A program made the position numbers and the translations under genes. The notes beneath the pieces are model-generated. The model was not told the origin of the DNA. It ran no database searches and was given only the letters and a program-made list of their open reading frames with translations. From contig NZ_AP023287.1 of assembly GCF_014218295.1 (NCBI RefSeq), positions 4,650,001-4,714,000 on the forward strand: a stretch of 64,000 bases of DNA, given 5' to 3'. Shown here one piece after another: positions 1 through 64,000 of this stretch. Every line of letters starts with the position of its first letter. Positions within the stretch are counted from its first letter, which is position 1. This DNA comes from Mycolicibacterium litorale (GTDB lineage Bacteria; Actinomycetota; Actinomycetes; Mycobacteriales; Mycobacteriaceae).

Positions 1-338
1 ACGTCGTCGACCTCAACGACTGCGAGCCCGCGGGCCGGCAGGGCGAACTCCGGGTCAACGACCGCGACCCGGTGCAACTGTCGATCCCGACGGCGATCGC
101 CGAGGCGCCGTGGCGGCTGCTGCAGGTCTACGAGGACCCGGTCAACACCACCGAATCACTGTTCCGGCCCGACAGCCGGCTGGCGGTCACGATCCCGACC
201 GTCGATCCGCAGCGCGGGCGGCTCACCGGGATCGCCGTCCAACTGATGACACTGGTGCAGGACGAGACCGGCGAGGTGTTCGAGGTTCCGCACGCGGAGT
301 GGTCCATCCGCATGGTGTGGGATCAGAACAAGTCCTAG
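1..338 (+). CDS. DUF2771-like exported protein, C-terminal part (5' end outside window)
   Basis: The open frame runs in from the left edge (codons begin at base 3) without a start and ends at TAG 336-338, leaving about 111 residues. The visible part has beta-rich text such as VQLSIPTAIAEAPW and a late VPHAEWSIRMVW. I associate it with the mycobacterial exported DUF2771 family (Rv0875c type) from its look and its place beside the cspB/moa block; that is recall, not a search. Signal peptide and lipobox would be outside the window, so localisation is unproven. It converges with the next gene, and the two stop codons share a CTAG. Confidence 0.6.
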   Translation, partial: VVDLNDCEPAGRQGELRVNDRDPVQLSIPTAIAEAPWRLLQVYEDPVNTTESLFRPDSRLAVTIPTVDPQRGRLTGIAVQLMTLVQDETGEVFEVPHAEWSIRMVWDQNKS

Positions 339-1339
339 AGCGGGGTGTGGTCGGCCGGTACCCGCTCCCCCTCGCGGGTCGGGCCCGGCGGGGTGCCGTC
401 ACCGAAGGGTCTGCCGCCCAGCGCTTCGCGCCCGTGCGGGGTCAGCCAGTTGGCCAGATCGGGTCCCTTGGGCACCACCTTCGTCGGATTGATGTCGGTG
501 TGCACGATGTAGTAGTGCTGCTTGATCTGTACGAAGTCGGTCGTGTCGCCGAATCCCGGGGTCTGGAACAGGTCACGCGCATAACCCCACAGCGCCGGCA
601 TCTCCGACAGCTTGGCGCGGTTGCACTTGAAGTGCCCGTGGTAGACGGGGTCGAAGCGGGCGAGCGTCGTGAAGAGCCGGACGTCGGCCTCGGTGATGGT
701 GTCGCCGACCAGGAAGCGCTGACCGGTGAGCCGCTCCTCGAGCCAGTCCAGCGCCGTGAACAGCCGGTCGTAGGCCTTCTCGTACGCGCGCTGTGAACCG
801 GCGAAGCCGCAGCGGTAGACGCCGTTGTTGACCTCGGTGTAGATCCGCTGGGCCACCTCGTCGATCTCGTCGCGGTGCTTTTCGGGGTAGAGGTCCGGCG
901 CACCGTCGCGGTGGTAGGCCGTCCATTCCGTCGAGAAGTCGAGCGTGATCTGCGGGAAGTCGTTCGTGACGACCTGACCCGTCGACACCTCGACGATCGC
1001 GGGCACCGTGATGCCCTTGGGGTAGTCGGGGAACCGCTTGAAGTAGGCGTCCCGCAGGCGCGGGATCTTCAGTACCGGGTCCACGCCGCCGGGGTCGAGG
1101 TCGAACGTCCAGCTGCGCTCGTCGTGGGTGGGCCCGCAGAAGCCGATGGACAGCGCGTCCTCGAGACCGAGCAGCCGCCGCACGATGATCGTGCGGTTCG
1201 CCCAGGGACAGGCACGCGCGACGATCAGCCGGTAGCGGCCCGGTTCCACCGGGTAGCCGTCACGGCCGTCGGCGGTGATCCGATCGGTGATGTAGTCGGT
1301 GTCGCGGTTGAACTCGCCGCCGCTTGCGACATAAGCCAT
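335..1339 (-). CDS. glutathionyl-hydroquinone-reductase-like protein (Xi-class GST fold)
   Basis: 334 residues, about the usual length of the Ecm4/YqjG family. An N-terminal thioredoxin-like half carries the family motif ACPWANR, whose Cys is the catalytic nucleophile, and a helical GST C-terminal half follows (for example EERLTGQRFLVGDTITEADVR). Family members reductively remove glutathione from glutathionyl-hydroquinones in the cytoplasm. Mycobacteria make mycothiol instead of glutathione, so the physiological thiol here is an open point. The ATG at 1339 gives a normal N-terminus. It is transcribed toward and slightly overlaps the DUF2771-like gene. Confidence 0.82.
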   Translation of the reverse strand: MAYVASGGEFNRDTDYITDRITADGRDGYPVEPGRYRLIVARACPWANRTIIVRRLLGLEDALSIGFCGPTHDERSWTFDLDPGGVDPVLKIPRLRDAYFKRFPDYPKGITVPAIVEVSTGQVVTNDFPQITLDFSTEWTAYHRDGAPDLYPEKHRDEIDEVAQRIYTEVNNGVYRCGFAGSQRAYEKAYDRLFTALDWLEERLTGQRFLVGDTITEADVRLFTTLARFDPVYHGHFKCNRAKLSEMPALWGYARDLFQTPGFGDTTDFVQIKQHYYIVHTDINPTKVVPKGPDLANWLTPHGREALGGRPFGDGTPPGPTREGERVPADHTPL

Positions 1340-1435
1340 GTCACGAGCATGCCCGATCTCGCCGAGTGTGAAGCCAGTGCGGGGAACCCGCCAGGATTTC
1401 GCAAGGACTTCACATTCGGCGCACAGCCGCAGAAC

Positions 1436-1846
1436 TCAGGCGTCGAGTTCGCGGGCGACGGCCTTGACGACCTCCGACACCCGCCGCGCGACCTTGCGGT
1501 CGGGGTAGCGGCCCTTCTGCAGGTCCGGCTGGATCGTGCTCTCCAGCAGCGTGATCAGGTCACCGATCATGCCGTGAAGCTCGTCGGGGGTGTGCTTGTG
1601 CTCGGGACGCTCGGCCTCGCGCCGGGCCTTACTCAGGCTCGGCGGCGGATCGATGAGCGTGACGCTCAAGGCCTGTGGGCCCCGCCGCCCCGCCGCGACA
1701 CCGAACTCGACGCGCTGGCCCGCCTTGAGACCTTCGACACCCGCGGGCAGCGCCGAGGACCGGACGTAGACGTCCTCGCCGTCCTCCTGGGACAGAAAGC
1801 CGAAGCCCTTGTCGGCGTCGTACCACTTCACCCTGCCGGTCGGCAC
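1436..1846 (-). CDS. cspB: cold-shock domain protein CspB
   Basis: Single-stranded nucleic-acid-binding cold-shock protein. The domain fills the first ~65 residues, starting [17 protein letters not shown] (RNP1-like KGFGFL) with a degenerate RNP2 (DVYVRSSAL). A longer helical tail ([35 protein letters not shown]) distinguishes it from the short CspA. I chose the GTG at 1846 (136 residues) because AGGTGA sits 5 bases upstream and the length agrees with the ~135-residue M. tuberculosis CspB. An ATG at 1879 would add 11 residues without improving the domain. It is divergent from the YccF gene. Confidence 0.88.
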
Positions 1847-2000
1847 TGTCGTCACCTGCTCGTCGTCTCGCGTCAACATGAGAACGCGTCCCGCTTGCGC
1901 CGGGACGCGTCGAGGCCGATCCTACTCGGACTCACCCCGCGTCTTCACACCCTTATCGGTAGGCTTTGGGTCACCGCTGAAGGAAGAAGTAGCCCCCGAT

Positions 2001-2405
2001 ATGCGAGTAATACTGAACGTCATCTGGCTGGTTTTCGGCGGCCTGTGGCTTGCGCTCGGTTACGCGCTGGCGGGGCTCCTCTGCTTCGTCCTGATCATCA
2101 CCATCCCGTTCGGATTCGCGGCCTTCCGGATCGCGTCGTACGCGTTGTGGCCGTTCGGCCGCACCATCGTCGAGAAGCCGGGCCCGCGCCCGGGCGCCAC
2201 GATCGGCAACGTCATCTGGGTGCTGCTGTTCGGTATCTGGCTGGCGATCGGCCATATCGTCAGCGCCGCCGCGATGGCGGTCACGATCGTCGGCATCCCA
2301 CTGGCGCTCGCCGACCTCAAGATGGTCCCGATCTCGCTGGTGCCGCTCGGCAAGGAGATCGTGCCGGTGGACCGGGCGACACCGACCGTGCGAGCCGCCG
2401 CATGA
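2001..2405 (+). CDS. YccF-domain inner membrane protein (Rv0870c type)
   Basis: 134 residues, almost entirely hydrophobic, with two similar halves: VIWLVFGGLWLALGYALAG then ITIPFGFAAFRIASYALWPFG, and again VIWVLLFGIWLAIGHIV then ITIVGIPLALADLKM. This internal duplication is the hallmark of the YccF domain. The molecular role is unknown. The ATG at 2001 is the first in frame before the hydrophobic start. Its stop overlaps the moaA2 start in an ATGA at 2402-2405, so it is probably co-transcribed and translationally coupled with moaA2-moaD2. Confidence 0.85.
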   Translation: MRVILNVIWLVFGGLWLALGYALAGLLCFVLIITIPFGFAAFRIASYALWPFGRTIVEKPGPRPGATIGNVIWVLLFGIWLAIGHIVSAAAMAVTIVGIPLALADLKMVPISLVPLGKEIVPVDRATPTVRAAA

Positions 2406-3454
2406 CCGTGACCGCGCTCGGTGTTCCGACGATTCAGGGTCCGGCCGTCGGCATGCCCACCAGCGGACCGCTGGTCGACACCTTCGGCCGGATCGCGACC
2501 GACCTGCGGGTGTCGCTGACCGACCGGTGCAACCTGCGCTGTACGTACTGCATGCCCGCCGACGGCCTGGACTGGCTGCCGGGCGACCAGTTGCTGCGCG
2601 CCGACGAGCTCATCCGGCTGCTGCGCGTTGCGGTGACCCGCCTCGGCATCACCAACGTGCGCTTCACCGGCGGCGAACCGCTGGTGGTGCGCCACCTCGA
2701 GGACGTGGTGGCCGCGACCGGTGCGCTTCACCCGCGCCCGGAGATGGCGATGACCACCAACGGCATCGGGCTGGCCCGTCGCGCTGCGGCGCTCAAGGCG
2801 GCGGGGCTGAACCGGGTCAACGTCTCACTCGACAGCGTCGACGCCGCCCGCTTCGCGCGGATCACGCGCCGCGACCGGCTCCGCGACGTCCTGGCCGGAT
2901 TGGCCGCCGCCAAGGAGGCCGGTCTGACACCGGTCAAGGTGAACGCGGTGCTCGATCCGGACACCGGCCTCGAGGATGCGGTGTCGCTGCTGCGGTACTG
3001 CCTCGAGCACGGCTACCAGTTGCGCATCATCGAACAGATGCCGCTCGACGCCGAACACCAGTGGCAGCGCGGCCGCTCGCTGGAGGCCGCCGACATCCTG
3101 GCCGCATTGCGGCGCCACTTCACCCTCGTCCCGGACTCCAAGCCGCGCGGCTCGGCACCGGCGCAGCTCTGGCGCGTCGACGGCGGGACGTCGACGGTGG
3201 GCGTGATCGCCTCGGTGTCGGAGGCCTTCTGCGCGGCGTGTGACCGGACCCGGCTGACGGCCGACGGGCAGGTGCGCAACTGCCTGTTCGCACGCGAGGA
3301 GAGCGATCTGCGCCGGCTGCTGCGCGGCGGCGCCGACGACGACGCGATCGAGCAGGCCTGGCGTGCGGCGATGTGGACGAAGGCGGCCGGGCACGGCATC
3401 AACGAGCCGGGCTTCGAACAGCCCGACCGGCCGATGAGCGCGATCGGTGGCTGA
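2402..3454 (+). CDS. moaA2: GTP 3',8-cyclase (molybdenum cofactor biosynthesis protein A)
   Basis: Radical-SAM enzyme that, with MoaC, turns GTP into cyclic pyranopterin monophosphate, the first step of molybdenum cofactor synthesis in the cytosol. 350 residues. The radical-SAM cluster motif CxxxCxxC is seen at C43, C47 and C50 (DRCNLRCTYC), followed by FTGGEP. The second, substrate-binding iron-sulfur cluster motif is at C277, C280 and C294 (FCAACDR...RNC). The protein ends in Gly-Gly, as expected for MoaA. It overlaps the YccF gene by 4 bases and moaD2 by 8 bases. The other moa genes lie just beyond rpfA. Confidence 0.95.
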   Translation: MTVTALGVPTIQGPAVGMPTSGPLVDTFGRIATDLRVSLTDRCNLRCTYCMPADGLDWLPGDQLLRADELIRLLRVAVTRLGITNVRFTGGEPLVVRHLEDVVAATGALHPRPEMAMTTNGIGLARRAAALKAAGLNRVNVSLDSVDAARFARITRRDRLRDVLAGLAAAKEAGLTPVKVNAVLDPDTGLEDAVSLLRYCLEHGYQLRIIEQMPLDAEHQWQRGRSLEAADILAALRRHFTLVPDSKPRGSAPAQLWRVDGGTSTVGVIASVSEAFCAACDRTRLTADGQVRNCLFAREESDLRRLLRGGADDDAIEQAWRAAMWTKAAGHGINEPGFEQPDRPMSAIGG

Positions 3455-3722
3455 CGTGTCGACCACGACGACGGTGCAGGTGACGGTCCGCTTCTTCGCC
3501 GCTGCGCGGGCGGCGGCCGGCACGGAGACCGAGACGCTGGTTGTTGCGGCCGGGACGACGGTGCAGGCGCTCGTCGACGAAGTCGCTTCTCGCAGTGCGG
3601 AATTGGAGCGCGTACTGGCGCGGTGCTCCTACCTCTGCGACGGAGTGGCCGTGCGGGATACGGGGGCGGCGCTGCTCAACGCGCAGACGCTCGATGTACT
3701 TCCCCCGTTCGCCGGCGGATAA
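3447..3722 (+). CDS. moaD2: molybdopterin synthase sulfur carrier subunit (small subunit)
   Basis: 91-residue ubiquitin-fold protein ending FAGG. The terminal Gly-Gly is adenylated and thiocarboxylated to donate sulfur to MoaE in molybdopterin synthase. The N-terminal VQVTVRFFAAARAAAG is a typical MoaD opening strand and helix. The GTG at 3447 overlaps the end of moaA2, implying coupled translation. Its partner MoaE2 is encoded about 1.8 kb away on the opposite strand. Confidence 0.92.
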   Translation: MADVSTTTTVQVTVRFFAAARAAAGTETETLVVAAGTTVQALVDEVASRSAELERVLARCSYLCDGVAVRDTGAALLNAQTLDVLPPFAGG

Positions 3723-3723
3723 C

Positions 3724-3739
3724 CGTGATTTGTGTCACA
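3724..3739 (+). promoter_or_regulatory. CRP-type binding site upstream of rpfA
   Basis: The sequence reads CGTGA-N6-TCACA, one base from the perfect TGTGA-N6-TCACA palindrome of CRP-family regulators. rpfA of M. tuberculosis is a known target of the cAMP receptor protein Rv3676, and the site lies about 410 bases before the rpfA start, upstream of its long leader. A -10-like TAAGAT is at 3831-3836. Function here is inferred from the match and the known regulon. Confidence 0.75.
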
Positions 3740-3944
3740 TAACAATTTGGTCACGAGCTGGCTATGGCGCAGTTCACGCCAGGAAACACCTGCGGAAACG
3801 AGCGGCCAACCTGCACCTTTAGAGCCCTTTTAAGATTTGCTGTGGCGGAAAACGCCGAGGTCGGGAAAAGGTGACGGGTACGCGGGCAGCAGTTACCGTC
3901 TCTCCAGGCCGGTCGACCCCAATCACCGGCCCGCCCCGCCCGAT

Positions 3945-5542
<1,598 letters not shown>

Positions 5543-5544
5543 GG

Positions 5545-5973
5545 CTAGGCCGAGTTCACCCACTCCTCGGAGCCGTCGCCGAAGAACTGGTGCTTCCACA
5601 CCGGTATCCGGTCCTTGACGGCGTCGACGAGCCGGGAACAGGTGTCGAACGCCGCCCTGCGATGGTCCGCTGCCACAGCGGCCACCAGGGCGGCGTCGCC
5701 GATTTCGAGGGGTCCGACGCGATGGCTGACGGCGATCGCGCGCACACCCTGCGATGCCGCCGCGATGTCGGCGGCGACCTCCGCGAGGACCTGCGCGGCG
5801 CTCGGGTGCGCAGAGTATTCGAGCCGGGTCACACCCCTACCGCCGTCGTGGTCGCGCACCACCCCGGCGAAACTCACGACCGCGCCTGCGGATTCGTGGG
5901 CCACCAGGTCTTCGTGCTCGGCCAGGCTGATCGGTTGTTCGGTCACGGTGGCGCGGAGCACGGAAGCGGTCAT
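5545..5973 (-). CDS. moaE2: molybdopterin synthase catalytic (large) subunit
   Basis: 142 residues. With MoaD it converts cyclic pyranopterin monophosphate to molybdopterin. Family text is clear: [19 protein letters not shown] near residues 31-49, LEYSAHP, the [20 protein letters not shown] segment, and VPVWK-type IPVWKHQFF near the C-terminus, where the Lys is the conserved catalytic residue. Its start overlaps the end of mog in an ATGA (5970-5973), and it is the last gene of the moaC2-mog-moaE2 unit. Confidence 0.95.
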
Positions 5974-6446
5974 CGCGGATGGTCCTTTCCGGCGAGTTGA
6001 TCCAGGGCGTGGTCGAGGACGTCGGCGAGCACTGACAGCCCGTCCTTGACGCCGCCGGTCGATCCGGGGAGATTCACCACCAGTGTGCGTCGGGCGACAC
6101 CGCAGATCCCCCGCGACAGCACGGCGGTCGGCACCTTCGGCAGCCCCGACCGCCGGATGGCCTCGGCCAGCCCGGGTAGTTCGTAGTCGACGACGGCGGC
6201 GGTGGCCTGCGGGGTGGCGTCGGTCGGCGAGATGCCGGTGCCGCCGGAGGTGATGACGACGTCGACGCCGTCGGCCACCGCGGCCCGCAGTGCGGCCTCG
6301 ACCGGGGCACCGTCGGGCACCACGACCGGATCCGGCGTCTCGACACCGCGGGTGGAGAGCCAGTCGACGATCAGCGGTCCGGTCCGGTCCTCGTAGACGG
6401 CGGCGGCCGCGCGGGTGGAGGCGATGACGACGCGGCCTATGCGCAT
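5970..6446 (-). CDS. mog: molybdopterin adenylyltransferase (MogA/MoaB fold)
   Basis: Adenylates molybdopterin before metal insertion. 158 residues from the ATG at 6446 ([20 protein letters not shown] start). The molybdopterin-binding fold is marked by [19 protein letters not shown] and by [17 protein letters not shown] at 6467 in the same frame would add 7 residues; I prefer the ATG because the fold begins directly after it and GAAGAA precedes it by 9 bases. It lies between moaC2 (28 bases upstream) and moaE2 (4-base overlap). Confidence 0.88.
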
Positions 6447-6474
6447 CGTCGTCGGTTCTTCGCGCAAGCGCTCG

Positions 6475-6960
6475 TCACGGCCGCGTCCAGGTGCCGGTCT
6501 TGCCGCCCTCTTTGCGGAGCACCGCGATGTCGTCGATGCGGGCGGCGGCGTCGACGGCCTTGATCATGTCGTACACCGTCAGCGCGGCCACGCTGACCGC
6601 CGTCAGCGCCTCCATCTCCACACCGGTGCGGTCGGTGGTGCGCACGGTGGCGGTGACGCGGACGTGGCTCTCGCCGATCTCGAAGTCGACGTCGACACCG
6701 GTCAGCGCGAGTTGATGGCACAGCGGGATCAGCTCGCTGGTGCGTTTGGCGGCCATGATGCCGGCCACCCGGGCCGTCGCCAGCGCGTCACCTTTGGGCA
6801 GCCCACCTGACGCGATCAGCGCGACGACGTCCGGACGGGTGTGCAGCGTGCCCGCGGCGACGGCGGTGCGTTTGGTGACGTCCTTGGCGCTGACGTCGAC
6901 CATGTGCGCCGCTCCGGACTCGTCGAGGTGCGAAAGCCCGTGCTGCGAGCCGCCGGTCAC
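6475..6960 (-). CDS. moaC2: cyclic pyranopterin monophosphate synthase
   Basis: 161 residues, normal MoaC size. It acts directly after MoaA to form cyclic pyranopterin monophosphate. Motifs: [18 protein letters not shown] at the start, [26 protein letters not shown] with the catalytic His, [20 protein letters not shown] and KAVDAAARI. The GTG at 6960 directly abuts the stop of the upstream small gene (6961-6963), so the two are likely coupled. It opens the moaC2-mog-moaE2 unit. Confidence 0.95.
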
Positions 6961-7152
6961 TTATCTGTTGACGACCGTGACCGGATGCAGGTACGGCAGA
7001 TCGTCGGCTGGCAGGGGGAAGGTCACATCGCCGAAGGGTGAGAGGGCCCCGACGCGGTCGGAGGCGAGTTCGCTCACGGCATGCTCGTCACCGTCGAGAT
7101 GAGCGGGCCACCCCGGATCCACGTAGTGCTTCTTCGATTTCTTGTCAGCCAC
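6961..7152 (-). CDS. small conserved hypothetical protein (Rv0863 type)
   Basis: About 63 residues: a Lys-rich start ([18 protein letters not shown]), then acidic and hydrophobic segments and a C-terminal [17 protein letters not shown]. No domain was recognised. Position before moaC2 and opposite the helicase-partner gene matches Rv0863. I chose the GTG at 7152 because CACAAT lies 6 bases upstream as a possible -10 box, giving a leaderless start. An ATG at 7182 or GTG at 7227 would give longer, Cys-containing N-termini, the latter running into the divergent gene. The start is uncertain. Confidence 0.6.
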
Positions 7153-7203
7153 GTCCACATTGTGGCAAACGCTGCAGCGCATCGCGAGGTCGGGCGGCTG
7201 CTT

Positions 7204-7218
7204 TACGCTGGTCAGCAA
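7204..7218 (+). promoter_or_regulatory. -10 box with leaderless start of the helicase-partner gene
   Basis: TACGCT at 7204-7209 is followed after 8 bases by the ATG at 7218. A TANNNT box this close to the start places the transcription start at or next to the A of ATG, the leaderless pattern. No convincing -35 box is seen. Confidence 0.6.
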
Positions 7219-9509
7219 TGACAGCACACACTCCGCCGTCGGGCAGGAGCGAAGCGACTCGGGGGAACACCGGCGTCCCTCTGGGCGCCTGGTTGGCCCA
7301 ACTACCCGACGAGCGGCTGATCCGGCTGCTGGAGTTGCGCCCTGACCTCACCCAGCCGCCGCCGGGCACCATCGCCGCGCTGGCCGCACGGGCGACGTCG
7401 CGTCAGTCGGTCAAGGCCGCCACCGACGACCTGGACTTTCTGCGGCTGGCTGTGCTGGATGCGCTGCTCGTCCTGCACGGTGACACCACCGCGGTGCCGC
7501 TGGCCAAGCTGTTCGAGCTGATCGGGTCCCGCGCCGACGAGGGTGCGATCACCGCCGCCGTCGACGATCTGCGGGACCGGGCGCTGGTGTGGGGTGACGA
7601 CGAGGTGCGGGTGGCGGCCGAGGCCGCGTCCGGGCTGCCGTGGTATCCGGGGCAGGCCGTCGTGGAGACCGCCGACCTCGGCGCCGACGACATCGCGCGC
7701 ATGCTGTCCGGGCTCGACACCGCCCAGCGCGACCTCCTCGACCGGCTGCTCGAGGGGTCGCCCGTCGGCCGCACCCGCGATGCCGCACCCGGCACACCCC
7801 CGGACCGGCCGGTGCAGCGGCTGCTTGCCGCGGGCCTGTTGCGACAGGTCGACGACGACACCGTGATCCTGCCCCGCCTGGTCGGCCAGGTGCTGCGCGG
7901 CGAGGTGCCGGGACCGTCGGAGCTGACCCCACCCGATCCGGTCACCACGTCGACGAAGGTCAGCGACGTGGACGCCGTGGCGGCCGGTGCGGCCATCGAC
8001 CTGCTGCGTGAGGTCGACCTCGTCCTCGAGACGCTGTCGGCGGCCCCGGTGCCGGAACTGCGCAGCGGCGGGCTCGGCGTGCGCGACCTCAAGCGGCTCA
8101 CCAAGACCACGGGGATCGACGAGCGTCGGCTGGGGTTGATCCTCGAGGTGGCGGTGGCGGCCGGACTGATCGCGGCCGGGATGCCCGACCCCGACCCGGG
8201 TGACGGCACCAGCACGTTCTGGGCGCCGACGGTGGCGGCCGACCGGTTCATCGAATCACCGTCCGCGGTGCGCTGGCATCTGCTCGCCTCCACGTGGCTG
8301 GATCTGCCGGGCCGGCCTGGGCTGATCGGGAGCCGCGGTCCGGACGGCAAACCCTATGCGGCCCTGTCTGATTCGCTGTACTCGACGGCCGCGCCGTTGG
8401 ACCGCAGGCTGCTGCTGTCGGTGCTGGCCGACCTGCCCGCCGGTTCCGGGGTGGACGCCGCGTCGGCGTCGCGGGCGATGATCTGGCGCAGGCCGCGCTG
8501 GGCGGTGCGATTACAACCGGAACCGGTCGGCGGTCTGCTCACCGAGGCGCATGCGCTCGGCCTGGTGGGCCGCGGGGCGATCGCCACGCCGACCCGCAGG
8601 CTGCTGGCCGGCGATCCGCCCGAGGACGTGGTGGCGGCGATGGGCAAGGTGCTGCCCGAGCCCATCGACCACTTCCTGGTCCAGGCCGATCTCACCGTGG
8701 TCGTCCCCGGCCCCCTCGAGCGCGACCTCGCCGAGCAGTTGGCCGCGGTCGCCACCGTCGAATCGGCCGGTGCGGCGATGGTGTACCGGGTCAGCGAGAC
8801 CTCGATCCGCCGCGCACTCGACACCGGCAGGACCGCCAGCGAACTGCACGCGTTCTTCGGACGCCATTCGAAAACCCCGGTGCCGCAGGGTCTGACGTAT
8901 CTGATCGACGACGTCGCGCGCCGCCACGGCCAGTTGCGCGTCGGAATGGCGTCGTCGTTCGTGCGGTGCGAGGACCCTGCCCTGCTTGCGCAGGCGGTGG
9001 CCGCACCCGCCACCGATGCGGTGGAGCTGCGGCTGCTCGCCCCGACCGTGGCGGTGTCGCAGGCTCCGATCGCCGACGTGCTCGCCGCGCTGCGCAGCGC
9101 GGGCCTCGCGCCCGCCGCCGAGGACGCCTCCGGCGCCATCGTCGACATCCGGTCCCGTGGCGCACGGGTGCCTGCACCGGGGCGGCGGCGGGTGTACCGT
9201 CCGGCGCAGACGCCGACGGGCCAGACGCTCGGCGCGATCGTCGCGGTGTTGCGCAAGGTCGCGTCCGCCCCCATGGGGAACATGCGGCTCGATCCCGGCG
9301 TTGCGATAACTCAGCTGCAGGAAGCGGCGCTACAGCAGACCTCGGTGGTGATCGGCTACGTGGACCCCGCCGGGGTGGCCACCCAGCGGGTGGTGGCGCC
9401 GGTCAACGTCCGCGGCGGCCAGTTGACCGCTTACGACCCGGCATCCGGGCGGGTGCGCGAGTTCGCGATTCACCGCGTGACCTCGGTGGTGTCGGCCGAG
9501 AACGAATAA
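7218..9509 (+). CDS. helicase-associated protein with WYL-like C-terminus (Rv0862c type, XPB partner)
   Basis: 763 residues. I recognise the family in which an XPB/Ssl2-like helicase-associated domain lies in the middle ([15 protein letters not shown] near residues 489-503, then [25 protein letters not shown] and [30 protein letters not shown]). Early sequence is a series of winged-helix-like segments ([16 protein letters not shown]). The C-terminal [17 protein letters not shown]...[19 protein letters not shown] looks like a WYL fold. There are no Walker motifs, so it is not a helicase itself. It ends 7 bases before xpb and probably works with it in DNA repair; the exact role is inferred. Confidence 0.82.
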
Positions 9510-9516
9510 TGGAGCT

Positions 9517-11166
9517 ATGACAGACGGTCCTTTGATCGTGCAGTCCGACAAGACGGTGCTGCTCGAGGTCGACCACGAGCAGGCCGGTGCGGCCCGCGCG
9601 GCGATCGCCCCCTTCGCGGAGCTGGAGCGTGCACCCGAGCACATCCACACCTACCGCATCACGCCGCTGGCGCTGTGGAACGCCCGCGCCGCGGGTCACG
9701 ACGCCGAGCAGGTGGTCGACGCGCTGGTGTCGTTCTCGCGCTACGCGGTGCCCCAGCCGCTGCTGGTCGACATCGTCGACACCATGGCGCGCTACGGCCG
9801 GCTGCAGCTGGTCAAGAGCCCGGTGCACGGGCTGGTACTGGTCAGCCTCGACCGCGCGGTGCTCGAAGAGGTGCTGCGCAACAAGAAGATCGCCCCGATG
9901 CTGGGCGCCCGCATCGACGACGACACGGTCATCGTGCACCCCAGCGAGCGCGGCCGCGTCAAGCAGATGCTGCTCAAGATCGGCTGGCCCGCCGAAGACC
10001 TCGCCGGCTACGTCGACGGTGAACGCCACCCGATCGACCTGCTGCAGGACGGCTGGCATCTGCGCGACTACCAGGAGATGGCCGCCGACTCGTTCTGGTC
10101 GGGCGGATCCGGTGTGGTGGTGCTGCCGTGCGGTGCGGGCAAGACGCTCGTGGGTGCGGCGGCGATGGCCAAGGCCGGCGCCACCACGCTCATCCTCGTC
10201 ACGAACACGGTGGCGGGGCGGCAGTGGAAGCGCGAACTGATCGCCCGCACGTCGTTGACCGAGGACGAGATCGGCGAGTACTCCGGTGAGAAGAAGGAGA
10301 TCCGGCCCGTCACGATCGCCACCTATCAGGTGATCACGCGGCGCACCAAGGGCGAGTACCGCCACCTCGAACTGTTCGACAGCCGCGACTGGGGGCTGAT
10401 CATCTACGACGAGGTGCATCTGCTGCCCGCGCCGGTGTTCCGGATGACGGCGGATCTGCAGTCGCGCCGCCGCCTCGGCCTGACCGCCACGCTGATCCGT
10501 GAGGACGGCCGCGAAGGCGACGTGTTCAGCCTGATCGGGCCGAAGCGCTACGACGCACCGTGGAAGGACATCGAGGCACAGGGCTGGATCGCGCCCGCCG
10601 AGTGCATCGAGGTGCGGGTGACGATGACCGACAACGAGCGGATGCTCTACGCGGTCGCCGAACCCGAGGAGCGCTACAAGCTGTGCTCGACCGTGCACAC
10701 CAAGATCGCGGTGGTCCGGTCGATCCTGGAACGCCACAAGGGTGAGCAGACGCTGGTCATCGGCGCCTACCTCGACCAGCTCGAGGAGCTGGGGCAGGAA
10801 TTGAACGCCCCGGTGATCCAGGGGTCGACGAAGAATGCCGAGCGGGAAGCGCTGTTCGACCAGTTCCGCCGCGGCGAGATCTCGACGCTGGTGGTCTCCA
10901 AGGTCGCGAACTTCTCCATCGACCTCCCCGAAGCCTCTGTGGCCGTACAGGTTTCGGGCACGTTCGGCTCGCGCCAGGAAGAGGCGCAGCGGTTGGGCCG
11001 GTTGCTGCGGCCCAAACACGACGGCGGCGGCGCGGTGTTCTACTCGGTGGTCTCGCGCGACAGCCTCGACGCCGAGTACGCCGCACACCGGCAACGGTTC
11101 CTCGCCGAACAGGGCTACGGCTACGTCATCAAGGACGCCGACGACCTGCTGGGCCCCGCGATCTAG
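9517..11166 (+). CDS. xpb: DNA repair helicase XPB (3'-5' superfamily 2)
   Basis: 549 residues, homologous to eukaryotic XPB/ERCC3 and to Rv0861c. An N-terminal damage-recognition-like domain covers about residues 1-165. The first helicase domain carries Walker A GAGKT at 206-210, the DEVH box at 298-301, GLTAT at 321-325 and the XPB-specific RED motif at 328-330. The second domain carries VSKVANFSIDLPEA and QEEAQRLGRLLRP (motif VI). It is an ATP-dependent DNA unwinding or remodelling enzyme in the cytoplasm. GGAG lies just before ATG 9517, and the upstream partner ends 7 bases earlier, so the pair form an operon. Confidence 0.95.
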   Translation: MTDGPLIVQSDKTVLLEVDHEQAGAARAAIAPFAELERAPEHIHTYRITPLALWNARAAGHDAEQVVDALVSFSRYAVPQPLLVDIVDTMARYGRLQLVKSPVHGLVLVSLDRAVLEEVLRNKKIAPMLGARIDDDTVIVHPSERGRVKQMLLKIGWPAEDLAGYVDGERHPIDLLQDGWHLRDYQEMAADSFWSGGSGVVVLPCGAGKTLVGAAAMAKAGATTLILVTNTVAGRQWKRELIARTSLTEDEIGEYSGEKKEIRPVTIATYQVITRRTKGEYRHLELFDSRDWGLIIYDEVHLLPAPVFRMTADLQSRRRLGLTATLIREDGREGDVFSLIGPKRYDAPWKDIEAQGWIAPAECIEVRVTMTDNERMLYAVAEPEERYKLCSTVHTKIAVVRSILERHKGEQTLVIGAYLDQLEELGQELNAPVIQGSTKNAEREALFDQFRRGEISTLVVSKVANFSIDLPEASVAVQVSGTFGSRQEEAQRLGRLLRPKHDGGGAVFYSVVSRDSLDAEYAAHRQRFLAEQGYGYVIKDADDLLGPAI

Positions 11167-11172
11167 GGCGAC

Positions 11173-12576
11173 TCAGCTGATGTCCTTCTCCGCATCAGCC
11201 AGCGCGGCGAATTCCTCGTCGGGCGAGTTGGCGACCAGGTGGTGGCGGCTGTAGATCCCGAAGTAGGCCATGAACGCGGCGAACACCACCAGGCACCAGG
11301 TGGCCGCGGTGCTGTCGACGAGGAAGGTGGCGACCACCGCCAAGGCGGCGATGACGAGGGCGAACCCGGTGGTGACGATGCCGCCAGGCGTACGGTACGG
11401 CCGGGGCATGTCGGGTTCCCGGACCCGCAGCGTGATGTGGCTGACCATCATCAGCACATAGGACAGTGCGGCGCCGAAGACCGCCATGTTGAGCAGCATC
11501 GCGCCCTGTCCGGTCAGCGACAGGATGAAGCCGATGATGCCGGGCACCACCAGGGCCAGCGTCGGCGCCTTGCGCGAGTTGACCACCGACAGCCGCTTGG
11601 GCAGGTAGCCCGCGCGTGACAGCGCGAACAGCTGGCGCGAGTAGGCGTAGATGATGGAGAAGAAGCTCGCGATCAACCCGGCCAGGCCGATGTAGTTGAC
11701 CACCTTGGCCATCGCCGTGTCGCCGAGCGCCTCGACGAGCGGGTTGCCCGAGGCGCTGATCAGCTCGGCCCCGCCGGACCCGGCCGCCAGCACCAGCACC
11801 GTGCTGCCGGTCACCAGCAGCACGGCCATCGCCGCGAGGATTCCCCGCGGGACGTTACGGGAGGGATCCTTGGCCTCCTCGGCGGCCAGCGGCACCCCTT
11901 CGATGGCGAGGAAGAACCAGATCGCGAACGGCACGGCCGCCCAGATCCCCAGGTAGCCGAACGGCAGGAACGACGAGGCGCCTGCCGCGTCGGTGGGTGC
12001 GATGTCGGTGAGGTTCGCGGCGTCGAAGCTGCCGATGGCCGCGATGGCGAAGATGATCAGGCCGGCCAGCGCGATCGCCGTGATGACGAACATGACCTTG
12101 AGCGCTTCGCCGACGCCGCTGAGATGGATCCCGATGAACAGCAGGTACACCGCCAGATACACCCACCAGCCGTCGGTGATGCCGAACAGGCCCAGCGATT
12201 CGACGTAGGCGCCGATGAATGTGGCGATGGCGGCCGGGGCGATCGCGTACTCGATGAGAATGGCTGTGCCCGTGGCGAATCCGCCCCACGGTCCGAGCGC
12301 GCGGCGGGCGAAGGTGTAGCCGCCGCCCGCGGCGGGCAGCGCCGAGGACATCTCGGCCATCCCCAGCACCATCGCCAGGTACATGCCCGCGATGATCACG
12401 CCCGCGATCAGCAACCCACCGAAGCCGCCCTCGGCGAGCCCGAAGTTCCACCCCGAATAATCGCCGGAGATCACGTACCCGACGCCGAGGCCGGCAAGGA
12501 GGACCCAGCCGGCGGTGCCCTGCTTGAGTGTCCGTTTGGCGAGGTACTCGCTGGATTCGCTGTGCGTGGTGTCCAC
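11173..12576 (-). CDS. APC-family amino acid/ethanolamine permease
   Basis: 467 residues with about 12 membrane segments. The N-terminal text AGWVLLAGLGVGYVISGDY and SGWNFGLAEGGFGGLLIAG is characteristic of ethanolamine permeases (EAT type) of the amino acid-polyamine-organocation superfamily, as is GGGYTFARRALGPWGGFATG. Substrate is inferred from this resemblance. No ethanolamine ammonia-lyase gene (eutBC) lies in the window, although permease and lyase are often adjacent. The GTG at 12576 follows TAGCAT by 6 bases, a leaderless arrangement. Confidence 0.82.
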   Translation of the reverse strand: MDTTHSESSEYLAKRTLKQGTAGWVLLAGLGVGYVISGDYSGWNFGLAEGGFGGLLIAGVIIAGMYLAMVLGMAEMSSALPAAGGGYTFARRALGPWGGFATGTAILIEYAIAPAAIATFIGAYVESLGLFGITDGWWVYLAVYLLFIGIHLSGVGEALKVMFVITAIALAGLIIFAIAAIGSFDAANLTDIAPTDAAGASSFLPFGYLGIWAAVPFAIWFFLAIEGVPLAAEEAKDPSRNVPRGILAAMAVLLVTGSTVLVLAAGSGGAELISASGNPLVEALGDTAMAKVVNYIGLAGLIASFFSIIYAYSRQLFALSRAGYLPKRLSVVNSRKAPTLALVVPGIIGFILSLTGQGAMLLNMAVFGAALSYVLMMVSHITLRVREPDMPRPYRTPGGIVTTGFALVIAALAVVATFLVDSTAATWCLVVFAAFMAYFGIYSRHHLVANSPDEEFAALADAEKDIS

Positions 12577-12693
12577 CCGGCGATGCTAGACCGGGCGCCG
12601 AGGTCGTATCAGCGGTTCGCGCCACCCTGCGCGGCGAGGCCATCTCGTCGCACAGGCGACGGGGGCGGCCGGAACACGCTAGCCTCGACACCC

Positions 12694-13272
12694 ATGACCG
12701 GACGACCGCGCACCCGCGCCACCTCGACCGCCGCCGGTGCCCGGCTGATCGTGGCCGGTGCGGCCGTCGGCCTCGGCGCGCTGGCGCTGGCCGGACCCGC
12801 CCTCGCCGATCCCGTGCCGCCGCCGGTGCCCCCGCCCGGTCAGCCCGTCGTGGTGGCGGCCGAGGGTCCGGTGCCGCCGCCGGCCCCGCCCCCGGTCGGA
12901 CCGCCGCCGGTACCGCAGGTGCAGAACCCGGTGTACGGCTCGGGTGACGGTCCGCTCGGTTTCCTGCGCGACGCCTGGCATCAGGCCCGCGATCCGTACG
13001 GGATGGGTATGCCCGGACAGACGCCGGCGTTCGCCCCGCCGCCGCCGGGAGCCGGTCCGCCACCCCCGTTGCCGCCCGGGTACACGTCGTTCACCGCACC
13101 GGAGTCGTCGACGCCGGCCCTCGCACCCGAGGGGCCCGAAGCCGCGGGCCCGCCGCTGCCTCCGGGCTACTACCCGCTGGACGGTCCGCCGCCGCCCGGG
13201 TATTTCGATCCGCCGCCTCCGGCGCCGCCTGCCGCACCGCCTGCGCCGCCGAAGATCATCGCGGGGCCCTGA
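12694..13272 (+). CDS. proline-rich secreted protein
   Basis: 192 residues. A signal peptide covers about the first 37-38 residues (VGLGALALAGPALA then DPVPPP). The rest is a Pro-rich chain with repeated PPPP, PPGYTSF, PPGYYPLDG and PPGYFDPP patches, interrupted by one less biased segment GDGPLGFLRDAWHQARDPYG. No enzyme domain is seen, and a cell-wall-associated structural or scaffolding role is only a guess. TAGCCT at 12680-12685 sits 8 bases before ATG 12694, so transcription is probably leaderless. It is divergent from the permease. Confidence 0.8.
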   Translation: MTGRPRTRATSTAAGARLIVAGAAVGLGALALAGPALADPVPPPVPPPGQPVVVAAEGPVPPPAPPPVGPPPVPQVQNPVYGSGDGPLGFLRDAWHQARDPYGMGMPGQTPAFAPPPPGAGPPPPLPPGYTSFTAPESSTPALAPEGPEAAGPPLPPGYYPLDGPPPPGYFDPPPPAPPAAPPAPPKIIAGP

Positions 13273-13278
13273 CTCGCC

Positions 13279-13623
13279 TCAGGCGTGTGGGCCGACGGCC
13301 TTCATCACGGTCAACAGCACCGCGGAGTCCTCGAGCGCGTGCAGGCCGTGCCGGGTCTTGGGGATGACGATCAGATCGCCCGTGCTGCCCTCCCAGCTCG
13401 CGTCGCCGGCGTCGAGCCGGACGCGGCCGTGCAGCACCTGCAGTGTGGCTTCTTCGGGCGCCTCGTGTTCGTGCAGATCCTGATCGGCGGCCAACGCGAT
13501 CAACGTCTGGCGCAGCGAGTGCTCGTGTCCGCCGTAGACGGTGTGCGCACTGCGCCCGCTGTTGTGGGACCGGGCGGTCTCCAGATGTTCGCGAACCAGG
13601 GCCGTGAGTGAGATCTTTTCCAT
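13279..13623 (-). CDS. small cupin-domain protein
   Basis: 114 residues forming one cupin barrel. Metal-binding motif 1 reads LHEHEAPEEATLQVLHGRVRL (His-x-His...Glu...Gly), and motif 2 is GDLIVIPKTRHGLHAL with the second His. The N-terminal ~30 residues are helical and polar. Single-domain cupins bind metals and serve as small enzymes or sensors; the ligand is unknown. The ATG at 13623 is 32 bases after the end of the upstream LLM oxidoreductase on the same strand, so the two are probably co-transcribed. Confidence 0.78.
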   Translation of the reverse strand: MEKISLTALVREHLETARSHNSGRSAHTVYGGHEHSLRQTLIALAADQDLHEHEAPEEATLQVLHGRVRLDAGDASWEGSTGDLIVIPKTRHGLHALEDSAVLLTVMKAVGPHA

Positions 13624-13655
13624 GAGTTGTTAGTTCCCGCTTCCTGTGAGTGCAA

Positions 13656-14645
13656 TCAGCTCAGTGCCGGAATCACCTTCTGCTCGAACATCTCGATACC
13701 CGATCTGTCGTAGGCCGCTTCGGGGAAGTACAGGATCGCGTACTCGCACCCGAGATCGCGCATGCGCGCGAGCTTCTCGATGACCTGATCCGGTGTGCCG
13801 CTGGCCGCCCCGGGCGCCGTCACCGAAGACAGCATCGCGTCGACCGCCTCCTTGTCGGCCACCGCGACCTGCCGCTCACGCACCCGCTCGACCCGCGCCG
13901 CGACATCGTCGCCGGATTCGCCGATCACGGCGTTGAAGTTCGCCGACCGCACGATCGCGTCGTAGTCGGTGCCGACGTCGCGGCAGTGTGCCGCCAGCAC
14001 TTTCGACTTGTGCTCGAACCCTGCCGGCTCCGAGGTGAAGTTGGTGTACTGCGCGTACTTCGCGGCGATCCTCAGCGTCACCTTCTCACCGCCGCCGGCG
14101 ATCCACAGAGGAATCCCGTTCTCCTGCAGCGGTTTGGGCGCCACGATGGCGTCGGTGACCTGATAGTGCTCACCGTCGAGGGTGGCCCGTCCGTCACGCC
14201 AGGCGTCACGCATGATCTGCACGCCCTCGTCCAGCCGGCCCAGCCGGGCACCCGCCGACGGGAAACCGTAACCGTAAGCACGCCATTCGTGTTCGTACCA
14301 GCCGCCGCCGATGCCCATCTGCACCCGGCCGCCGGAGATGACGTCCACGGTGGCGGCGACCTTGGCCAGGTAGGCCGGATTCCGGTAGCTCATGGCGGTA
14401 CACATCTGCCCGAGTTTGATCCGCGACGTCGTCGCCGCGTAGGCGGCCATCAGCGACCAGGCTTCATGGGTCGCCTCGTCGGTCGGCACCGGGACGGTGT
14501 GGAAGTGGTCGTAGACCCACAGCGAATCCCAGGCGGTGCCGTCGGCGTAGGCCGCCAGATCCGACATGACCCGCCAGTGCTCGGCCGCCGGGATACCGAC
14601 GAGGTCGAGCCGCCAACCCTGCGGAATGAACAATCCGAAGCGCAT
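13656..14645 (-). CDS. LLM-class F420-dependent oxidoreductase
   Basis: 329 residues of the luciferase-like monooxygenase (TIM barrel) class. It opens MRFGLFIPQGW and contains WDSLWVYDHFHTVPVP, the SRIKLGQMCTAMSYRNPA barrel strand with flanking loop, and RVQMGIGGGWYEHEW, all typical of mycobacterial F420-dependent members. It would transfer hydride between F420 and an unknown substrate in the cytoplasm. The cupin gene follows 32 bases downstream on the same strand. Confidence 0.85.
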   Translation of the reverse strand: MRFGLFIPQGWRLDLVGIPAAEHWRVMSDLAAYADGTAWDSLWVYDHFHTVPVPTDEATHEAWSLMAAYAATTSRIKLGQMCTAMSYRNPAYLAKVAATVDVISGGRVQMGIGGGWYEHEWRAYGYGFPSAGARLGRLDEGVQIMRDAWRDGRATLDGEHYQVTDAIVAPKPLQENGIPLWIAGGGEKVTLRIAAKYAQYTNFTSEPAGFEHKSKVLAAHCRDVGTDYDAIVRSANFNAVIGESGDDVAARVERVRERQVAVADKEAVDAMLSSVTAPGAASGTPDQVIEKLARMRDLGCEYAILYFPEAAYDRSGIEMFEQKVIPALS

Positions 14646-14713
14646 GACTCCCGACTGTAGCCCCGGACCCGGACGGATCCCGGCGACATGCGGACAGTGT
14701 CGGTGGACGTCAC

Positions 14714-14727
14714 TACCCTCGCGATCA
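14714..14727 (+). promoter_or_regulatory. -10 box with leaderless start of split-barrel gene
   Basis: TACCCT at 14714-14719 is followed after 7 bases by ATG 14727, so the transcript probably begins at the start codon. Confidence 0.55.
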
Positions 14728-15152
14728 TGGCCCTATCGAAAGTCGACCGCGAACAGTTCTTCGCCGAACCTCATGTCGCCGCGCTCTCGGTGTCCGCCGA
14801 GCAGAACCGTGGCCCGTTGACCGTGCCGGTCTGGTACCAGTACTCCCCCGGCGGTGAGCCGTGGGTGCTCACCGGCGCCGGTTCCCGCAAACACCGGCTG
14901 ATCGAGGCGGCCGGGTGGTTCACCCTGATGGTCGAGCGGGTGGAGCCGACGGTGCGCTACGTCGCCGTCGACGGCCCGGTCAGCCGCATCGAACCCGGCA
15001 CCGACGATCACCTGGTCGAGGTGAGCAGGCGCTATCTCCCGCCGGAGGCGGTCGAGCCGTACCTGGAGATGGCGCGCCGTGAGCACGGCGAGAGTGTGGT
15101 GATCCACCTCCGCCCGCAGCACTGGCTGTCGTCGGACCTCGGCTCGTTCTGA
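14727..15152 (+). CDS. FMN/F420-binding split-barrel protein (pyridoxamine 5'-phosphate oxidase family)
   Basis: 141 residues. The split-barrel fold begins LSKVDREQFFAEPHVAALSV, followed by GPLTVPVWYQYSPGGEPWVLTG and GSRKHRLIEAAGWFTLMVE. This is the layout of small mycobacterial flavin or F420 reductase-like proteins. ATG 14727 is preferred over a GTG at 14706 and an upstream ATG at 14688 because the -10 box and family start point to it. Divergent from the LLM gene. The substrate is unknown. Confidence 0.78.
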   Translation: MALSKVDREQFFAEPHVAALSVSAEQNRGPLTVPVWYQYSPGGEPWVLTGAGSRKHRLIEAAGWFTLMVERVEPTVRYVAVDGPVSRIEPGTDDHLVEVSRRYLPPEAVEPYLEMARREHGESVVIHLRPQHWLSSDLGSF

Positions 15153-15190
15153 GCGCCACGCGGAGACCGGCACCGGCGGCGAGGGTACGG

Positions 15191-16654
15191 CTACGTGTTC
15201 AGCCGGACCTTGTCGTAGAGCGCCGCGACGTCGGGGAGCCGCACCTTCAGCGACGGCGTGCGCGGCAGTTCGTCGACGGCAACCACCGCGACCGGCACAT
15301 GGTGCACCGGCAGCGCGGCACGCACCCAGTCGCGCAGCTCCTCCGAATCCGGAGTCGGTTGTCCGCGTGCGGGTTCCACCGCCGCGAACGGCACCTGCCC
15401 CAACCGGTCGTCGGCCACCCCGACCACGCACGCATCCCGCACACCGGGATGACCGAGCAGCACCTGGCGCACCGTCTCGGGCAGGATCTTGAACCCGCCC
15501 CGGATGATGGCGCCATCGGCGCGGCCGTGCAGGGTGACGAATCCGTCGGCGTCCATCGACGCGATGTCGGTGGTGCGGATCCAATCCGGGGACAACACCG
15601 CGATCCGGGCCTCCAGCACACCGCGCTGCCCCGTCGGCACCTCGGCACCGGTGTCGGGGTCGACGATGCGCACCTCGGTGTCGGGCAGCGGACGGCCCAC
15701 GCTGTCGCGTTTGCCCGCCCCGAACCGCTCGACGAGGTCGGGGGTCCACGCGCACACCGACCCGGCGAATTCGGTTGCGCCGTAGGCCAATCGGATAGGT
15801 ATGCCGAAGCGCTGCTCGAACTCGTCGCGGGTCGCCGGATCGAGCGGGCCCGACGCGCTGGTCAGGAACTGCAGCGACGTCAGATCGTCGGCGGGGACGT
15901 CGGCGTCGAGCAACATGCGCACCACCGCGGGCTGGACCCCGGCCCGCGGGATGCGGTGCGTGCGCACGGCCCGCACCCAGTCGTCCACGCTGAACCGCTC
16001 CAGCAGCACGATGCGCTTGCCGGTGGCGAACCCCGCGATCAGCTGACAGACCCCGATCCCGCCGAACGGCCAGTACGCCAGCTCCGGCGGATCCTCGGGT
16101 GAGGCGAACAGCCCACCGGTCACGCTGAACACCGTGCGTTCCAGTACGGCCTCGCCGATCGCCTGCCGCTTCGGCGGACCGGTGGTGCCCGAGGTGAGGA
16201 TCGACAGCCCGGCCGACGGGGCGGCGTCCGCCGCACCGTTGCCCATCGTCATGACGCGCGGTCGGTTTGGTGTGAGCGCCACTCCCCCGAGCCCACAGCG
16301 CGTCGCGGCGGCCATGACCGGTTCGGTCCAGTCCTCGGCGTCGGCGACCACGGCGGCCGGACGGAGCTGTTCGATGTCGTGGGCGATCGCCTCGGGCGAC
16401 TGGAATGAGTAGATCATCGACACCCACCGCCCGCAGGCGAGCGATCCGGCGACGGCCGCGGCGTGCGGCAGCCGGTTGCGGACAACCAGGCCGATGGGCG
16501 CCCGCGGATCGGCGCCGGCCCTCCGCAGTGCCGCGTCGACGGCGGCCGCGTAGCCGGTCACCTCCGTGCCGCTGTGCCAGCGCCCCTCGAACTCGATGCA
16601 GGGGCGGTCGCGGTAGCTCGCGAAGCCTGCCGCAAAGGTTTCGGTAAAGCCCAC
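15191..16654 (-). CDS. acyl-CoA synthetase / AMP-dependent ligase
   Basis: 487 residues of the class I adenylate-forming superfamily (ANL), shorter than most FadD proteins. The P-loop reads SILTSGTTGPPKR, the A5-like motif YGATEFAG, the A7/A8 region TTDIASMDADGFVTLHGRADGAIIRGGFKI, and the A10 lysine lies in RTPSLKVRL. It would activate a carboxylic acid to an acyl-adenylate and then a thioester. The GTG at 16654 is chosen because TAGCCT lies 7 bases upstream (leaderless) and the protein then starts with normal family sequence. The substrate is unknown. Confidence 0.85.
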   Translation of the reverse strand: MGFTETFAAGFASYRDRPCIEFEGRWHSGTEVTGYAAAVDAALRRAGADPRAPIGLVVRNRLPHAAAVAGSLACGRWVSMIYSFQSPEAIAHDIEQLRPAAVVADAEDWTEPVMAAATRCGLGGVALTPNRPRVMTMGNGAADAAPSAGLSILTSGTTGPPKRQAIGEAVLERTVFSVTGGLFASPEDPPELAYWPFGGIGVCQLIAGFATGKRIVLLERFSVDDWVRAVRTHRIPRAGVQPAVVRMLLDADVPADDLTSLQFLTSASGPLDPATRDEFEQRFGIPIRLAYGATEFAGSVCAWTPDLVERFGAGKRDSVGRPLPDTEVRIVDPDTGAEVPTGQRGVLEARIAVLSPDWIRTTDIASMDADGFVTLHGRADGAIIRGGFKILPETVRQVLLGHPGVRDACVVGVADDRLGQVPFAAVEPARGQPTPDSEELRDWVRAALPVHHVPVAVVAVDELPRTPSLKVRLPDVAALYDKVRLNT

Positions 16655-16682
16655 GGTGGCCAGGCTATCGGCGTCTCCCGCC

Positions 16683-16743
16683 GAGCAGACGCGAAAACCC
16701 CCAAAACCGGACGGGGCGATTTCGGGGGTTTCCGCGTCTGCTC
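16683..16743 (-). terminator. long palindrome, terminator or dispersed repeat element
   Basis: Arms 16683-16702 and 16724-16743 are 20 bases each and complementary with one mismatch, separated by a 21-base loop. It lies just downstream of the secreted-protein gene (minus strand) and before the acyl-CoA synthetase promoter. Its right flank matches the hairpin at 19189-19249, which suggests a repeat family rather than a simple terminator. Confidence 0.65.
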
Positions 16744-16772
16744 GCCCTACTCGGCGAGCTCGTCGGGCCGGA

Positions 16773-18113
16773 TCAATCTGTGCTGGCGCCGTCGTTGTCT
16801 GCCGTTCCTGCCGTGTTGTCGGCATCGCCGCCGTCGTCCCCGCCCTTGTCGCTGCTGACCGGGTCCGTCGCAACGGGCGTGCCCTTCGCCTCCTCGGCGT
16901 CGTCGCCGATCGTGTCCGCGGGATCCCTGGGGTCATCCGCAGCTGCGTCGTCAGCGACGGTCTCGTCCGAATCCGCGACAACGACGTCGAGCGAGGTGTC
17001 TCCGGTTGATTCCAAATCGGCGGCGCCGATGACGGTTTCGTCGGCGTCGAGCACCGGGGTCGCCGCGGTGTCCTCATCGGCCTCGACGGTCGCCGTCTCT
17101 CCGCTCGGAACCGCCTCGGCGCCTTGATCTTCGGGTGCTGCTGTCGGCGCCTCCGGTTCCGGTGCGGTCTTCAGTGCGGGAGTCTCGCGCGGCGCGGCGA
17201 CGGGCGGTGCGATCGCCGCGGCGATGGCCCGGGGGATGTCGATCAGGAACGAGCGCAGCGGGGCATACATCCGGTCGGGACTCAAGAGCCCGGAGGTCCA
17301 GGTGCCGGGCGCTCCGGGGCGTCGAGGGGGCACATAGGACCCGTTGAGGATCGCGCTGACGATGTCGGCGGGAGCGTTGATGATCGTGCTCGCCAACTTC
17401 ACCATGTCGCGGTCCTGGATGGCGTCGTACAGGTCCTGTCCGATCCGAGCGGCACCCTGTGACACGAAGCCCTGGACGACGGTGACGTAGCCCATGCCGA
17501 CCTGGCCTACCAGCCCCACATCGATAAATGATTTGAAGGTCAGAAGATTCAGCACGGATGACAGATTGCCGACCATTTGATTCGGGATGGAGAGGAGATT
17601 GAGCATCGGGAACAGACTCGATGCGACAGTCAGGGTGGCGCGCGACATGACATTGCCGACGCCCATGATGTCACCGGCCTCGAACTCGGCGCGCGCCTCT
17701 TCCAGATAGTCCGGTATGTACATGGTCACCGTGTTGATGATGTTCTGGACGACCGTCGACAGCGAGGTGCCGATGAGTTCGCCGTAGGTGATCTGGTTTT
17801 CGATGATCTGTCGCAGGACCGGGAACGGCTCGGCGGCAGCGTTCTGGAAAAGCTTGGTCAGGTTGGTGGCCGTCAGCTCGAACACCTCGGCCCATCGGGT
17901 GATGGGGTTGACGAACGAAGAGTCGGCCAACGCCGCCGCGAATGGGGTGAGGTCAGCGGGGCTCGCCACGTCCAGGGTCTGCACCGAAGCAGACAGCGCC
18001 ACGGTGCGGTTCTGAATCTCGGGTGCAACCGCCGTGATCGGCGTGGCTGCGATGACGCTGGCCCCGACGATCGCCACGCCGGCGGTCACGTAGGGCCGTA
18101 GTGCGAGCTGCAA
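16773..18113 (-). CDS. secreted mycobacterial protein with acidic low-complexity tail
   Basis: 446 residues. The start is set by AAGGAG 6 bases before a TTG at 18113, immediately followed by an export signal (QLALRPYVTAGVAIVGASVI then ATPITAVA). The middle ~250 residues are helical and partly hydrophobic (RWAEVFELTATNLTKLFQNA, PVLRQIIENQITYGELIG, NVLNLLTFKSFIDVGLVGQ-like text). The last ~130 residues are rich in Asp, Glu, Ala and Thr with few hydrophobics. I recognise the layout from mycobacterial exported proteins of unknown function and assign no activity. A GTG further upstream would remove the signal peptide from the N-terminus. Confidence 0.75.
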   Translation of the reverse strand: MQLALRPYVTAGVAIVGASVIAATPITAVAPEIQNRTVALSASVQTLDVASPADLTPFAAALADSSFVNPITRWAEVFELTATNLTKLFQNAAAEPFPVLRQIIENQITYGELIGTSLSTVVQNIINTVTMYIPDYLEEARAEFEAGDIMGVGNVMSRATLTVASSLFPMLNLLSIPNQMVGNLSSVLNLLTFKSFIDVGLVGQVGMGYVTVVQGFVSQGAARIGQDLYDAIQDRDMVKLASTIINAPADIVSAILNGSYVPPRRPGAPGTWTSGLLSPDRMYAPLRSFLIDIPRAIAAAIAPPVAAPRETPALKTAPEPEAPTAAPEDQGAEAVPSGETATVEADEDTAATPVLDADETVIGAADLESTGDTSLDVVVADSDETVADDAAADDPRDPADTIGDDAEEAKGTPVATDPVSSDKGGDDGGDADNTAGTADNDGASTD

Positions 18114-18310
18114 CTCGGTCTCCTTCTGCTCACATGGTGTGTCAGCGATCACTGACCGAGCGAAGGTAGCGGAGGCCAAGCAGGCCCACATTCGCATTCT
18201 GTAACACGTTTCAATTCCTGCAGGGAGCGAAGGACAGAGCGGCACCGCGACATTCGGCGAGCGCTGCCTTTTGTCGACGCCGCAGCGATGAAACCCGTCA
18301 GGCTCCGGTC

Positions 18311-19168
18311 TCACGTACCGAGGCGGTACCCGCGAGGCGAGACGCCGACTCGGCGCTTGAAGGCGGTGGCAAAGTGATTGGGTGTCGAGAAACCGACCGC
18401 GACGGCGATCTCGGTGATCGACTGCGAAGTGGTCAGCAGCAGCGTCTTCGCATGCCCGATCCGGCGATCCAGGACGTACTGATAGGGCGTGGTGTGAAAC
18501 GTCTTACGGAAGGCCCGGATGAACGCGCCCGCCGGCATACCGGCCAACCCCGCCAAGGTGTCCAGCGTGATCTCTGCGTCCAGATTGTCGCTGAGGTACT
18601 CCACGATCAGCGACCGCGTGGCCGGATCCAAGGTCGTCCGCTCGGGACGGGCGACCTGTGGCGCGACGGTATAGGTGTCGATGATCAGCAGCCGGAGAGT
18701 CTCGGCGAGCGACTCCGTCAGCAGGCGGGCGACGACGTCGTCACGTCCGGCGACGCTGTGAATCTCCTCGATGAGGTGATAGACCAGTGGGTTCTTGTAC
18801 TTGACCCGCGGGATCAACGCTGTATCGCCGATCGTGCGACCGGGAATGGCGATCTCGCAGTACCCGGCGATGTCCCCCTGGACCAGCGCCGAGCAGGGTA
18901 TACCTGCGGGTTTCCACCAGATGTCACCCGCGCTCGGCGGAATGCGGCCCGACGGCCCCCAGTCGAGCAGGGTGTCCATCGAGCGCATGGCGCCGTGACG
19001 GTACACGTACATCAGGTGGTTGCCGGCGTCGACACTGCACCAGTCGGTGGGTGCGGTGATCCGCTCCGTGGCGAACGTGAACGACAATCCGCGGGCCTCG
19101 ATGTCGCTGCGCTCGAGCACCGTGCGCGGGGTCTGAGGTCGATCACCGTCCCACGGCTTCATCGCCAC
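18311..19168 (-). CDS. AraC-family transcriptional regulator
   Basis: 285 residues. The N-terminal ~165 residues resemble a cupin-like ligand-binding domain (SVDAGNHLMYVYRHG). The C-terminal AraC DNA-binding domain has two helix-turn-helix motifs: ITLDTLAGLAGMPAGAFIRAFRKTFHTTPYQYVLDRRI, then SITEIAVAVGFSTPNHFATAFKRRVGVSPRGYR. TACACT lies 7 bases before the GTG at 19168, a leaderless start; an ATG two codons later is also possible. Targets are unknown; the secreted-protein gene downstream on the same strand is a candidate. Confidence 0.88.
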   Translation of the reverse strand: MAMKPWDGDRPQTPRTVLERSDIEARGLSFTFATERITAPTDWCSVDAGNHLMYVYRHGAMRSMDTLLDWGPSGRIPPSAGDIWWKPAGIPCSALVQGDIAGYCEIAIPGRTIGDTALIPRVKYKNPLVYHLIEEIHSVAGRDDVVARLLTESLAETLRLLIIDTYTVAPQVARPERTTLDPATRSLIVEYLSDNLDAEITLDTLAGLAGMPAGAFIRAFRKTFHTTPYQYVLDRRIGHAKTLLLTTSQSITEIAVAVGFSTPNHFATAFKRRVGVSPRGYRLGT

Positions 19169-19188
19169 CCGCGAGAGTGTATCGATAC

Positions 19189-19235
19189 AAACGCAAATAC
19201 CCCCGGAACTTTCGGTTCCGAGGGCATATGCGTTT
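19189..19235 (-). terminator. hairpin downstream of fadB
   Basis: Arms 19189-19209 and 19215-19235 pair almost perfectly around a 5-base loop. It lies between the fadB stop (19251) and the AraC gene start (19168), and so should end the fadAB transcript. The adjoining 19233-19249 matches 16729-16745 at 16 of 17 bases, linking it to the palindrome there. Confidence 0.7.
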
Positions 19236-19250
19236 CCGCGTCGGCTCGCG

Positions 19251-21410
19251 CTACTTGGTCAGCGACTCCGGCGGGGTGAACCGGTCGCCGTAGCGCTCGG
19301 CGAGCTCGCGGGCCCGGGCCACGAAGGCCTCCTTGCCGCGGCCGTGCGCACCTTCGTATCCGACGATGTACTGCGCGCTGCCACCGGTGTAGGGCGGGAA
19401 CCCGATGCCCATGATCGAGCCGATGTTGGCGTCGGCGGTCGAGGTGAGCACCCCTTCGTCGAGGCACTTCTGCGTCTCGATCGCCTCGGCGAACAGCATC
19501 CGGTCGATCATGTCCTGCAGCGGGATCTCGGCGTTGCCTGACCCGAACGTCTCCCGCAGGCCCGGCCACAGACCGGTGCGCTTGCCGTCGACGTACTCGT
19601 AGAAGCCGGCGCCCTTCAAGCGGCTGGGACGGCCGATCTCGATCATCTTGTTCACCACGGCCTCGGCGGGGTGCGGTTCGTAGGTGCCGCCCGCGGCCTC
19701 GGCGCCCTTGCGGGTCTCCGTGGCGATCTTCTGCATCAGCTCGAGATTGAGCTCGTCGGACAGCTGCAGCGGCGGCGCCGGGTAGCCCGCCATGCTGCCG
19801 GCCCGCTCGATGCTCGCCGGCTCCACACCCTCGCCGAGCATCGCCAGCGCCTCGTTGACGAAGGTGCCGATGACCCGGCTGGTGAAGAAGCCGCGGCTGT
19901 CGTTGACCACGATCGGGGTCTTGCCGATGGCCAGGGTGTAGTCGAACACGCGGGCCAGCGCCTCGTCAGAGGTCTTCTCGCCCTTGATGATCTCGACCAG
20001 CGGCATCTTGTCGACCGGGGAGAAGAAGTGGATGCCGATGAAGTCCTCCTGGCGCTTCACCCCGGTCGCCAGACCGGTGATCGGCAGCGTGGAGGTGTTC
20101 GACCCGAGCAGCGCGTTGGGCTCGACGATGTCCTCGATCTCCTGGAACACCTTGTGCTTGAGTTCCTGGTTCTCGAACACCGCCTCGATGACGAAGTCGA
20201 CGCCCGCCAGGTCCTGCGGATCGCCGGTCGGGGTGATCCGCGCCAGCAGCGCGTCGCTGCGCTCCTGGGTGGTGCGGCCCCGCTCGAGCGCCTTGGCCTC
20301 GAGCTTCTCGGAGTACGCCTTACCCTTCTGCGCGTTCTCCAGGGAGACGTCCTTGAGCACCACGTCGAACCCGGCCTTGGCCGAGACGTAGGCGATGCCC
20401 GCGCCCATCATGCCTGCGCCGAGCACGCCGATCTTCTTGATCTCCTGCTTGGCGATGCCGTCGGGCCGCGAGCCGCCGCCGTTGATGGTCTGCAGGTCGA
20501 AGAAGAACGCCTGGATCATGTTCTTGGCGACCTGGCCCGTGACCAGCGAGACGAAGTAGCGACTCTCGATGCGCGACGCCGAGTCGAAGTCGACCTGGGC
20601 GCCCTCAACGGCAGCGTCGAGAATCGCGCGCGGCGCCGGCATCGGCGCACCCTTGAGCTGCTTCTTCAGCAGCGCGGGGAACGACGGCAGGATCGAGGCC
20701 AGGCCAGGGCTCGACGGCGTACCGCCGGGCATCTTGTAGCCCTTGGCATCCCACGGCTGGGTGTGCGCCTCGGGGTTGGCCTTGATCCACGCCTTGGCGG
20801 CCGGCACGAGATCGTCGACCGTGCTCACCAGTTCACTGACCAGACCTATTTCCTTGGCCTTGGCCGGCTTGAAGCGGGTGCCCTGGCTCAGCACCTCCAT
20901 GAACGCCTTCTGGATGCCGAACATGCGCACGGTGCGGGTGACGCCGCCACCGCCGGGCAGCAGGCCCAGCGTGACCTCGGGCAGGCCGATGACCGATCCC
21001 TTGACGTCGGCGGCGATGCGGTGGTGGCACGCCAGCGCGATCTCCAGGCCACCGCCGAGCGCGGCGCCGTTGATCGCGGCCACGACCGGCTTGCCGAGGG
21101 TCTCCAGCTTGCGCAGGTCGGCCTTGATCTCCTCGACGTTGGCGAACACATCGGCGGCGTCGTCGGGGCCGGCGTTGATCATGCTCTTGAGGTCGCCGCC
21201 GGCGAAGAAGGTCTTCTTCGCGCTGGTGATGACGACCCCGGTGATCGAGGCAGGGTCGTCTGCCACAAGCTTTGCCAGTTTTTCTACGGCGTTGTGCATC
21301 GACTGCTTGTAGTGGTCGTTCATCACGTTGGCCGACCCGGTCGGATCGTCCAGCGTCAGGGTGACGATGCCGTCGTCGTCCTGCTCCCACTTGATGGTGT
21401 TCTCAGCCAT
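19251..21410 (-). CDS. fadB: fatty acid oxidation complex alpha subunit (enoyl-CoA hydratase / 3-hydroxyacyl-CoA dehydrogenase)
   Basis: 719 residues. The N-terminal crotonase domain has the oxyanion loop FFAGGDLKSM near 68-78, NGAALGGGLEIALAC near 114-128 and catalytic Glu in GLPEVTLGLLPGGGG (142-156). The C-terminal NAD-dependent dehydrogenase has the Rossmann motif GVLGAGMMGAGIA (328-340), NTSTLPITGLATG and IGIHFFSPVDKMPLVEII. It hydrates enoyl-CoA and oxidises the 3-hydroxyacyl-CoA in beta-oxidation, paired with FadA thiolase. ATG 21410 begins 5 bases after the fadA stop, with GAAAGGG further upstream. Upstream in-frame codons give a basic tail that does not look native. Confidence 0.95.
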   Translation of the reverse strand: MAENTIKWEQDDDGIVTLTLDDPTGSANVMNDHYKQSMHNAVEKLAKLVADDPASITGVVITSAKKTFFAGGDLKSMINAGPDDAADVFANVEEIKADLRKLETLGKPVVAAINGAALGGGLEIALACHHRIAADVKGSVIGLPEVTLGLLPGGGGVTRTVRMFGIQKAFMEVLSQGTRFKPAKAKEIGLVSELVSTVDDLVPAAKAWIKANPEAHTQPWDAKGYKMPGGTPSSPGLASILPSFPALLKKQLKGAPMPAPRAILDAAVEGAQVDFDSASRIESRYFVSLVTGQVAKNMIQAFFFDLQTINGGGSRPDGIAKQEIKKIGVLGAGMMGAGIAYVSAKAGFDVVLKDVSLENAQKGKAYSEKLEAKALERGRTTQERSDALLARITPTGDPQDLAGVDFVIEAVFENQELKHKVFQEIEDIVEPNALLGSNTSTLPITGLATGVKRQEDFIGIHFFSPVDKMPLVEIIKGEKTSDEALARVFDYTLAIGKTPIVVNDSRGFFTSRVIGTFVNEALAMLGEGVEPASIERAGSMAGYPAPPLQLSDELNLELMQKIATETRKGAEAAGGTYEPHPAEAVVNKMIEIGRPSRLKGAGFYEYVDGKRTGLWPGLRETFGSGNAEIPLQDMIDRMLFAEAIETQKCLDEGVLTSTADANIGSIMGIGFPPYTGGSAQYIVGYEGAHGRGKEAFVARARELAERYGDRFTPPESLTK

Positions 21411-21415
21411 GGTCG

Positions 21416-22627
21416 TTAAACCCTTTCGATGATGGTGGCCACGCCCATGCCGCCGCCCACGCACAGCGTGATCAGCGCGCGCCGGGCACCCCGGCGCTCG
21501 AGCTCGTCGACCATGGTTCCGGTGATCATCGCGCCGGTGGCGCCCAGCGGGTGGCCCATCGCGATGGCGCCGCCGTTGACGTTGAGTTTCTCGTCGGGGA
21601 TGTCGAGGTCCTTCTGGAACTTCAGCACCACCGAGGCGAACGCCTCGTTCAGCTCGAACAGGTCGATGTCGTCGACGGTCAGCCCGGCGCGGTCGAGCAC
21701 CTTCTTGGTCGCCGGCGTCGGGCCGGTGAGCATGATGACCGGGTCCGAACCGCTGGTGGCGGTGGCCACGATGCGGGCGCGCGGGGTCAGCCCCTGCGAC
21801 TGGCCCGCCTTTTCACTACCGACGAGCACCAAGGCGGCGCCGTCGACGATGCCGGAGCTGTTGCCGCCGGTGTGGACGTGGTTGATCTTCTCGACGAAGT
21901 GGTACTTCTGCAGCGCCACGTCGTCGAAGCCGCCCATCGCGCCGATGCCGTCGAACGCGGTCTTGAGCTTGCCGAGGCTCTCGACGGTGGTGCCGGGCCG
22001 CATGTGCTCGTCGTGGTCGAGGATGACCAGGCCGTTCTGATCGCGCACGGGCACGACCGACTTGGCGAAGTAACCGCCCGACCACGCCGCGGCGGCACGC
22101 TCCTGCGAGCGCGCGGCGTAGGCGTCGACGTCCTCACGGGAGAAGCCCTCGATCGTCGCGATGAGGTCGGCGCCGATGCCCTGCGGCACGAACCCGATGC
22201 GGTAGTTGGTCTCCGGGTCGGTGGCCCACGCGCCGCCGTCCGAACCCATCGGCACACGGCTCATCGACTCGACGCCGCCGGCCAGCACCAGGTCGTCCCA
22301 GCCGGAGCGCACCTTCTGCGCGGCGGTGTTGACCGCCTCCAGGCCCGAGGCGCAGAACCGGTTGAGTTGCACGCCGCCGGTGGTGTCGGGCAGGCCCGCG
22401 GCCAGCACCGCGGTCCGGGCGATGTCGCCGCCTTGATCGCCGATCGGCGAGACCACACCGAGGATGACGTCGCTGATCAGCGTCTCGTCGAGGTCAGGAA
22501 AGCGACGGCGCAGCTCGTCGATCAGTCCCGTGACGAGGTTCAGCGGCTTGACCTCGTGCAGCGAACCGTTGCGTTGTTTGCCGCGAGGCGTGCGGATCGC
22601 CTCGTAGATGAAGGCTTCTTCAGACAT
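21416..22627 (-). CDS. fadA: acetyl-CoA acyltransferase (thiolase) FadA
   Basis: 403 residues. It performs the thiolytic last step of beta-oxidation. The nucleophilic Cys is C92 in [11 protein letters not shown], the catalytic His is in [15 protein letters not shown], and the second Cys is in [10 protein letters not shown] near the C-terminus. NEAFA is also present. It is the first gene of fadA-fadB. TACGCT lies 7 bases before ATG 22627, and a palindrome overlaps the promoter upstream, so expression is probably repressor-controlled. Confidence 0.96.
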
Positions 22628-22634
22628 GTTCGCG

Positions 22635-22664
22635 AGCGTAACAGCCTAAACCAACCTGTTGGTT
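22635..22664 (-). promoter_or_regulatory. fadA promoter with palindromic operator
   Basis: On the minus strand TACGCT (22640-22635) precedes the fadA ATG by 7 bases. The palindrome AACCAACCTGTTGGTT at 22649-22664 has perfect 7-base arms around a 2-base centre and covers the -35 region. This is the geometry of a TetR-type repressor site. No TetR gene lies next to fadAB, so the regulator is unknown. Confidence 0.65.
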
Positions 22665-22692
22665 GGCCGGTCCGATCCGGTGCGAGCAGGCC

Positions 22693-23799
22693 TCAGGCCG
22701 ACTTGCGGGCTTCCAGCTCGGCCAGCGTCGGATAGTCGATGTAACCGACCGGACCTGGCGCGTAGAAAGTCGCCACGTCGGGTTCGTTGAGCTCGGCCCC
22801 GACGACGAGCCGGTCGATCAGATCCGGATTGGCCAGAAACGCCCGGCCCACGGAGACCGCGCTGACCGCACCCCACTGCGCGAAGCTCTCCAGCTGGCAG
22901 AAGTCGGTGCCCGTGTCGCGGCCGGTGTTGAGGACGAACACCCCCGGCCACAGCGCCCGGATGACGCCGAACGTCGTGCGCGTTGGATCGATCGACACAT
23001 GCAGGTACGCGATGCCCAGCGGGGCGATCCGGTCGAGCAGCGCCTCGTACGTCGGGATCGGATCGATCTCCCGCACATCACCCACCCCGTTGCCGGGTGA
23101 GATGCGCAACCCCACGCGGCCCGGCCCGATCTCGTCGACGACGGCCTCGACCACCTCCGCGGTGAGGCGCGCCCGGTTCTCGGGTGACCCGCCGTAGGCG
23201 TCGGTCCGGTGGTTGACCACATCGGAGGTGAACTGGTGCAGCAGGTAGCCGTTGGCGCCGTGGATCTCCACCCCGTCCATACCGGCGTCGACGGCCCGGC
23301 GTGCGGCGGCGCGGAAGTCCGCGACGATTCCCGGGATCTCCTCGATGGCCAGCGCCCTCGGCACCACCAGCGGCTTCCTGCCTGCTGGCGTGTGGGCCGT
23401 CATGTCGGCGGCCACCGCCGACGGCGCGACGGGCTGCACACCGCTGATGTCGGGGTGGCCCATCCGGCCGACATGCCACAACTGCATGAAGATGCGGCCA
23501 CCCTCGTCGTGCACCGCGGACGTGATCTCCGCCCACTTCTGCTGGTGGCGGTCGGTGTAGATGCCCGGGGTGTTGACGTAGGCGCCGTTGGCGGTGCGGG
23601 AGACGGCGGTCGCCTCGGTGATGACGAGGCCGGCCGAGGCCCGCTGCGCGTAGTACTGCGCGGCCAGGTAGGACGGCGTGCCGTCGTCCTGGGCGCGGGA
23701 CCTGGTCAGCGGCGCCATGAACACCCGATTGCCGGCGAAGGTGTCACCGACCATCAGCGGGGTCAGCAGGGTTGCGTCGTCATCGAATCTGAAAGCCAC
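22693..23799 (-). CDS. NADH:flavin oxidoreductase / alkene reductase (old yellow enzyme family)
   Basis: 368 residues with an FMN-binding TIM barrel. Family motifs: LTPLMVGDTFAGNRVFMAPLTRSRA at the start, IFMQLWHVGRMGHPD, DGVEIHGANGYLLHQFTSD, RTDAYGGSPENRARL with the usual FMN-contacting Arg, and VSVGRAFLANPDL. It would reduce activated alkenes, quinones or nitro compounds using NAD(P)H. The GTG at 23799 gives a start in register with the family; the open frame continues upstream into the dapC gene, where it is only a shadow. It is divergent from dapC. Confidence 0.88.
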   Translation of the reverse strand: MAFRFDDDATLLTPLMVGDTFAGNRVFMAPLTRSRAQDDGTPSYLAAQYYAQRASAGLVITEATAVSRTANGAYVNTPGIYTDRHQQKWAEITSAVHDEGGRIFMQLWHVGRMGHPDISGVQPVAPSAVAADMTAHTPAGRKPLVVPRALAIEEIPGIVADFRAAARRAVDAGMDGVEIHGANGYLLHQFTSDVVNHRTDAYGGSPENRARLTAEVVEAVVDEIGPGRVGLRISPGNGVGDVREIDPIPTYEALLDRIAPLGIAYLHVSIDPTRTTFGVIRALWPGVFVLNTGRDTGTDFCQLESFAQWGAVSAVSVGRAFLANPDLIDRLVVGAELNEPDVATFYAPGPVGYIDYPTLAELEARKSA

Positions 23800-23840
23800 G
23801 TCGGTGCAGACGTCGTGCGCGTCCGATTCATTCCCGTCGT

Positions 23841-23854
23841 TACGCTCGGAGCCA
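23841..23854 (+). promoter_or_regulatory. -10 box with leaderless start of dapC
   Basis: TACGCT at 23841-23846 is followed after 7 bases by ATG 23854. Confidence 0.6.
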
Positions 23855-25023
23855 TGACGGTGTCGAGGCTGCGGCCGTATGCGGTGACCGTGTTCGCCGA
23901 GATGTCGGCGCTCGCCGCCCGCATCGGCGCGGTGAATCTGGGGCAGGGGTTCCCCGACGAGGACGGTCCCGCGTCGATGCTCGAGGTGGCGCGCAACGCG
24001 ATCGCCGACGGCGTCAACCAGTACCCGCCCGGTCCGGGTATCGCTTCGCTGCGCGAAGCCGTTGCCGCGCAACGGAAACGGGTTTACGGCGTGGACTACG
24101 ACCCCGACACCGAGGTGCTGGTCACCAATGGGGCCACCGAGGGCATCGCCGCCGCGGTGCTCGGACTGGTCGAACCGGGCTCCGAGGTGCTGCTCATCGA
24201 ACCGTTCTACGACTCCTACTCTCCGGTGATCGCGATGGCGGGCTGTCACCGCGTCGCCGTGCCGATGACCCAGCACGGCCGCGGCTTCGCCATCGACCTC
24301 GACGGTCTGCGCCGTGCGGTCACGCCCCGGACCCGGGCGCTGATCGTCAACACCCCGCACAACCCCACCGGCATGGTGGCGTCCGACGCGGAACTGTCGG
24401 CGATCGCCGAACTGGCCGTCGCACACGATCTGCTGGTCATCACCGACGAGGTTTACGAGCATCTGGTGTTCGACGGGCGCAAGCACCTGCCCCTGGCGGC
24501 GTATCCGGGAATGGCGGGGCGGACCGTCACCATCTCGAGTGCGGCCAAGATGTTCAACGTCACCGGGTGGAAGATCGGATGGGTCTGTGGGGCAGCCGAT
24601 CTCATCGCCGGGGTGCGCGCGGCCAAACAGTATCTGACCTACGTCGGTGGCGCGCCGTTCCAGCCGGCCGTCGCCCATGCCCTCGACCACGAGGACGCGT
24701 GGGTGGAGGCGCTGCGGGACGCGTTCCAGACGAAGCGCGACCGACTGGGCGCGGCGCTGAGCGAGGTGGGATTCGCGGTGCACGACAGCGCGGGCACCTA
24801 CTTCCTGTGCGCCGACCCGCGCCCGCTGGGTTACGGCGACAGCACCTCGTTCTGCGCGGACCTCCCCGCACGGGCCGGCGTCGCGGCGATCCCCATGTCG
24901 GCGTTCTGCGATCCGGACTCCCCGCACATCGACCTGTGGAATCACCTGGTGCGGTTCGCCTTCTGCAAGCGCGACGACACCCTCGACGAGGCGATCCGGC
25001 GACTGCAGGTACTACGCCGCTAG
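23854..25023 (+). CDS. dapC: PLP-dependent aminotransferase (N-succinyldiaminopimelate aminotransferase DapC type, Rv0858c)
   Basis: 389 residues, fold-type I class I/II aminotransferase. The PLP lysine is K232 in SSAAKMFNVTGWKIGW. Other cofactor contacts are seen in TNGATEGIAA, NTPHNPTGMV and ITDEVYEHLVFDG, and a C-terminal Arg in HLVRFAFCK-type text. The M. tuberculosis orthologue at the same locus (Rv0858c, near fadA/fadB) is annotated as DapC, which transaminates N-succinyl-2-amino-6-oxopimelate in lysine and diaminopimelate synthesis. Other substrates, such as kynurenine or methionine, are possible on sequence alone. Confidence 0.85.
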   Translation: MTVSRLRPYAVTVFAEMSALAARIGAVNLGQGFPDEDGPASMLEVARNAIADGVNQYPPGPGIASLREAVAAQRKRVYGVDYDPDTEVLVTNGATEGIAAAVLGLVEPGSEVLLIEPFYDSYSPVIAMAGCHRVAVPMTQHGRGFAIDLDGLRRAVTPRTRALIVNTPHNPTGMVASDAELSAIAELAVAHDLLVITDEVYEHLVFDGRKHLPLAAYPGMAGRTVTISSAAKMFNVTGWKIGWVCGAADLIAGVRAAKQYLTYVGGAPFQPAVAHALDHEDAWVEALRDAFQTKRDRLGAALSEVGFAVHDSAGTYFLCADPRPLGYGDSTSFCADLPARAGVAAIPMSAFCDPDSPHIDLWNHLVRFAFCKRDDTLDEAIRRLQVLRR

Positions 25024-25040
25024 ACGGTATGGGTGACCGT

Positions 25041-25958
25041 CTAGAACGCCGCCGCCACCTCCCGCGCCGCCGCCAGCGATGCGGCATCCGATCGGCCGAC
25101 AGGGCTGAGCACCACGTCGGTGGCTCCGGCGTCGAGGTAGCGCCGCAACTGCCGGACCACCGCGTCGGCCGGCCCGACCGCGGCCAATTCGCTTGCCGAG
25201 GAGGCGTTCTCGCGAGCGATGATCTTCTGATACGACGGGATGGCGTCGTAGAAGCGAAGTTCGTCCGCCACCTCCTCGCGGGCCGCGTCGACGTCGCCGG
25301 CCACCAGGACGGGCACCAGGGCGATGATCCGCGGGGCGGGTCGACCGGCCTCGGCCGCGGCCTTGGCGATGGTCGGTTCGATGAACTCGGCGATCGTCCG
25401 CGGGCCGGCGAGATACGGCAGCGTGCCGTCGGCGAGTTCGCCGGTGATCCGAAGCGCCCTGGGACCCATGGCCGCGACATAGACCGGTAGCGGGGTGCCG
25501 CCGGCCACCGTCACCGGCCACTCGGGAGCGGCGCTGAGGTGCTCACCGCGGAAGGTGACGGCCCCGGTGTCGAATACCGACCTCAGCACCGTCAGGTGTT
25601 CACGCAGCCGGCCGACCGGATCCGGCCACGCCGCTCCGAATGCCAGCCGTTCGGGCTCATGGGCGCCGAGTCCGAGGCCCAGGCTGAAGTTGCCGTGGGA
25701 GGCTGCCTGGGCCGTCTGCGCCGCAGAGGCGATCAGAAGCGGGTGGCGTGGGTTGATCGGGACCACGGAGGTGCCGACACCGAGCCCGGGTACGGCGGCA
25801 CCGATCAGCCCGGCCAGGGCGATCGCGTCGTGGTCGACGCGCTGCGGCACCCATATCTGCCGCACGCCGATCTCGTGGGCCGCGGCGGCCTGGGCGATCG
25901 CATCGTCGACGGCGTTGGCTGCCGCCAAGTCTGGGTTGATGACGAGTCCTGTTGGCAT
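25041..25958 (-). CDS. LLM-class F420-dependent oxidoreductase
   Basis: 305 residues of the luciferase-like class. A short N-terminus leads into IGVRQIWVPQRVDHDAIALA. Typical TIM-barrel text follows: GLGVGTSVVPINPRHPLLIASAAQTAQ, GNFSLGLGLGAHEPERLAFG, and VYVAAMGPRALRITGELADGTLPYLAGP. It resembles small mycobacterial F420-binding members and is distinct from the LLM gene at 13.7 kb. Substrate unknown. It converges with dapC. Confidence 0.83.
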   Translation of the reverse strand: MPTGLVINPDLAAANAVDDAIAQAAAAHEIGVRQIWVPQRVDHDAIALAGLIGAAVPGLGVGTSVVPINPRHPLLIASAAQTAQAASHGNFSLGLGLGAHEPERLAFGAAWPDPVGRLREHLTVLRSVFDTGAVTFRGEHLSAAPEWPVTVAGGTPLPVYVAAMGPRALRITGELADGTLPYLAGPRTIAEFIEPTIAKAAAEAGRPAPRIIALVPVLVAGDVDAAREEVADELRFYDAIPSYQKIIARENASSASELAAVGPADAVVRQLRRYLDAGATDVVLSPVGRSDAASLAAAREVAAAF

Positions 25959-25997
25959 GTTGTGGGAAACCAGCGGCGGCCCCTCGCTGTTCCCAGT

Positions 25998-26441
25998 TCA
26001 CTCAGCGTGAGTTTTACTCATCACCCGCTGGCGCAATCCCTCGGTCGCCGAGTGCAGCACGATCTTCTTCGCCCGTTTGACGAGGAACTGCGGGATGGGC
26101 GCCGACGGGTCGACGATGATGTCGAAGCGCACCCGGGTGCGGTCGCCTTCCCGGGTCAGGTTGTACTCGACGTGTTGTCCGCGCTGCTGGAAGGTGTCCT
26201 CGGCGTCCCACACCACCCAGTTCCGGCCCCAGTGGTACTCGAGAATCTCGTTGTCGGTGATACCCATCAGCCGAAGCGTCGCCTTGACGCGTCGAGGTCT
26301 GCCGTCGGGATGCCGATCGAGCACGGTGACCTTCTTGTACACCGACGACCAGTCCGGCAACGCCTCGATGTCGGCGAGCACGTCGAGGATGGCCTCCGGT
26401 GGGGCGTCGAAGACCACTTCACGGGATGCGCGAACGGCCAT
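25998..26441 (-). CDS. SRPBCC (START-like/polyketide cyclase) protein, Rv0857 type
   Basis: 147 residues, a single helix-grip domain. It opens with REVVFDAPPEAILDVLADIEALPDWSS, the common start of the family, has a central beta region (RRVKATLRLMGITDNEILEYHW) and ends with a C-terminal helix. Such proteins bind hydrophobic ligands; no catalytic residues are obvious. It is the most divergent of four paralogues in this 2.4-kb stretch. Confidence 0.85.
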   Translation of the reverse strand: MAVRASREVVFDAPPEAILDVLADIEALPDWSSVYKKVTVLDRHPDGRPRRVKATLRLMGITDNEILEYHWGRNWVVWDAEDTFQQRGQHVEYNLTREGDRTRVRFDIIVDPSAPIPQFLVKRAKKIVLHSATEGLRQRVMSKTHAE

Positions 26442-26480
26442 GGCCTCAAGATAGTGACCGGCGGGTCGCTACCGGCGGGT

Positions 26481-26921
26481 TCAGCCGAAATCGACGGCTT
26501 CGACCGGTTCGCCGCCCAAGCGGAACCGCCTGCCGGTGATCGAGGTCGGCGTGATGCGCAGGAAGCGCCGTTTGACGGGCGCGGTCCACGGGAGCACCTG
26601 TGCGCGTTCGGCTTCGGCGATCTCCTCGGGGTACATCAGGACCTTGGCCCGGCCCTTCACCACCACGCTCCACGCCTGCTCCGCGTTGTGCTCGTCGACC
26701 TCGAACGCCACCTGGCCGTTCGTCATCGCGGCGGCGAGCTTGGTGCCCTCGGCGGTGCGGATCAGGATGGTGCGGCGCTGCACCACGAAGTTGACGGGGA
26801 AGATGTCGGGCTGGCCCCTGACACTGAGCGCCAGCCGCCCCAGCGTCATCCCGGACAGCAGCGCCCAGCTCTCGTCCTCGGTGAGTGCGGTGACGGGTTC
26901 ACTCGGTGTCTCGTGCGTCAT
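26481..26921 (-). CDS. pyridoxamine 5'-phosphate oxidase family (flavin/F420 split-barrel) protein
   Basis: 146 residues. Split-barrel text: EDESWALLSGMTLGRLALSVRGQPDIFPVNFVVQRRTILIRTAEGTKLAAA, then QVAFEVDEHNAEQAWSVVVKGRAKVL. This resembles NimA-like and mycobacterial F420-binding split barrels. The function is unassigned. It sits among the SRPBCC paralogues on the same strand. Confidence 0.82.
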   Translation of the reverse strand: MTHETPSEPVTALTEDESWALLSGMTLGRLALSVRGQPDIFPVNFVVQRRTILIRTAEGTKLAAAMTNGQVAFEVDEHNAEQAWSVVVKGRAKVLMYPEEIAEAERAQVLPWTAPVKRRFLRITPTSITGRRFRLGGEPVEAVDFG

Positions 26922-27004
26922 GACACCATTGCACCCCGCCGGGGCCCCGGGTGGCTAGGTCTGCTCGACAGGGCTTCGCCGTGGATGGACGCTCCGGGGC
27001 GAGC

Positions 27005-27445
27005 TCAGCCGCCCCTGACCTTGAGTACCCGCTTGCGCAGACCGTCGGTGGCCGTCTCCATCAGCCCCTTGGCGCCCTTCTTGACCAGGAAGCCGGGAAG
27101 CGGCACCGTCGGGTCGACGGTCAGCTCGAAACGAACGCGGGTGCCGTCGCCGTCCGGGGTCAGCGTGTACCGACCATCCTGTGCGCGTTGCTGTTTGGAG
27201 CTCACCAGCGTCCAGCTGACACCGTCGTCGTGAACGGTGTAGTCGAGCACCTGCTCGTCACTCACGCCGACGATCTTGACGACCTGTCTGGAGCGCTTCG
27301 GCCGCCCCTCGTCGTCGCGTTCGAGGATCTCGACCTTCTGGTGCGCCGAGGACCACTCGGTCAGCGATTCGAGGTCGTACAGGACGTCGAGGATTTCGTC
27401 GGGGGTCGCTTCGATGACGACTTCGCGGGATTCGGTGATGGCCAT
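27005..27445 (-). CDS. SRPBCC-family protein (paralogue 2)
   Basis: 146 residues with the shared opening SREVVIEATPDEILDVLYDLESLTEWSS, central RQVVKIVGVSDEQVLDYTVH and C-terminal LVKKGAKGLMETATDGLRKRVL. The ATG at 27445 lies 6 bases after the stop of paralogue 3, so the two are co-transcribed. It is very similar to its upstream neighbour, indicating recent tandem duplication. The ligand is unknown. Confidence 0.88.
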   Translation of the reverse strand: MAITESREVVIEATPDEILDVLYDLESLTEWSSAHQKVEILERDDEGRPKRSRQVVKIVGVSDEQVLDYTVHDDGVSWTLVSSKQQRAQDGRYTLTPDGDGTRVRFELTVDPTVPLPGFLVKKGAKGLMETATDGLRKRVLKVRGG

Positions 27446-27451
27446 GACTGG

Positions 27452-27898
27452 CTATGTGCCACCCTTCGTCACCTTCAAAACCTGTTTGCGCAAGCCGTCG
27501 GTCGCGGTCTCCATCGCACCCTTCATCGCCCGTTTGAGGACGAAGCCGGGAAGCGGCACGGACGGGTCGACGGTGATCTCGAACCGCACCCTGGTCTTGG
27601 CGCCGTCCGGGGTGAGCGTGTAGGTGGCGTCCTGGCTCTTGAGCTGGCCGGCGCTGACCAGGGTCCAGCTCGCCGACGTGTCGGTCCAGGTGTAGTCGAC
27701 GACCTGCTCGTCGGTCAGGCCCGCGGCCTTGACCTTCATCTTCACGCGGCGCGGTCTGCCGTCGGGGTGCGTTTCGAGCACCTCGGCGCTCTGGTACTGC
27801 GACGACCAGTCCGGAGTCGACTCCACGTCCGCGATGACGTCGAGGATCTGGGCGGGCGTCGCCTCGATGACGACTTCGCGTTTGTCGCTGACTGCCAT
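27452..27898 (-). CDS. SRPBCC-family protein (paralogue 3)
   Basis: 148 residues: KREVVIEATPAQILDVIADVESTPDWSS, then RRVKMKVKAAGLTDEQVVDYTW, and LKRAMKGAMETATDGLRKQVL at the C-terminus. ATG 27898 is supported by TATGGT 6 bases upstream, a leaderless start, and by matching the paralogues' N-termini. It heads a two-gene unit with paralogue 2. Confidence 0.88.
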   Translation of the reverse strand: MAVSDKREVVIEATPAQILDVIADVESTPDWSSQYQSAEVLETHPDGRPRRVKMKVKAAGLTDEQVVDYTWTDTSASWTLVSAGQLKSQDATYTLTPDGAKTRVRFEITVDPSVPLPGFVLKRAMKGAMETATDGLRKQVLKVTKGGT

Positions 27899-27933
27899 GC
27901 GGTGACCATAGCGACCGAGGCGCCGCCGCGTGA

Positions 27934-28377
27934 TCACTTGCGCGTGCGCAGCTCTGTCACCCGGTCACGCAATCCGAGCGTCGCGGTGTCGAGCACCCCC
28001 TTGGTGGCGCGGCGCAGCAGGAAGCCCGGCATCGGCAGGACCGGGTCGACGGTCACCTCGAAGCGGACGCGGGTGCGCTCCCCCTCGGGGATCAGCCGGT
28101 AGCGGGCCTCCTGCGAGCGCTGGTAGGTCGAGCTGACCAGCGTCCACCCGTAGCCGTCGTCGTAGTACGACAGCGCGATCTCCTGCTCGTCGGTGATGCC
28201 GACCGTCGTGACCGTCGCGCGGCTGCGGACCGGCCTGCCGCGCTCGTCGCGTTCGAGCACGACCGAACTGCGGTGCGCCGCAGACCATTGCGGAAGCGCC
28301 TCCAGATCGAGCATGACGGCGAGGACCTCGTCGACCGGGGCCTCGATCACGACCTCGCGGGACTCCCGAGCGGCCAC
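27934..28377 (-). CDS. SRPBCC-family protein (paralogue 4)
   Basis: 147 residues: SREVVIEAPVDEVLAVMLDLEALPQWSA, then RSRATVTTVGITDEQEIALSY, and LLRRATKGVLDTATLGLRDRV. The GTG at 28377 is chosen because it aligns with the paralogues and TAGGGT lies 7 bases upstream (leaderless). Frame upstream of it is open for 1.1 kb but only as a shadow of the epimerase region. Confidence 0.86.
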   Translation of the reverse strand: MAARESREVVIEAPVDEVLAVMLDLEALPQWSAAHRSSVVLERDERGRPVRSRATVTTVGITDEQEIALSYYDDGYGWTLVSSTYQRSQEARYRLIPEGERTRVRFEVTVDPVLPMPGFLLRRATKGVLDTATLGLRDRVTELRTRK

Positions 28378-28399
28378 AGCGGTGACCCTACGCCCGGCG

Positions 28400-28414
28400 T
28401 AGGCTCGCCGGGTA
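28400..28414 (+). promoter_or_regulatory. -10 box with leaderless start of zinc-finger gene
   Basis: TAGGCT at 28400-28405 is followed after 8 bases by ATG 28414. The opposite strand carries the TAGGGT box of SRPBCC paralogue 4 a few bases away, making a compact divergent promoter pair. Confidence 0.55.
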
Positions 28415-28761
28415 TGACCGACGCGATCAACCCTGCGGCGCTGCCGAGCGGGACCGGCTGCGCCGAGTGCGAAGCGGCGAGCGGCTGGTGGGTGCACCTG
28501 CGCCGGTGCGCGGCGTGCGGGCACATCGGGTGCTGTGACGACTCCCTGGCCCGCCACGCCTCGGCGCACTGGCGGGAGACCGGGCATCCGATCATCCGGT
28601 CGTTCGAACCCGGCGAGGACTGGTTCTGGAACTTCGAGACCGGTAGCTACGACAACGGTCCCGCGCTGGCCGACCCCCAGAGCCACCCGGCCGATCAACC
28701 CGCCCCCGGTCCGCGGGGCCGGGTGCCGTCGGACTGGGTGCAGCAGTTGCGCGCCCGGTGA
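28414..28761 (+). CDS. UBP-type zinc finger protein
   Basis: 115 residues. A zinc-binding ZnF-UBP domain is read from the Cys/His pattern: GCAECEAASGWWVHLRRCAACGHIGCCDDSLARHASAHWRETGHPIIRSFEP. The C-terminal half (EDWFWNFETGSYDNG) is typical of bacterial stand-alone ZnF-UBP proteins. In eukaryotes this fold binds the ubiquitin C-terminus; the bacterial partner is unknown. It is transcribed with the small acidic gene that follows. Confidence 0.88.
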   Translation: MTDAINPAALPSGTGCAECEAASGWWVHLRRCAACGHIGCCDDSLARHASAHWRETGHPIIRSFEPGEDWFWNFETGSYDNGPALADPQSHPADQPAPGPRGRVPSDWVQQLRAR

Positions 28762-28803
28762 GCCCGTCGTTTTCCGGCGACAGCGACAGGGTATTCGGCC
28801 GTC

Positions 28804-28959
28804 GTGACTGACGAGCCGAAGACCACCGAGTCCGACACGAGTCCCGACAACGCCCAGGACGACGTCATCAGCGATCCGGCCGAAGGCGCCGGCGACCGCG
28901 TCGACTGGTCCAGTGAGGGCGGGGCCACTCCCAGCGGTCCGGCCGACACCGGCGACTAG
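28804..28959 (+). CDS. small acidic hypothetical protein (51 residues)
   Basis: GTG at 28804 opens a 51-residue reading frame, strongly acidic and probably disordered (MTDEPKTTESDTSPDNAQDD at the start, then VISDPAEGAGDRVDW, ending PADTGD). TATTCG lies 6 bases before the GTG as a weak -10 box. Its stop overlaps the stop of the convergent epimerase gene in a CTAG. No family was recognised; support is start context, codon pattern and neat fit between neighbours. Confidence 0.55.
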   Translation: MTDEPKTTESDTSPDNAQDDVISDPAEGAGDRVDWSSEGGATPSGPADTGD

Positions 28960-29939
28960 TGAATGGTGCTGGCAAGCGACGAAAGCGCCTCTGCGGCACT
29001 GTATCTCGGCACCCAGCCGAGCTGCTCCCTGGCCTTGCCGGTGTCCATCACCACCGAGGTGCGGCCGGCGTGCAGCCATTCCAGCGCCGAGGGCACGAAC
29101 GGCAACCGCGACATCACCTCCGACGTGGCCACCGCCGCCATCCGCGGCACCCGCACCGGGCGGGCACCGAGTGCGTCGGCGACATCGGACATCGACAGCA
29201 CGCCGTCGCCGGCGATGTTGTACGCGCCGGGCGGCGCGGACGTGGTGACCGCGAGCGCGATCGCCGCCGCGACGTCGTCGTGATGGACCAGCTGCAGTGG
29301 GGTGCCCGGATCCGGGAACGGGGGTTTGAGCAGCGGCAGCGCCTGGGTCACCCGCCGCACCGGCCCGGGCAGTTGATTCCATGGCATGGCGTCGGCCAGC
29401 GCAGGTGCCTTGGGGCCCACCACGATGCACGGCCGCAGGACGTACACCTCCAGAGACGAGCCTGCCGTGATCTCGGCGAGCGCAGCTTCGCACGCCGCCT
29501 TCTGCTCGGAGTAGTAGTGCTCGGGCGAACCCCGCGGCGGCACGTCCTCGGTGATGGGCACCGGGTTGTCGGAGTGGTAGCCGTACGCGGCGACCGACGA
29601 CGTGTAGACCAGACGGCGTGGCCGCGCCGCGGCGACCGTCGCCTCGAACACGTTGCGGGTCCCCGCCAGGTTGATCCGCGCGCTCTCCTCGCGCGACCCC
29701 ATGATGATGAAAGCCAGGTGGACGACGACGTCCACGTCGGCCACGAGCGCATCGACCGCCTCACGGTCGAGGATGTCGCCCTGCCGGTAGGTCGTCTTGG
29801 TCCAGCCGCGCTCCGCGGGATCGAAAGGCCGCCGGGCCATCCCGATGATCTGTCCGACGTCGGGGTGGTCCTCGAGCGCCTCGATCGCCGAAATACCGAT
29901 ATCTCCGGTGGGTCCCGTGACGGCGACGCTCAGTGCCAT
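28956..29939 (-). CDS. NAD-dependent epimerase/dehydratase family protein (extended SDR)
   Basis: 327 residues. The Rossmann motif is unusually written VAVTGPTGDIGISAIEAL (GxxGxxG). The active-site region shows VYTSSVAAYGYHSDNP then EHYYSEQKAACEAAL, giving the YxxxK pair. VVHLAFIIMG and VLRPCIVVGP are further extended-SDR features. It acts on an unknown sugar-nucleotide-like or steroid-like substrate. ATG 29939 is at the fold start; codons upstream to 30014 add non-family sequence. Divergent from the WS/DGAT gene. Confidence 0.85.
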   Translation of the reverse strand: MALSVAVTGPTGDIGISAIEALEDHPDVGQIIGMARRPFDPAERGWTKTTYRQGDILDREAVDALVADVDVVVHLAFIIMGSREESARINLAGTRNVFEATVAAARPRRLVYTSSVAAYGYHSDNPVPITEDVPPRGSPEHYYSEQKAACEAALAEITAGSSLEVYVLRPCIVVGPKAPALADAMPWNQLPGPVRRVTQALPLLKPPFPDPGTPLQLVHHDDVAAAIALAVTTSAPPGAYNIAGDGVLSMSDVADALGARPVRVPRMAAVATSEVMSRLPFVPSALEWLHAGRTSVVMDTGKAREQLGWVPRYSAAEALSSLASTIH

Positions 29940-30034
29940 GCGCGGAGTTGTTCCCGCTGTGCCCACCGCAAAACGTTGCTCACCGCTACCGGTGGGCATA
30001 CAAAGGAAGTCCACCCGACCCGAAGGGACCCGCG

Positions 30035-31399
30035 ATGAAGCTGATCTCGCCGACCGACTCGATGTTCTTGCTGGCCGAGTCCCGCGAACATCCGATGCAC
30101 GTCGGCGGACTACAGCTCTTCGAACCGCCCGACGGCGTCTCGGGGGCCGAGTTCCTGCGCGAGATCCATCAGGCGATGGTGGCGCAGACCGATTTCCAGG
30201 AGACCTTCCGCAAGCATCCGGGCACCCTGCTCGGCGGCGTCGCCAACCTGACGTGGGCCGTCGACGACGAGGTCGACCTCGACTACCACCTGCGCCGGTC
30301 GGCGCTGCCCACGCCGGGGCGGGTGCGCGAACTGCTGGAGCTGACGTCGCGACTGCACGGTGGGCTGCTCGACCGGCACCGGCCGCTGTGGGAGGCGCAT
30401 CTTGTCGAGGGGCTCAGCGACGGCCGGTTCGCGGTGTACGTGAAGTTCCACCACGCGCTGATCGACGGGGTGTCGGCGCTCAAACTCACCCAGCGCACGC
30501 TGTCGACCGATCCCGACGACACCGAGGTGCGGGTGCCGTGGAACCTGCCCTACCGACGGAGCACGGAGCCGCAGGAGTCCCGGTCGATGCTGCGCAGCGT
30601 CGGCGATCGGCTGGGTTCCGTTGCCGCACTTGCCCCTTCGACGCTAGGACTGGCTCGCGCGGCACTGCTGGAGCAGCAGCTGCAGTTGCCGTTCGGGGCG
30701 CCGCGGACGATGTTCAACGTGCCGATCGGCGGTGCCCGCCGGGTGGCGGCCCAGTCGTGGCCGCTGGAACGGATCCGGGCGGTCAAACAGGCGACCGGGG
30801 CGACGGTCAACGACGTGATCCTGGCGATGTGTGCCGGGGCGCTGCGCTTCTACCTCACCGAGCAGGACGCGCTGCCGGATGCGCCGCTGATCGCGATGGT
30901 GCCGGTGAGCCTGCGCACCGAGGAGGAGGCCGACGCCGGGGGGAACATGACCGGCATCGTGCTGTGCAACCTCGCCACCGACGACGGTGATCCGGCGCGG
31001 CGCCTGGACACCATCAGCACGTCGATGCGGCGCAACAAGCAGGTCTTCACCCAGCTGCCGCGCATACAGCAGTTGGCGTTGTCGGCGTCGATGATCGCGC
31101 CGCTGGGCCTGGGTGCGGTGCCCGGTTTCGTCTCCACCGCTCCCCCGCCGTTCAACATCGTGATCTCGAACGTGCCGGGCAGCCGGGTGCCGTTGTACTG
31201 GCGCGGCGCCCGCCTCGACGGGAACTATCCGTTCTCGATCGCGCTCGACGGGCAGGCGCTCAACATCACGATGGCCAACAACGGCGACAACCTCGACTTC
31301 GGCCTCGTCGGCGCCCGCGGCAGCGTGCCGCATCTGCAGCGGCTGCTCGGCCACCTCGAGGACTCGCTCAAGGAGATGGAGCGCGCCGTCGGGGTGTGA
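30035..31399 (+). CDS. wax ester synthase / diacylglycerol acyltransferase (WS/DGAT)
   Basis: 454 residues, the usual WS/DGAT length. The catalytic HHxxxDG motif is H139-H140-A-L-I-D144-G145. It opens ISPTDSMFLLAESREHPMHVGGLQLF and carries FNVPIGGARR, ATVNDVILAMCAGALRFYL and FNIVISNVPGSRVPLYWRGARL, all standard. It makes triacylglycerol or wax esters from acyl-CoA and links to the desaturase and fatty acid genes nearby in theme only. GAAGGGA lies 6 bases before ATG 30035. A TetR regulator converges from the other side. Confidence 0.94.
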   Translation: MKLISPTDSMFLLAESREHPMHVGGLQLFEPPDGVSGAEFLREIHQAMVAQTDFQETFRKHPGTLLGGVANLTWAVDDEVDLDYHLRRSALPTPGRVRELLELTSRLHGGLLDRHRPLWEAHLVEGLSDGRFAVYVKFHHALIDGVSALKLTQRTLSTDPDDTEVRVPWNLPYRRSTEPQESRSMLRSVGDRLGSVAALAPSTLGLARAALLEQQLQLPFGAPRTMFNVPIGGARRVAAQSWPLERIRAVKQATGATVNDVILAMCAGALRFYLTEQDALPDAPLIAMVPVSLRTEEEADAGGNMTGIVLCNLATDDGDPARRLDTISTSMRRNKQVFTQLPRIQQLALSASMIAPLGLGAVPGFVSTAPPPFNIVISNVPGSRVPLYWRGARLDGNYPFSIALDGQALNITMANNGDNLDFGLVGARGSVPHLQRLLGHLEDSLKEMERAVGV

Positions 31400-31405
31400 G
31401 GACCG

Positions 31406-32017
31406 TCAGGCCGGGTCGGGGCGCAGCAGGGCGATGGAGGCGGCGACGGCCTCCTCGGTGATGTCGCTCATCGCGCCACCGTCCTCGACGGTGATCGCGG
31501 TCAGCTCGCGCAGGCCGCCGAGCAGCATGACGACGCGCTGCCGCGACACCGGCCCGATGCCCGCCGAGTGGAATTCGTCGGTGTCGCCGAGCGCCTGCAC
31601 CATGCCGATGAAGTTCTCGGTCACCTGGCGCTGCAGGTCGCGGGCCGCGGCGCCGATGGCGGGCAGGTCGCGGGTGGCGCTGAGCATCAACGCCGAGCGC
31701 GACTCGGCCGAGGAGATCCACGCCTCGATGGCCTGGCGCACCTGGACCCGCCACGGCGAGTTCGGGTCGACGGCGGCAGAGATCTGCTGGACCTGGCCGG
31801 CGTAGGCCTCGGCGAGCAGGGCGAGAAAGCAGGCCTCGCGGCCGTCGAAGTGCTCGTAGAAGGTGCGCCGCGACGTGCGGGCGCGCCGCACGATGTCGGC
31901 GACGGTGGTCTTCTGGTAGCCGTCCTCGGCGATCGACTCCTCGAGCGCGTCGAGAAGCCGCTGGCGGAAGTTGTTTCTGTCCTCCACCGCGCCGGGGGCC
32001 TCGCTTGTCACGGTCAT
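31406..32017 (-). CDS. TetR-family transcriptional regulator
   Basis: 203 residues. The N-terminal helix-turn-helix is clear: RLLDALEESIAEDGYQKTTVADIVRRARTSRRTFYEHFDGREACFLAL. The C-terminal domain is the variable ligand-binding part. It ends 7 bases from the convergent WS/DGAT stop and starts near the tRNA cluster. Its targets are not evident. Confidence 0.92.
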   Translation of the reverse strand: MTVTSEAPGAVEDRNNFRQRLLDALEESIAEDGYQKTTVADIVRRARTSRRTFYEHFDGREACFLALLAEAYAGQVQQISAAVDPNSPWRVQVRQAIEAWISSAESRSALMLSATRDLPAIGAAARDLQRQVTENFIGMVQALGDTDEFHSAGIGPVSRQRVVMLLGGLRELTAITVEDGGAMSDITEEAVAASIALLRPDPA

Positions 32018-32083
32018 GTCAGCGAGAATCGTACGGCCATGCGGGGAGATGACGGCGGGAAGAACACGGAAGGACCGCTGTCG

Positions 32084-32160
32084 TGGTGGCCAGGGCCGGG
32101 ATCGAACCGGCGACCTTCCGCTTTTCAGGCGGACGCTCGTACCAACTGAGCTACCTGGCC
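32084..32160 (-). tRNA. tRNA-Phe (GAA)
   Basis: Cloverleaf on the minus strand from GGCCAGGTAGCTCAG. The anticodon stem TCCGC/GCGGA holds loop CTGAAAA, anticodon GAA. The T arm is GCCGGTTCGATCCCGGC. The 3' CCA is encoded (32084-32086). Confidence 0.97.
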
Positions 32161-32202
32161 GGAAGGCACCGGCCCGTGGAGAACCTCAATGCCTCGCCGT
32201 GA

Positions 32203-32279
32203 TGGCGACCCTGACGGGACTCGAACCCGCGACCTCCGCCGTGACAGGGCGGCGCGCTAACCAACTGCGCCACAGGGCC
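32203..32279 (-). tRNA. tRNA-Asp (GTC)
   Basis: Acceptor GGCCCTG pairs with CAGGGTC. The anticodon stem CCGCC/GGCGG holds loop CTGTCAC, anticodon GTC. The T arm reads CGGGTTCGAGTCCCG. CCA is encoded (32203-32205). It is the middle of the Glu-Asp-Phe cluster. Confidence 0.97.
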
Positions 32280-32312
32280 TTGCTGTGTGACTCCTATCGG
32301 ACTAGTCACGTG

Positions 32313-32385
32313 TACCCCCTACGGGATTCGAACCCGCGCTACCGCCTTGAAAGGGCGGCGTCCTAGGCCGCTAGACGAAGGGGGC
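32313..32385 (-). tRNA. tRNA-Glu (TTC)
   Basis: Acceptor GCCCCCT pairs with AGGGGGT. The anticodon stem CCGCC/GGCGG holds loop CTTTCAA, anticodon TTC. The T arm is CGGGTTCGAATCCCG. No encoded CCA. It is first in transcription order of the Glu-Asp-Phe cluster, an order I know from other mycobacteria. Confidence 0.97.
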
Positions 32386-32516
32386 CAAGCCGAATCTCTC
32401 CGGGGTACTCGCAACGCTTCCGTTGGGAGCTTCGATAGCTTAGGACACCGGTCGCCCAAACCCAAAACCAGGGTCGGCACCGGCCCCGGCGTGCACGCAG
32501 TATTGTGGTGCACCGC

Positions 32517-32592
32517 GCCCCTATAGCTCAGTTGGTAGAGCTACGGACTTTTAATCCGCAGGTCCCAGGTTCGAGCCCTGGTGGGGGCACCA
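32517..32592 (+). tRNA. tRNA-Lys (TTT)
   Basis: Acceptor GCCCCTA pairs with TGGGGGC. The anticodon stem ACGGA/TCCGC-side holds loop CTTTTAA, anticodon TTT. The T arm reads CCAGGTTCGAGCCCTGG. CCA is encoded. TATTGT at 32501-32506 is a plausible -10 box. It is divergent from the Glu-Asp-Phe cluster. Confidence 0.97.
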
Positions 32593-32672
32593 CCAGTCGC
32601 CCTCGCCGAGACTGCTGCCAGATCACGATCGAGCCGATTTCCGCGATCTCACCGCAGTCTCGGCGGAGGCAG

Positions 32673-33677
32673 TCAGACCTTCGGGCTGTAGTGCATGGGG
32701 CTGTCGCGGTACTCGACCGGCGGCAGGTTGCGGGCGGGGGTGTGCACCAGCGGGGCGTCGGCGGGCAGCCGCCCGCCCGACCGGTCCCAGCCGGCGCGGG
32801 CGCGCGGGTGGTAGCGCCTGCGCTCGGGCAGCATTTTGAACGTCAGGTTGACGACGCGGCCGAACAGCCAGTGCAGCCGCTCGTCTCGGCGCGACCAGCG
32901 GTAGCCCATCAGCTCACGCACCGGCTCGTCGTAGAGGCCGACGGTCACCCACACCGCGAACGGTCCGAGCACCTTGAGGTGCAGCTTCCACAGCCAGTCC
33001 GGAAGCCATTGCAGCGACGGATGTTTGGGCATGGTCGACAGGTCGAGCACTTCGCGCGCCGCCCAGTTGTTCTCCAACACATTGCGGCACATGTGGTCCC
33101 AGTACTCGCAGAACTCCTCCCACGTCTTGGGCACCGGCCGCATGCTCATCCCGTACATCCGGTACCAGGTGACGTGTTCGTCGAACAGTTGGCGCTTCTG
33201 GTCTTCGGTGAGGCCGTCGCCGAAATGCTCGGCGGTCAGGATCGTGCCCATGAAGAACGTCGAGTGCGCCCAGTAGAAGACCTCGGGGTTCAGCGCGCTG
33301 TAGCGGCGCCCCTGATCGTCGACGCCCTTGATGCCGATGTGGTAGTCGCGGACCTCGGCACCGGTCTGCGGGGCGCGGTCGCCGTCGAACACCACGCCCC
33401 CGATCGGATACAGCGAGCGCAGCAGCCGCGGCAGCCGCTCGAGGAAGAAGATCGAGTGCTCCTGCACGGCGGCACCCAGCTGAGGATGCATGTTCTGCAT
33501 CGACCCCGCCCACGGCCCCTGCAGCAGTCCGCGCCAGTCGCCGAACAGCTTCCACGTCAGCGAGTCGGGCCCGAGTGGAGGGGGGCCGTCATAGCCACCG
33601 GAGGTCACCGGACATCCGCTGGCCACCGGGATGGAATCGCTGGCCGCCACGGGTACCGCAGAAGTATCTTGGCTCAC
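32673..33677 (-). CDS. MpaB-type oxygenase family protein (DUF2236)
   Basis: 334 residues. Family text: GGVVFDGDRAPQTGAEVRDYHIGIKGVDDQGRRY, ALNPEVFYWAHSTFFMGTI, and WYRMYGMSMRPVPKTWEEFCEYWDHM. The fungal member MpaB is a heme-containing oxygenase and the latex-clearing protein is related, so a heme oxygenase is inferred. Actinobacterial copies often pair with a TetR gene, as here. I chose the GTG at 33677 because AGGAAG lies 7 bases upstream; a TTG at 33707 is the alternative and would start inside a palindrome shared with the divergent TetR gene. Confidence 0.8.
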   Translation of the reverse strand: MSQDTSAVPVAASDSIPVASGCPVTSGGYDGPPPLGPDSLTWKLFGDWRGLLQGPWAGSMQNMHPQLGAAVQEHSIFFLERLPRLLRSLYPIGGVVFDGDRAPQTGAEVRDYHIGIKGVDDQGRRYSALNPEVFYWAHSTFFMGTILTAEHFGDGLTEDQKRQLFDEHVTWYRMYGMSMRPVPKTWEEFCEYWDHMCRNVLENNWAAREVLDLSTMPKHPSLQWLPDWLWKLHLKVLGPFAVWVTVGLYDEPVRELMGYRWSRRDERLHWLFGRVVNLTFKMLPERRRYHPRARAGWDRSGGRLPADAPLVHTPARNLPPVEYRDSPMHYSPKV

Positions 33678-33700
33678 TGGTGCACTTCCTGTCGGCGTCA

Positions 33701-33729
33701 GTGACAATTCTGACTACACACGTTGTCAC
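33701..33729. promoter_or_regulatory. inverted repeat between MpaB-type and TetR genes (putative operator)
   Basis: GTGACAA at 33701-33707 and TTGTCAC at 33723-33729 are perfect 7-base inverted arms separated by 15 bases. It is the only clear dyad in the 70-base divergent region, so the TetR protein next door is the natural candidate to bind it. Confidence 0.5.
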
Positions 33730-33747
33730 CTTGAGCTTAGGAGCGAT

Positions 33748-34332
33748 GTGTCATCCGGTCAACGACGCGGACGCTGGTCCGGGGTCCCCCTGCAGGACCG
33801 CCAGGCGTTGCGCCGAGACGAACTCCTCGCCGCCGGCGTCGCGCTCCTCGGCAGCGCGGGCGGCCCCGGTCTGACCGTGCGCGCGGTGTGCCGTGAAGCC
33901 GGGCTCACCGAGCGCTACTTCTACGAGAGTTTCGTCGACCGGGACGAATTCGTGCGCGCCGTCTACGACGACGTGTGCACCAGGGCGATGTCGACCCTGC
34001 TCAACGCCGAGACGCCGCGTGACGCCGTCGAGCGCTTCGTGGCACTGATGGTCGACGACCCCACCCGCGGACGGGTGCTGCTGCTGGCGCCGGCCTCCGA
34101 ACCGATCTTGACCCAGTCGGGCGCCGAGTGGATGCCCAACTTCATCGAGCTGGTGCAGCGCAAGCTCACCCGCATCACCGATCCGGCCGTCCAGGCAATG
34201 GTGGCCACCGGCCTGATCGGCGCGTTGACCGCGCTGTTCACCGCCTACCTGGACGGCCGGCTGACCGCGACCCGCGAACAGTTCATCGACTACTGCGTCG
34301 ACATGCTGCTGAGCCGGGTCTCCAGCCGCTGA
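33748..34332 (+). CDS. TetR-family transcriptional regulator
   Basis: 194 residues. The helix-turn-helix lies at the N-terminus: RRDELLAAGVALLGSAGGPGLTVRAVCREAGLTERYFYESFVDRDEFV. The GTG at 33748 follows TAGGAG with a short 4-base gap; the frame is open further upstream but crosses the promoter dyad and overlaps the opposite gene, so I rejected those starts. It probably regulates the divergent MpaB-type gene and itself. Confidence 0.85.
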   Translation: MSSGQRRGRWSGVPLQDRQALRRDELLAAGVALLGSAGGPGLTVRAVCREAGLTERYFYESFVDRDEFVRAVYDDVCTRAMSTLLNAETPRDAVERFVALMVDDPTRGRVLLLAPASEPILTQSGAEWMPNFIELVQRKLTRITDPAVQAMVATGLIGALTALFTAYLDGRLTATREQFIDYCVDMLLSRVSSR

Positions 34333-34451
34333 CGCGTGCGTGGGTCGGCGCCACCGCGGGTACTCCGCACGGACGTCCGTCGCGCCCGCGAAGTGGTCCG
34401 AAGTGCGCGGATCGGGCGCCGGTGACCCGCATGACACTCGGACAACGGAAC

Positions 34452-34480
34452 TTGATGTCACCGGAGTACACACATATATT
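34452..34480 (+). promoter_or_regulatory. desA1 promoter (sigma-A type)
   Basis: TTGATG at 34452-34457 and TATATT at 34475-34480 are spaced exactly 17 bases, the best-formed housekeeping promoter I saw in the window. It implies a leader of about 57 bases before desA1. Confidence 0.78.
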
Positions 34481-34543
34481 GAGTGCAACCAACAGGTACA
34501 GATAACTCCGACGAGCTCTGAACCGCGAGGAGGACCAGCACCG

Positions 34544-35539
34544 ATGCACGAAAACCTGACCGACCTACACCTGCTGCACGAGCTGGAGCCGGTCGTCGAG
34601 AAGCTGCTCAACCGGCACCTGACCATGCGCAAGGACTGGAATCCGCACGACTACATCCCGTGGACGGACGGCAAGAACTACTACGCCCTGGGCGGTCAGG
34701 ACTGGGATCCCGAGCAGTCGAAGCTCTCGGAGGTCGCCCAGACCGCGATGGTGCAGAACCTGCTCACCGAGGACAACCTGCCCTCCTACCACCGCGAGAT
34801 CGCGATGAACATGAGCATGGACGGCGCCTGGGGTCAGTGGGTCAACCGCTGGACCGCCGAGGAGAATCGGCACGGCATCGCCCTGCGCGACTACCTCGTC
34901 GTCACCCGCGCGGTCGATCCGGTCCAGCTCGAGGAGCTGCGCGTCGAGCAGATGACCCGCGGCTTCTCCCCCGGCCAGAACCAGCAGGGTGATCTGTTCG
35001 CCGAGAGCCTGTTCGACTCGGTCATCTACGTGACCTTCCAGGAACTCGCGACCCGCGTCTCGCACCGCAACACCGGCAAGGCCTGCTCCGAGCCGGTCGC
35101 CGACCAGCTGCTGCAGCGCGTGTCGGCCGACGAGAACCTGCACATGATCTTCTACCGTGACGTGTCGGAGGCCGGTTTCGAGATCGCCCCCGACCAGGCG
35201 ATGCACTCGCTGCACCGGGTGCTGCGCAACTTCAAGATGCCCGGATACACGGTGCCGGAGTTCCGCCGCAAGGCCGTGATCATCGCCGTCGGCGGCGTCT
35301 ACGATCCGCGCATCCACCTCGAGGACGTGGTGATGCCGGTGCTCAAGAAGTGGCGCATCTTCGAGCGTGAGGACTTCACCGGCGAGGCCGCCCGCATGCG
35401 CGACGACCTCGGCGTCCTCGTCGAGGAGCTTCAGGAGGCCTGCGAGAAGTTCGAGACCGCCAAGCAGAAGCGCCTCGAGCGCGAAGCCAAGATGGCCGAG
35501 AAGAAGGCCAGTAAGGTTCTGGCGTCATCAGCGTCGTAG
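34544..35539 (+). CDS. desA1: acyl-[acyl-carrier-protein] desaturase DesA1
   Basis: 331 residues of the soluble di-iron acyl-ACP desaturase family (Rv0824c type). Iron ligands are visible: E106-E107 and H110 in EENRHG, E167 in FQELATR, and E197 and H200 in DENLH. It introduces a double bond into a long acyl chain, needed for mycolic acid synthesis. GAGGAGGA lies 9 bases before ATG 34544. It has a strong promoter. In other mycobacteria desA1 is repressed by the TetR protein MadR; I could not identify that operator. A stable hairpin follows the stop. Confidence 0.95.
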   Translation: MHENLTDLHLLHELEPVVEKLLNRHLTMRKDWNPHDYIPWTDGKNYYALGGQDWDPEQSKLSEVAQTAMVQNLLTEDNLPSYHREIAMNMSMDGAWGQWVNRWTAEENRHGIALRDYLVVTRAVDPVQLEELRVEQMTRGFSPGQNQQGDLFAESLFDSVIYVTFQELATRVSHRNTGKACSEPVADQLLQRVSADENLHMIFYRDVSEAGFEIAPDQAMHSLHRVLRNFKMPGYTVPEFRRKAVIIAVGGVYDPRIHLEDVVMPVLKKWRIFEREDFTGEAARMRDDLGVLVEELQEACEKFETAKQKRLEREAKMAEKKASKVLASSAS

Positions 35540-35554
35540 CCCCGCCCGCCGATA

Positions 35555-35586
35555 CGGCCCGGTCCGCAGATCTGCGGATCGGGCCG
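35555..35586 (+). terminator. 16-bp perfect-arm hairpin between desA1 and dus
   Basis: Arms 35555-35570 and 35571-35586 are complementary over 16 bases with a single G-T mismatch; TCCGCAGATCTGCGGA at the centre is a perfect palindrome. It begins 16 bases after the desA1 stop and would end or protect its transcript, but it covers the probable dus start codon. Confidence 0.6.
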
Positions 35587-36705
35587 CTGGCGTTGGCCAG
35601 CCCCGTCGTCCTCGCGCCGATGGCCGGGGTGACCAACGTCGCGTTCCGCACCCTGTGCCGTGAACTGGAAGTAGCCAGGGCCGGCACCGTCAGCGGCCTG
35701 TACGTGTGCGAGATGGTGACCGCCCGCGCGCTCGTCGAACGCCACCCGGTCACCATGCACATGACGGCGTTCGCACCCGACGAGTCGCCGCGCTCGCTGC
35801 AGCTCTACACCGTTGATCCGGCGACCACATACGCCGCGGCCAAGATGATCGCCGACGAGAACATGGCCGACCACATCGACATGAACTTCGGCTGTCCGGT
35901 GCCGAAGGTGACCAAACGCGGCGGCGGCGCCGCCCTGCCCTACAAGCGCAGGCTGTTCGGCCAGATCGTCGCCGCCGCGGTTGCCGCGACCGAAGGCACC
36001 GACATCCCCGTCACGGTGAAGTTCCGCATCGGTATCGACGACGCCCACCACACCCACCTGGACGCGGGCCGCATCGCCGCCGAAGAGGGCGCGGCCGCCG
36101 TCGCGCTGCACGCCCGCACGGCGGCCCAGCGCTACTCCGGAACCGCGGACTGGGGGCAGATCGCCGCGCTCAAAGCCCACGTCACCTCGGTGCCCGTGCT
36201 GGGCAACGGCGACATCTTCGACGCCGACGACGCCGTCCGGATGATGGCGACCACCGGCTGTGACGGTGTCGTCATCGGTCGCGGCTGCCTCGGCCGCCCG
36301 TGGCTGTTCGCCGAACTGTCCGCGCGGTTCACCGGCCGTCCGATCCCTACCCCGCCCACTCTGGGCGAGGTCGCCGACATCATCCGCAGGCACGGCGAAC
36401 TGCTCACCGACCACTTCGGCGAGGACAAGGCGATGCGCGACATCCGCAAGCACGTCGCCTGGTATCTGCACGGCTTCCCCGCCGGATCGGATCTGCGTCG
36501 GGCACTGGCACTGGTCAAGACCCGCGCCGAACTGTCGGCACTGCTCGACCAGCTCGACCCCGACGTGCCGTTCCCGCCCGCGGCCGCCGGTCCGCGCGGA
36601 CGGCAGGGTTCGGCGGCCTCGGTGTCGCTGCCTGAGGGCTGGCTGGCCGATCCGGACGACTGCACGGTGCCCGCGGGCGCCGACGTCATGCACTCCGGCG
36701 GCTGA
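35572..36705 (+). CDS. dus: tRNA-dihydrouridine synthase (Dus family)
   Basis: FMN enzyme reducing uridines in the tRNA D-loop. Motifs: SPVVLAPMAGVTNVAFRTL, HIDMNFGCPVPKVTKRGGGAAL with the catalytic Cys, VKFRIGIDD, LHARTAAQRYSG and GNGDIFDADDAVRMM. About 377 residues. The start is unclear. TTG 35593 would cut the first strand, whereas CTG 35572 gives LRIGPLALASP, like the MRIG start of DusB. No ATG, GTG or TTG occurs between the upstream stop (35512) and 35593, so a rare start codon is implied. It lies within the hairpin after desA1. Confidence 0.88.
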   Translation: MRIGPLALASPVVLAPMAGVTNVAFRTLCRELEVARAGTVSGLYVCEMVTARALVERHPVTMHMTAFAPDESPRSLQLYTVDPATTYAAAKMIADENMADHIDMNFGCPVPKVTKRGGGAALPYKRRLFGQIVAAAVAATEGTDIPVTVKFRIGIDDAHHTHLDAGRIAAEEGAAAVALHARTAAQRYSGTADWGQIAALKAHVTSVPVLGNGDIFDADDAVRMMATTGCDGVVIGRGCLGRPWLFAELSARFTGRPIPTPPTLGEVADIIRRHGELLTDHFGEDKAMRDIRKHVAWYLHGFPAGSDLRRALALVKTRAELSALLDQLDPDVPFPPAAAGPRGRQGSAASVSLPEGWLADPDDCTVPAGADVMHSGG

Positions 36706-36908
36706 CCAGTCGATTCGGCCGGACGCCATACCGAGACGTTGTCGAGACGTTCGCCGGCTGGATCACTCACAGGAACGCTCAGTACGATATGGGTCTCGTT
36801 GCAGCAGGGCTCCGGTGGCGGAGTTCCGGTCGTGCTGCTACAAGACAGTGAGCACTGCGCGCGTACGCCGCGGGCGCCACGCTGGACAGAGTCGGAGGCC
36901 GGTTGGAC

Positions 36909-39035
36909 ATGAGTGACGGCGATAACGCCACTCCTGACCCTCGGCGTCCCCGCGAGCCACGGTCCGACTGGGACGACAACCAATGGCTTACCCGATCATC
37001 GCAGCGATCACCAGGTGCCGCGCCGTGGGAGCGCAGTGAACCGCTGAAGCGGTCGCGTACCCAGCCACCCGAGACCGAACCCGAACCCGAATCCGACGAG
37101 ACCGACGAGCCCGCCGGTAGCCACACCGCCGGTGTCGTCACGGTCGCCGATCTGATCGCCAAGCTGAACGGCGACGGCACCGGACCGGCCGAGGTGATCC
37201 CGAAGCGCCGACGCGCCGAACCGGACCGCGAGCCCGAACCCGAACCGCCGGCCCCTGCCACCGAGATCATCGAGCCGATCGACGCACCGATCCTCGAGCC
37301 CACCCGGACGCCGGCCGATCCCGACCGCCTCGACACCGAGATCATCCCGGCCGCCACCAGCGCCTACGCGGAGGAACTGCCGTTCCTCGCCGACGAACCG
37401 AACGACCGGGTCCCGCCCTACCGCGTCGGCGACGACACACCCGTCGTCGTCGAGGACGAACCTCGTCGGCGCCGCCGCGTCATCCTGGCCGGCCGCGCCG
37501 CCGCCGCGCTGCTGGCGGTGCTCGCGCTGGTGCTGACCGGCGGTGCGTGGCAGTGGCAGTCGTCGAAGAACAACAGCATGAACCGGGTGTCGGCGCTGGA
37601 TCAGGACAGCCGCGACATCGTCGACCCCAACGCCCAGTTCGGTGACGAGAATTTCCTCATCGTCGGCGTGGACAGCCGCATCGGAGAGAACAGCGGGATG
37701 GGCGCTGGCACCACCGACGACGCGGCAGGCGCCCGGTCGGACACCGTGATGCTGGTCAACATCCCGGCCAATCGCAAACGCGTCGTGGCGGTGTCATTCC
37801 CGCGCGACCTGTCCATCGACCCGATGGAGTGCGAACCGTGGAACCCGGAGACGGGCGCCTACGGGCCCATCACCGACCCCGATTCGCCGATGTACGGGCG
37901 CGAAACCGTCTACACCGAATACAAACTCAACTCGGCCTACGCGGTCGGCGGGCCGAAGTGCCTGGTGAAGGTCATCCAGAAGATGTCCGGGCTGTCGGTG
38001 AACCGGTTCATGGCCGTCGACTTCGCCGGATTCTCCAAGATGGTCGACGCCCTCGGCGGCGTGGAGGTCTGCAGTACCGAACCGCTGGAGGACTACGAAC
38101 TCGGCACCGTGCTGCCGACCGCGGGACGCCAGATGGTCGACGGCCACACCGCACTCAACTACGTGCGCGCCCGCCAGGTCACCACCGAGATCAACGGCGA
38201 CTACGGCCGCATCAAACGCCAGCAGCGCTTCCTGTCGTCACTGCTGCGGTCGCTGATCTCGAAGGAAGTCTTCTTCTCGCTGTCCAAGCTGAACAACGTG
38301 GTCAACATGTTCATCGACGACAGCTACGTCGACAACATCGACACCCGCGACCTGGTGACGCTCGGCCAGTCGATCCAGGGGGTGACGGCCGGACGGATCA
38401 CCTTCGTCACCGTCCCGACCACCGGCTATGCCGACGAGTACGGCAACGAGACCCCGCGCACCGACGACATGCGCGCGCTGTTCGACGCGATCATCAACGA
38501 TGATCCGCTGCCCGGGGAGAAGAACCCCGACAACACCCCGGTACCCGGCACACCGGAGTCGACGACGTCGAACCCCGCGGCCGAGGCCCCTGCGACCGAA
38601 GACCAGTCCACGGCGGAACTGGTCAACGCGGTGACCACCGAACCGCAGGACGTCACCGTGCAGGTGTCGAACTCGACCGGCCAGACCGGACTGGGCGCCA
38701 CCGCCGCCGACGCCCTGCAGCAGCACGGCTTCAACGTCACCACCCCTGACGACTACCCGAGTGCGCTGAACGCGACGACGGTGTTCTTCTCGCCCGGTAA
38801 CGAGCAGGCCGCGGTGACGGTCGCCTCCTCGTTCCAGAACCCGACGATCGAACGGGTCAGCGGTATGGGCGACGTCGTCCAGGTGGTGCTCGGCAGCGAC
38901 TTCAACGCCGTCGGCGCCCCGACGCCCAGCGGCTCGCCGGTCCAGGTGAACGTGTTACACGAATCCGGCAGCTCGTCGGCTCCCCTGCCCGAGGACCTCA
39001 ACGTCACCAACGCCGCCGACACCACATGTGAGTGA
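36909..39035 (+). CDS. LytR-CpsA-Psr (LCP) family cell-wall ligase
   Basis: 708 residues, Rv0822c type. The N-terminal ~190 residues are cytoplasmic, charged and Pro/Glu-rich, followed by one membrane segment (RAAAALLAVLALVLTGGAW). The LCP domain is extracellular: FLIVGVDSRIGENSG, ARSDTVMLVNIPANRKRVVAVSFPRDL, YKLNSAYAVGG, FAGFSKMVDALGGVEV and LNYVRARQ with conserved Asp and Arg. A C-terminal LytR_C domain follows (VTVQVSNSTGQTGLGATAADAL). LCP enzymes attach arabinogalactan to peptidoglycan. ATG 36909 with CGGAGG 10 bases upstream is preferred over TTG 36903. Confidence 0.92.
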   Translation: MSDGDNATPDPRRPREPRSDWDDNQWLTRSSQRSPGAAPWERSEPLKRSRTQPPETEPEPESDETDEPAGSHTAGVVTVADLIAKLNGDGTGPAEVIPKRRRAEPDREPEPEPPAPATEIIEPIDAPILEPTRTPADPDRLDTEIIPAATSAYAEELPFLADEPNDRVPPYRVGDDTPVVVEDEPRRRRRVILAGRAAAALLAVLALVLTGGAWQWQSSKNNSMNRVSALDQDSRDIVDPNAQFGDENFLIVGVDSRIGENSGMGAGTTDDAAGARSDTVMLVNIPANRKRVVAVSFPRDLSIDPMECEPWNPETGAYGPITDPDSPMYGRETVYTEYKLNSAYAVGGPKCLVKVIQKMSGLSVNRFMAVDFAGFSKMVDALGGVEVCSTEPLEDYELGTVLPTAGRQMVDGHTALNYVRARQVTTEINGDYGRIKRQQRFLSSLLRSLISKEVFFSLSKLNNVVNMFIDDSYVDNIDTRDLVTLGQSIQGVTAGRITFVTVPTTGYADEYGNETPRTDDMRALFDAIINDDPLPGEKNPDNTPVPGTPESTTSNPAAEAPATEDQSTAELVNAVTTEPQDVTVQVSNSTGQTGLGATAADALQQHGFNVTTPDDYPSALNATTVFFSPGNEQAAVTVASSFQNPTIERVSGMGDVVQVVLGSDFNAVGAPTPSGSPVQVNVLHESGSSSAPLPEDLNVTNAADTTCE

Positions 39036-39064
39036 CCCGCCCCGGCGGTGTTTGGGCAGGTGGC

Positions 39065-39121
39065 ATTCACCTTCAGTTCATCCGCGTCGTCGTGACGACG
39101 CACCGTCACAACCTCTAGTCT
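39065..39121 (+). promoter_or_regulatory. PHO-box-like repeats and leaderless promoter of phoY2
   Basis: ATTCACC at 39065 and GTTCATC at 39076 are direct repeats with an 11-base period, the pattern of PHO boxes bound by PhoB/RegX3-type response regulators. TAGTCT at 39116-39121 lies 6 bases before ATG 39128, indicating a leaderless start. Regulation by SenX3-RegX3 under phosphate limitation is inferred. Confidence 0.6.
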
Positions 39122-39127
39122 TGACGC

Positions 39128-39796
39128 ATGCGTACCGCGTACCACGAGCAACTAGGGGCTCTCACCGATCAGCTCGGCCAGATGTGCGGGATCGCCGGCG
39201 GGGCGATGGAACGCGCGACCCAGGCGTTGCTCCAGGCCGATCTGGTGCTCGCCGAACAGGTCATCTCCGACCACGATCAGATCGCCACGATGAGCGCTCG
39301 CGCCGAGGAGGCCGCGTTCGTCCTGCTGGCCCTGCAGGCCCCGGTCGCCGGTGACCTGCGCGCCGTGGTCAGTTCCATCCAGATCGTCGCCGACGTGGAC
39401 CGGATGGGCGCGCTGGCGCTCCATGTCGCCAAGATCGCCCGCCGCCGGCATCCGCAGCACGTGCTGCCCGAAGAGGTCAACGGCTACTTCGCCGAGATGG
39501 GCCGGGTGGCGGTCGAACTCGGCAACGCCGCCAAGGAGGTGCTGGAGACCCGCGACCCCGAGAAGGCCGCGCGGATCCAGGAGGAAGACGATGCGATGGA
39601 CGATCTGCACCGTCACCTGTTCACCGTGCTGATGGACCGCGAGTGGAAACACGGCGTGACCGCGGCCGTCGACGTGACGCTGCTGAGCCGGTTCTACGAA
39701 CGCTTCGCCGACCACGCCGTCGAGGTGGCGCGCCGGGTGATCTTCCAGGTGACCGGCGCCTATCCGGCCGACGAGCCGATCTCCACGCCGCACTGA
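39128..39796 (+). CDS. phoY2: PhoU-family phosphate-signalling protein PhoY2
   Basis: 222 residues made of two helical PhoU repeats: [48 protein letters not shown], and the second [19 protein letters not shown] then [22 protein letters not shown]. PhoU/PhoY couples the PstSCAB transporter to the SenX3-RegX3 two-component system, inhibiting it when phosphate is abundant. It converges with pstB of the adjoining pst operon through a strong shared terminator. Confidence 0.94.
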
Positions 39797-39816
39797 GCGG
39801 GCGCTGCCCTGCGCGG

Positions 39817-39842
39817 AACGCCCCCGCCTCGGCGGGGGCGTT
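39817..39842. terminator. bidirectional terminator between phoY2 and pstB
   Basis: AACGCCCCCGCC (39817-39828) and GGCGGGGGCGTT (39831-39842) form a perfect 12-bp stem with a 2-base loop, in the 62-base gap between convergent stops. Confidence 0.85.
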
Positions 39843-39858
39843 CGTCGTTTCCGGGAAC

Positions 39859-40635
39859 TCAGCCGAAGCGGCCGGAGATGTAGTCCTCGGTGGCCCGCTG
39901 CGTCGGGTTGGAGAAGATCTTCTCGGTGTCGTCGATCTCGATGAGCCGGCCCGGCTTACCGGTGGCCTCGAGGTTGAAGAACGCGGTCTGATCGCTCACC
40001 CGCGCGGCCTGCTGCATGTTGTGGGTGACGATGACGATCGTGAAGTCCTGCTTGAGTTCGGCGATCAGATCCTCGATCGCCAGCGTCGAGATCGGGTCCA
40101 GCGCCGAACACGGCTCGTCCATCAGCAGCACGTCCGGCTGCACGGCGATGGCACGGGCGATGCACAGGCGCTGCTGCTGACCGCCGGACAACCCGCCGCC
40201 CGGCTTGTCGAGCCGGTCCTTCACCTCGTTCCACAGGTTCGCCCCCTTCAGGGAGCGTTCGGCGACCTCGTCGAGCGTCTTGCGGTTGCGCACCCCCTGC
40301 AGCTTCAGCCCGGCCACCACGTTGTCGCGAATCGACATGGTGGGGAACGGATTCGGACGCTGGAACACCATGCCGATGGTCTTGCGCACGCCCACCGGGT
40401 CGACGCCCGCGCCGTAGATGTCCTCCCCGTCGAGCAGCACCGAGCCCTTGACGTAGGCGCCGGGGATCACCTCGTGCATCCGGTTCAGCGTGCGCAGCAC
40501 CGTGGACTTGCCGCAGCCCGACGGGCCGATGAACGCGGTGACGCTGCGGGGCGGCACCGACATCGACACGTCGGCGACCGCGTGGAACGACCCGTAGTAG
40601 ATGTTGACGTCTTTGAGGTCCAGCCGTTTGGCCAT
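39859..40635 (-). CDS. pstB: phosphate ABC transporter ATP-binding protein
   Basis: 258 residues, ATPase of the high-affinity phosphate importer (PhoT, Rv0820). Walker [10 protein letters not shown] at 37-45, Q-loop [15 protein letters not shown], signature LSGGQQQRL, Walker [14 protein letters not shown] and H-loop VTHNMQQA are all intact. It drives import through PstC-PstA using phosphate captured by PstS. It is last of pstS-pstC-pstA-pstB. Confidence 0.96.
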
Positions 40636-40657
40636 ATCGAAGTTCTCCTAAACCTGC

Positions 40658-41578
40658 TCAGACCTTTTTAGGGGCGAAGAATTTGGCGAGGTAGCGCGCG
40701 CCCACATTGAGCAGCGCGATGAGGATGACGAGCGTGAGCGCCGCACCCCAGAGACGGTCGGTCGGAACGGGATTCGCGCCGGCGCCGGCCGAGGTCTGGT
40801 CGTACATCATGCCGGGCAGCGACCCCATGAACCCGCCGAACATGTCGAAGTTCATCGCCTGCGCGTAGCCGACCAGGATCAGCAGCGGCGCCGTCTCACC
40901 CATCACCCGGGCCAGCGCCAACAGCACGCCGGTCACGATGCCCGACAGCGCCGTCGGGATCACGATCGACGAGATCGTCTTCCACTTCGGCACGCCCAGT
41001 GCGTAACTGGCCTCCCGCAGGTCCATCGGCACGACCCGCAGCATCTCCTCGGTCGAGCGCACGATGACCGGGATCATCAGCAACACCAGCGCGAGCGAGA
41101 CCGCGAAGCCCGACCGCTCGAAGCCCAGCGTCGCCACCCACAGCGCGTAGATGAACAGCGCCGCCACGATCGACGGCACGCCGGTGAGGATGTCGACCAT
41201 GAAGGTGGTGACCTTGCCCAGCCGGGTGCCGCCGCCGTACTCAACCAGGTAGATGCCGACGAACACGCCGACCGGGATCGAGATGACCGCGCAGATCAAC
41301 GCCTGCAGGACGGTGCCCACGATCGCGTGGTACGCGCCGCCGCCGGCCTGGAACGCCGTCATGCCGGCCTGCGAGTTCGTCCACCACGTCGAGGACGTCA
41401 CCGCGCCGATGCCCTTGGACACCACCGTGAACAGCACCCACAGCAGCGGGATGATCGCGACCACCACCGAGGCGGTCACCAGGACGGTGGCGACGGTGTT
41501 GGTGATCTTGCGTCGCGTGCCGACACCTTGGAAGGTGGGCACCTTGACGGGTCTGTCGAGCGCCGGAGTCGTCGTCAC
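40658..41578 (-). CDS. pstA: phosphate ABC transporter permease PstA
   Basis: 306 residues with six predicted membrane segments. Family text: VATVLVTASVVVAIIPLLWVLFTVVSKG, FVGIYLVEYGG, ILTGVPSIVAALFIYA and the cytoplasmic EAA-like loop LREASYALGVPKWKTISSIVIPTALSGIVTG. It forms the channel with PstC. Its start overlaps the pstC stop in an ATGA (41575-41578). Confidence 0.95.
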   Translation of the reverse strand: MTTTPALDRPVKVPTFQGVGTRRKITNTVATVLVTASVVVAIIPLLWVLFTVVSKGIGAVTSSTWWTNSQAGMTAFQAGGGAYHAIVGTVLQALICAVISIPVGVFVGIYLVEYGGGTRLGKVTTFMVDILTGVPSIVAALFIYALWVATLGFERSGFAVSLALVLLMIPVIVRSTEEMLRVVPMDLREASYALGVPKWKTISSIVIPTALSGIVTGVLLALARVMGETAPLLILVGYAQAMNFDMFGGFMGSLPGMMYDQTSAGAGANPVPTDRLWGAALTLVILIALLNVGARYLAKFFAPKKV

Positions 41579-42624
41579 GATGCGGACCTGTCCTTTCCGG
41601 AGACCGCGGCACGGGCCAGCGAGTTCACCACGAACGTCAGGATGAACAGCACGAGGCCGGCGGCGATGTAGGCACCCGCCTTGTACTGGTCGTTGAACTC
41701 GGAGGCCGCCGCCGCGATCTTGCTGGCGAACGTGTAGCCGGCGTCGAACAGCGACCAGCCGAAGGCCTGCTGGGTACCGCGCAGGATGATCAGCAGTGCG
41801 ATCGTCTCACCGAGCGCGCGGCCCAGACCCAGCATCGCGCCGCTGATGTAGCCCGACATGCCGAACGGCAGCACCGTCGTGCGCACCACCTCCCAGCGGG
41901 TGGCGCCCAGCGCGAGCGCCGCCTCGATCTGACCGCGCGGGGTCTGGACGAACACCTCGCGGGTGACCGCGGTGATGATCGGCAGGATCATCACCGCCAG
42001 CACGATGCCCGCGGTGAAGATCGTGCCGCCGCCCGCGACCGAGGCGTTGCCCGTCTGGAACAGGAACAGCCAGCCGAGGTGGTCGTTGAGCCACACCGCG
42101 AACGGTTTGATCACCGGGGCCAGCACGTACAGCCCCCACACGCCGTAGATGATCGACGGCACCGCGGCCAGCAGGTCGACCATGTAGCCGAGCGGGCCGG
42201 CCACCCGCTTGTGGGCGTAGTTGGTGAGGTAGATCGCGATGCCGAGTGCGACGGGCATCGCCAGCACCAGCGCGAACACCGACACGAACACGGTCACCTG
42301 CAGCAGGTCGAGGATGCCGAACTGCATCGCCGACGTGTCGGTGGTGACCCAGTTGCCGCCGTAGAGGAAGAAGTTCGCCTCGTTGCGGGCGAGCGCGGGC
42401 ACCGCACGCCACAGCAGGAAGAGGCCGATCGCCACGATGATGGCGACGATCAGGACGCCCGACCCCTCGGCGAGCCCGCGGAAGACGCGGTCGCCCAACC
42501 GCACCTTGGCGTTCCTCGAGGGGTCGGTCGAGATCGGCTCCGGTTCGGGGAAGGGCGCGGCCACCGCCTCGCCCGATCCCCGTTCCGTGGGATTGGGAAA
42601 TGTCACATCCACCCTGTCGGTCAT
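41575..42624 (-). CDS. pstC: phosphate ABC transporter permease PstC
   Basis: 349 residues. A polar N-terminus (about 45 residues) precedes six membrane segments. Family text: GVLIVAIIVAIGLFLLWRAVPAL, LLAAVPSIIYGVWGLYVLAP and the EAA loop IEAALALGATRWEVVRTTVLPFGMSGYISG. It partners PstA and lies 49 bases after pstS in the same operon. Confidence 0.95.
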   Translation of the reverse strand: MTDRVDVTFPNPTERGSGEAVAAPFPEPEPISTDPSRNAKVRLGDRVFRGLAEGSGVLIVAIIVAIGLFLLWRAVPALARNEANFFLYGGNWVTTDTSAMQFGILDLLQVTVFVSVFALVLAMPVALGIAIYLTNYAHKRVAGPLGYMVDLLAAVPSIIYGVWGLYVLAPVIKPFAVWLNDHLGWLFLFQTGNASVAGGGTIFTAGIVLAVMILPIITAVTREVFVQTPRGQIEAALALGATRWEVVRTTVLPFGMSGYISGAMLGLGRALGETIALLIILRGTQQAFGWSLFDAGYTFASKIAAAASEFNDQYKAGAYIAAGLVLFILTFVVNSLARAAVSGKDRSAS

Positions 42625-42673
42625 CGGATTCGCATCCCATCCTCACCGTTGTCGAGTCGCGGCGCCACCAGGG

Positions 42674-43801
42674 TCAGGCAGTCGAGCCGATGGCGTCGAT
42701 GGAGGTCAACAACCGCTCCTTGAAGCGGTCGGGCAGCGGCACGTAGCCGGCGGCGGACAGGCCGGACTGTCCGTCGTTGGCGGCCACGGTGAGGAAGGAC
42801 TTCACTGCGGCGGCGGTCTCGGCGTCGTACCCGTTGGAGCAGACGATCTCGTACGTGGCCAGGACCAGCGGATACGCACCCGCTTCCTTGGTGCCGTAGA
42901 GGGAGTCGAGGTCGAGGGTCAGGTCGTTGCCCTCGCCCGCGAACTGCGCGGCGTCGATCGCCTTGCCCGCCGTCTCGTCGGTCAGCTCGACCGCACCGCC
43001 GCCGTTGTCGATCTGCGCGTAGGGCAGGCCGGCCTGGTCGGCGAAGCCCTTCTCGACGTAACCGATACCACCGGGCGTCGCCTGCACGGCCTGCGCCACA
43101 CCGGCCGACTTCTGGGCGCCCTCACCGGCACCGCCCTGGAATTCGCTGCCGTCGCCCTTGGTCCATGTCTGCGGCGCGGCCGCGGCGAGGTACTTCTGGA
43201 AGTTGTCGGTCGTGCCCGAGGAATCCGAGCGGAAGATCGGGGTGATCGCGGTGTCGGGCAGCGTCTTGCCCTGGTTCAGCCCGGCGATGGCGGGGTCGTT
43301 CCAGGTCTTGATCTGGCCCTGGAAGATCTTGGCGAGCGTGTCGCCGTTGAGCACCAGGTCGTCGACGCCCTCGAGGTTGTAGGCGAGCGCGATCGGGCCG
43401 AACACCAGCGGCAGGTTCCATGCCGGGTTGCCGCCGCAGCGCTGGGCGGCCTGTTCGGCCTGCTGCTCCTTGATCGCCGAGTCGGAGCCGGCGAAGTCGA
43501 CGTTGCGTGCGACGAACTGCTCGCGGCCCGCACCCGAACCGGTGGGGTTGTAGGACAGGTTCTTGCCCGGGCACTTCTGCCCCCAGACCTGGTTGAACAC
43601 GGCGATCGCGTTCTGCTGGGCCGTGGAGCCCTCGGCGGTGACGGAGTTCTTGCCCCCGCAGTCCGCGGCGCTGGCGGACCCGGTGCCGGACGCTCCGGTG
43701 GTGTCGCCGGTTCCGGCGTTGTTGTCACTACCGCAGGCGGTCAGCGTCAACGCGGCGATCGCCGTTGCGGACCACACCATGCCCATGCTCTTGAGCTTCA
43801 C
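42674..43801 (-). CDS. pstS: phosphate-binding lipoprotein PstS
   Basis: 375 residues. A lipoprotein signal peptide ends in the lipobox LTAC (C23), so the protein is anchored outside the membrane. Phosphate-binding features: GKNSVTAEGSTAQQNAIAVF, NPTGSGAGREQFVARNVDFAGSD, IFRSDSSGTTDNFQKYL and TPGGIGYVEKG. It captures phosphate for PstC-PstA-PstB. Start is GTG 43801 (KLKSMGMVWSATAIAAL) with GGAAAG 8-9 bases upstream. It is the first gene of the pst operon, behind a PHO-box-like repeat. Confidence 0.96.
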   Translation of the reverse strand: MKLKSMGMVWSATAIAALTLTACGSDNNAGTGDTTGASGTGSASAADCGGKNSVTAEGSTAQQNAIAVFNQVWGQKCPGKNLSYNPTGSGAGREQFVARNVDFAGSDSAIKEQQAEQAAQRCGGNPAWNLPLVFGPIALAYNLEGVDDLVLNGDTLAKIFQGQIKTWNDPAIAGLNQGKTLPDTAITPIFRSDSSGTTDNFQKYLAAAAPQTWTKGDGSEFQGGAGEGAQKSAGVAQAVQATPGGIGYVEKGFADQAGLPYAQIDNGGGAVELTDETAGKAIDAAQFAGEGNDLTLDLDSLYGTKEAGAYPLVLATYEIVCSNGYDAETAAAVKSFLTVAANDGQSGLSAAGYVPLPDRFKERLLTSIDAIGSTA

Positions 43802-43839
43802 TTATCCCACTTTCCGTTTGGCGGCTCGAACTCACCGGC

Positions 43840-43894
43840 AACGTATGCGGCGCTGGTGGACGGATCGCGGATCGCGGGTTAACGGGCAGTGAAC
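43840..43894 (-). promoter_or_regulatory. pstS promoter with PHO-box-like repeats
   Basis: On the minus strand GTTCACT (43894-43888) and GTTAACC (43883-43877) are direct repeats with an 11-base period. TACGTT at 43845-43840 is a plausible -10 box, leaving a leader of about 30 bases. Both fit phosphate-starvation control by RegX3. Confidence 0.65.
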
Positions 43895-43907
43895 AGGTTC
43901 AGTGATT

Positions 43908-45646
<1,739 letters not shown>

Positions 45647-45813
45647 AGGCCCTCCAGCGCTCCGGGGACGTCGCCCGACGTCGATGTCTGTGGTGATCTC
45701 CCAGATTTGTGCCTGACATACGGCCGTTACCGGCCGTTGGTCAAGTAACGATAGCGCGCTGGTGGCAAATGAGCCGCGTCAAGTCATAAGACGAGCTACG
45801 GGTAAGCCAGAAT

Positions 45814-46617
45814 GTGGCGATGCGCAAGCTGCTGATCGGGCTCGCCGCGACGGTGACCGCGGTGGTCGTCGGCGCGGTCGGGGCCGACTTCGGAGCCGCG
45901 ATCTACGCCGAATACCGCTGGTCACGGGCCCTGCGGACCGTCGCGCACCTGGATTTCGACCCGTGGGTGGGCATCATCGGGTTCCCGTTCGTCACCCAGG
46001 CGTTGGACCACCACTACGGCGAGATGGAGTTCCGCGCCAGTGGCGTGGATCACCCCGTCGTCGGCAAGGTCTCACTGGAGGCGACGCTGCACGACGTCGA
46101 CCTGACCGAGACGAGCTGGCTGGTCCGGCCCGACGCCACCATGGCCGTCGGCAAGGTGGAGAGCCGCATCATCATCGACTCCACCCACCTGGGCCGCTTC
46201 ATCGGCATCCCCGACCTGTTGGTCGAAGCCCCGACCGGCGAGACCAACGACGCCACCGGCGGCACCACCGAATCCGGCATCTCCAGCAACAAGGGCGTGG
46301 TGTTCACCGGCACGCCCGAGGCGGCCGGCTTCGACGAACGCGTGTCCGTCGCCGTCGACCTCTCGGTGGCCGGACCGGACCAGACGACGCTGGTGATGAC
46401 GGCCACCGACGTGCTGACCGGCGCCGGCACGGCCGAGCAGGCGGTGCCCGACGACAAGACCGCCGCGGTGCTCGAGGCGTTCAGCGCCAGCATGCCCGGC
46501 CAGAAACTGCCGTTCGCGATCACGCCGACCGCCCAGGGCGCACGCGGTTCGGATGTCATCATCGAAGGCATCGCCGAGAACATGACCATCGCACTCGACG
46601 GGTTCAGACAGTCATGA
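45814..46617 (+). CDS. lmeA: LmeA-type phospholipid-binding exported protein (DUF2993)
   Basis: 267 residues. An N-terminal hydrophobic segment (KLLIGLAATVTAVVVGAVGA) gives a signal anchor or signal peptide. The DUF2993 domain follows: IYAEYRWSRALRTVAHLDFDPWVGIIGFPFVTQALDHHYGEM, ending FAITPTAQGARGSDVIIEGIAENMTI. The M. smegmatis homologue LmeA binds phospholipids in the envelope and is needed for lipomannan elongation; the M. tuberculosis homologue is Rv0817c at the same locus. GTG 45814 is used; ATG 45820 is two codons later. It overlaps thiX by 4 bases. Confidence 0.85.
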   Translation: MAMRKLLIGLAATVTAVVVGAVGADFGAAIYAEYRWSRALRTVAHLDFDPWVGIIGFPFVTQALDHHYGEMEFRASGVDHPVVGKVSLEATLHDVDLTETSWLVRPDATMAVGKVESRIIIDSTHLGRFIGIPDLLVEAPTGETNDATGGTTESGISSNKGVVFTGTPEAAGFDERVSVAVDLSVAGPDQTTLVMTATDVLTGAGTAEQAVPDDKTAAVLEAFSASMPGQKLPFAITPTAQGARGSDVIIEGIAENMTIALDGFRQS

Positions 46618-47036
46618 GCTCGTCGTGGATCGTCGTGATCGCCGTCCTGATCGCGGTGTTCGGGGTGGCGTTCGTGGTGGGCCGCCTGGTCAATCTGCGC
46701 GCCGGATTGCTGAAAGCCGAAGCCGCCGCGGCGAACATCGACACCTCCGGACTGGGGCTGTCCGACACCGGGCCGACCGTCCTGCACTTCAGTGCCGTGT
46801 GGTGCGGCCCCTGCGATGCGGTGCGCCGCGTGGTCGACCAGGTGTGCCGGGAACTGCCCGAGGTCTCGCACGTCGAGATCGACCTCGACGCCAATCCGGA
46901 AGCAGCACGGCGGCTTTCGGTGCTCTCGCTGCCGACGACGATCATCTTCGACGCCGAAGGCCATCCGCGCTACCGCACCTCCGGCGTGCCGAAGGTCGCT
47001 GACCTGCGGTCGGTGCTGGAACCGCTGTTGGCTTGA
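46614..47036 (+). CDS. thiX: membrane-anchored thioredoxin-like protein
   Basis: 140 residues. An N-terminal membrane helix (SWIVVIAVLIAVFGVAFVVG) is followed by a thioredoxin domain with redox motif WCGPC (W63-C64 to C67) and the conserved cis-Pro loop SLPTTIIFDAEG. It would handle disulfide exchange near the membrane; topology is unproven. Same place as Rv0816c. ATG 46614 overlaps the lmeA stop in ATGA, so the two are coupled. The poly-Cys leader follows 28 bases later. Confidence 0.88.
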   Translation: MSSSWIVVIAVLIAVFGVAFVVGRLVNLRAGLLKAEAAAANIDTSGLGLSDTGPTVLHFSAVWCGPCDAVRRVVDQVCRELPEVSHVEIDLDANPEAARRLSVLSLPTTIIFDAEGHPRYRTSGVPKVADLRSVLEPLLA

Positions 47037-47052
47037 TCACCCCGTCATTGGG

Positions 47053-47065
47053 TAAGCTGTCGGCG
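47053..47065 (+). promoter_or_regulatory. promoter of the poly-cysteine leader / cysA2 operon
   Basis: TAAGCT at 47053-47058 is followed after 6 bases by GTG 47065, so the leader ORF is leaderless. Confidence 0.7.
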
Positions 47066-47157
47066 TGTCCGCCCGCCTCGAGCTGATGCTCACCAAGCGC
47101 CGCGCAGTCGATCTGTGCCGCGTCGCGGGTTGTTGCTGTTGTTGTTGTAGCTGCTGA
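47065..47157 (+). CDS. poly-cysteine leader peptide (cysteine attenuator ORF)
   Basis: 30 codons. The peptide starts MSARLELMLTKRRAVDLCRV and ends in six consecutive Cys codons, Ser, Cys and stop (47131-47157). In mycobacteria such leaderless poly-Cys ORFs precede the cysA2-sseC operon. Ribosome stalling at the Cys run when charged tRNA-Cys is scarce exposes downstream signals, so it acts as a cysteine-responsive attenuator. Here it is 89 bases upstream of the DUF4395-cysA2-sseC2 unit, the expected target. It is too small to be a normal enzyme. Confidence 0.92.
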   Translation: MSARLELMLTKRRAVDLCRVAGCCCCCCSC

Positions 47158-47246
47158 GCGCTGTCGCGCCGCGACGCGCGCTCGTGCGGAGCAGTCGATT
47201 CGGCCTGTCCGCCATCAGACCATCAACGCAACAGGAGTATCACGCC

Positions 47247-47720
47247 ATGTCGTTCGTCCCGGGGAAGCACACCGACACCGCCCAGGTGGACGTGCGCGGT
47301 CCCCGCTTCGCCGCCTGGCTCACCACCGCCGTGCTGGTGGTGGCGCTGATCGTCTCCGCGGTCAGCGGGACGGCCGCGGCCGTCGTGCTCGGGCTGCAGG
47401 CCGCCGTCTTCGCCGTCGGTGCTATGCGCGGCCCCCGCGCGCACCCGTACGGCATGGTGTTCGGCCGCCTGATCGCTCCCCGGCTCGGCCCGGTGACCGA
47501 GCGCGAGCCCGTCGCTCCGTTGAAGTTCGCCCAGCTCGTCGGCTTCGTCTTCGCCGCCGTCGGTGCGATCGGATTCGCCGCGGCACTGCCCGCGGTCGGT
47601 CTCGTCTCCACCGCGTTCGCTCTGTTCGCGGCGTTCCTCAACGCGGCCTTCGGCATCTGCCTGGGCTGCCGGCTCTACCCGCTCGCCACCCGGTTCCGCC
47701 GGGTGCCCACCTCTGCATGA
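47247..47720 (+). CDS. DUF4395 membrane protein
   Basis: 157 residues, about four membrane segments: LTTAVLVVALIVSAVSGTAAAVVLGLQAAVFAVGA, then LVGFVFAAVGAIGFAAAL and STAFALFAAFLNAAFGICLGCRLYPL. DUF4395 proteins accompany rhodanese/sulfurtransferase genes in actinobacteria and may help sulfur handling at the membrane (inference); the LGCRLYP motif with its Cys is a family feature. AGGAG lies 9 bases before ATG 47247. It ends just before cysA2 and falls under the poly-Cys leader. Confidence 0.85.
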   Translation: MSFVPGKHTDTAQVDVRGPRFAAWLTTAVLVVALIVSAVSGTAAAVVLGLQAAVFAVGAMRGPRAHPYGMVFGRLIAPRLGPVTEREPVAPLKFAQLVGFVFAAVGAIGFAAALPAVGLVSTAFALFAAFLNAAFGICLGCRLYPLATRFRRVPTSA

Positions 47721-47752
47721 CTTCGATCACCAAGCAACCGAAAGGATCATCG

Positions 47753-48586
47753 ATGGCTCGCTCCGACGTCCTGGTCACCACCGACTGGGCCGAGAGCAAT
47801 CTCAACGCGCCGAACACCGTGTTCGTCGAGGTCGACGAGGACACCTCGGCCTACGACACCGGACACATCGAGGGTGCGGTCAAGCTCGACTGGAAGACCG
47901 ACCTGCAGGATCCGGTCCGGCGCGACTTCGTCGATGCCCAGCAGTTCTCCAAGCTGCTGTCCGACCGTGGCATCTCCAACGACGACACCGTGATCCTCTA
48001 CGGCGGCAACAACAACTGGTTCGCCGCCTACGCCTACTGGTACTTCAAGCTCTACGGCCACGAGAACGTCAAGCTGCTCGACGGGGGTCGCAAGAAGTGG
48101 GAGCTCGACGGGCGCCCGCTGTCCAGCGAGCCGGTCAGCCGTCCCGCCACCAGCTACACCGCCAAACAGCCCGACAACAGCATCCGCGCGTTCCGCGACG
48201 AGGTGATCGCCGCGATCGGTCAGAAGAACCTGGTCGACGTGCGCTCCCCCGACGAGTTCTCCGGCAAGATCCTCGCGCCCGCGCACCTGCCGCAGGAGCA
48301 GAGCCAGCGCGCCGGCCACATCCCGACGGCCATCAACGTGCCGTGGAGCAAGGCCGCCAACGAGGACGGCACCTTCAAGTCGGACGAGGATCTCGCCAAG
48401 ATCTACGCCGACGCCGGCCTGGACGGCGAGAAGGAAACCATCGCCTACTGCCGCATCGGGGAGCGCTCGTCGCACACCTGGTTCGTGCTGCAGGAACTGC
48501 TGGGACACAAGAACGTCAAGAACTACGACGGCAGTTGGACCGAATACGGCTCCCTGGTGGGGGCCCCGATCGAGTTGGGAAGTTAG
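47753..48586 (+). CDS. cysA2: thiosulfate sulfurtransferase (rhodanese) CysA2
   Basis: 277 residues, the same length as the M. tuberculosis protein Rv0815c. Two rhodanese domains: the first opens ARSDVLVTTDWAESNLNAPNTV and has VILYGGNNNWFAAYAYWYFKLYGH; the second carries LVDVRSPDEFSGKI and the active-site loop YCRIGERSSHTW with the catalytic Cys. It moves sulfane sulfur, for example from thiosulfate. AAAGGA lies 7 bases before ATG 47753. An ATG at 47717 overlapping the DUF4395 stop would add 12 non-family residues. Confidence 0.94.
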   Translation: MARSDVLVTTDWAESNLNAPNTVFVEVDEDTSAYDTGHIEGAVKLDWKTDLQDPVRRDFVDAQQFSKLLSDRGISNDDTVILYGGNNNWFAAYAYWYFKLYGHENVKLLDGGRKKWELDGRPLSSEPVSRPATSYTAKQPDNSIRAFRDEVIAAIGQKNLVDVRSPDEFSGKILAPAHLPQEQSQRAGHIPTAINVPWSKAANEDGTFKSDEDLAKIYADAGLDGEKETIAYCRIGERSSHTWFVLQELLGHKNVKNYDGSWTEYGSLVGAPIELGS

Positions 48587-48588
48587 TT

Positions 48589-48891
48589 ATGTGCGCTCCT
48601 CCTAAGCAAGGCCTGGCACTGCCCGCCAGCGTCGACCTGGAGAAGGAAACCGTCATCACCGGTCGTGTCGTGGACGGGTCGGGACAGGCCGTCGGCGGCG
48701 CCTTCGTGCGTCTGCTGGACGCCTCCGACGAGTTCACCGCCGAGGTCGTGGCGTCGGCCACCGGTGACTTCCGGTTCTTCGCGGCGCCGGGCACCTGGAC
48801 GCTGCGTGCGCTGTCGAAGATCGGCAACGGCGACGCCACCGTCGCGCCGTCCGGTGCCGGGATTCACGAGGTCGACGTCAAGGTCGCCTGA
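48589..48891 (+). CDS. sseC2: DUF1416 protein SseC
   Basis: 100 residues, as in M. tuberculosis SseC (Rv0814c). It begins MCAPPKQGLALPASVDLEKE and contains TGRVVDGSGQAVGGAFVRLLDASDEFTAEV, a carboxypeptidase-regulatory-like beta-sandwich. Its partner is the CysA2 rhodanese 2 bases upstream. Role in sulfur metabolism is inferred from linkage. The stop lies within the first unit of the 57-bp repeat. Confidence 0.9.
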   Translation: MCAPPKQGLALPASVDLEKETVITGRVVDGSGQAVGGAFVRLLDASDEFTAEVVASATGDFRFFAAPGTWTLRALSKIGNGDATVAPSGAGIHEVDVKVA

Positions 48892-49106
48892 CGACGAAGG
48901 CGGCGAGGGACGAGCCGACGAGGAGTCGGGCAGTCCAACACCGCCTGACGACGAAGGCGGCGAGGGACGAGCCGACGAGAAGTCGGGCAGTCCAACACCG
49001 CCTGACGACGAAGGCGGCGAGGGACGAGCCGACTAGGAGTCGGGCAGGACAACACCGCCTGACGACGAAGGCGGCGAGGGACGAGCCGCCGGAGTCGGAT
49101 CAGTCC
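48886..49106 (+). repeat. 57-bp tandem repeat (about 3.9 copies) directly after sseC2
   Basis: Units begin at 48886, 48943, 49000 and 49057 with exact 57-base spacing; the last is partial and degenerate. They share GACGACGAAGGCGGCGAGG and GTCGGGCAG blocks and differ at few positions (GAGGAG, GAGAAG, TAGGAG). The first copy contains the sseC2 stop codon (TGA 48889-48891). No gene is visible in the region 48892-49256 apart from this and the hairpin. The layout resembles MIRU-VNTR loci. Confidence 0.92.
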
Positions 49107-49110
49107 GTGC

Positions 49111-49140
49111 CACGCCGGGGCGCCCACGCGCCCCGGCGTG
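49111..49140 (+). terminator. terminator hairpin of the cysA2-sseC2 operon
   Basis: CACGCCGGGGCGC (49111-49123) and GCGCCCCGGCGTG (49128-49140) form a perfect 13-bp stem with a 4-base loop just after the tandem repeat. Confidence 0.85.
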
Positions 49141-49256
49141 CGCATTGACGCGTTCGTCTATTTCTAGCGAAACGGTCGCACGGCTCACAGCGGTCGGTCA
49201 GGATGTCATCAGCTTCCGCGATCACGCGGGGTTTCCATCCGTGAACAGGACCGACC

Positions 49257-49577
49257 ATGAACGTGACGCTCGTATGCGCTGCCGCTTCCGTCGTCAGCGC
49301 CGTCGCGCTGGCAACCGCACCCGTCGCCGCGGCGGGGCCCGAAGAGGACTTCCTCCACATCATCGCCAATGAGGGCATCGTGTGGGAGCCGGTCGACACC
49401 CCTGCGGTCGTCGACACCGGCCACGCGGTGTGCACCGACTGGTCGAACGGCGCGACATTCGCCGACGAGGTCAACGATCTGCTCAGCGTCACCGACTGGA
49501 CCGACTATCAGGCCGGTGTCTTCATCGGTGCGGCGACCGGCGCGTTCTGCCCGCAGTTCGAGTACAAGATCGGCTGA
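49257..49577 (+). CDS. DUF732 secreted protein
   Basis: 106 residues. A signal peptide ([25 protein letters not shown]) is followed by a small helical DUF732 domain with two conserved cysteines (HAVCTDW and GAFCPQF). The family is common in mycobacteria and its function is unknown. AGGA lies 7 bases before ATG 49257. Confidence 0.85.
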
Positions 49578-49609
49578 CGGCCGCACGCGAACCGCCCCGG
49601 CCGGGCGGT

Positions 49610-49622
49610 TAAACTGGGTTCG
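49610..49622 (+). promoter_or_regulatory. -10 box with leaderless start of the tiny membrane protein
   Basis: TAAACT at 49610-49615 is followed after 6 bases by GTG 49622. Confidence 0.6.
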
Positions 49623-49720
49623 TGGTCCTGTTCTACGAAATCCTGCTCGTGGTCTGCACGCTGGTGATCACGTGGTTCGCGCTGTACGCGCTGTACCGCC
49701 TCATCACCGACGAGTCGTGA
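49622..49720 (+). CDS. 32-residue single-span membrane protein
   Basis: The GTG at 49622 opens [19 protein letters not shown], which is almost entirely one hydrophobic helix, followed by [18 protein letters not shown] precedes it by 6 bases, so it is leaderless, and its stop overlaps the nitrobindin start in a GTGA (49717-49720). That coupling and the promoter argue for a real gene. No family name is known to me. Confidence 0.72.
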
Positions 49721-50391
49721 CCTCGCCGCACGAACCTGAAGACGCCGCCGGGTCCATCTTCTCGACATCCGGCGACCGCGCCGTAGCGGATGCCGCCGAA
49801 CGGGCCAAGGTCACCGCGGCGCGCAACATCCCGGTTTTCGACGATCTCCCGCTCCCCGCGGACACCGCGAATCTTCGCGAAGGGGTCGTTTTCAACGACG
49901 CACTGCTCGCCCTGCTGCCGCTGGTCGGCGTCTGGCGCGGCGAGGGTGAGGGCCGCGGACCGCACGGTGACTATCGATTCGGTCAGCAGATCGTGGTGTC
50001 TCACGATGGCGGCGACTACCTGAACTGGGAAGCGCGTTCGTGGCGGCTCAACGAGTCCGGTGAATACGAGAGCGTGGGGCTGCGAGAGACGGGTTTCTGG
50101 CGCTTCGTCAACGATCCGAGCGACCCGTCCGAATCGCAGGCGATCGAACTGCTGCTGGCGCATTCGGCCGGCTACATCGAACTGTTCTACGGCCAGCCGC
50201 GTAACCAGTCCTCCTGGGAGCTGGTCACCGACGCGCTGGCGCGCAGCAAGTCCGGCATGTTGGTCGGCGGCGCGAAGCGGCTCTACGGGATCGTCGAAGG
50301 CGGCGATCTGGCCTACGTGGAGGAGCGCGTGGACGCCGACGGCGGGCTGGTTCCGCATCTGTCGGCACGGCTGTCGAGGTTCGTCGGCTAG
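49717..50391 (+). CDS. nitrobindin-family heme/fatty-acid-binding beta-barrel protein
   Basis: 224 residues, the Rv0813c type. The lipocalin-like motif [14 protein letters not shown] (GxWxGxGxG) marks the barrel start, and the C-terminal [14 protein letters not shown] holds a conserved His expected to bind the heme iron. Bacterial nitrobindins bind ferric heme and isomerise peroxynitrite or scavenge NO. GTG 49717 overlaps the tiny membrane gene, and its stop overlaps the next GTG (TAGTG), so the three genes form a tight unit. Confidence 0.87.
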
Positions 50392-50642
50392 TGCGGCTGC
50401 GGACTGTCACGGCCGCGTTGGCCGGCGCCGCGATGCTGGCGGCGTGCGCATCCGAGCAGTCGCCGTCCGAGCCCAACCCGTCGTCGAGTCCGAACGGTCA
50501 TGGCTCGTATGCGGACTGCCTCAACGAGCACGGTGTCCCCGCGGCGCCGGGGCCGAATACCGGGCCGCCTGCGGGCGTCGACCGGGCGGCGTGGGAAGAG
50601 GCGCTGCACGCTTGCGCGTCGCTGGCGCCCGGCCCGGGCTGA
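50391..50642 (+). CDS. small lipoprotein
   Basis: 83 residues. The lipobox LAAC near residue 19 follows a hydrophobic signal peptide (TVTAALAGAAMLAACAS). The remainder is short and Ser/Pro-rich with YADCLNEHGVPAAPGP and ALHACASL, two cysteines probably disulfide-linked. The GTG shares its G with the nitrobindin stop. Function unknown. Confidence 0.82.
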   Translation: MRLRTVTAALAGAAMLAACASEQSPSEPNPSSSPNGHGSYADCLNEHGVPAAPGPNTGPPAGVDRAAWEEALHACASLAPGPG

Positions 50643-50673
50643 GATTCGCTGTTAACCGCCCCCAGATATGGGG

Positions 50674-50726
50674 CGGCCCCCGAGCCGTTGGTTCCTGGTT
50701 GGACGGACCGAGGGGCTCGGGGGCCG
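50674..50726. terminator. long-stem hairpin between convergent units
   Basis: CGGCCCCCGAGCC (50674-50686) and GGCTCGGGGGCCG (50714-50726) form a perfect 13-bp stem around a 27-base loop. It can terminate the lipoprotein transcript (plus strand) and the small RNA candidate (minus strand). Confidence 0.7.
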
Positions 50727-50855
50727 GGTGACTGCGGGGAATTCGCCAGCGCACACAGGTCGGTGCAATACGACTCCCCCGGTGCTGCTAGCGGGCAGCC
50801 ACCTCACATGTCCATAAGTCACTCAATTTGTCGGACCACCTCCTTCCCTGTGTAC
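50674..50855 (-). ncRNA. candidate small RNA / leader-type transcript (promoter and terminator bounded)
   Basis: On the minus strand a 17-base-spaced promoter, TTGTCG (50889-50884) and TACGGT (50866-50861), starts 19 bases after the pabC-type stop, and the hairpin 50726-50674 ends the transcript at about 180 nt. AAGGAGG at 50845-50839 is a perfect Shine-Dalgarno-like block followed by TTG (13 codons, MSDLWTCEVAAR) or GTG 50822 (56 codons, running through the hairpin). I recognised no known RNA family. It may be an sRNA, an anti-anti-SD sponge or a short ORF. Confidence 0.45.
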
Positions 50856-50907
50856 GAGCGACCGTACCCGCGGATGCCGACACCGACAAGGGAATTTCGG
50901 TTCGCCG

Positions 50908-51786
50908 TCAGCGATCGCTGACGATGGCCGCGTCGACCAGCGTCGCGACCTCGGCAGCCAGCGGCGTCGGTCCCAGCGCCACCCCGTCCAACGTGTGAAC
51001 GCGGGCCGCCAGAGTGATGCTCGACACCAACCAAACACCCTGCGCCGCAACAAGATCAGCGGGGCGCAAGGCCCGGTAATCACAGTCGTAGCCCTTGTCG
51101 CGGGCCACCTCGAACAGCGCCTGCTGGGTGGTCCCGCGCAGGATCGGATACCACGGTGGCGGAGTGAGCAGGCCGAGTCCGCCGCCGTCCATCTCGGTGG
51201 CTATCACGACGGTCGAGCGCGGCCCCTCGAGGATGTGGCCGTCGGAGCTGACGAAGATGACGTCGCCCGCGCCCTGCCTTTCGGCGTGCCTCAGCGCCGC
51301 CATGTTCACCGCATACGACAGCGTCTTGGCACCGGCCAGCAGCCACGGCAGGTCCGACGCCGCATCGGGCAGTCCTCGCGCGAGCGTCAGCGCGGCGACC
51401 CCGTCGCGGCGGGCGGCCGCCACCCGGGCCGGCAGGGCGCCGATCGTGGCGTACGCGGTCGGCTCTCCCCCGCTCTCGCGGCCACGGCTGTAGACCAGGC
51501 GCAGCACCCCTTCGGCACCGCCACCGGCCGTCCAGTGATGCACCGCGGCGGCCACCGCCGAACGCCAGCGGTCGAGATCGGGGGCTGGCAGTTCCATCAG
51601 CCGCGCCGAGTGCGCCAACCGGCCGAGATGGGCCTCCAACAGACACGGCCTGCCGTCACGGACCAGCAGCGTCTCGAAGATCCCGTCCCCGCGCACGGCC
51701 GCCAGATCGTCGGCATGCAACAGGGGTGCCTGCGCGTCGTGCAATGCACCGTCGAGGGTGACGATCACACCCGGTCCGCTCGCCAT
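50908..51786 (-). CDS. pabC: aminodeoxychorismate lyase-type PLP enzyme (fold-type IV)
   Basis: 292 residues of the class IV aminotransferase family, Rv0812 type. The PLP lysine lies in LAGAKTLSYAVNMAAL, and RGDGIFETLLVRDG plus VSSDGHILEGPRSTVVI are typical. M. tuberculosis Rv0812 has been linked to 4-amino-4-deoxychorismate lyase in folate synthesis; a D-amino acid or branched-chain aminotransferase is possible by sequence. TACGCT precedes ATG 51786 by 8 bases (leaderless). It is divergent from ygfZ. Confidence 0.82.
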   Translation of the reverse strand: MASGPGVIVTLDGALHDAQAPLLHADDLAAVRGDGIFETLLVRDGRPCLLEAHLGRLAHSARLMELPAPDLDRWRSAVAAAVHHWTAGGGAEGVLRLVYSRGRESGGEPTAYATIGALPARVAAARRDGVAALTLARGLPDAASDLPWLLAGAKTLSYAVNMAALRHAERQGAGDVIFVSSDGHILEGPRSTVVIATEMDGGGLGLLTPPPWYPILRGTTQQALFEVARDKGYDCDYRALRPADLVAAQGVWLVSSITLAARVHTLDGVALGPTPLAAEVATLVDAAIVSDR

Positions 51787-51818
51787 GGCCCATCAGCGTA
51801 GCCCCGTAGAGTTGACGT

Positions 51819-52892
51819 ATGTCAGCAGTTCCCGTGCCCGAAGGCGGACCGGACGCCGGGGCGGTGTGGCACTACGGCGACCCGCTCGGAGAGCAGCGCG
51901 CCGCCGCCGACAGCGCCGTGATCGTGGACCGGTCCCACCGCGCGACCCTCACGCTGACCGGTGCCGAACGCCTGACGTGGCTGCACAGCATCTCCAGCCA
52001 GCACGTCAGCGAACAGCCCGACGGCACCGTCACCCAGAACCTGAGCCTCGACGGTCAGGGCCGGGTCGAGGACCACTGGTGGCAGACCGAACTGGACGGC
52101 GTCCTCTACCTGGACACCGAACCGTGGCGCGGCGAACCGCTGCTGTCGTATCTGCGCAAGATGGTGTTCTGGGCCGATGTGACGATCGAGCCCGCCGACC
52201 TGGCCGTGCTGTCACTGCTGGGCCCGGCGCTGGCCGACACGCCGGTGCTCGACGTCCTGCGGCTGCGTTCGCTACCGGCCGAATCCACGGCGGTCACGCT
52301 GCCCGGCGGCGGTTTCGTCCGGCGGCTGCCCGGTTCCGGTGTGGAACTCGACCTGGTGGTGCCGAGCGCCCAGGCCGCCGACTGGCAGAGCCGCCTCACC
52401 GCGGCGGGGGTGCGGCCCGCCGGGATCTGGGCGTACGAGGCGCATCGGGTGGCGACCATGCAGCCCCGCCTCGGCGTCGACACCGACGAGCGCACGATCC
52501 CGCACGAGGTCGGCTGGATCGGCAGCGCCGTCCACCTCGACAAGGGCTGCTACTGCGGCCAGGAGACGGTGGCGCGGGTGCACAACCTGGGCAAACCGCC
52601 CCGCATGCTGGTGCGGCTGCAGCTCGACGGCACCACCGACCGTCCGTCGACCGGCGATCCCGTACTGGCCGGCGGCCGCACTGTCGGGCGGGTCGGCACG
52701 GTCGTCGAACACATCGACGACGGTCCGGTCGCGCTCGCCCTCGTCAAACGCGGCCTGCCTGCCGACACCCCGCTGACCACCGGCGGCGAGGTCGAGGCGA
52801 CGGCGGTGATGGACGCCGACTCGCTGCCCGACACCGACCATGTGGGTGCCGGCCGGCTCGCCGTGGAACGCCTCAGGGGCGGCGCCCGGTGA
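51819..52892 (+). CDS. ygfZ: YgfZ/GcvT-type folate-binding protein (iron-sulfur cluster maintenance)
   Basis: 357 residues. The conserved motif KGCYCGQETVARVHNLG (ygfZ K-G-C-Y-x-G-Q-E) is present. The N-terminal domain resembles the T-protein folate fold (SHRATLTLTGAERLTWLHSI). YgfZ-type proteins use folate to help mature or repair iron-sulfur clusters. TAGAGT precedes ATG 51819 by 6 bases, leaderless, facing the leaderless pabC promoter 33 bases away. Same position as Rv0811c. Confidence 0.88.
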   Translation: MSAVPVPEGGPDAGAVWHYGDPLGEQRAAADSAVIVDRSHRATLTLTGAERLTWLHSISSQHVSEQPDGTVTQNLSLDGQGRVEDHWWQTELDGVLYLDTEPWRGEPLLSYLRKMVFWADVTIEPADLAVLSLLGPALADTPVLDVLRLRSLPAESTAVTLPGGGFVRRLPGSGVELDLVVPSAQAADWQSRLTAAGVRPAGIWAYEAHRVATMQPRLGVDTDERTIPHEVGWIGSAVHLDKGCYCGQETVARVHNLGKPPRMLVRLQLDGTTDRPSTGDPVLAGGRTVGRVGTVVEHIDDGPVALALVKRGLPADTPLTTGGEVEATAVMDADSLPDTDHVGAGRLAVERLRGGAR

Positions 52893-52943
52893 GTCTCGTC
52901 ACCGCTGACGAGGGCATGCCAGCGGATGCCGACCGGGCACGGT

Positions 52944-53028
52944 AAAGTGTGGGCAGGACAATAACGACATCGGAGAATCGGAGCCGCCTGTTCTAAGGCC
53001 GCTCCGTTATTGCGCGAGGGGGTCCCCT
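52944..53028 (+). promoter_or_regulatory. promoter and structured leader of the DUF3073 gene
   Basis: TAAAGT at 52944-52949 is a -10 box followed by a leader of about 70-75 bases. CAATAACG at 52959 and CGTTATTG at 53005 are perfect inverted arms of 8 bases, with CGGAG repeated twice inside (52971 and 52979) and CTCCG at 53002, which can pair with either. GAGGGGG before the start codon lies just after the structure. Confidence 0.5.
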
Positions 53029-53208
53029 ATGGGCCGCGGCCGGGCGAAGGCGAAGCAGACGAAGGTTGCTCGTGACCTGAAGTACAGCTCGCCCCAAACT
53101 GACTTCGAACGGCTACAGCGCGAGCTGTCGGGCGGTTCCGACGACCTGGACCACAGCGACGGCGTAGCCGACGACCCGTGGGCCCCGGACGACGACTGGC
53201 GCCGCTAG
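53029..53208 (+). CDS. DUF3073 protein (Rv0810c type)
   Basis: 59 residues. It starts MGRGRAKAKQTKVARDLKYS, then PQTDFERLQRELSGG and an acidic, Trp-containing tail (DDPWAPDDDW). Conserved in actinobacteria with unknown role; the charged two-part layout suggests nucleic-acid or protein binding (inference). GAGGGGG lies about 6 bases before ATG 53029. It lies between ygfZ and purM, as in M. tuberculosis. Confidence 0.9.
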   Translation: MGRGRAKAKQTKVARDLKYSSPQTDFERLQRELSGGSDDLDHSDGVADDPWAPDDDWRR

Positions 53209-53221
53209 TCCTACCGCGTCA

Positions 53222-54295
53222 TCAGAACCGCGGGTGCTGACCCACCAGCAGTGCCCGCGGCTCATCCTTGCCGCCCTTCTTGACGGTCCCGAGCGTCCAG
53301 CAGTCGATGTGACGGGCCGTGAGGATCGCCAGTGCGCGGTCGGTGTCCTCCGGCGCGACGACGGCGACCATCCCGACGCCCATGTTGAACGTCTTCTCCA
53401 TCTCGGTGCGTTCGATGCGGCCGCGCTGGGCGATCATCTGGAAGACCGGCGCGGGTGTCCAGGTGCCGCGGTCGAGTTCGGCCATCAGGCCGTTGGGCAC
53501 GACGCGTTCCAGGTTGCCCGCGAGCCCGCCACCGGTGACGTGGCAGAACGTGCGGACCTGGGTTTCGGCGGCCAGCGCCAGGCAGTCCTTGGCGTAGATC
53601 CGGGTGGGCTCGAGTAGTTCCTCGCCCAGGGTGCGGCCGAACTCCTCGACGTGGCCGGCCAGGTTCATGTGGTCGATGTCGAGCAGCACGTGGCGCGCCA
53701 GCGAGTACCCGTTCGAGTGCAGGCCGGTCGACGCCATCGCGATCACCACGTCGCCGGGGCGCACGCGGTCGGGGCCCAGGACGTCGTCGGCCTCGACGAT
53801 GCCGACGCCGGTCGCCGAGATGTCGTAGTGGTCGGGGGCCATCAGGCCGGGATGCTCGGCGGTCTCCCCGCCCAGCAGTGCGCAGCCGGCGAGGACACAT
53901 CCCTCCGCGATCCCGGACACCAGCTGGCTGACCCGCTCGGGCACGGTGCGTCCGACCGCGATGTAGTCCTGCAGGAACAGCGGTTCGGCGCCGCACACGA
54001 CGAGGTCGTCGACGACCATCGCGACCAGGTCGAGTCCGACCGTGTCGTGTTTGTCCATGGCCTGCGCGACGGCCAGCTTCGTGCCGACCCCGTCGGTCGA
54101 GGAGGCCAGCACGGGTTCGCGGTAGCCGCCGCGCAGCGCGAACAACCCCGCGAAGCCGCCCAGCCCGCCGCGGACCTCCGGGCGGGTGGCCTTCGCGGCC
54201 AGCGGTTTGAAGAGTTCGACGGCGCGGTCACCGGCTTCGATGTCGACTCCGGCCGACGCGTAGGAAATGCCGTGTTGTTCGGCGCGCTCGGTCAT
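53222..54295 (-). CDS. purM: phosphoribosylformylglycinamidine cyclo-ligase
   Basis: 357 residues. ATP-dependent ring closure to aminoimidazole ribonucleotide in purine synthesis. Motifs: ISYASAGVDIEAGDRAVELFKPL, STDGVGTKLAVAQAMDKHDTVGLDLVAMVVDDLVVCGAEPLFLQDYIA, GETAEHPGLM and HVTGGGLAGNLERVVP. I chose ATG 54295 because TAGCCT lies 8 bases upstream (leaderless) and the domain starts there; ATG 54340 would add 15 residues. It converges with the DUF3073 gene. Confidence 0.95.
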   Translation of the reverse strand: MTERAEQHGISYASAGVDIEAGDRAVELFKPLAAKATRPEVRGGLGGFAGLFALRGGYREPVLASSTDGVGTKLAVAQAMDKHDTVGLDLVAMVVDDLVVCGAEPLFLQDYIAVGRTVPERVSQLVSGIAEGCVLAGCALLGGETAEHPGLMAPDHYDISATGVGIVEADDVLGPDRVRPGDVVIAMASTGLHSNGYSLARHVLLDIDHMNLAGHVEEFGRTLGEELLEPTRIYAKDCLALAAETQVRTFCHVTGGGLAGNLERVVPNGLMAELDRGTWTPAPVFQMIAQRGRIERTEMEKTFNMGVGMVAVVAPEDTDRALAILTARHIDCWTLGTVKKGGKDEPRALLVGQHPRF

Positions 54296-54470
54296 CGCCT
54301 GAAAGGCTACCGGGCCGGGCTTGCCGACGGTTAATGCCATCGGTCATCCCTGCCTGCGCGTTTTGCGGTCCGATCCGGGTTGCGGGTTTGCCTGACCCGT
54401 TGGGCGGTCATCCGTGCGCCTACCGGCTCCGAATCACTGAGCGAGACGGTGACACGGACGGAGAAATGGT

Positions 54471-55424
54471 GTGGCTGAGAACATCCGCTGCTTGGTGACG
54501 GGCGCCACGGGTTACATCGGCGGCCGGCTGGTGCCGGCGTTGCTCGACCGGGGACTACAGGTGCGGGCGATGGCACGGAGCCCCGAGAAACTCGACGACG
54601 CGGCGTGGCGCTCCCAGGTCGAGGTGGTGCGCGGCGATCTGACCGACGCCGACTCGCTGACGGCGGCGTTCGAGGGGATGGACGTCGTCTACTACCTGGT
54701 CCACTCGATGGGGACGTCGAAGAACTTCGTCGCCGAGGAGGCGGAGTCGGCGCGCAACGTGGTGGCGGCCGCCCGCAGTGCGGGCGTCCGGCGCCTGGTG
54801 TACCTGAGCGGGCTGCACCCGAACGGGACCGAGCTGTCGCGCCACCTCGCCTCGCGCACCGAGGTGGGCGACATCCTCGTCGACTCGGGTATCGAGACGG
54901 TGGTGTTGCAGGCCGGCATCGTCATCGGGGTCGGCTCGGCGTCGTTCGAGCTGATGCGGCACCTGACGAACCGGCTGCCCGTGATGACGACGCCGAAGTG
55001 GGTGCACAACAAGATCCAGCCCATCGCGATCGATGACGTCCTGCACTATCTGGTCGAGGCGGCCACGGCTCCGGTGCCGTCGTCGCGGACCTGGGACATC
55101 GGCGGGCCCGACGTCCTCGAGTACGGCGAGGCCATGCAGGTGTACGCCGAAGAGGCCGGGCTGCGGCGGCGGTTCCTCGTGGTGGTGCCGGGGCTCACAC
55201 CGACGATCGCCAGTTGGTGGGTGGGTCTGGTGACACCGATGCCCGCGGGGCTGGCGCGTCCGCTGGTCGAGTCACTGGAGTGCGATGCGGTGATGGGCGA
55301 CCACGAGATCGACGCGGTGATCGCGCCGCCGGAGCGCGGCTTGATCCCCTACCGCCAGGCGGTGGCGGCGGCACTGCGCCAGGAGCCGCTGCCCAGCGAC
55401 CCGGAGTGGGCCGGGAAGCGTTAG
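54471..55424 (+). CDS. NAD(P)-binding protein, atypical SDR
   Basis: 317 residues. The Rossmann motif LVTGATGYIGGRLVPALL starts at residue 8, followed by GDLTDADSLTAAFEGMDVVYYLVHSM. It resembles NmrA/YbjT-like atypical SDRs that lack a standard catalytic triad (VYLSGLHPNGTELSRHLASR). Substrate unknown. GTG 54471 follows GGAG by 7 bases. It stops 1 base before the end of purF on the other strand. Confidence 0.82.
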   Translation: MAENIRCLVTGATGYIGGRLVPALLDRGLQVRAMARSPEKLDDAAWRSQVEVVRGDLTDADSLTAAFEGMDVVYYLVHSMGTSKNFVAEEAESARNVVAAARSAGVRRLVYLSGLHPNGTELSRHLASRTEVGDILVDSGIETVVLQAGIVIGVGSASFELMRHLTNRLPVMTTPKWVHNKIQPIAIDDVLHYLVEAATAPVPSSRTWDIGGPDVLEYGEAMQVYAEEAGLRRRFLVVVPGLTPTIASWWVGLVTPMPAGLARPLVESLECDAVMGDHEIDAVIAPPERGLIPYRQAVAAALRQEPLPSDPEWAGKR

Positions 55425-55425
55425 G

Positions 55426-56961
55426 TCAGGGTCGCCGCAGCGCCGAGGCGTTGTCGTTCTCGACCTTCTCCAGCGGGATCCCGCTGCGGGCGGCCGTCGC
55501 GAGCATGTGTTCGATGACGTTCTTGCCCAGCGCCGATTCACCGGGCAGCTCGATCGGGTAGTTCCCGTCGAAGCAGGCCGAGCAGAGTCGGGAGGCGGGC
55601 TGTTCGGTCGCGGCGATCATGCCCTGCTGCGAGATGTAGCCGAGGGTGTCGGCCCCGATCGCGCGGCGCACGGCCTCGACCATCTGGTCCTCGTCCTCGG
55701 CGCCGTTGGCGATCAATTCCGCCGGGGTGGCGAAGTCGATGCCGTAGAAGCACGGCCAGCGCACCGGCGGGGAGGCGATCCGCACGTGTACCTCCACGGC
55801 GCCGGCCTCCCGCAGCATGCGGATCAGCGCACGCTGGGTGTTGCCGCGCACAATCGAGTCGTCGACGACGATCAGCCGCTTGCCGCGGATGACTTCTTTG
55901 AGGGGATTGAGCTTGAGCCGGATGCCGAGCTGCCGGATGGTCTGCGACGGCTGGATGAACGTCCGGCCGACGTAGGCGTTCTTCATCAGGCCCTGGCCGT
56001 ACGGGATGCCGGAACCCTGCGCGTAGCCGACGGCGGCCGGCGTGCCGGATTCGGGGACGCCGATCACCAGATCGGCCTCGACGGGCATCTCGCTGGCCAG
56101 GCGGCGGCCGATGTCGACGCGGGTGGCGTGCACGGAGCGGCCGGCCAGCGTGCTGTCGGGGCGGGCCAGGTACACGTACTCGAACACGCACCCCTTGGGG
56201 GTGGGGTTGGCGAAGCGGGTGGAGCGCACCCCGTCGGCGTCGATGGCCAGCAGTTCGCCGGGTTCGATGTCGCGCACGAACGAGGCGCCGACGATGTCGA
56301 GTGCGGCGGTCTCGGACGCCACCACCCAGCCCCGGTCGAGGCGGCCCAGCGACAGCGGGCGCACGCCGTACGGGTCGCGGGCGGCGTAGAGGGTGTTCTC
56401 GTCCATGAAGGTCAGGCAGAACGCGCCCCGCACGGTCGGCAGCAGTTCGAGGGCCGCCTGTTCGAGGGTGGCGTCGGCCGCGCCGTGCGCCAGCAGGGCG
56501 CCGAGGATGTCGGAGTCCGTGGTGGCCGCGCCGGGGGTGCGGCCGTTGATCAGGCCGGCCTCGCGTGCGCGGGCGGCCAGTTCGGTGGTGTTGACCAGGT
56601 TTCCGTTGTGGCCCACGGCCACACCGGTGCCCGCGGTGGTGTTGCGGAAGACGGGCTGGGCGTTCTCCCAGGTGGTGGACCCGGTGGTCGAGTAGCGGCA
56701 GTGCCCGATGGCGACGTGTCCGTGCATGGCGGCCAGCGTCGGCTCGTCGAAGACCTGGCTGACCAGCCCGAGGTCCTTGAACACCAGGACCTGTGAGCCG
56801 TCGGCCACTGCGATGCCCGCGGCTTCCTGGCCACGATGCTGCAGTGCGTACAACCCGTAGTAGGTGAGCTTGGCCACATCCTCGCCGGGTGCCCAGACGC
56901 CGAAGACGCCACATTCCTCGCGGGGGTCATTCTCGGGCTCGATGTCGTCGTGTCCGATCAC
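55426..56961 (-). CDS. purF: amidophosphoribosyltransferase
   Basis: First committed step of purine synthesis. 511 residues. The N-terminal glutaminase nucleophile is C17 in REECGVFGVW, exposed after propeptide removal. The PRTase domain has VIVVDDSIVRGNTQR-like text (RLIVVDDSIVRGNT). Cysteines in GCVFEYVY, WPCFYGID and CSAC match the Bacillus-type 4Fe-4S ligands, so it is the iron-sulfur form. GTG 56961 follows GGGAG by 11 bases; TAGACT (57005-57000) is a -10 box. Longer starts add an unrelated tail. Confidence 0.95.
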   Translation of the reverse strand: MIGHDDIEPENDPREECGVFGVWAPGEDVAKLTYYGLYALQHRGQEAAGIAVADGSQVLVFKDLGLVSQVFDEPTLAAMHGHVAIGHCRYSTTGSTTWENAQPVFRNTTAGTGVAVGHNGNLVNTTELAARAREAGLINGRTPGAATTDSDILGALLAHGAADATLEQAALELLPTVRGAFCLTFMDENTLYAARDPYGVRPLSLGRLDRGWVVASETAALDIVGASFVRDIEPGELLAIDADGVRSTRFANPTPKGCVFEYVYLARPDSTLAGRSVHATRVDIGRRLASEMPVEADLVIGVPESGTPAAVGYAQGSGIPYGQGLMKNAYVGRTFIQPSQTIRQLGIRLKLNPLKEVIRGKRLIVVDDSIVRGNTQRALIRMLREAGAVEVHVRIASPPVRWPCFYGIDFATPAELIANGAEDEDQMVEAVRRAIGADTLGYISQQGMIAATEQPASRLCSACFDGNYPIELPGESALGKNVIEHMLATAARSGIPLEKVENDNASALRRP

Positions 56962-57053
56962 GATATGGCTGCTCCCAATGGGCTGTGGGTGACGGCTCCA
57001 GTCTACGGGCCATATACCCACTTATGGGAATCCGCGACGTGTCGTGGGATACG

Positions 57054-57443
57054 TCACGCCGGGGTGACGACGGGCAGCCAGTTGGCCACCTCGGGGGCGC
57101 GGGACCCCGACAGCCGCAGGGCACCACTCGACACCGCGTCGTGAAAGGCCAGCAGCCCGGTGGCCACCAGCAGCCACGTCCGCGGATCGGTCTCCACCAC
57201 GTTGGGCGGGTTGCCCCGGGTGTGGGTGGGCCCGGCGATGCACTGGACGGCGACGAACGGTGGCACCCGCACCTCGACGCTGGCGCCGGGCGCGAGAGCC
57301 GCGACGGTGCGGGCGGTCAGCCGGACGGCTTCGGCGAGGGTGGCGCGGTCCGGCGCCGCGACCGTGTCGTCGCGAAGCCAGTCGACGACGGCGGACACCG
57401 CGGCGCGGGTCTTGGCGGGGTCGGCGGGACGGCGGGCGGGCAC
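57054..57443 (-). CDS. sterol-carrier-family protein (Rv0807 type)
   Basis: 129 residues from the GTG at 57443, the length I recall for Rv0807. Text: PARRPADPAKTRAAVSAVVDWL, then VEVRVPPFVAVQCIAGPTHTRGNPPNVVETD and LLVATGLLAFHDAV. The assignment to the sterol carrier group is from synteny and is weak on motif grounds. It lies between purF and the CPBP gene. Confidence 0.75.
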   Translation of the reverse strand: MPARRPADPAKTRAAVSAVVDWLRDDTVAAPDRATLAEAVRLTARTVAALAPGASVEVRVPPFVAVQCIAGPTHTRGNPPNVVETDPRTWLLVATGLLAFHDAVSSGALRLSGSRAPEVANWLPVVTPA

Positions 57444-57468
57444 GTCGTCCAGTGTCCCAAAGCCGCCG

Positions 57469-58095
57469 TCAGCGGTTTCGCCGCCGCTGCACGGCCAGCG
57501 CGGCGAGCGCACCGGACTCGTTGACCGCCAGATGCGCCAGCATCGGTGCGACGAGGCTGCCGGACCGCTCGGCCAGCAGCGCGAACACCCAGCCCGCCAC
57601 ACCGGTCACCACGACGGTTCCCGCCACCGGCTCGCCGGCGGCGCGGGCGTCGGCGATGTGGGAGAGCCCGAAGGCGACCGCCTGCAGCACCCGTCCCCGG
57701 GTCGGCCCGAACGCCTGTGCACCGAGCTGTCCGAGGGCGCCGCGGTAGGCGACCTCCTCGGCCCACACCGTGCCGAACGGTATCCGCACCAGCAGCCACC
57801 GTGCGGGTGCGTCCGGCAGCTCCCGGGCCGCCATCGCCGATCGGACGGCGGGCACGGCGCCCGCGGTCGCCACCGCCCCGGTCACGACGGCCGCAGCTGA
57901 CGCGCCGGCCCGCACCCCCTGTGTCAGGGCGGGTGGTCGCACGCCCACCCGTGTTCGGGTCGCCGCGGCCAGGACGGCACCGGACACCGCGTGGATGGCA
58001 GCGGCCCGCCGCTCCGGCAGCCGCGGGCTGACCAGACCACTGAGCACCACCAGCCCGGCGGCCAGCGCCATGACCCGGATCTGGTCGCGGCGCAT
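57469..58095 (-). CDS. CPBP-family intramembrane metalloprotease (Rv0804 type)
   Basis: 208 residues with several membrane segments. Catalytic motifs are WAEEVAYRGAL (EExxxR), LSHIAD and HLAVNESG, matching the EEXXXR, FXXXH and HXXXN/D pattern of CPBP glutamic-type proteases. Such enzymes process membrane proteins or prenylated substrates; the target is unknown. ATG 58095 overlaps the hydrolase stop (ATGA). Confidence 0.88.
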   Translation of the reverse strand: MRRDQIRVMALAAGLVVLSGLVSPRLPERRAAAIHAVSGAVLAAATRTRVGVRPPALTQGVRAGASAAAVVTGAVATAGAVPAVRSAMAARELPDAPARWLLVRIPFGTVWAEEVAYRGALGQLGAQAFGPTRGRVLQAVAFGLSHIADARAAGEPVAGTVVVTGVAGWVFALLAERSGSLVAPMLAHLAVNESGALAALAVQRRRNR

Positions 58096-59857
58096 CAGTA
58101 TTCGGAACCGTTGACCTTGGCCGAAGCCCGCAGCGCCGCGCGGATGCGTTCGGTGTCGTCGGCGGTCCAGCCCGGTGGCGGCGCCACCGCGGCCCACCCG
58201 TCGAGCACCGATTCGCCGTAGTTGTGGCCGTGCCCGCCCGGCATCGACGCTGCATTGGTCATATCCGCGCTCACCTGCCAGAACGTCACGATGGGGTACC
58301 AGCGCATCGACGCGGTGCGGTCGTGTCCCGGCGGCTCACTCAACCAGTCGGGCCGGTCGGTGAGCAGGTCCGGTGTCCACCAGACGATCGGGTCGGACGA
58401 ATGCTGCAGGAACAGGACGCGGGTGCCCTGCCAGGGCGCGGCGGTGTCCCGAGCGATGCCCGCCGGATTATTGCCCTGCGAGAACCGCACCGTGCGGCCG
58501 CCGTCGTACCGCGGTTGCACCTCCGGGGTGCCGGGATCGCGCCGTTCGGTGATGGCTGCCCACAGCGGACTGGCATTGGGTGGGCCGACCCACAGCACCG
58601 ACGAGAACCCCTTGTCGGCGATGTCGGGCAGCCAGCTGAAGGCCGCCTGACCCGCCATCGACCCGAGGCTTTCGCCGTACAGCAGCAGCTTCGGCCGCTG
58701 CGCCGGCGGGCGCTGCGCCCATCGCCGCTGGACCGCGTCGATCAGCATGCGGCCCGCCTCCATCGACTTCTGCTGATCGCCGAGGAATGAGATCCAGCTC
58801 GGCAGATACGAATACTGCATCGCGACCATGGCGGTGTCGCCGTTGTACATCAGTTCCACGGCGCGGGCGGCGACGGGGTTGACCCACCCGGTGCCGGTCG
58901 TGGGCACGATGACCAGCACCTCGCGGTCGAACGCCCGGGTGCGTTCCAGTTCGCTGAGTACCACGGCGATGCGCTGTTCGTCGGTTTCGGCGGTCTGCAG
59001 GCCGGCGTAGACGCGGATCGGTTCGCGGGCCGGGCGGCCGTTGACCCGTTCGAGTTCGCCGGCGTCCGGGCCGGTGGCGACGAAGTTGCGCCCCTGGTAG
59101 CCGAGGGTGTCCCACGCCGCGAAAGAGGTTGGGCTGCCGGACCGTTCGGGGGCCGTCGGCTGGCTGACACCCGCGCGGGTGGTGGTGTTCTGGGGCTGGA
59201 AGACGCGACTCGCCCCGGCGAGGAACCCCTGCAGCAGCACACCGTTGATCAGGGTGATGAGCAGGACGACCACGACGGCGGTGCCGATCAGCAGCGCCAT
59301 CTCGTCGCTCAACCGCCAACGTCGGATCAGCCAGCGTGCAAGGGTTTTGATGGTGTCGAGCACCAGGCGGCTGACGGCGACGCAGACCGCGCCGACCAGC
59401 GTGGCGACCACGAGCACCCGCAGGTAGCCGAGCGTATCGGGTCCGGGCAGCCCCATCTCGGCCGACACCTGCCGCTGCCAGGCGGCCGCCGGGATGAGCA
59501 TCAGCACACTGGCCCCGATGGCCAGCGCCACGATGCCGACCTTGCACGCGTACAGCGCGCGTCGTGACATCGCCCGCCACGGTCGGCCGCGTAACACGAA
59601 GCGCGTCAGCATCTTCGACAGGAAGACGCCGATGCCGTAGCCGATCGAGCCGTTCAGGCCGCCGATGAGACCCTGGAACAGCCAGTCGCGCGGCAGCAGT
59701 GACGGGGTCAGCGACAGGCAGAAGAACAGCGCGCCGAACGCCACGCCGGTGACATCCAACCGGACCAGACTCCACGCCCAGCTGAGCGGCAGAGCGCGCC
59801 GCGGGCGCTCGGGGGTGTCGGTGACGACGTCCCCGGTGGTGGTGTCGGTCCTCGAAC

Positions 59858-59861
<4 letters not shown>
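58095..59861 (-). CDS. membrane alpha/beta-hydrolase family protein
   Basis: 588 residues. The N-terminal ~200 residues have about 4-5 membrane segments ([37 protein letters not shown]). The extracellular C-terminal domain is an alpha/beta-hydrolase with nucleophile motif [16 protein letters not shown]. This is the Abhydrolase_9 family, common in actinobacteria. The substrate is unknown. GTG 59861 overlaps the purL stop in GTGA, and its end overlaps the CPBP gene, so purL-hydrolase-CPBP form one unit. Confidence 0.87.
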
Positions 59862-62152
<2,291 letters not shown>

Positions 62153-62161
62153 GCAGACAGT

Positions 62162-63394
62162 CTATTTCCCCGCGCGGGTGGGTTCCCCCTCGCGGGACGA
62201 ACCCTGCCGCGCGGCGTAGGTGTGGGCCGCCGCCGGCGCCCCGACACCGTGCAGGATGACGCTGCCGAGCACGCACACCACCACGACCAGTCCCACGGTG
62301 GTCTCGTCGCGCCCGTCGAGCACGTTGAACGCCAGCAGGCCGAACACGATCGACGTGGTCCCCCGGGGGCCCAGCCCGCCGACGAGCAGCCGTTCCGGCC
62401 GGCTGAACCGGGTGCCGACCATGCCGAGCGCGACCGGACCCACGCGCACAAGGGTCAGCGCGAGCAGGCAGAACACCACCGTGCCGACGGGCACGCCGTT
62501 CTCCAGGATCGCCACCGCCGTCGCCCCGAACGCGAACCACATACCGACCGTCAGCAGGAACCCCACGTCGTCGACCAGTTCGAGATCACGGCGGATGTCG
62601 TCGGACTGCCGCAGGTACTTGAAGACGATGCCGCAGACGAACGCCGACACGAACCCGTTGCCGTCGATGGCCAGGCTCATCCCGAAGGTCAGCAGCGGTG
62701 CCGCCACCAGGACCAGCCGCTTGGACTGGGTGGTCATCCAGCCGCGGTGCTGCGCGGCGTTGGCCGCGATGGCGAGGCCCGCGCCGATCACCAGACCGAT
62801 CACGATGGCCTTGGCGGCCTGGGGCACCGCCGCCTCGAGAGCCTGCAGCGGGGTGTCGGCGCGGGTGTCCTCGTCGGCGAGCACCAGCGCGAAGATGAAC
62901 ACCGGCGACACGATGCCGTCGTTGTAGCCGGCCTCCACGTTGAGCACGTTGCGCACGCGTTCGGGCACCCGCCGGTCCCGCAGGATCGACGACACCGGCG
63001 CGAAGTCGATCGGCACGACGATGCAGGCGATCACCAGCAGCACCGCCCAGGACGAGCCGGGCAGCAGCCACAGGCCGAGAATCAGCGCGGTGACGATGCC
63101 CAGCGGCATCGCGATGAACAGGATCCGCAGCGCGGCCTTCGGTTCGTGGCCGAGCAGTCCGCCCCGGACGTCGGTGGCGTCGACGAACAGCAGGATGGCC
63201 AGGATGATCTCGGCGACGTGTTCGGCGATCTCGGTGTTGAGGGTGTCCGCCACCCGATCGGAGGTCGCGAGGCCGATCAGCACTCCGGCCAGCACGATCA
63301 CCATCGGCGCGGTCAGCCGCCACCGCTCCAGGCGGCCGGCCACCACCGCCCACCCGGCCAGCACGGCCGACACCGCGATGAGAGACAGCAACAC
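62162..63394 (-). CDS. cation:proton antiporter (CPA1-type)
   Basis: 410 residues with about 12 membrane segments. Transport motifs include NVEAGYNDGIVSPVFIFAL (conserved Asp), IVVPIDFAPVSSIL and GGLGPRGTTSIVFGLLAF. It would exchange Na+ or K+ for protons. GTG 63394 is preferred because GGAAAG lies 9 bases upstream and the first membrane helix begins at once; GTG 63436 would add 14 polar residues. It ends 10 bases before purL on the same strand. Confidence 0.85.
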   Translation of the reverse strand: MLLSLIAVSAVLAGWAVVAGRLERWRLTAPMVIVLAGVLIGLATSDRVADTLNTEIAEHVAEIILAILLFVDATDVRGGLLGHEPKAALRILFIAMPLGIVTALILGLWLLPGSSWAVLLVIACIVVPIDFAPVSSILRDRRVPERVRNVLNVEAGYNDGIVSPVFIFALVLADEDTRADTPLQALEAAVPQAAKAIVIGLVIGAGLAIAANAAQHRGWMTTQSKRLVLVAAPLLTFGMSLAIDGNGFVSAFVCGIVFKYLRQSDDIRRDLELVDDVGFLLTVGMWFAFGATAVAILENGVPVGTVVFCLLALTLVRVGPVALGMVGTRFSRPERLLVGGLGPRGTTSIVFGLLAFNVLDGRDETTVGLVVVVCVLGSVILHGVGAPAAAHTYAARQGSSREGEPTRAGK

Positions 63395-63431
63395 GGCGGC
63401 GATCTTTCCAGGAGGACAGGGTTCGCGCCCT

Positions 63432-63501
63432 GACACCTGACAAGGCCCCCTGCCGGTCGACTCCGCTCCCCCTCGGAGTCGGTGGCAGGAGGCCTCGTGT
63501 C
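63432..63501 (-). terminator. long imperfect hairpin after the secreted acidic protein gene
   Basis: Nested paired blocks GACAC/GTGTC, GGCC/GGCC, CCTGCC/GGCAGG and CGACTCCG/CGGAGTCG fold about 70 bases into one long stem. It lies 14 bases past the stop of the minus-strand gene at the right end. Confidence 0.7.
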
Positions 63502-63514
63502 TCGGGCGGGGTGG

Positions 63515-64000
63515 CTAGGCCGCCTCGTCGTTGTCGGCGCCGTTGTCCTGAGCGCCGTCGGTGTTGTCGTTCTGCGAATTCTGCGGCGCCTCGTCGCGCT
63601 TCACCGTGGGCTTCTTCGGCGTGAAGACCTTGGTGAGCGTCTTCTGTGTACCGACGACGGCGTCGTTGATCCGCTTGCCCGCTTCGTTGATCGAGTCCTC
63701 GACCCGTTCGCCGGCCTCGCGCAGGGCCTTGCCGAACTGACCGCCGCGCAGTTGCGGACCGGCAGTGCCGGCGGTGTCGTTGCCGTCTTCTGCAACGACG
63801 ACCGGCTCGGAGTCGTCGACCGGCTGATCGGCAGCGCCGTCGGCGGTGTCGTCCTGGGGTGCCGCCGGAGCTTCGGTCAGAGATGCGTTGCGCTGCGCGG
63901 CATCAGACTCCGCGGTCGCGCTCAGCAGGTTGGCGCCGGTCTCCTCATCTGCATTGAGCGGGTTGGGCACGGTGACCGATCCGGGCAGGTCAGGCAGATC
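63515..64000 (-). CDS. C-terminal part of an acidic, probably secreted protein (5' end outside window)
   Basis: The frame is open to the right edge; 161 residues are visible. It reads VTVPNPLNADEETG then a long Asp/Glu/Ala/Gln-rich region (DDTADGAADQPVDDSEP), an amphipathic helix patch (GKALREAGERVEDSINEAGKRIND), a Lys/Thr-rich TLTKVFTPKKPTVKRD, and an acidic end. No domain recognised. The low-complexity tail resembles the tail of the secreted protein at 16.8-18.1 kb only in composition. Confidence 0.7.
   Translation of the reverse strand, partial: DLPDLPGSVTVPNPLNADEETGANLLSATAESDAAQRNASLTEAPAAPQDDTADGAADQPVDDSEPVVVAEDGNDTAGTAGPQLRGGQFGKALREAGERVEDSINEAGKRINDAVVGTQKTLTKVFTPKKPTVKRDEAPQNSQNDNTDGAQDNGADNDEAA

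Follow-up and report, generated by a model that had tools for sequence, protein, structure and literature searches.

A Ms5788A-family cysteine-rich leader ahead of DUF4395-cysA2-sseC in Mycolicibacterium litorale as a probable translational attenuator

Introduction

How might a 30-codon reading frame that ends in consecutive cysteine codons control the genes behind it, and would it act through the ribosome, the RNA or the peptide? The question is raised by a locus in Mycolicibacterium litorale, which lies within the 64,000-nucleotide stretch of contig NZ_AP023287.1 analysed here (the window). A mycobacterial precedent for cysteine attenuators, which the preliminary description had placed at the cysA2 locus, is confirmed by the retrieved text of PMC4633059 and of papers citing Canestrari et al. 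2020. In 2015, ribosome occupancy was shown for the leaderless small ORF of cysA2/Msmeg_5788 and attenuation by cysteine was proposed, with further such small ORFs preceding Rv0485 and nirA (PMC4633059, retrieved in part). Canestrari et al. 2020 (Mol Microbiol 114:93) is cited for cysteine-responsive control in M. smegmatis in excerpts of PMC13236596, PMC9094748 and PMC9031893, the first of which uses the term translation attenuation.

Results

Anatomy and family membership of the leader

The leader ORF lies on the forward strand at 47065..47157 and comprises 30 codons and TGA. Its start codon is GTG, and the encoded peptide is MSARLELMLTKRRAVDLCRVAGCCCCCCSC, whose C-terminus reads C-C-C-C-C-C-S-C, with one extra Cys codon at residue 18. 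The six Cys codons (TGT TGC TGT TGT TGT TGT; 47131..47148, forward strand) form the putative sensing run and the source of a predicted anti-Shine-Dalgarno arm. The conserved peptide part LTKRRAVDLCR is encoded on the same strand by 47089..47121, where the amino acids are kept with some synonymous changes among relatives. A putative -10 hexamer of a leaderless promoter, TAAGCT (47053..47058, forward strand), lies six bases ahead of the GTG, and from this spacing it is plausible that the mRNA starts at the leader GTG itself. The ORF is followed by 89 bases and the DUF4395 ATG at 47247. The earlier account of a 30-codon ORF ending in six Cys codons, then Ser and Cys, was exact to the base, and its figure for the gap was measured as claimed.

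Behind the leader, on the forward strand, stand the gene of a DUF4395 protein (47247..47720; PF14340, E 6.9e-41), the first of the presumed operon, that of a thiosulfate sulfurtransferase, a CysA2-like rhodanese (47753..48586; PF00581 in two segments; closest chains of known structure, 3aax and 3hwi, at E about 2e-170), and that of a DUF1416 protein (48589..48891; PF07210, E 1.2e-41), which is SseC-like. These domain matches agree with the gene order DUF4395-cysA2-sseC2 given in the preliminary description. The gene name cysA2 for the rhodanese follows PMC4633059. Upstream of the leader lie a thioredoxin-type gene and an LmeA gene. A tandem array at 48885-49088 (57-base unit, 3.6 copies, 96% matches) begins at the end of the DUF1416 gene; the 21-base core of its unit has one other occurrence in the genome, with two mismatches.

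The leader scored 54.9 bits against NF042933, 'Ms5788A family Cys-rich leader peptide' (cut-off 45, E 4.8e-15), and 41.5 bits against NF042934, the cis_reg_atten 'putative leader peptide' (cut-off 27). It is an already catalogued element, a known device in a further species, and a good but ordinary example. With the Ms5788A family (cysA2/Msmeg_5788) it shares the putative leaderless-type start, LTKRRAVDLCR, the C-terminal Cys run, the downstream genes and an above-cut-off score; it differs in species and in having six bases from hexamer to start, whereas most of 80 loci compared have seven. Rfam models gave no match at E<=1 to 46900-47400, and identity with a known Rfam leader or riboswitch was dropped. 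Within the same 5.63 Mb genome, NF042933 matches one place only at E<=0.01, and the leader peptide finds a single match at E<=10.

Runs of five Cys codons occur in the genome DNA as 11 overlapping matches in 7 distinct tracts, against 17 for a reversed-pattern control. Four forward-strand tracts were checked, and only that of the leader lies in a short ORF (30 codons), the other three standing in frames of 97, 165 and 215 codons or more. Since five-Cys-codon runs are not rare as raw DNA, it is conservation across relatives that marks the leader run as not due to chance. A seven-Cys-codon run at 3550640-3550660 lies in a 165-codon frame with no preceding ATG, GTG or TTG and is probably a shadow frame.

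Conservation across genomes

NF042933 matched at E<=0.01 in 145 of 148 genus genomes, source genome included, 119 of these above the curated cut-off. All 137 complete, clean genus genomes had such a match, and the three genomes without one are 63-87% complete. A filter on start, length, Cys count, motif and a TANNNT hexamer 5-8 bases before the start, applied to the best 80 among 240 confirmed DUF4395 loci, picked out a similarly built leader in 75; the loci without a leader by this filter are L016, L018, L038, L039 and L078. In L018, L038 and L039, which are records of M. gastri, M. simulans and M. asiaticum, DUF4395 stands directly behind the thioredoxin-type gene with no leader visible by eye, and this DUF4395 copy seems to be without the switch. 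L078 begins at the DUF4395 gene (contig cut). The leader of L016 is decayed, with LTSCCAVEPRC for the RRAVDLCR motif, while start, hexamer and AGGAG are still there, making it a natural case for whether the motif is needed. Rhodococcus records also keep the motif, for example LTSRRTVDLCRLGGCCCRCC. Bins labelled Acidobacteria and Bifidobacterium breve (L045, L075) carry a mycobacterial-type locus and are most likely mislabelled or mixed metagenome bins.

For pairing and masking, 73 of 76 rows were used, window included; L080 was dropped by hand for a doubtful start call, and L045 and L087 failed the filter on the ribosome-binding site (RBS). A larger set of 144 distinct leaders was reduced from 191 stretches, namely the window, the 80 loci, 30 genus-search loci (L131-L160) and another 80 places from the genus match list, with some species present twice; an open frame behind the RBS sufficed, whatever its identity. 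Twenty-one of the 191 failed the filter: the ORF is present in 15 of these, of which 10 have the normal motif and 5 a variant, and no ORF is seen in the available sequence of the other six (L016, L018, L038, L039, L078 and L132).

The Cys run as a predicted RNA arm facing the DUF4395 Shine-Dalgarno sequence

Codon choice within the run is skewed. TGT accounts for 286 of 462 tract Cys codons versus 16 of 153 Cys codons in the accompanying DUF4395 genes (Fisher p 7e-31). Across the 144 distinct leaders the tract has 559 TGT versus 344 TGC (62% TGT), and the single motif Cys, that of LCR, is always TGC (144/144). The complement of such codons is found at the next gene: CAACA overlaps the DUF4395 Shine-Dalgarno (SD) sequence, CAACAGGAG occurs once in the window (0.16 expected), and in 104 of the 144 leaders CAACA falls in the interval from SD-12 to the start codon, compared with a mean of 0.5% for other gap segments of equal length. 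Synonymous codon choice in the Cys run appears to be under selection. Picked examples illustrate the correspondence: where a CGT Arg codon interrupts the run (L082, L083) the RBS arm is ACGA; L055 has the run CTGTTGCTGTT and the RBS arm GACAGCAACAG; and in four of five Mycobacteroides-type loci (L024, L030, L048 and L064, not L033) CAACA flanks the SD on the opposite side.

RNA folding predicts that run codons 2-5 (UGCU.UUGUUGU, 47134..47145) pair with GCAACAG.AGUA (47228..47239) in a helix, P1, both arms being on the forward strand and the second containing the SD AGGAG at 47233-47237. Nested inside it is a predicted stem, P2 (47150..47192, forward strand), with the consensus GCU.CUG (47150-47156) pairing with CGGAGC (47187-47192); in the window's own best fold it takes the form of CUGC (47151-47154) with GCGG (47186-47189) around an inner hairpin. 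P2 may explain the Ser-Cys that follows the run. If a mask the size of a ribosome covers the stop codon, pairing of the SD bases with the run is predicted at 0.93-0.95, save for the mismatch-facing G47235.

Pairing between each tract and its own RBS was compared with permuted partners, in tests none of which corrects fully for relatedness: 2 of 5000 permutations were as good for 122 distinct pairs, 31 of 5000 for 73 leaders and 495 of 10000 for 36 tracts, and with one leader per distinct tract (58) the median was 3% (0.5-6.9% over 20 draws). In the single-register class (51 of 144), sampled as 15 leaders at a time (the window and 14 random ones), 10 of 12 RBS columns were tract-paired in all 20 consensus-fold samples, and the consensus energy of -13.8 to -26.4 kcal/mol was better in every sample than that of column-shuffled alignments (-0.6 to -8.1). 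Of ten random sets of 30 leaders taken without regard to register, only three gave P1 in the consensus fold; the likely cause is misalignment arising from unequal run lengths. A consensus fold of ten hand-picked relatives, some of them chosen for good pairing, has both P1 and P2, and in the single-register samples P2 recurs less regularly than P1. With one fixed register, pairing occurs in 88% of cells across 33 distinct leaders, and a register slid by three bases still reaches 84%, as the tract is a triplet repeat. Whole-leader stability against shuffled sequences showed no excess (z -0.68 and -0.39) and is therefore not counted as evidence.

Predicted effect of a ribosome on the run

When the first 18 bases of the run were masked, mean predicted SD exposure across the 73 leaders rose from 0.235 to 0.359, compared with 0.238 under control masks. 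Exposure gained more than 0.1 in 43 of 73 leaders (2 of 73 with control masks) and 0.1 or less in the other 30, and the run mask outdid every control mask in 52 of 73. When a 30-base footprint was moved along the leader, the gain averaged about 0.1 only at positions over the run or directly adjoining the SD.

In this computed masking test the leader from the window itself performs weakly. With the segment folded from the tract onward, the run mask leaves SD exposure at 0.29, from 0.30, because a local hairpin forms between the SD and the start; with the whole leader folded, exposure goes from 0.11 to about 0.31, and masks placed 24-60 bases upstream of the run do nearly as well. Folding, which had been proposed earlier as a check for alternative hairpins, thus yielded the predicted tract-SD helix P1 along with an SD-start hairpin under which, in the fold from the tract onward, the run mask brings the SD of this leader no added exposure. 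Since its own leader behaves weakly under masking, the attenuator model rests on the family and not on the window's single sequence.

A near-constant peptide before the run

Among 74 distinct leaders the residues L, T, R, R, V, L, C and R of LTxRRxVDLCR are invariant (74/74) and D is present in 73; R, R, V, D and LCR are partly demanded by the leader filters, the leading L and T are not. Without the motif filter, the sole leader-like ORF lacking the motif among the 80 loci is the decayed one of L016. Codons for V vary (GTC 41, GTT 16, GTG 9, GTA 8), as do those for the first R (CGC 48, CGT 18, CGA 8), whereas CTC, CTG and TGC are fixed as bases too in 74/74, so a constraint on the RNA of the motif is also possible. 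Between motif and run stand three residues, mostly V-A-G (by eye, leaders at 80 loci). Genus leaders with a variant motif and an intact Cys run have D replaced by Q or E (L235, L258, L266), R by C (L242) or V by I (L194), and are natural tests of motif strictness.

Wider actinobacterial leaders with the same core

NF042934 matched at E<=0.001 in 16 of 197 phylum genomes, five of the 16 in the same genus, and seven f4/g5 genomes have 4 to 11 matches each. A regular expression for the core with an ORF behind it was found at 19 of 26 loci scanned (L164-L189), with 0-5 Cys from the motif on; L175, with zero, is probably a chance match, and L174, with five, is a DUF4395 case with a Cys run. In common with the DUF4395 leader, these NF042934 leaders of Actinobacteria have an RRxVDLxR-type core in a short ORF, but the other members examined carry 1-4 Cys from the motif on and no long run.

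The downstream proteins are clearly of sulfur type in 8 of the 15 searched, with several matches in these searches lying below curated cut-offs or falling on cut-off fragments. They are of the sulfite/nitrite reductase family (L166, L168, L173, L184), ThiS/MoaD-type (L167, L177, L189) or rhodanese-type (L165); the others are an ABC ATPase that most resembles the aliphatic sulfonate type (L182), an NMT1-type binding protein (L183), an FMN reductase (L188), luciferase-like monooxygenase types (L164, L181), an oxygenase (L172) and a symporter (L186). For the transport and flavin proteins we would guess a role in sulfonate use. L165, from a genome of the same order, has the leader LTKRRAVDLCRVATCLCRSVI followed after 201 bases by the rhodanese-type gene, without an intervening DUF4395.

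The source genome itself holds a second Cys leader, L124 (3526029-3526082), which ends in ALVARRHVDFKRVCTCRCMP and precedes a sulfite/nitrite reductase-family gene by 122 bases; against NF042933 it reaches E 1.04, far below the cut-off. A weak NF042934 match at 3526029 had been considered as a copy of the DUF4395 leader and is actually this sulfite/nitrite reductase leader. A nirA-type leader of mycobacteria is described in the Fig. 7C legend of PMC4633059 (retrieved in part). L124, the leader of this type in the source genome, has the same type of motif (ARRHVDFKRVCTCRC) as the DUF4395 leader, but its Cys codons are interrupted, in contrast to the uninterrupted run of six. Pattern searches of the genome with the RRxVDL core (77 matches versus 24 for the reversed-pattern control) and with three Cys codons near a stop (122 versus 190 for the control) gave nothing further, the matches being judged in bulk and, in the latter case, from the part that was listed.

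Discussion

The Ms5788A-family leader is, very probably, a ribosome-operated translational attenuator of DUF4395-cysA2-sseC. Its anatomy, family membership, conservation, codon bias and recurring predicted pairing were computed here; for the start site, stalling, cysteine response and operon control we draw on relatives and the literature. The transcript would begin at the leader GTG. With ample cysteinyl-tRNA, ribosomes would pass the Cys run and exit at TGA, and the vacated run would fold onto the DUF4395 ribosome-binding site (UGCU.UUGUUGU with GCAACAG.AGUA), holding translation of DUF4395-cysA2-sseC low; with scarce cysteinyl-tRNA, a ribosome parked on the run and covering it would free the binding site. 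The pairing arm here would be built by a synonymous choice, codon 2 being TGC and codons 3-5 TGT. Canestrari and colleagues reportedly arrived at a similar picture, in which structures that would otherwise hide the ribosome-binding site are prevented by the stalled ribosomes. The preliminary description's proposal that loss of Cys-tRNA opens the downstream genes is supported in the form of unmasking of the DUF4395 ribosome-binding site, given the recurring tract-SD pairing, although in this locus's own leader, folded from the tract onward, masking the run gives no gain in predicted SD exposure.

Transcription attenuation is classical for amino-acid operons, and a stalled ribosome might instead prevent an intrinsic or Rho-dependent terminator from acting in the 89-base gap. 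The retrieved text of PMC4633059 leaves transcription or translation undecided, and a mechanism of the Rho type would be invisible to the sequence methods used. However, a consensus scan of the gap (47158-47246) finds no terminator-like site, and attenuation by an intrinsic terminator was rejected on this ground; the sole terminator-like site (47109-47132; 1 found, 0.2 expected) falls within the leader ORF itself, where the Cys run serves as the T-rich tail, and the pairing that recurs involves the SD. Attenuators of the trpL/leuL type (PMC8079986, retrieved in part, and general knowledge) likewise have a leader peptide rich in the regulated amino acid and a ribosome as sensor, whereas here predicted SD masking is found in place of a terminator-like site in the gap. 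Since the scan shows no such site in the gap, and the tract-SD pairing is predicted again across relatives, freeing of the DUF4395 ribosome-binding site is better supported than a transcription terminator, and we regard attenuation of transcription as unlikely. Far less probable still is an action of the peptide in trans, for instance by binding metal or thiols: the peptide is Cys-rich, and trans roles of small proteins are possible according to the retrieved text of PMC4633059, yet the run ranges from 2 to 8 consecutive Cys and is interrupted by Arg, Ser, Phe or His, and its codons retain complementarity to the RBS despite this variation.

A different division of labour would make the nascent LTxRRxVDLCR an arrest or sensor peptide that, from within the exit tunnel, accounts for most or some of the stalling, the Cys run playing an auxiliary part. 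The motif lies 1-5 residues before the Cys codons and would be located in the upper part of the exit tunnel as the ribosome arrives at those codons; its amino acids are near-invariant despite several codons for V and R, and related leaders with only 1-4 Cys keep the core. Against this, the motif is not absolute (a stricter filter had dropped the five variant leaders), its fixed codons leave room for a constraint on the RNA, and published accounts, as far as their retrieved parts go, attribute control to the Cys codons. We consider such a role for the nascent chain doubtful, though a more serious contender than termination in the gap. The existence of core leaders with only 1-4 Cys means that a model built on long Cys runs alone fails to explain the wider family, and we tentatively put forward, as a minority possibility, that LTxRRxVDLCR is a working nascent-chain motif common to the leaders of several actinobacterial genera, the poly-Cys run being an elaboration of a peptide-assisted sulfur sensor.

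With translational attenuation by the Cys run as the preferred reading, a published cysteine-operated switch is very probably present in one more species. The map added here is that the codons read by the ribosome double as the predicted arm masking the ribosome-binding site of the next gene, and the near-constant peptide before the run poses a question open to a small set of reporter tests.
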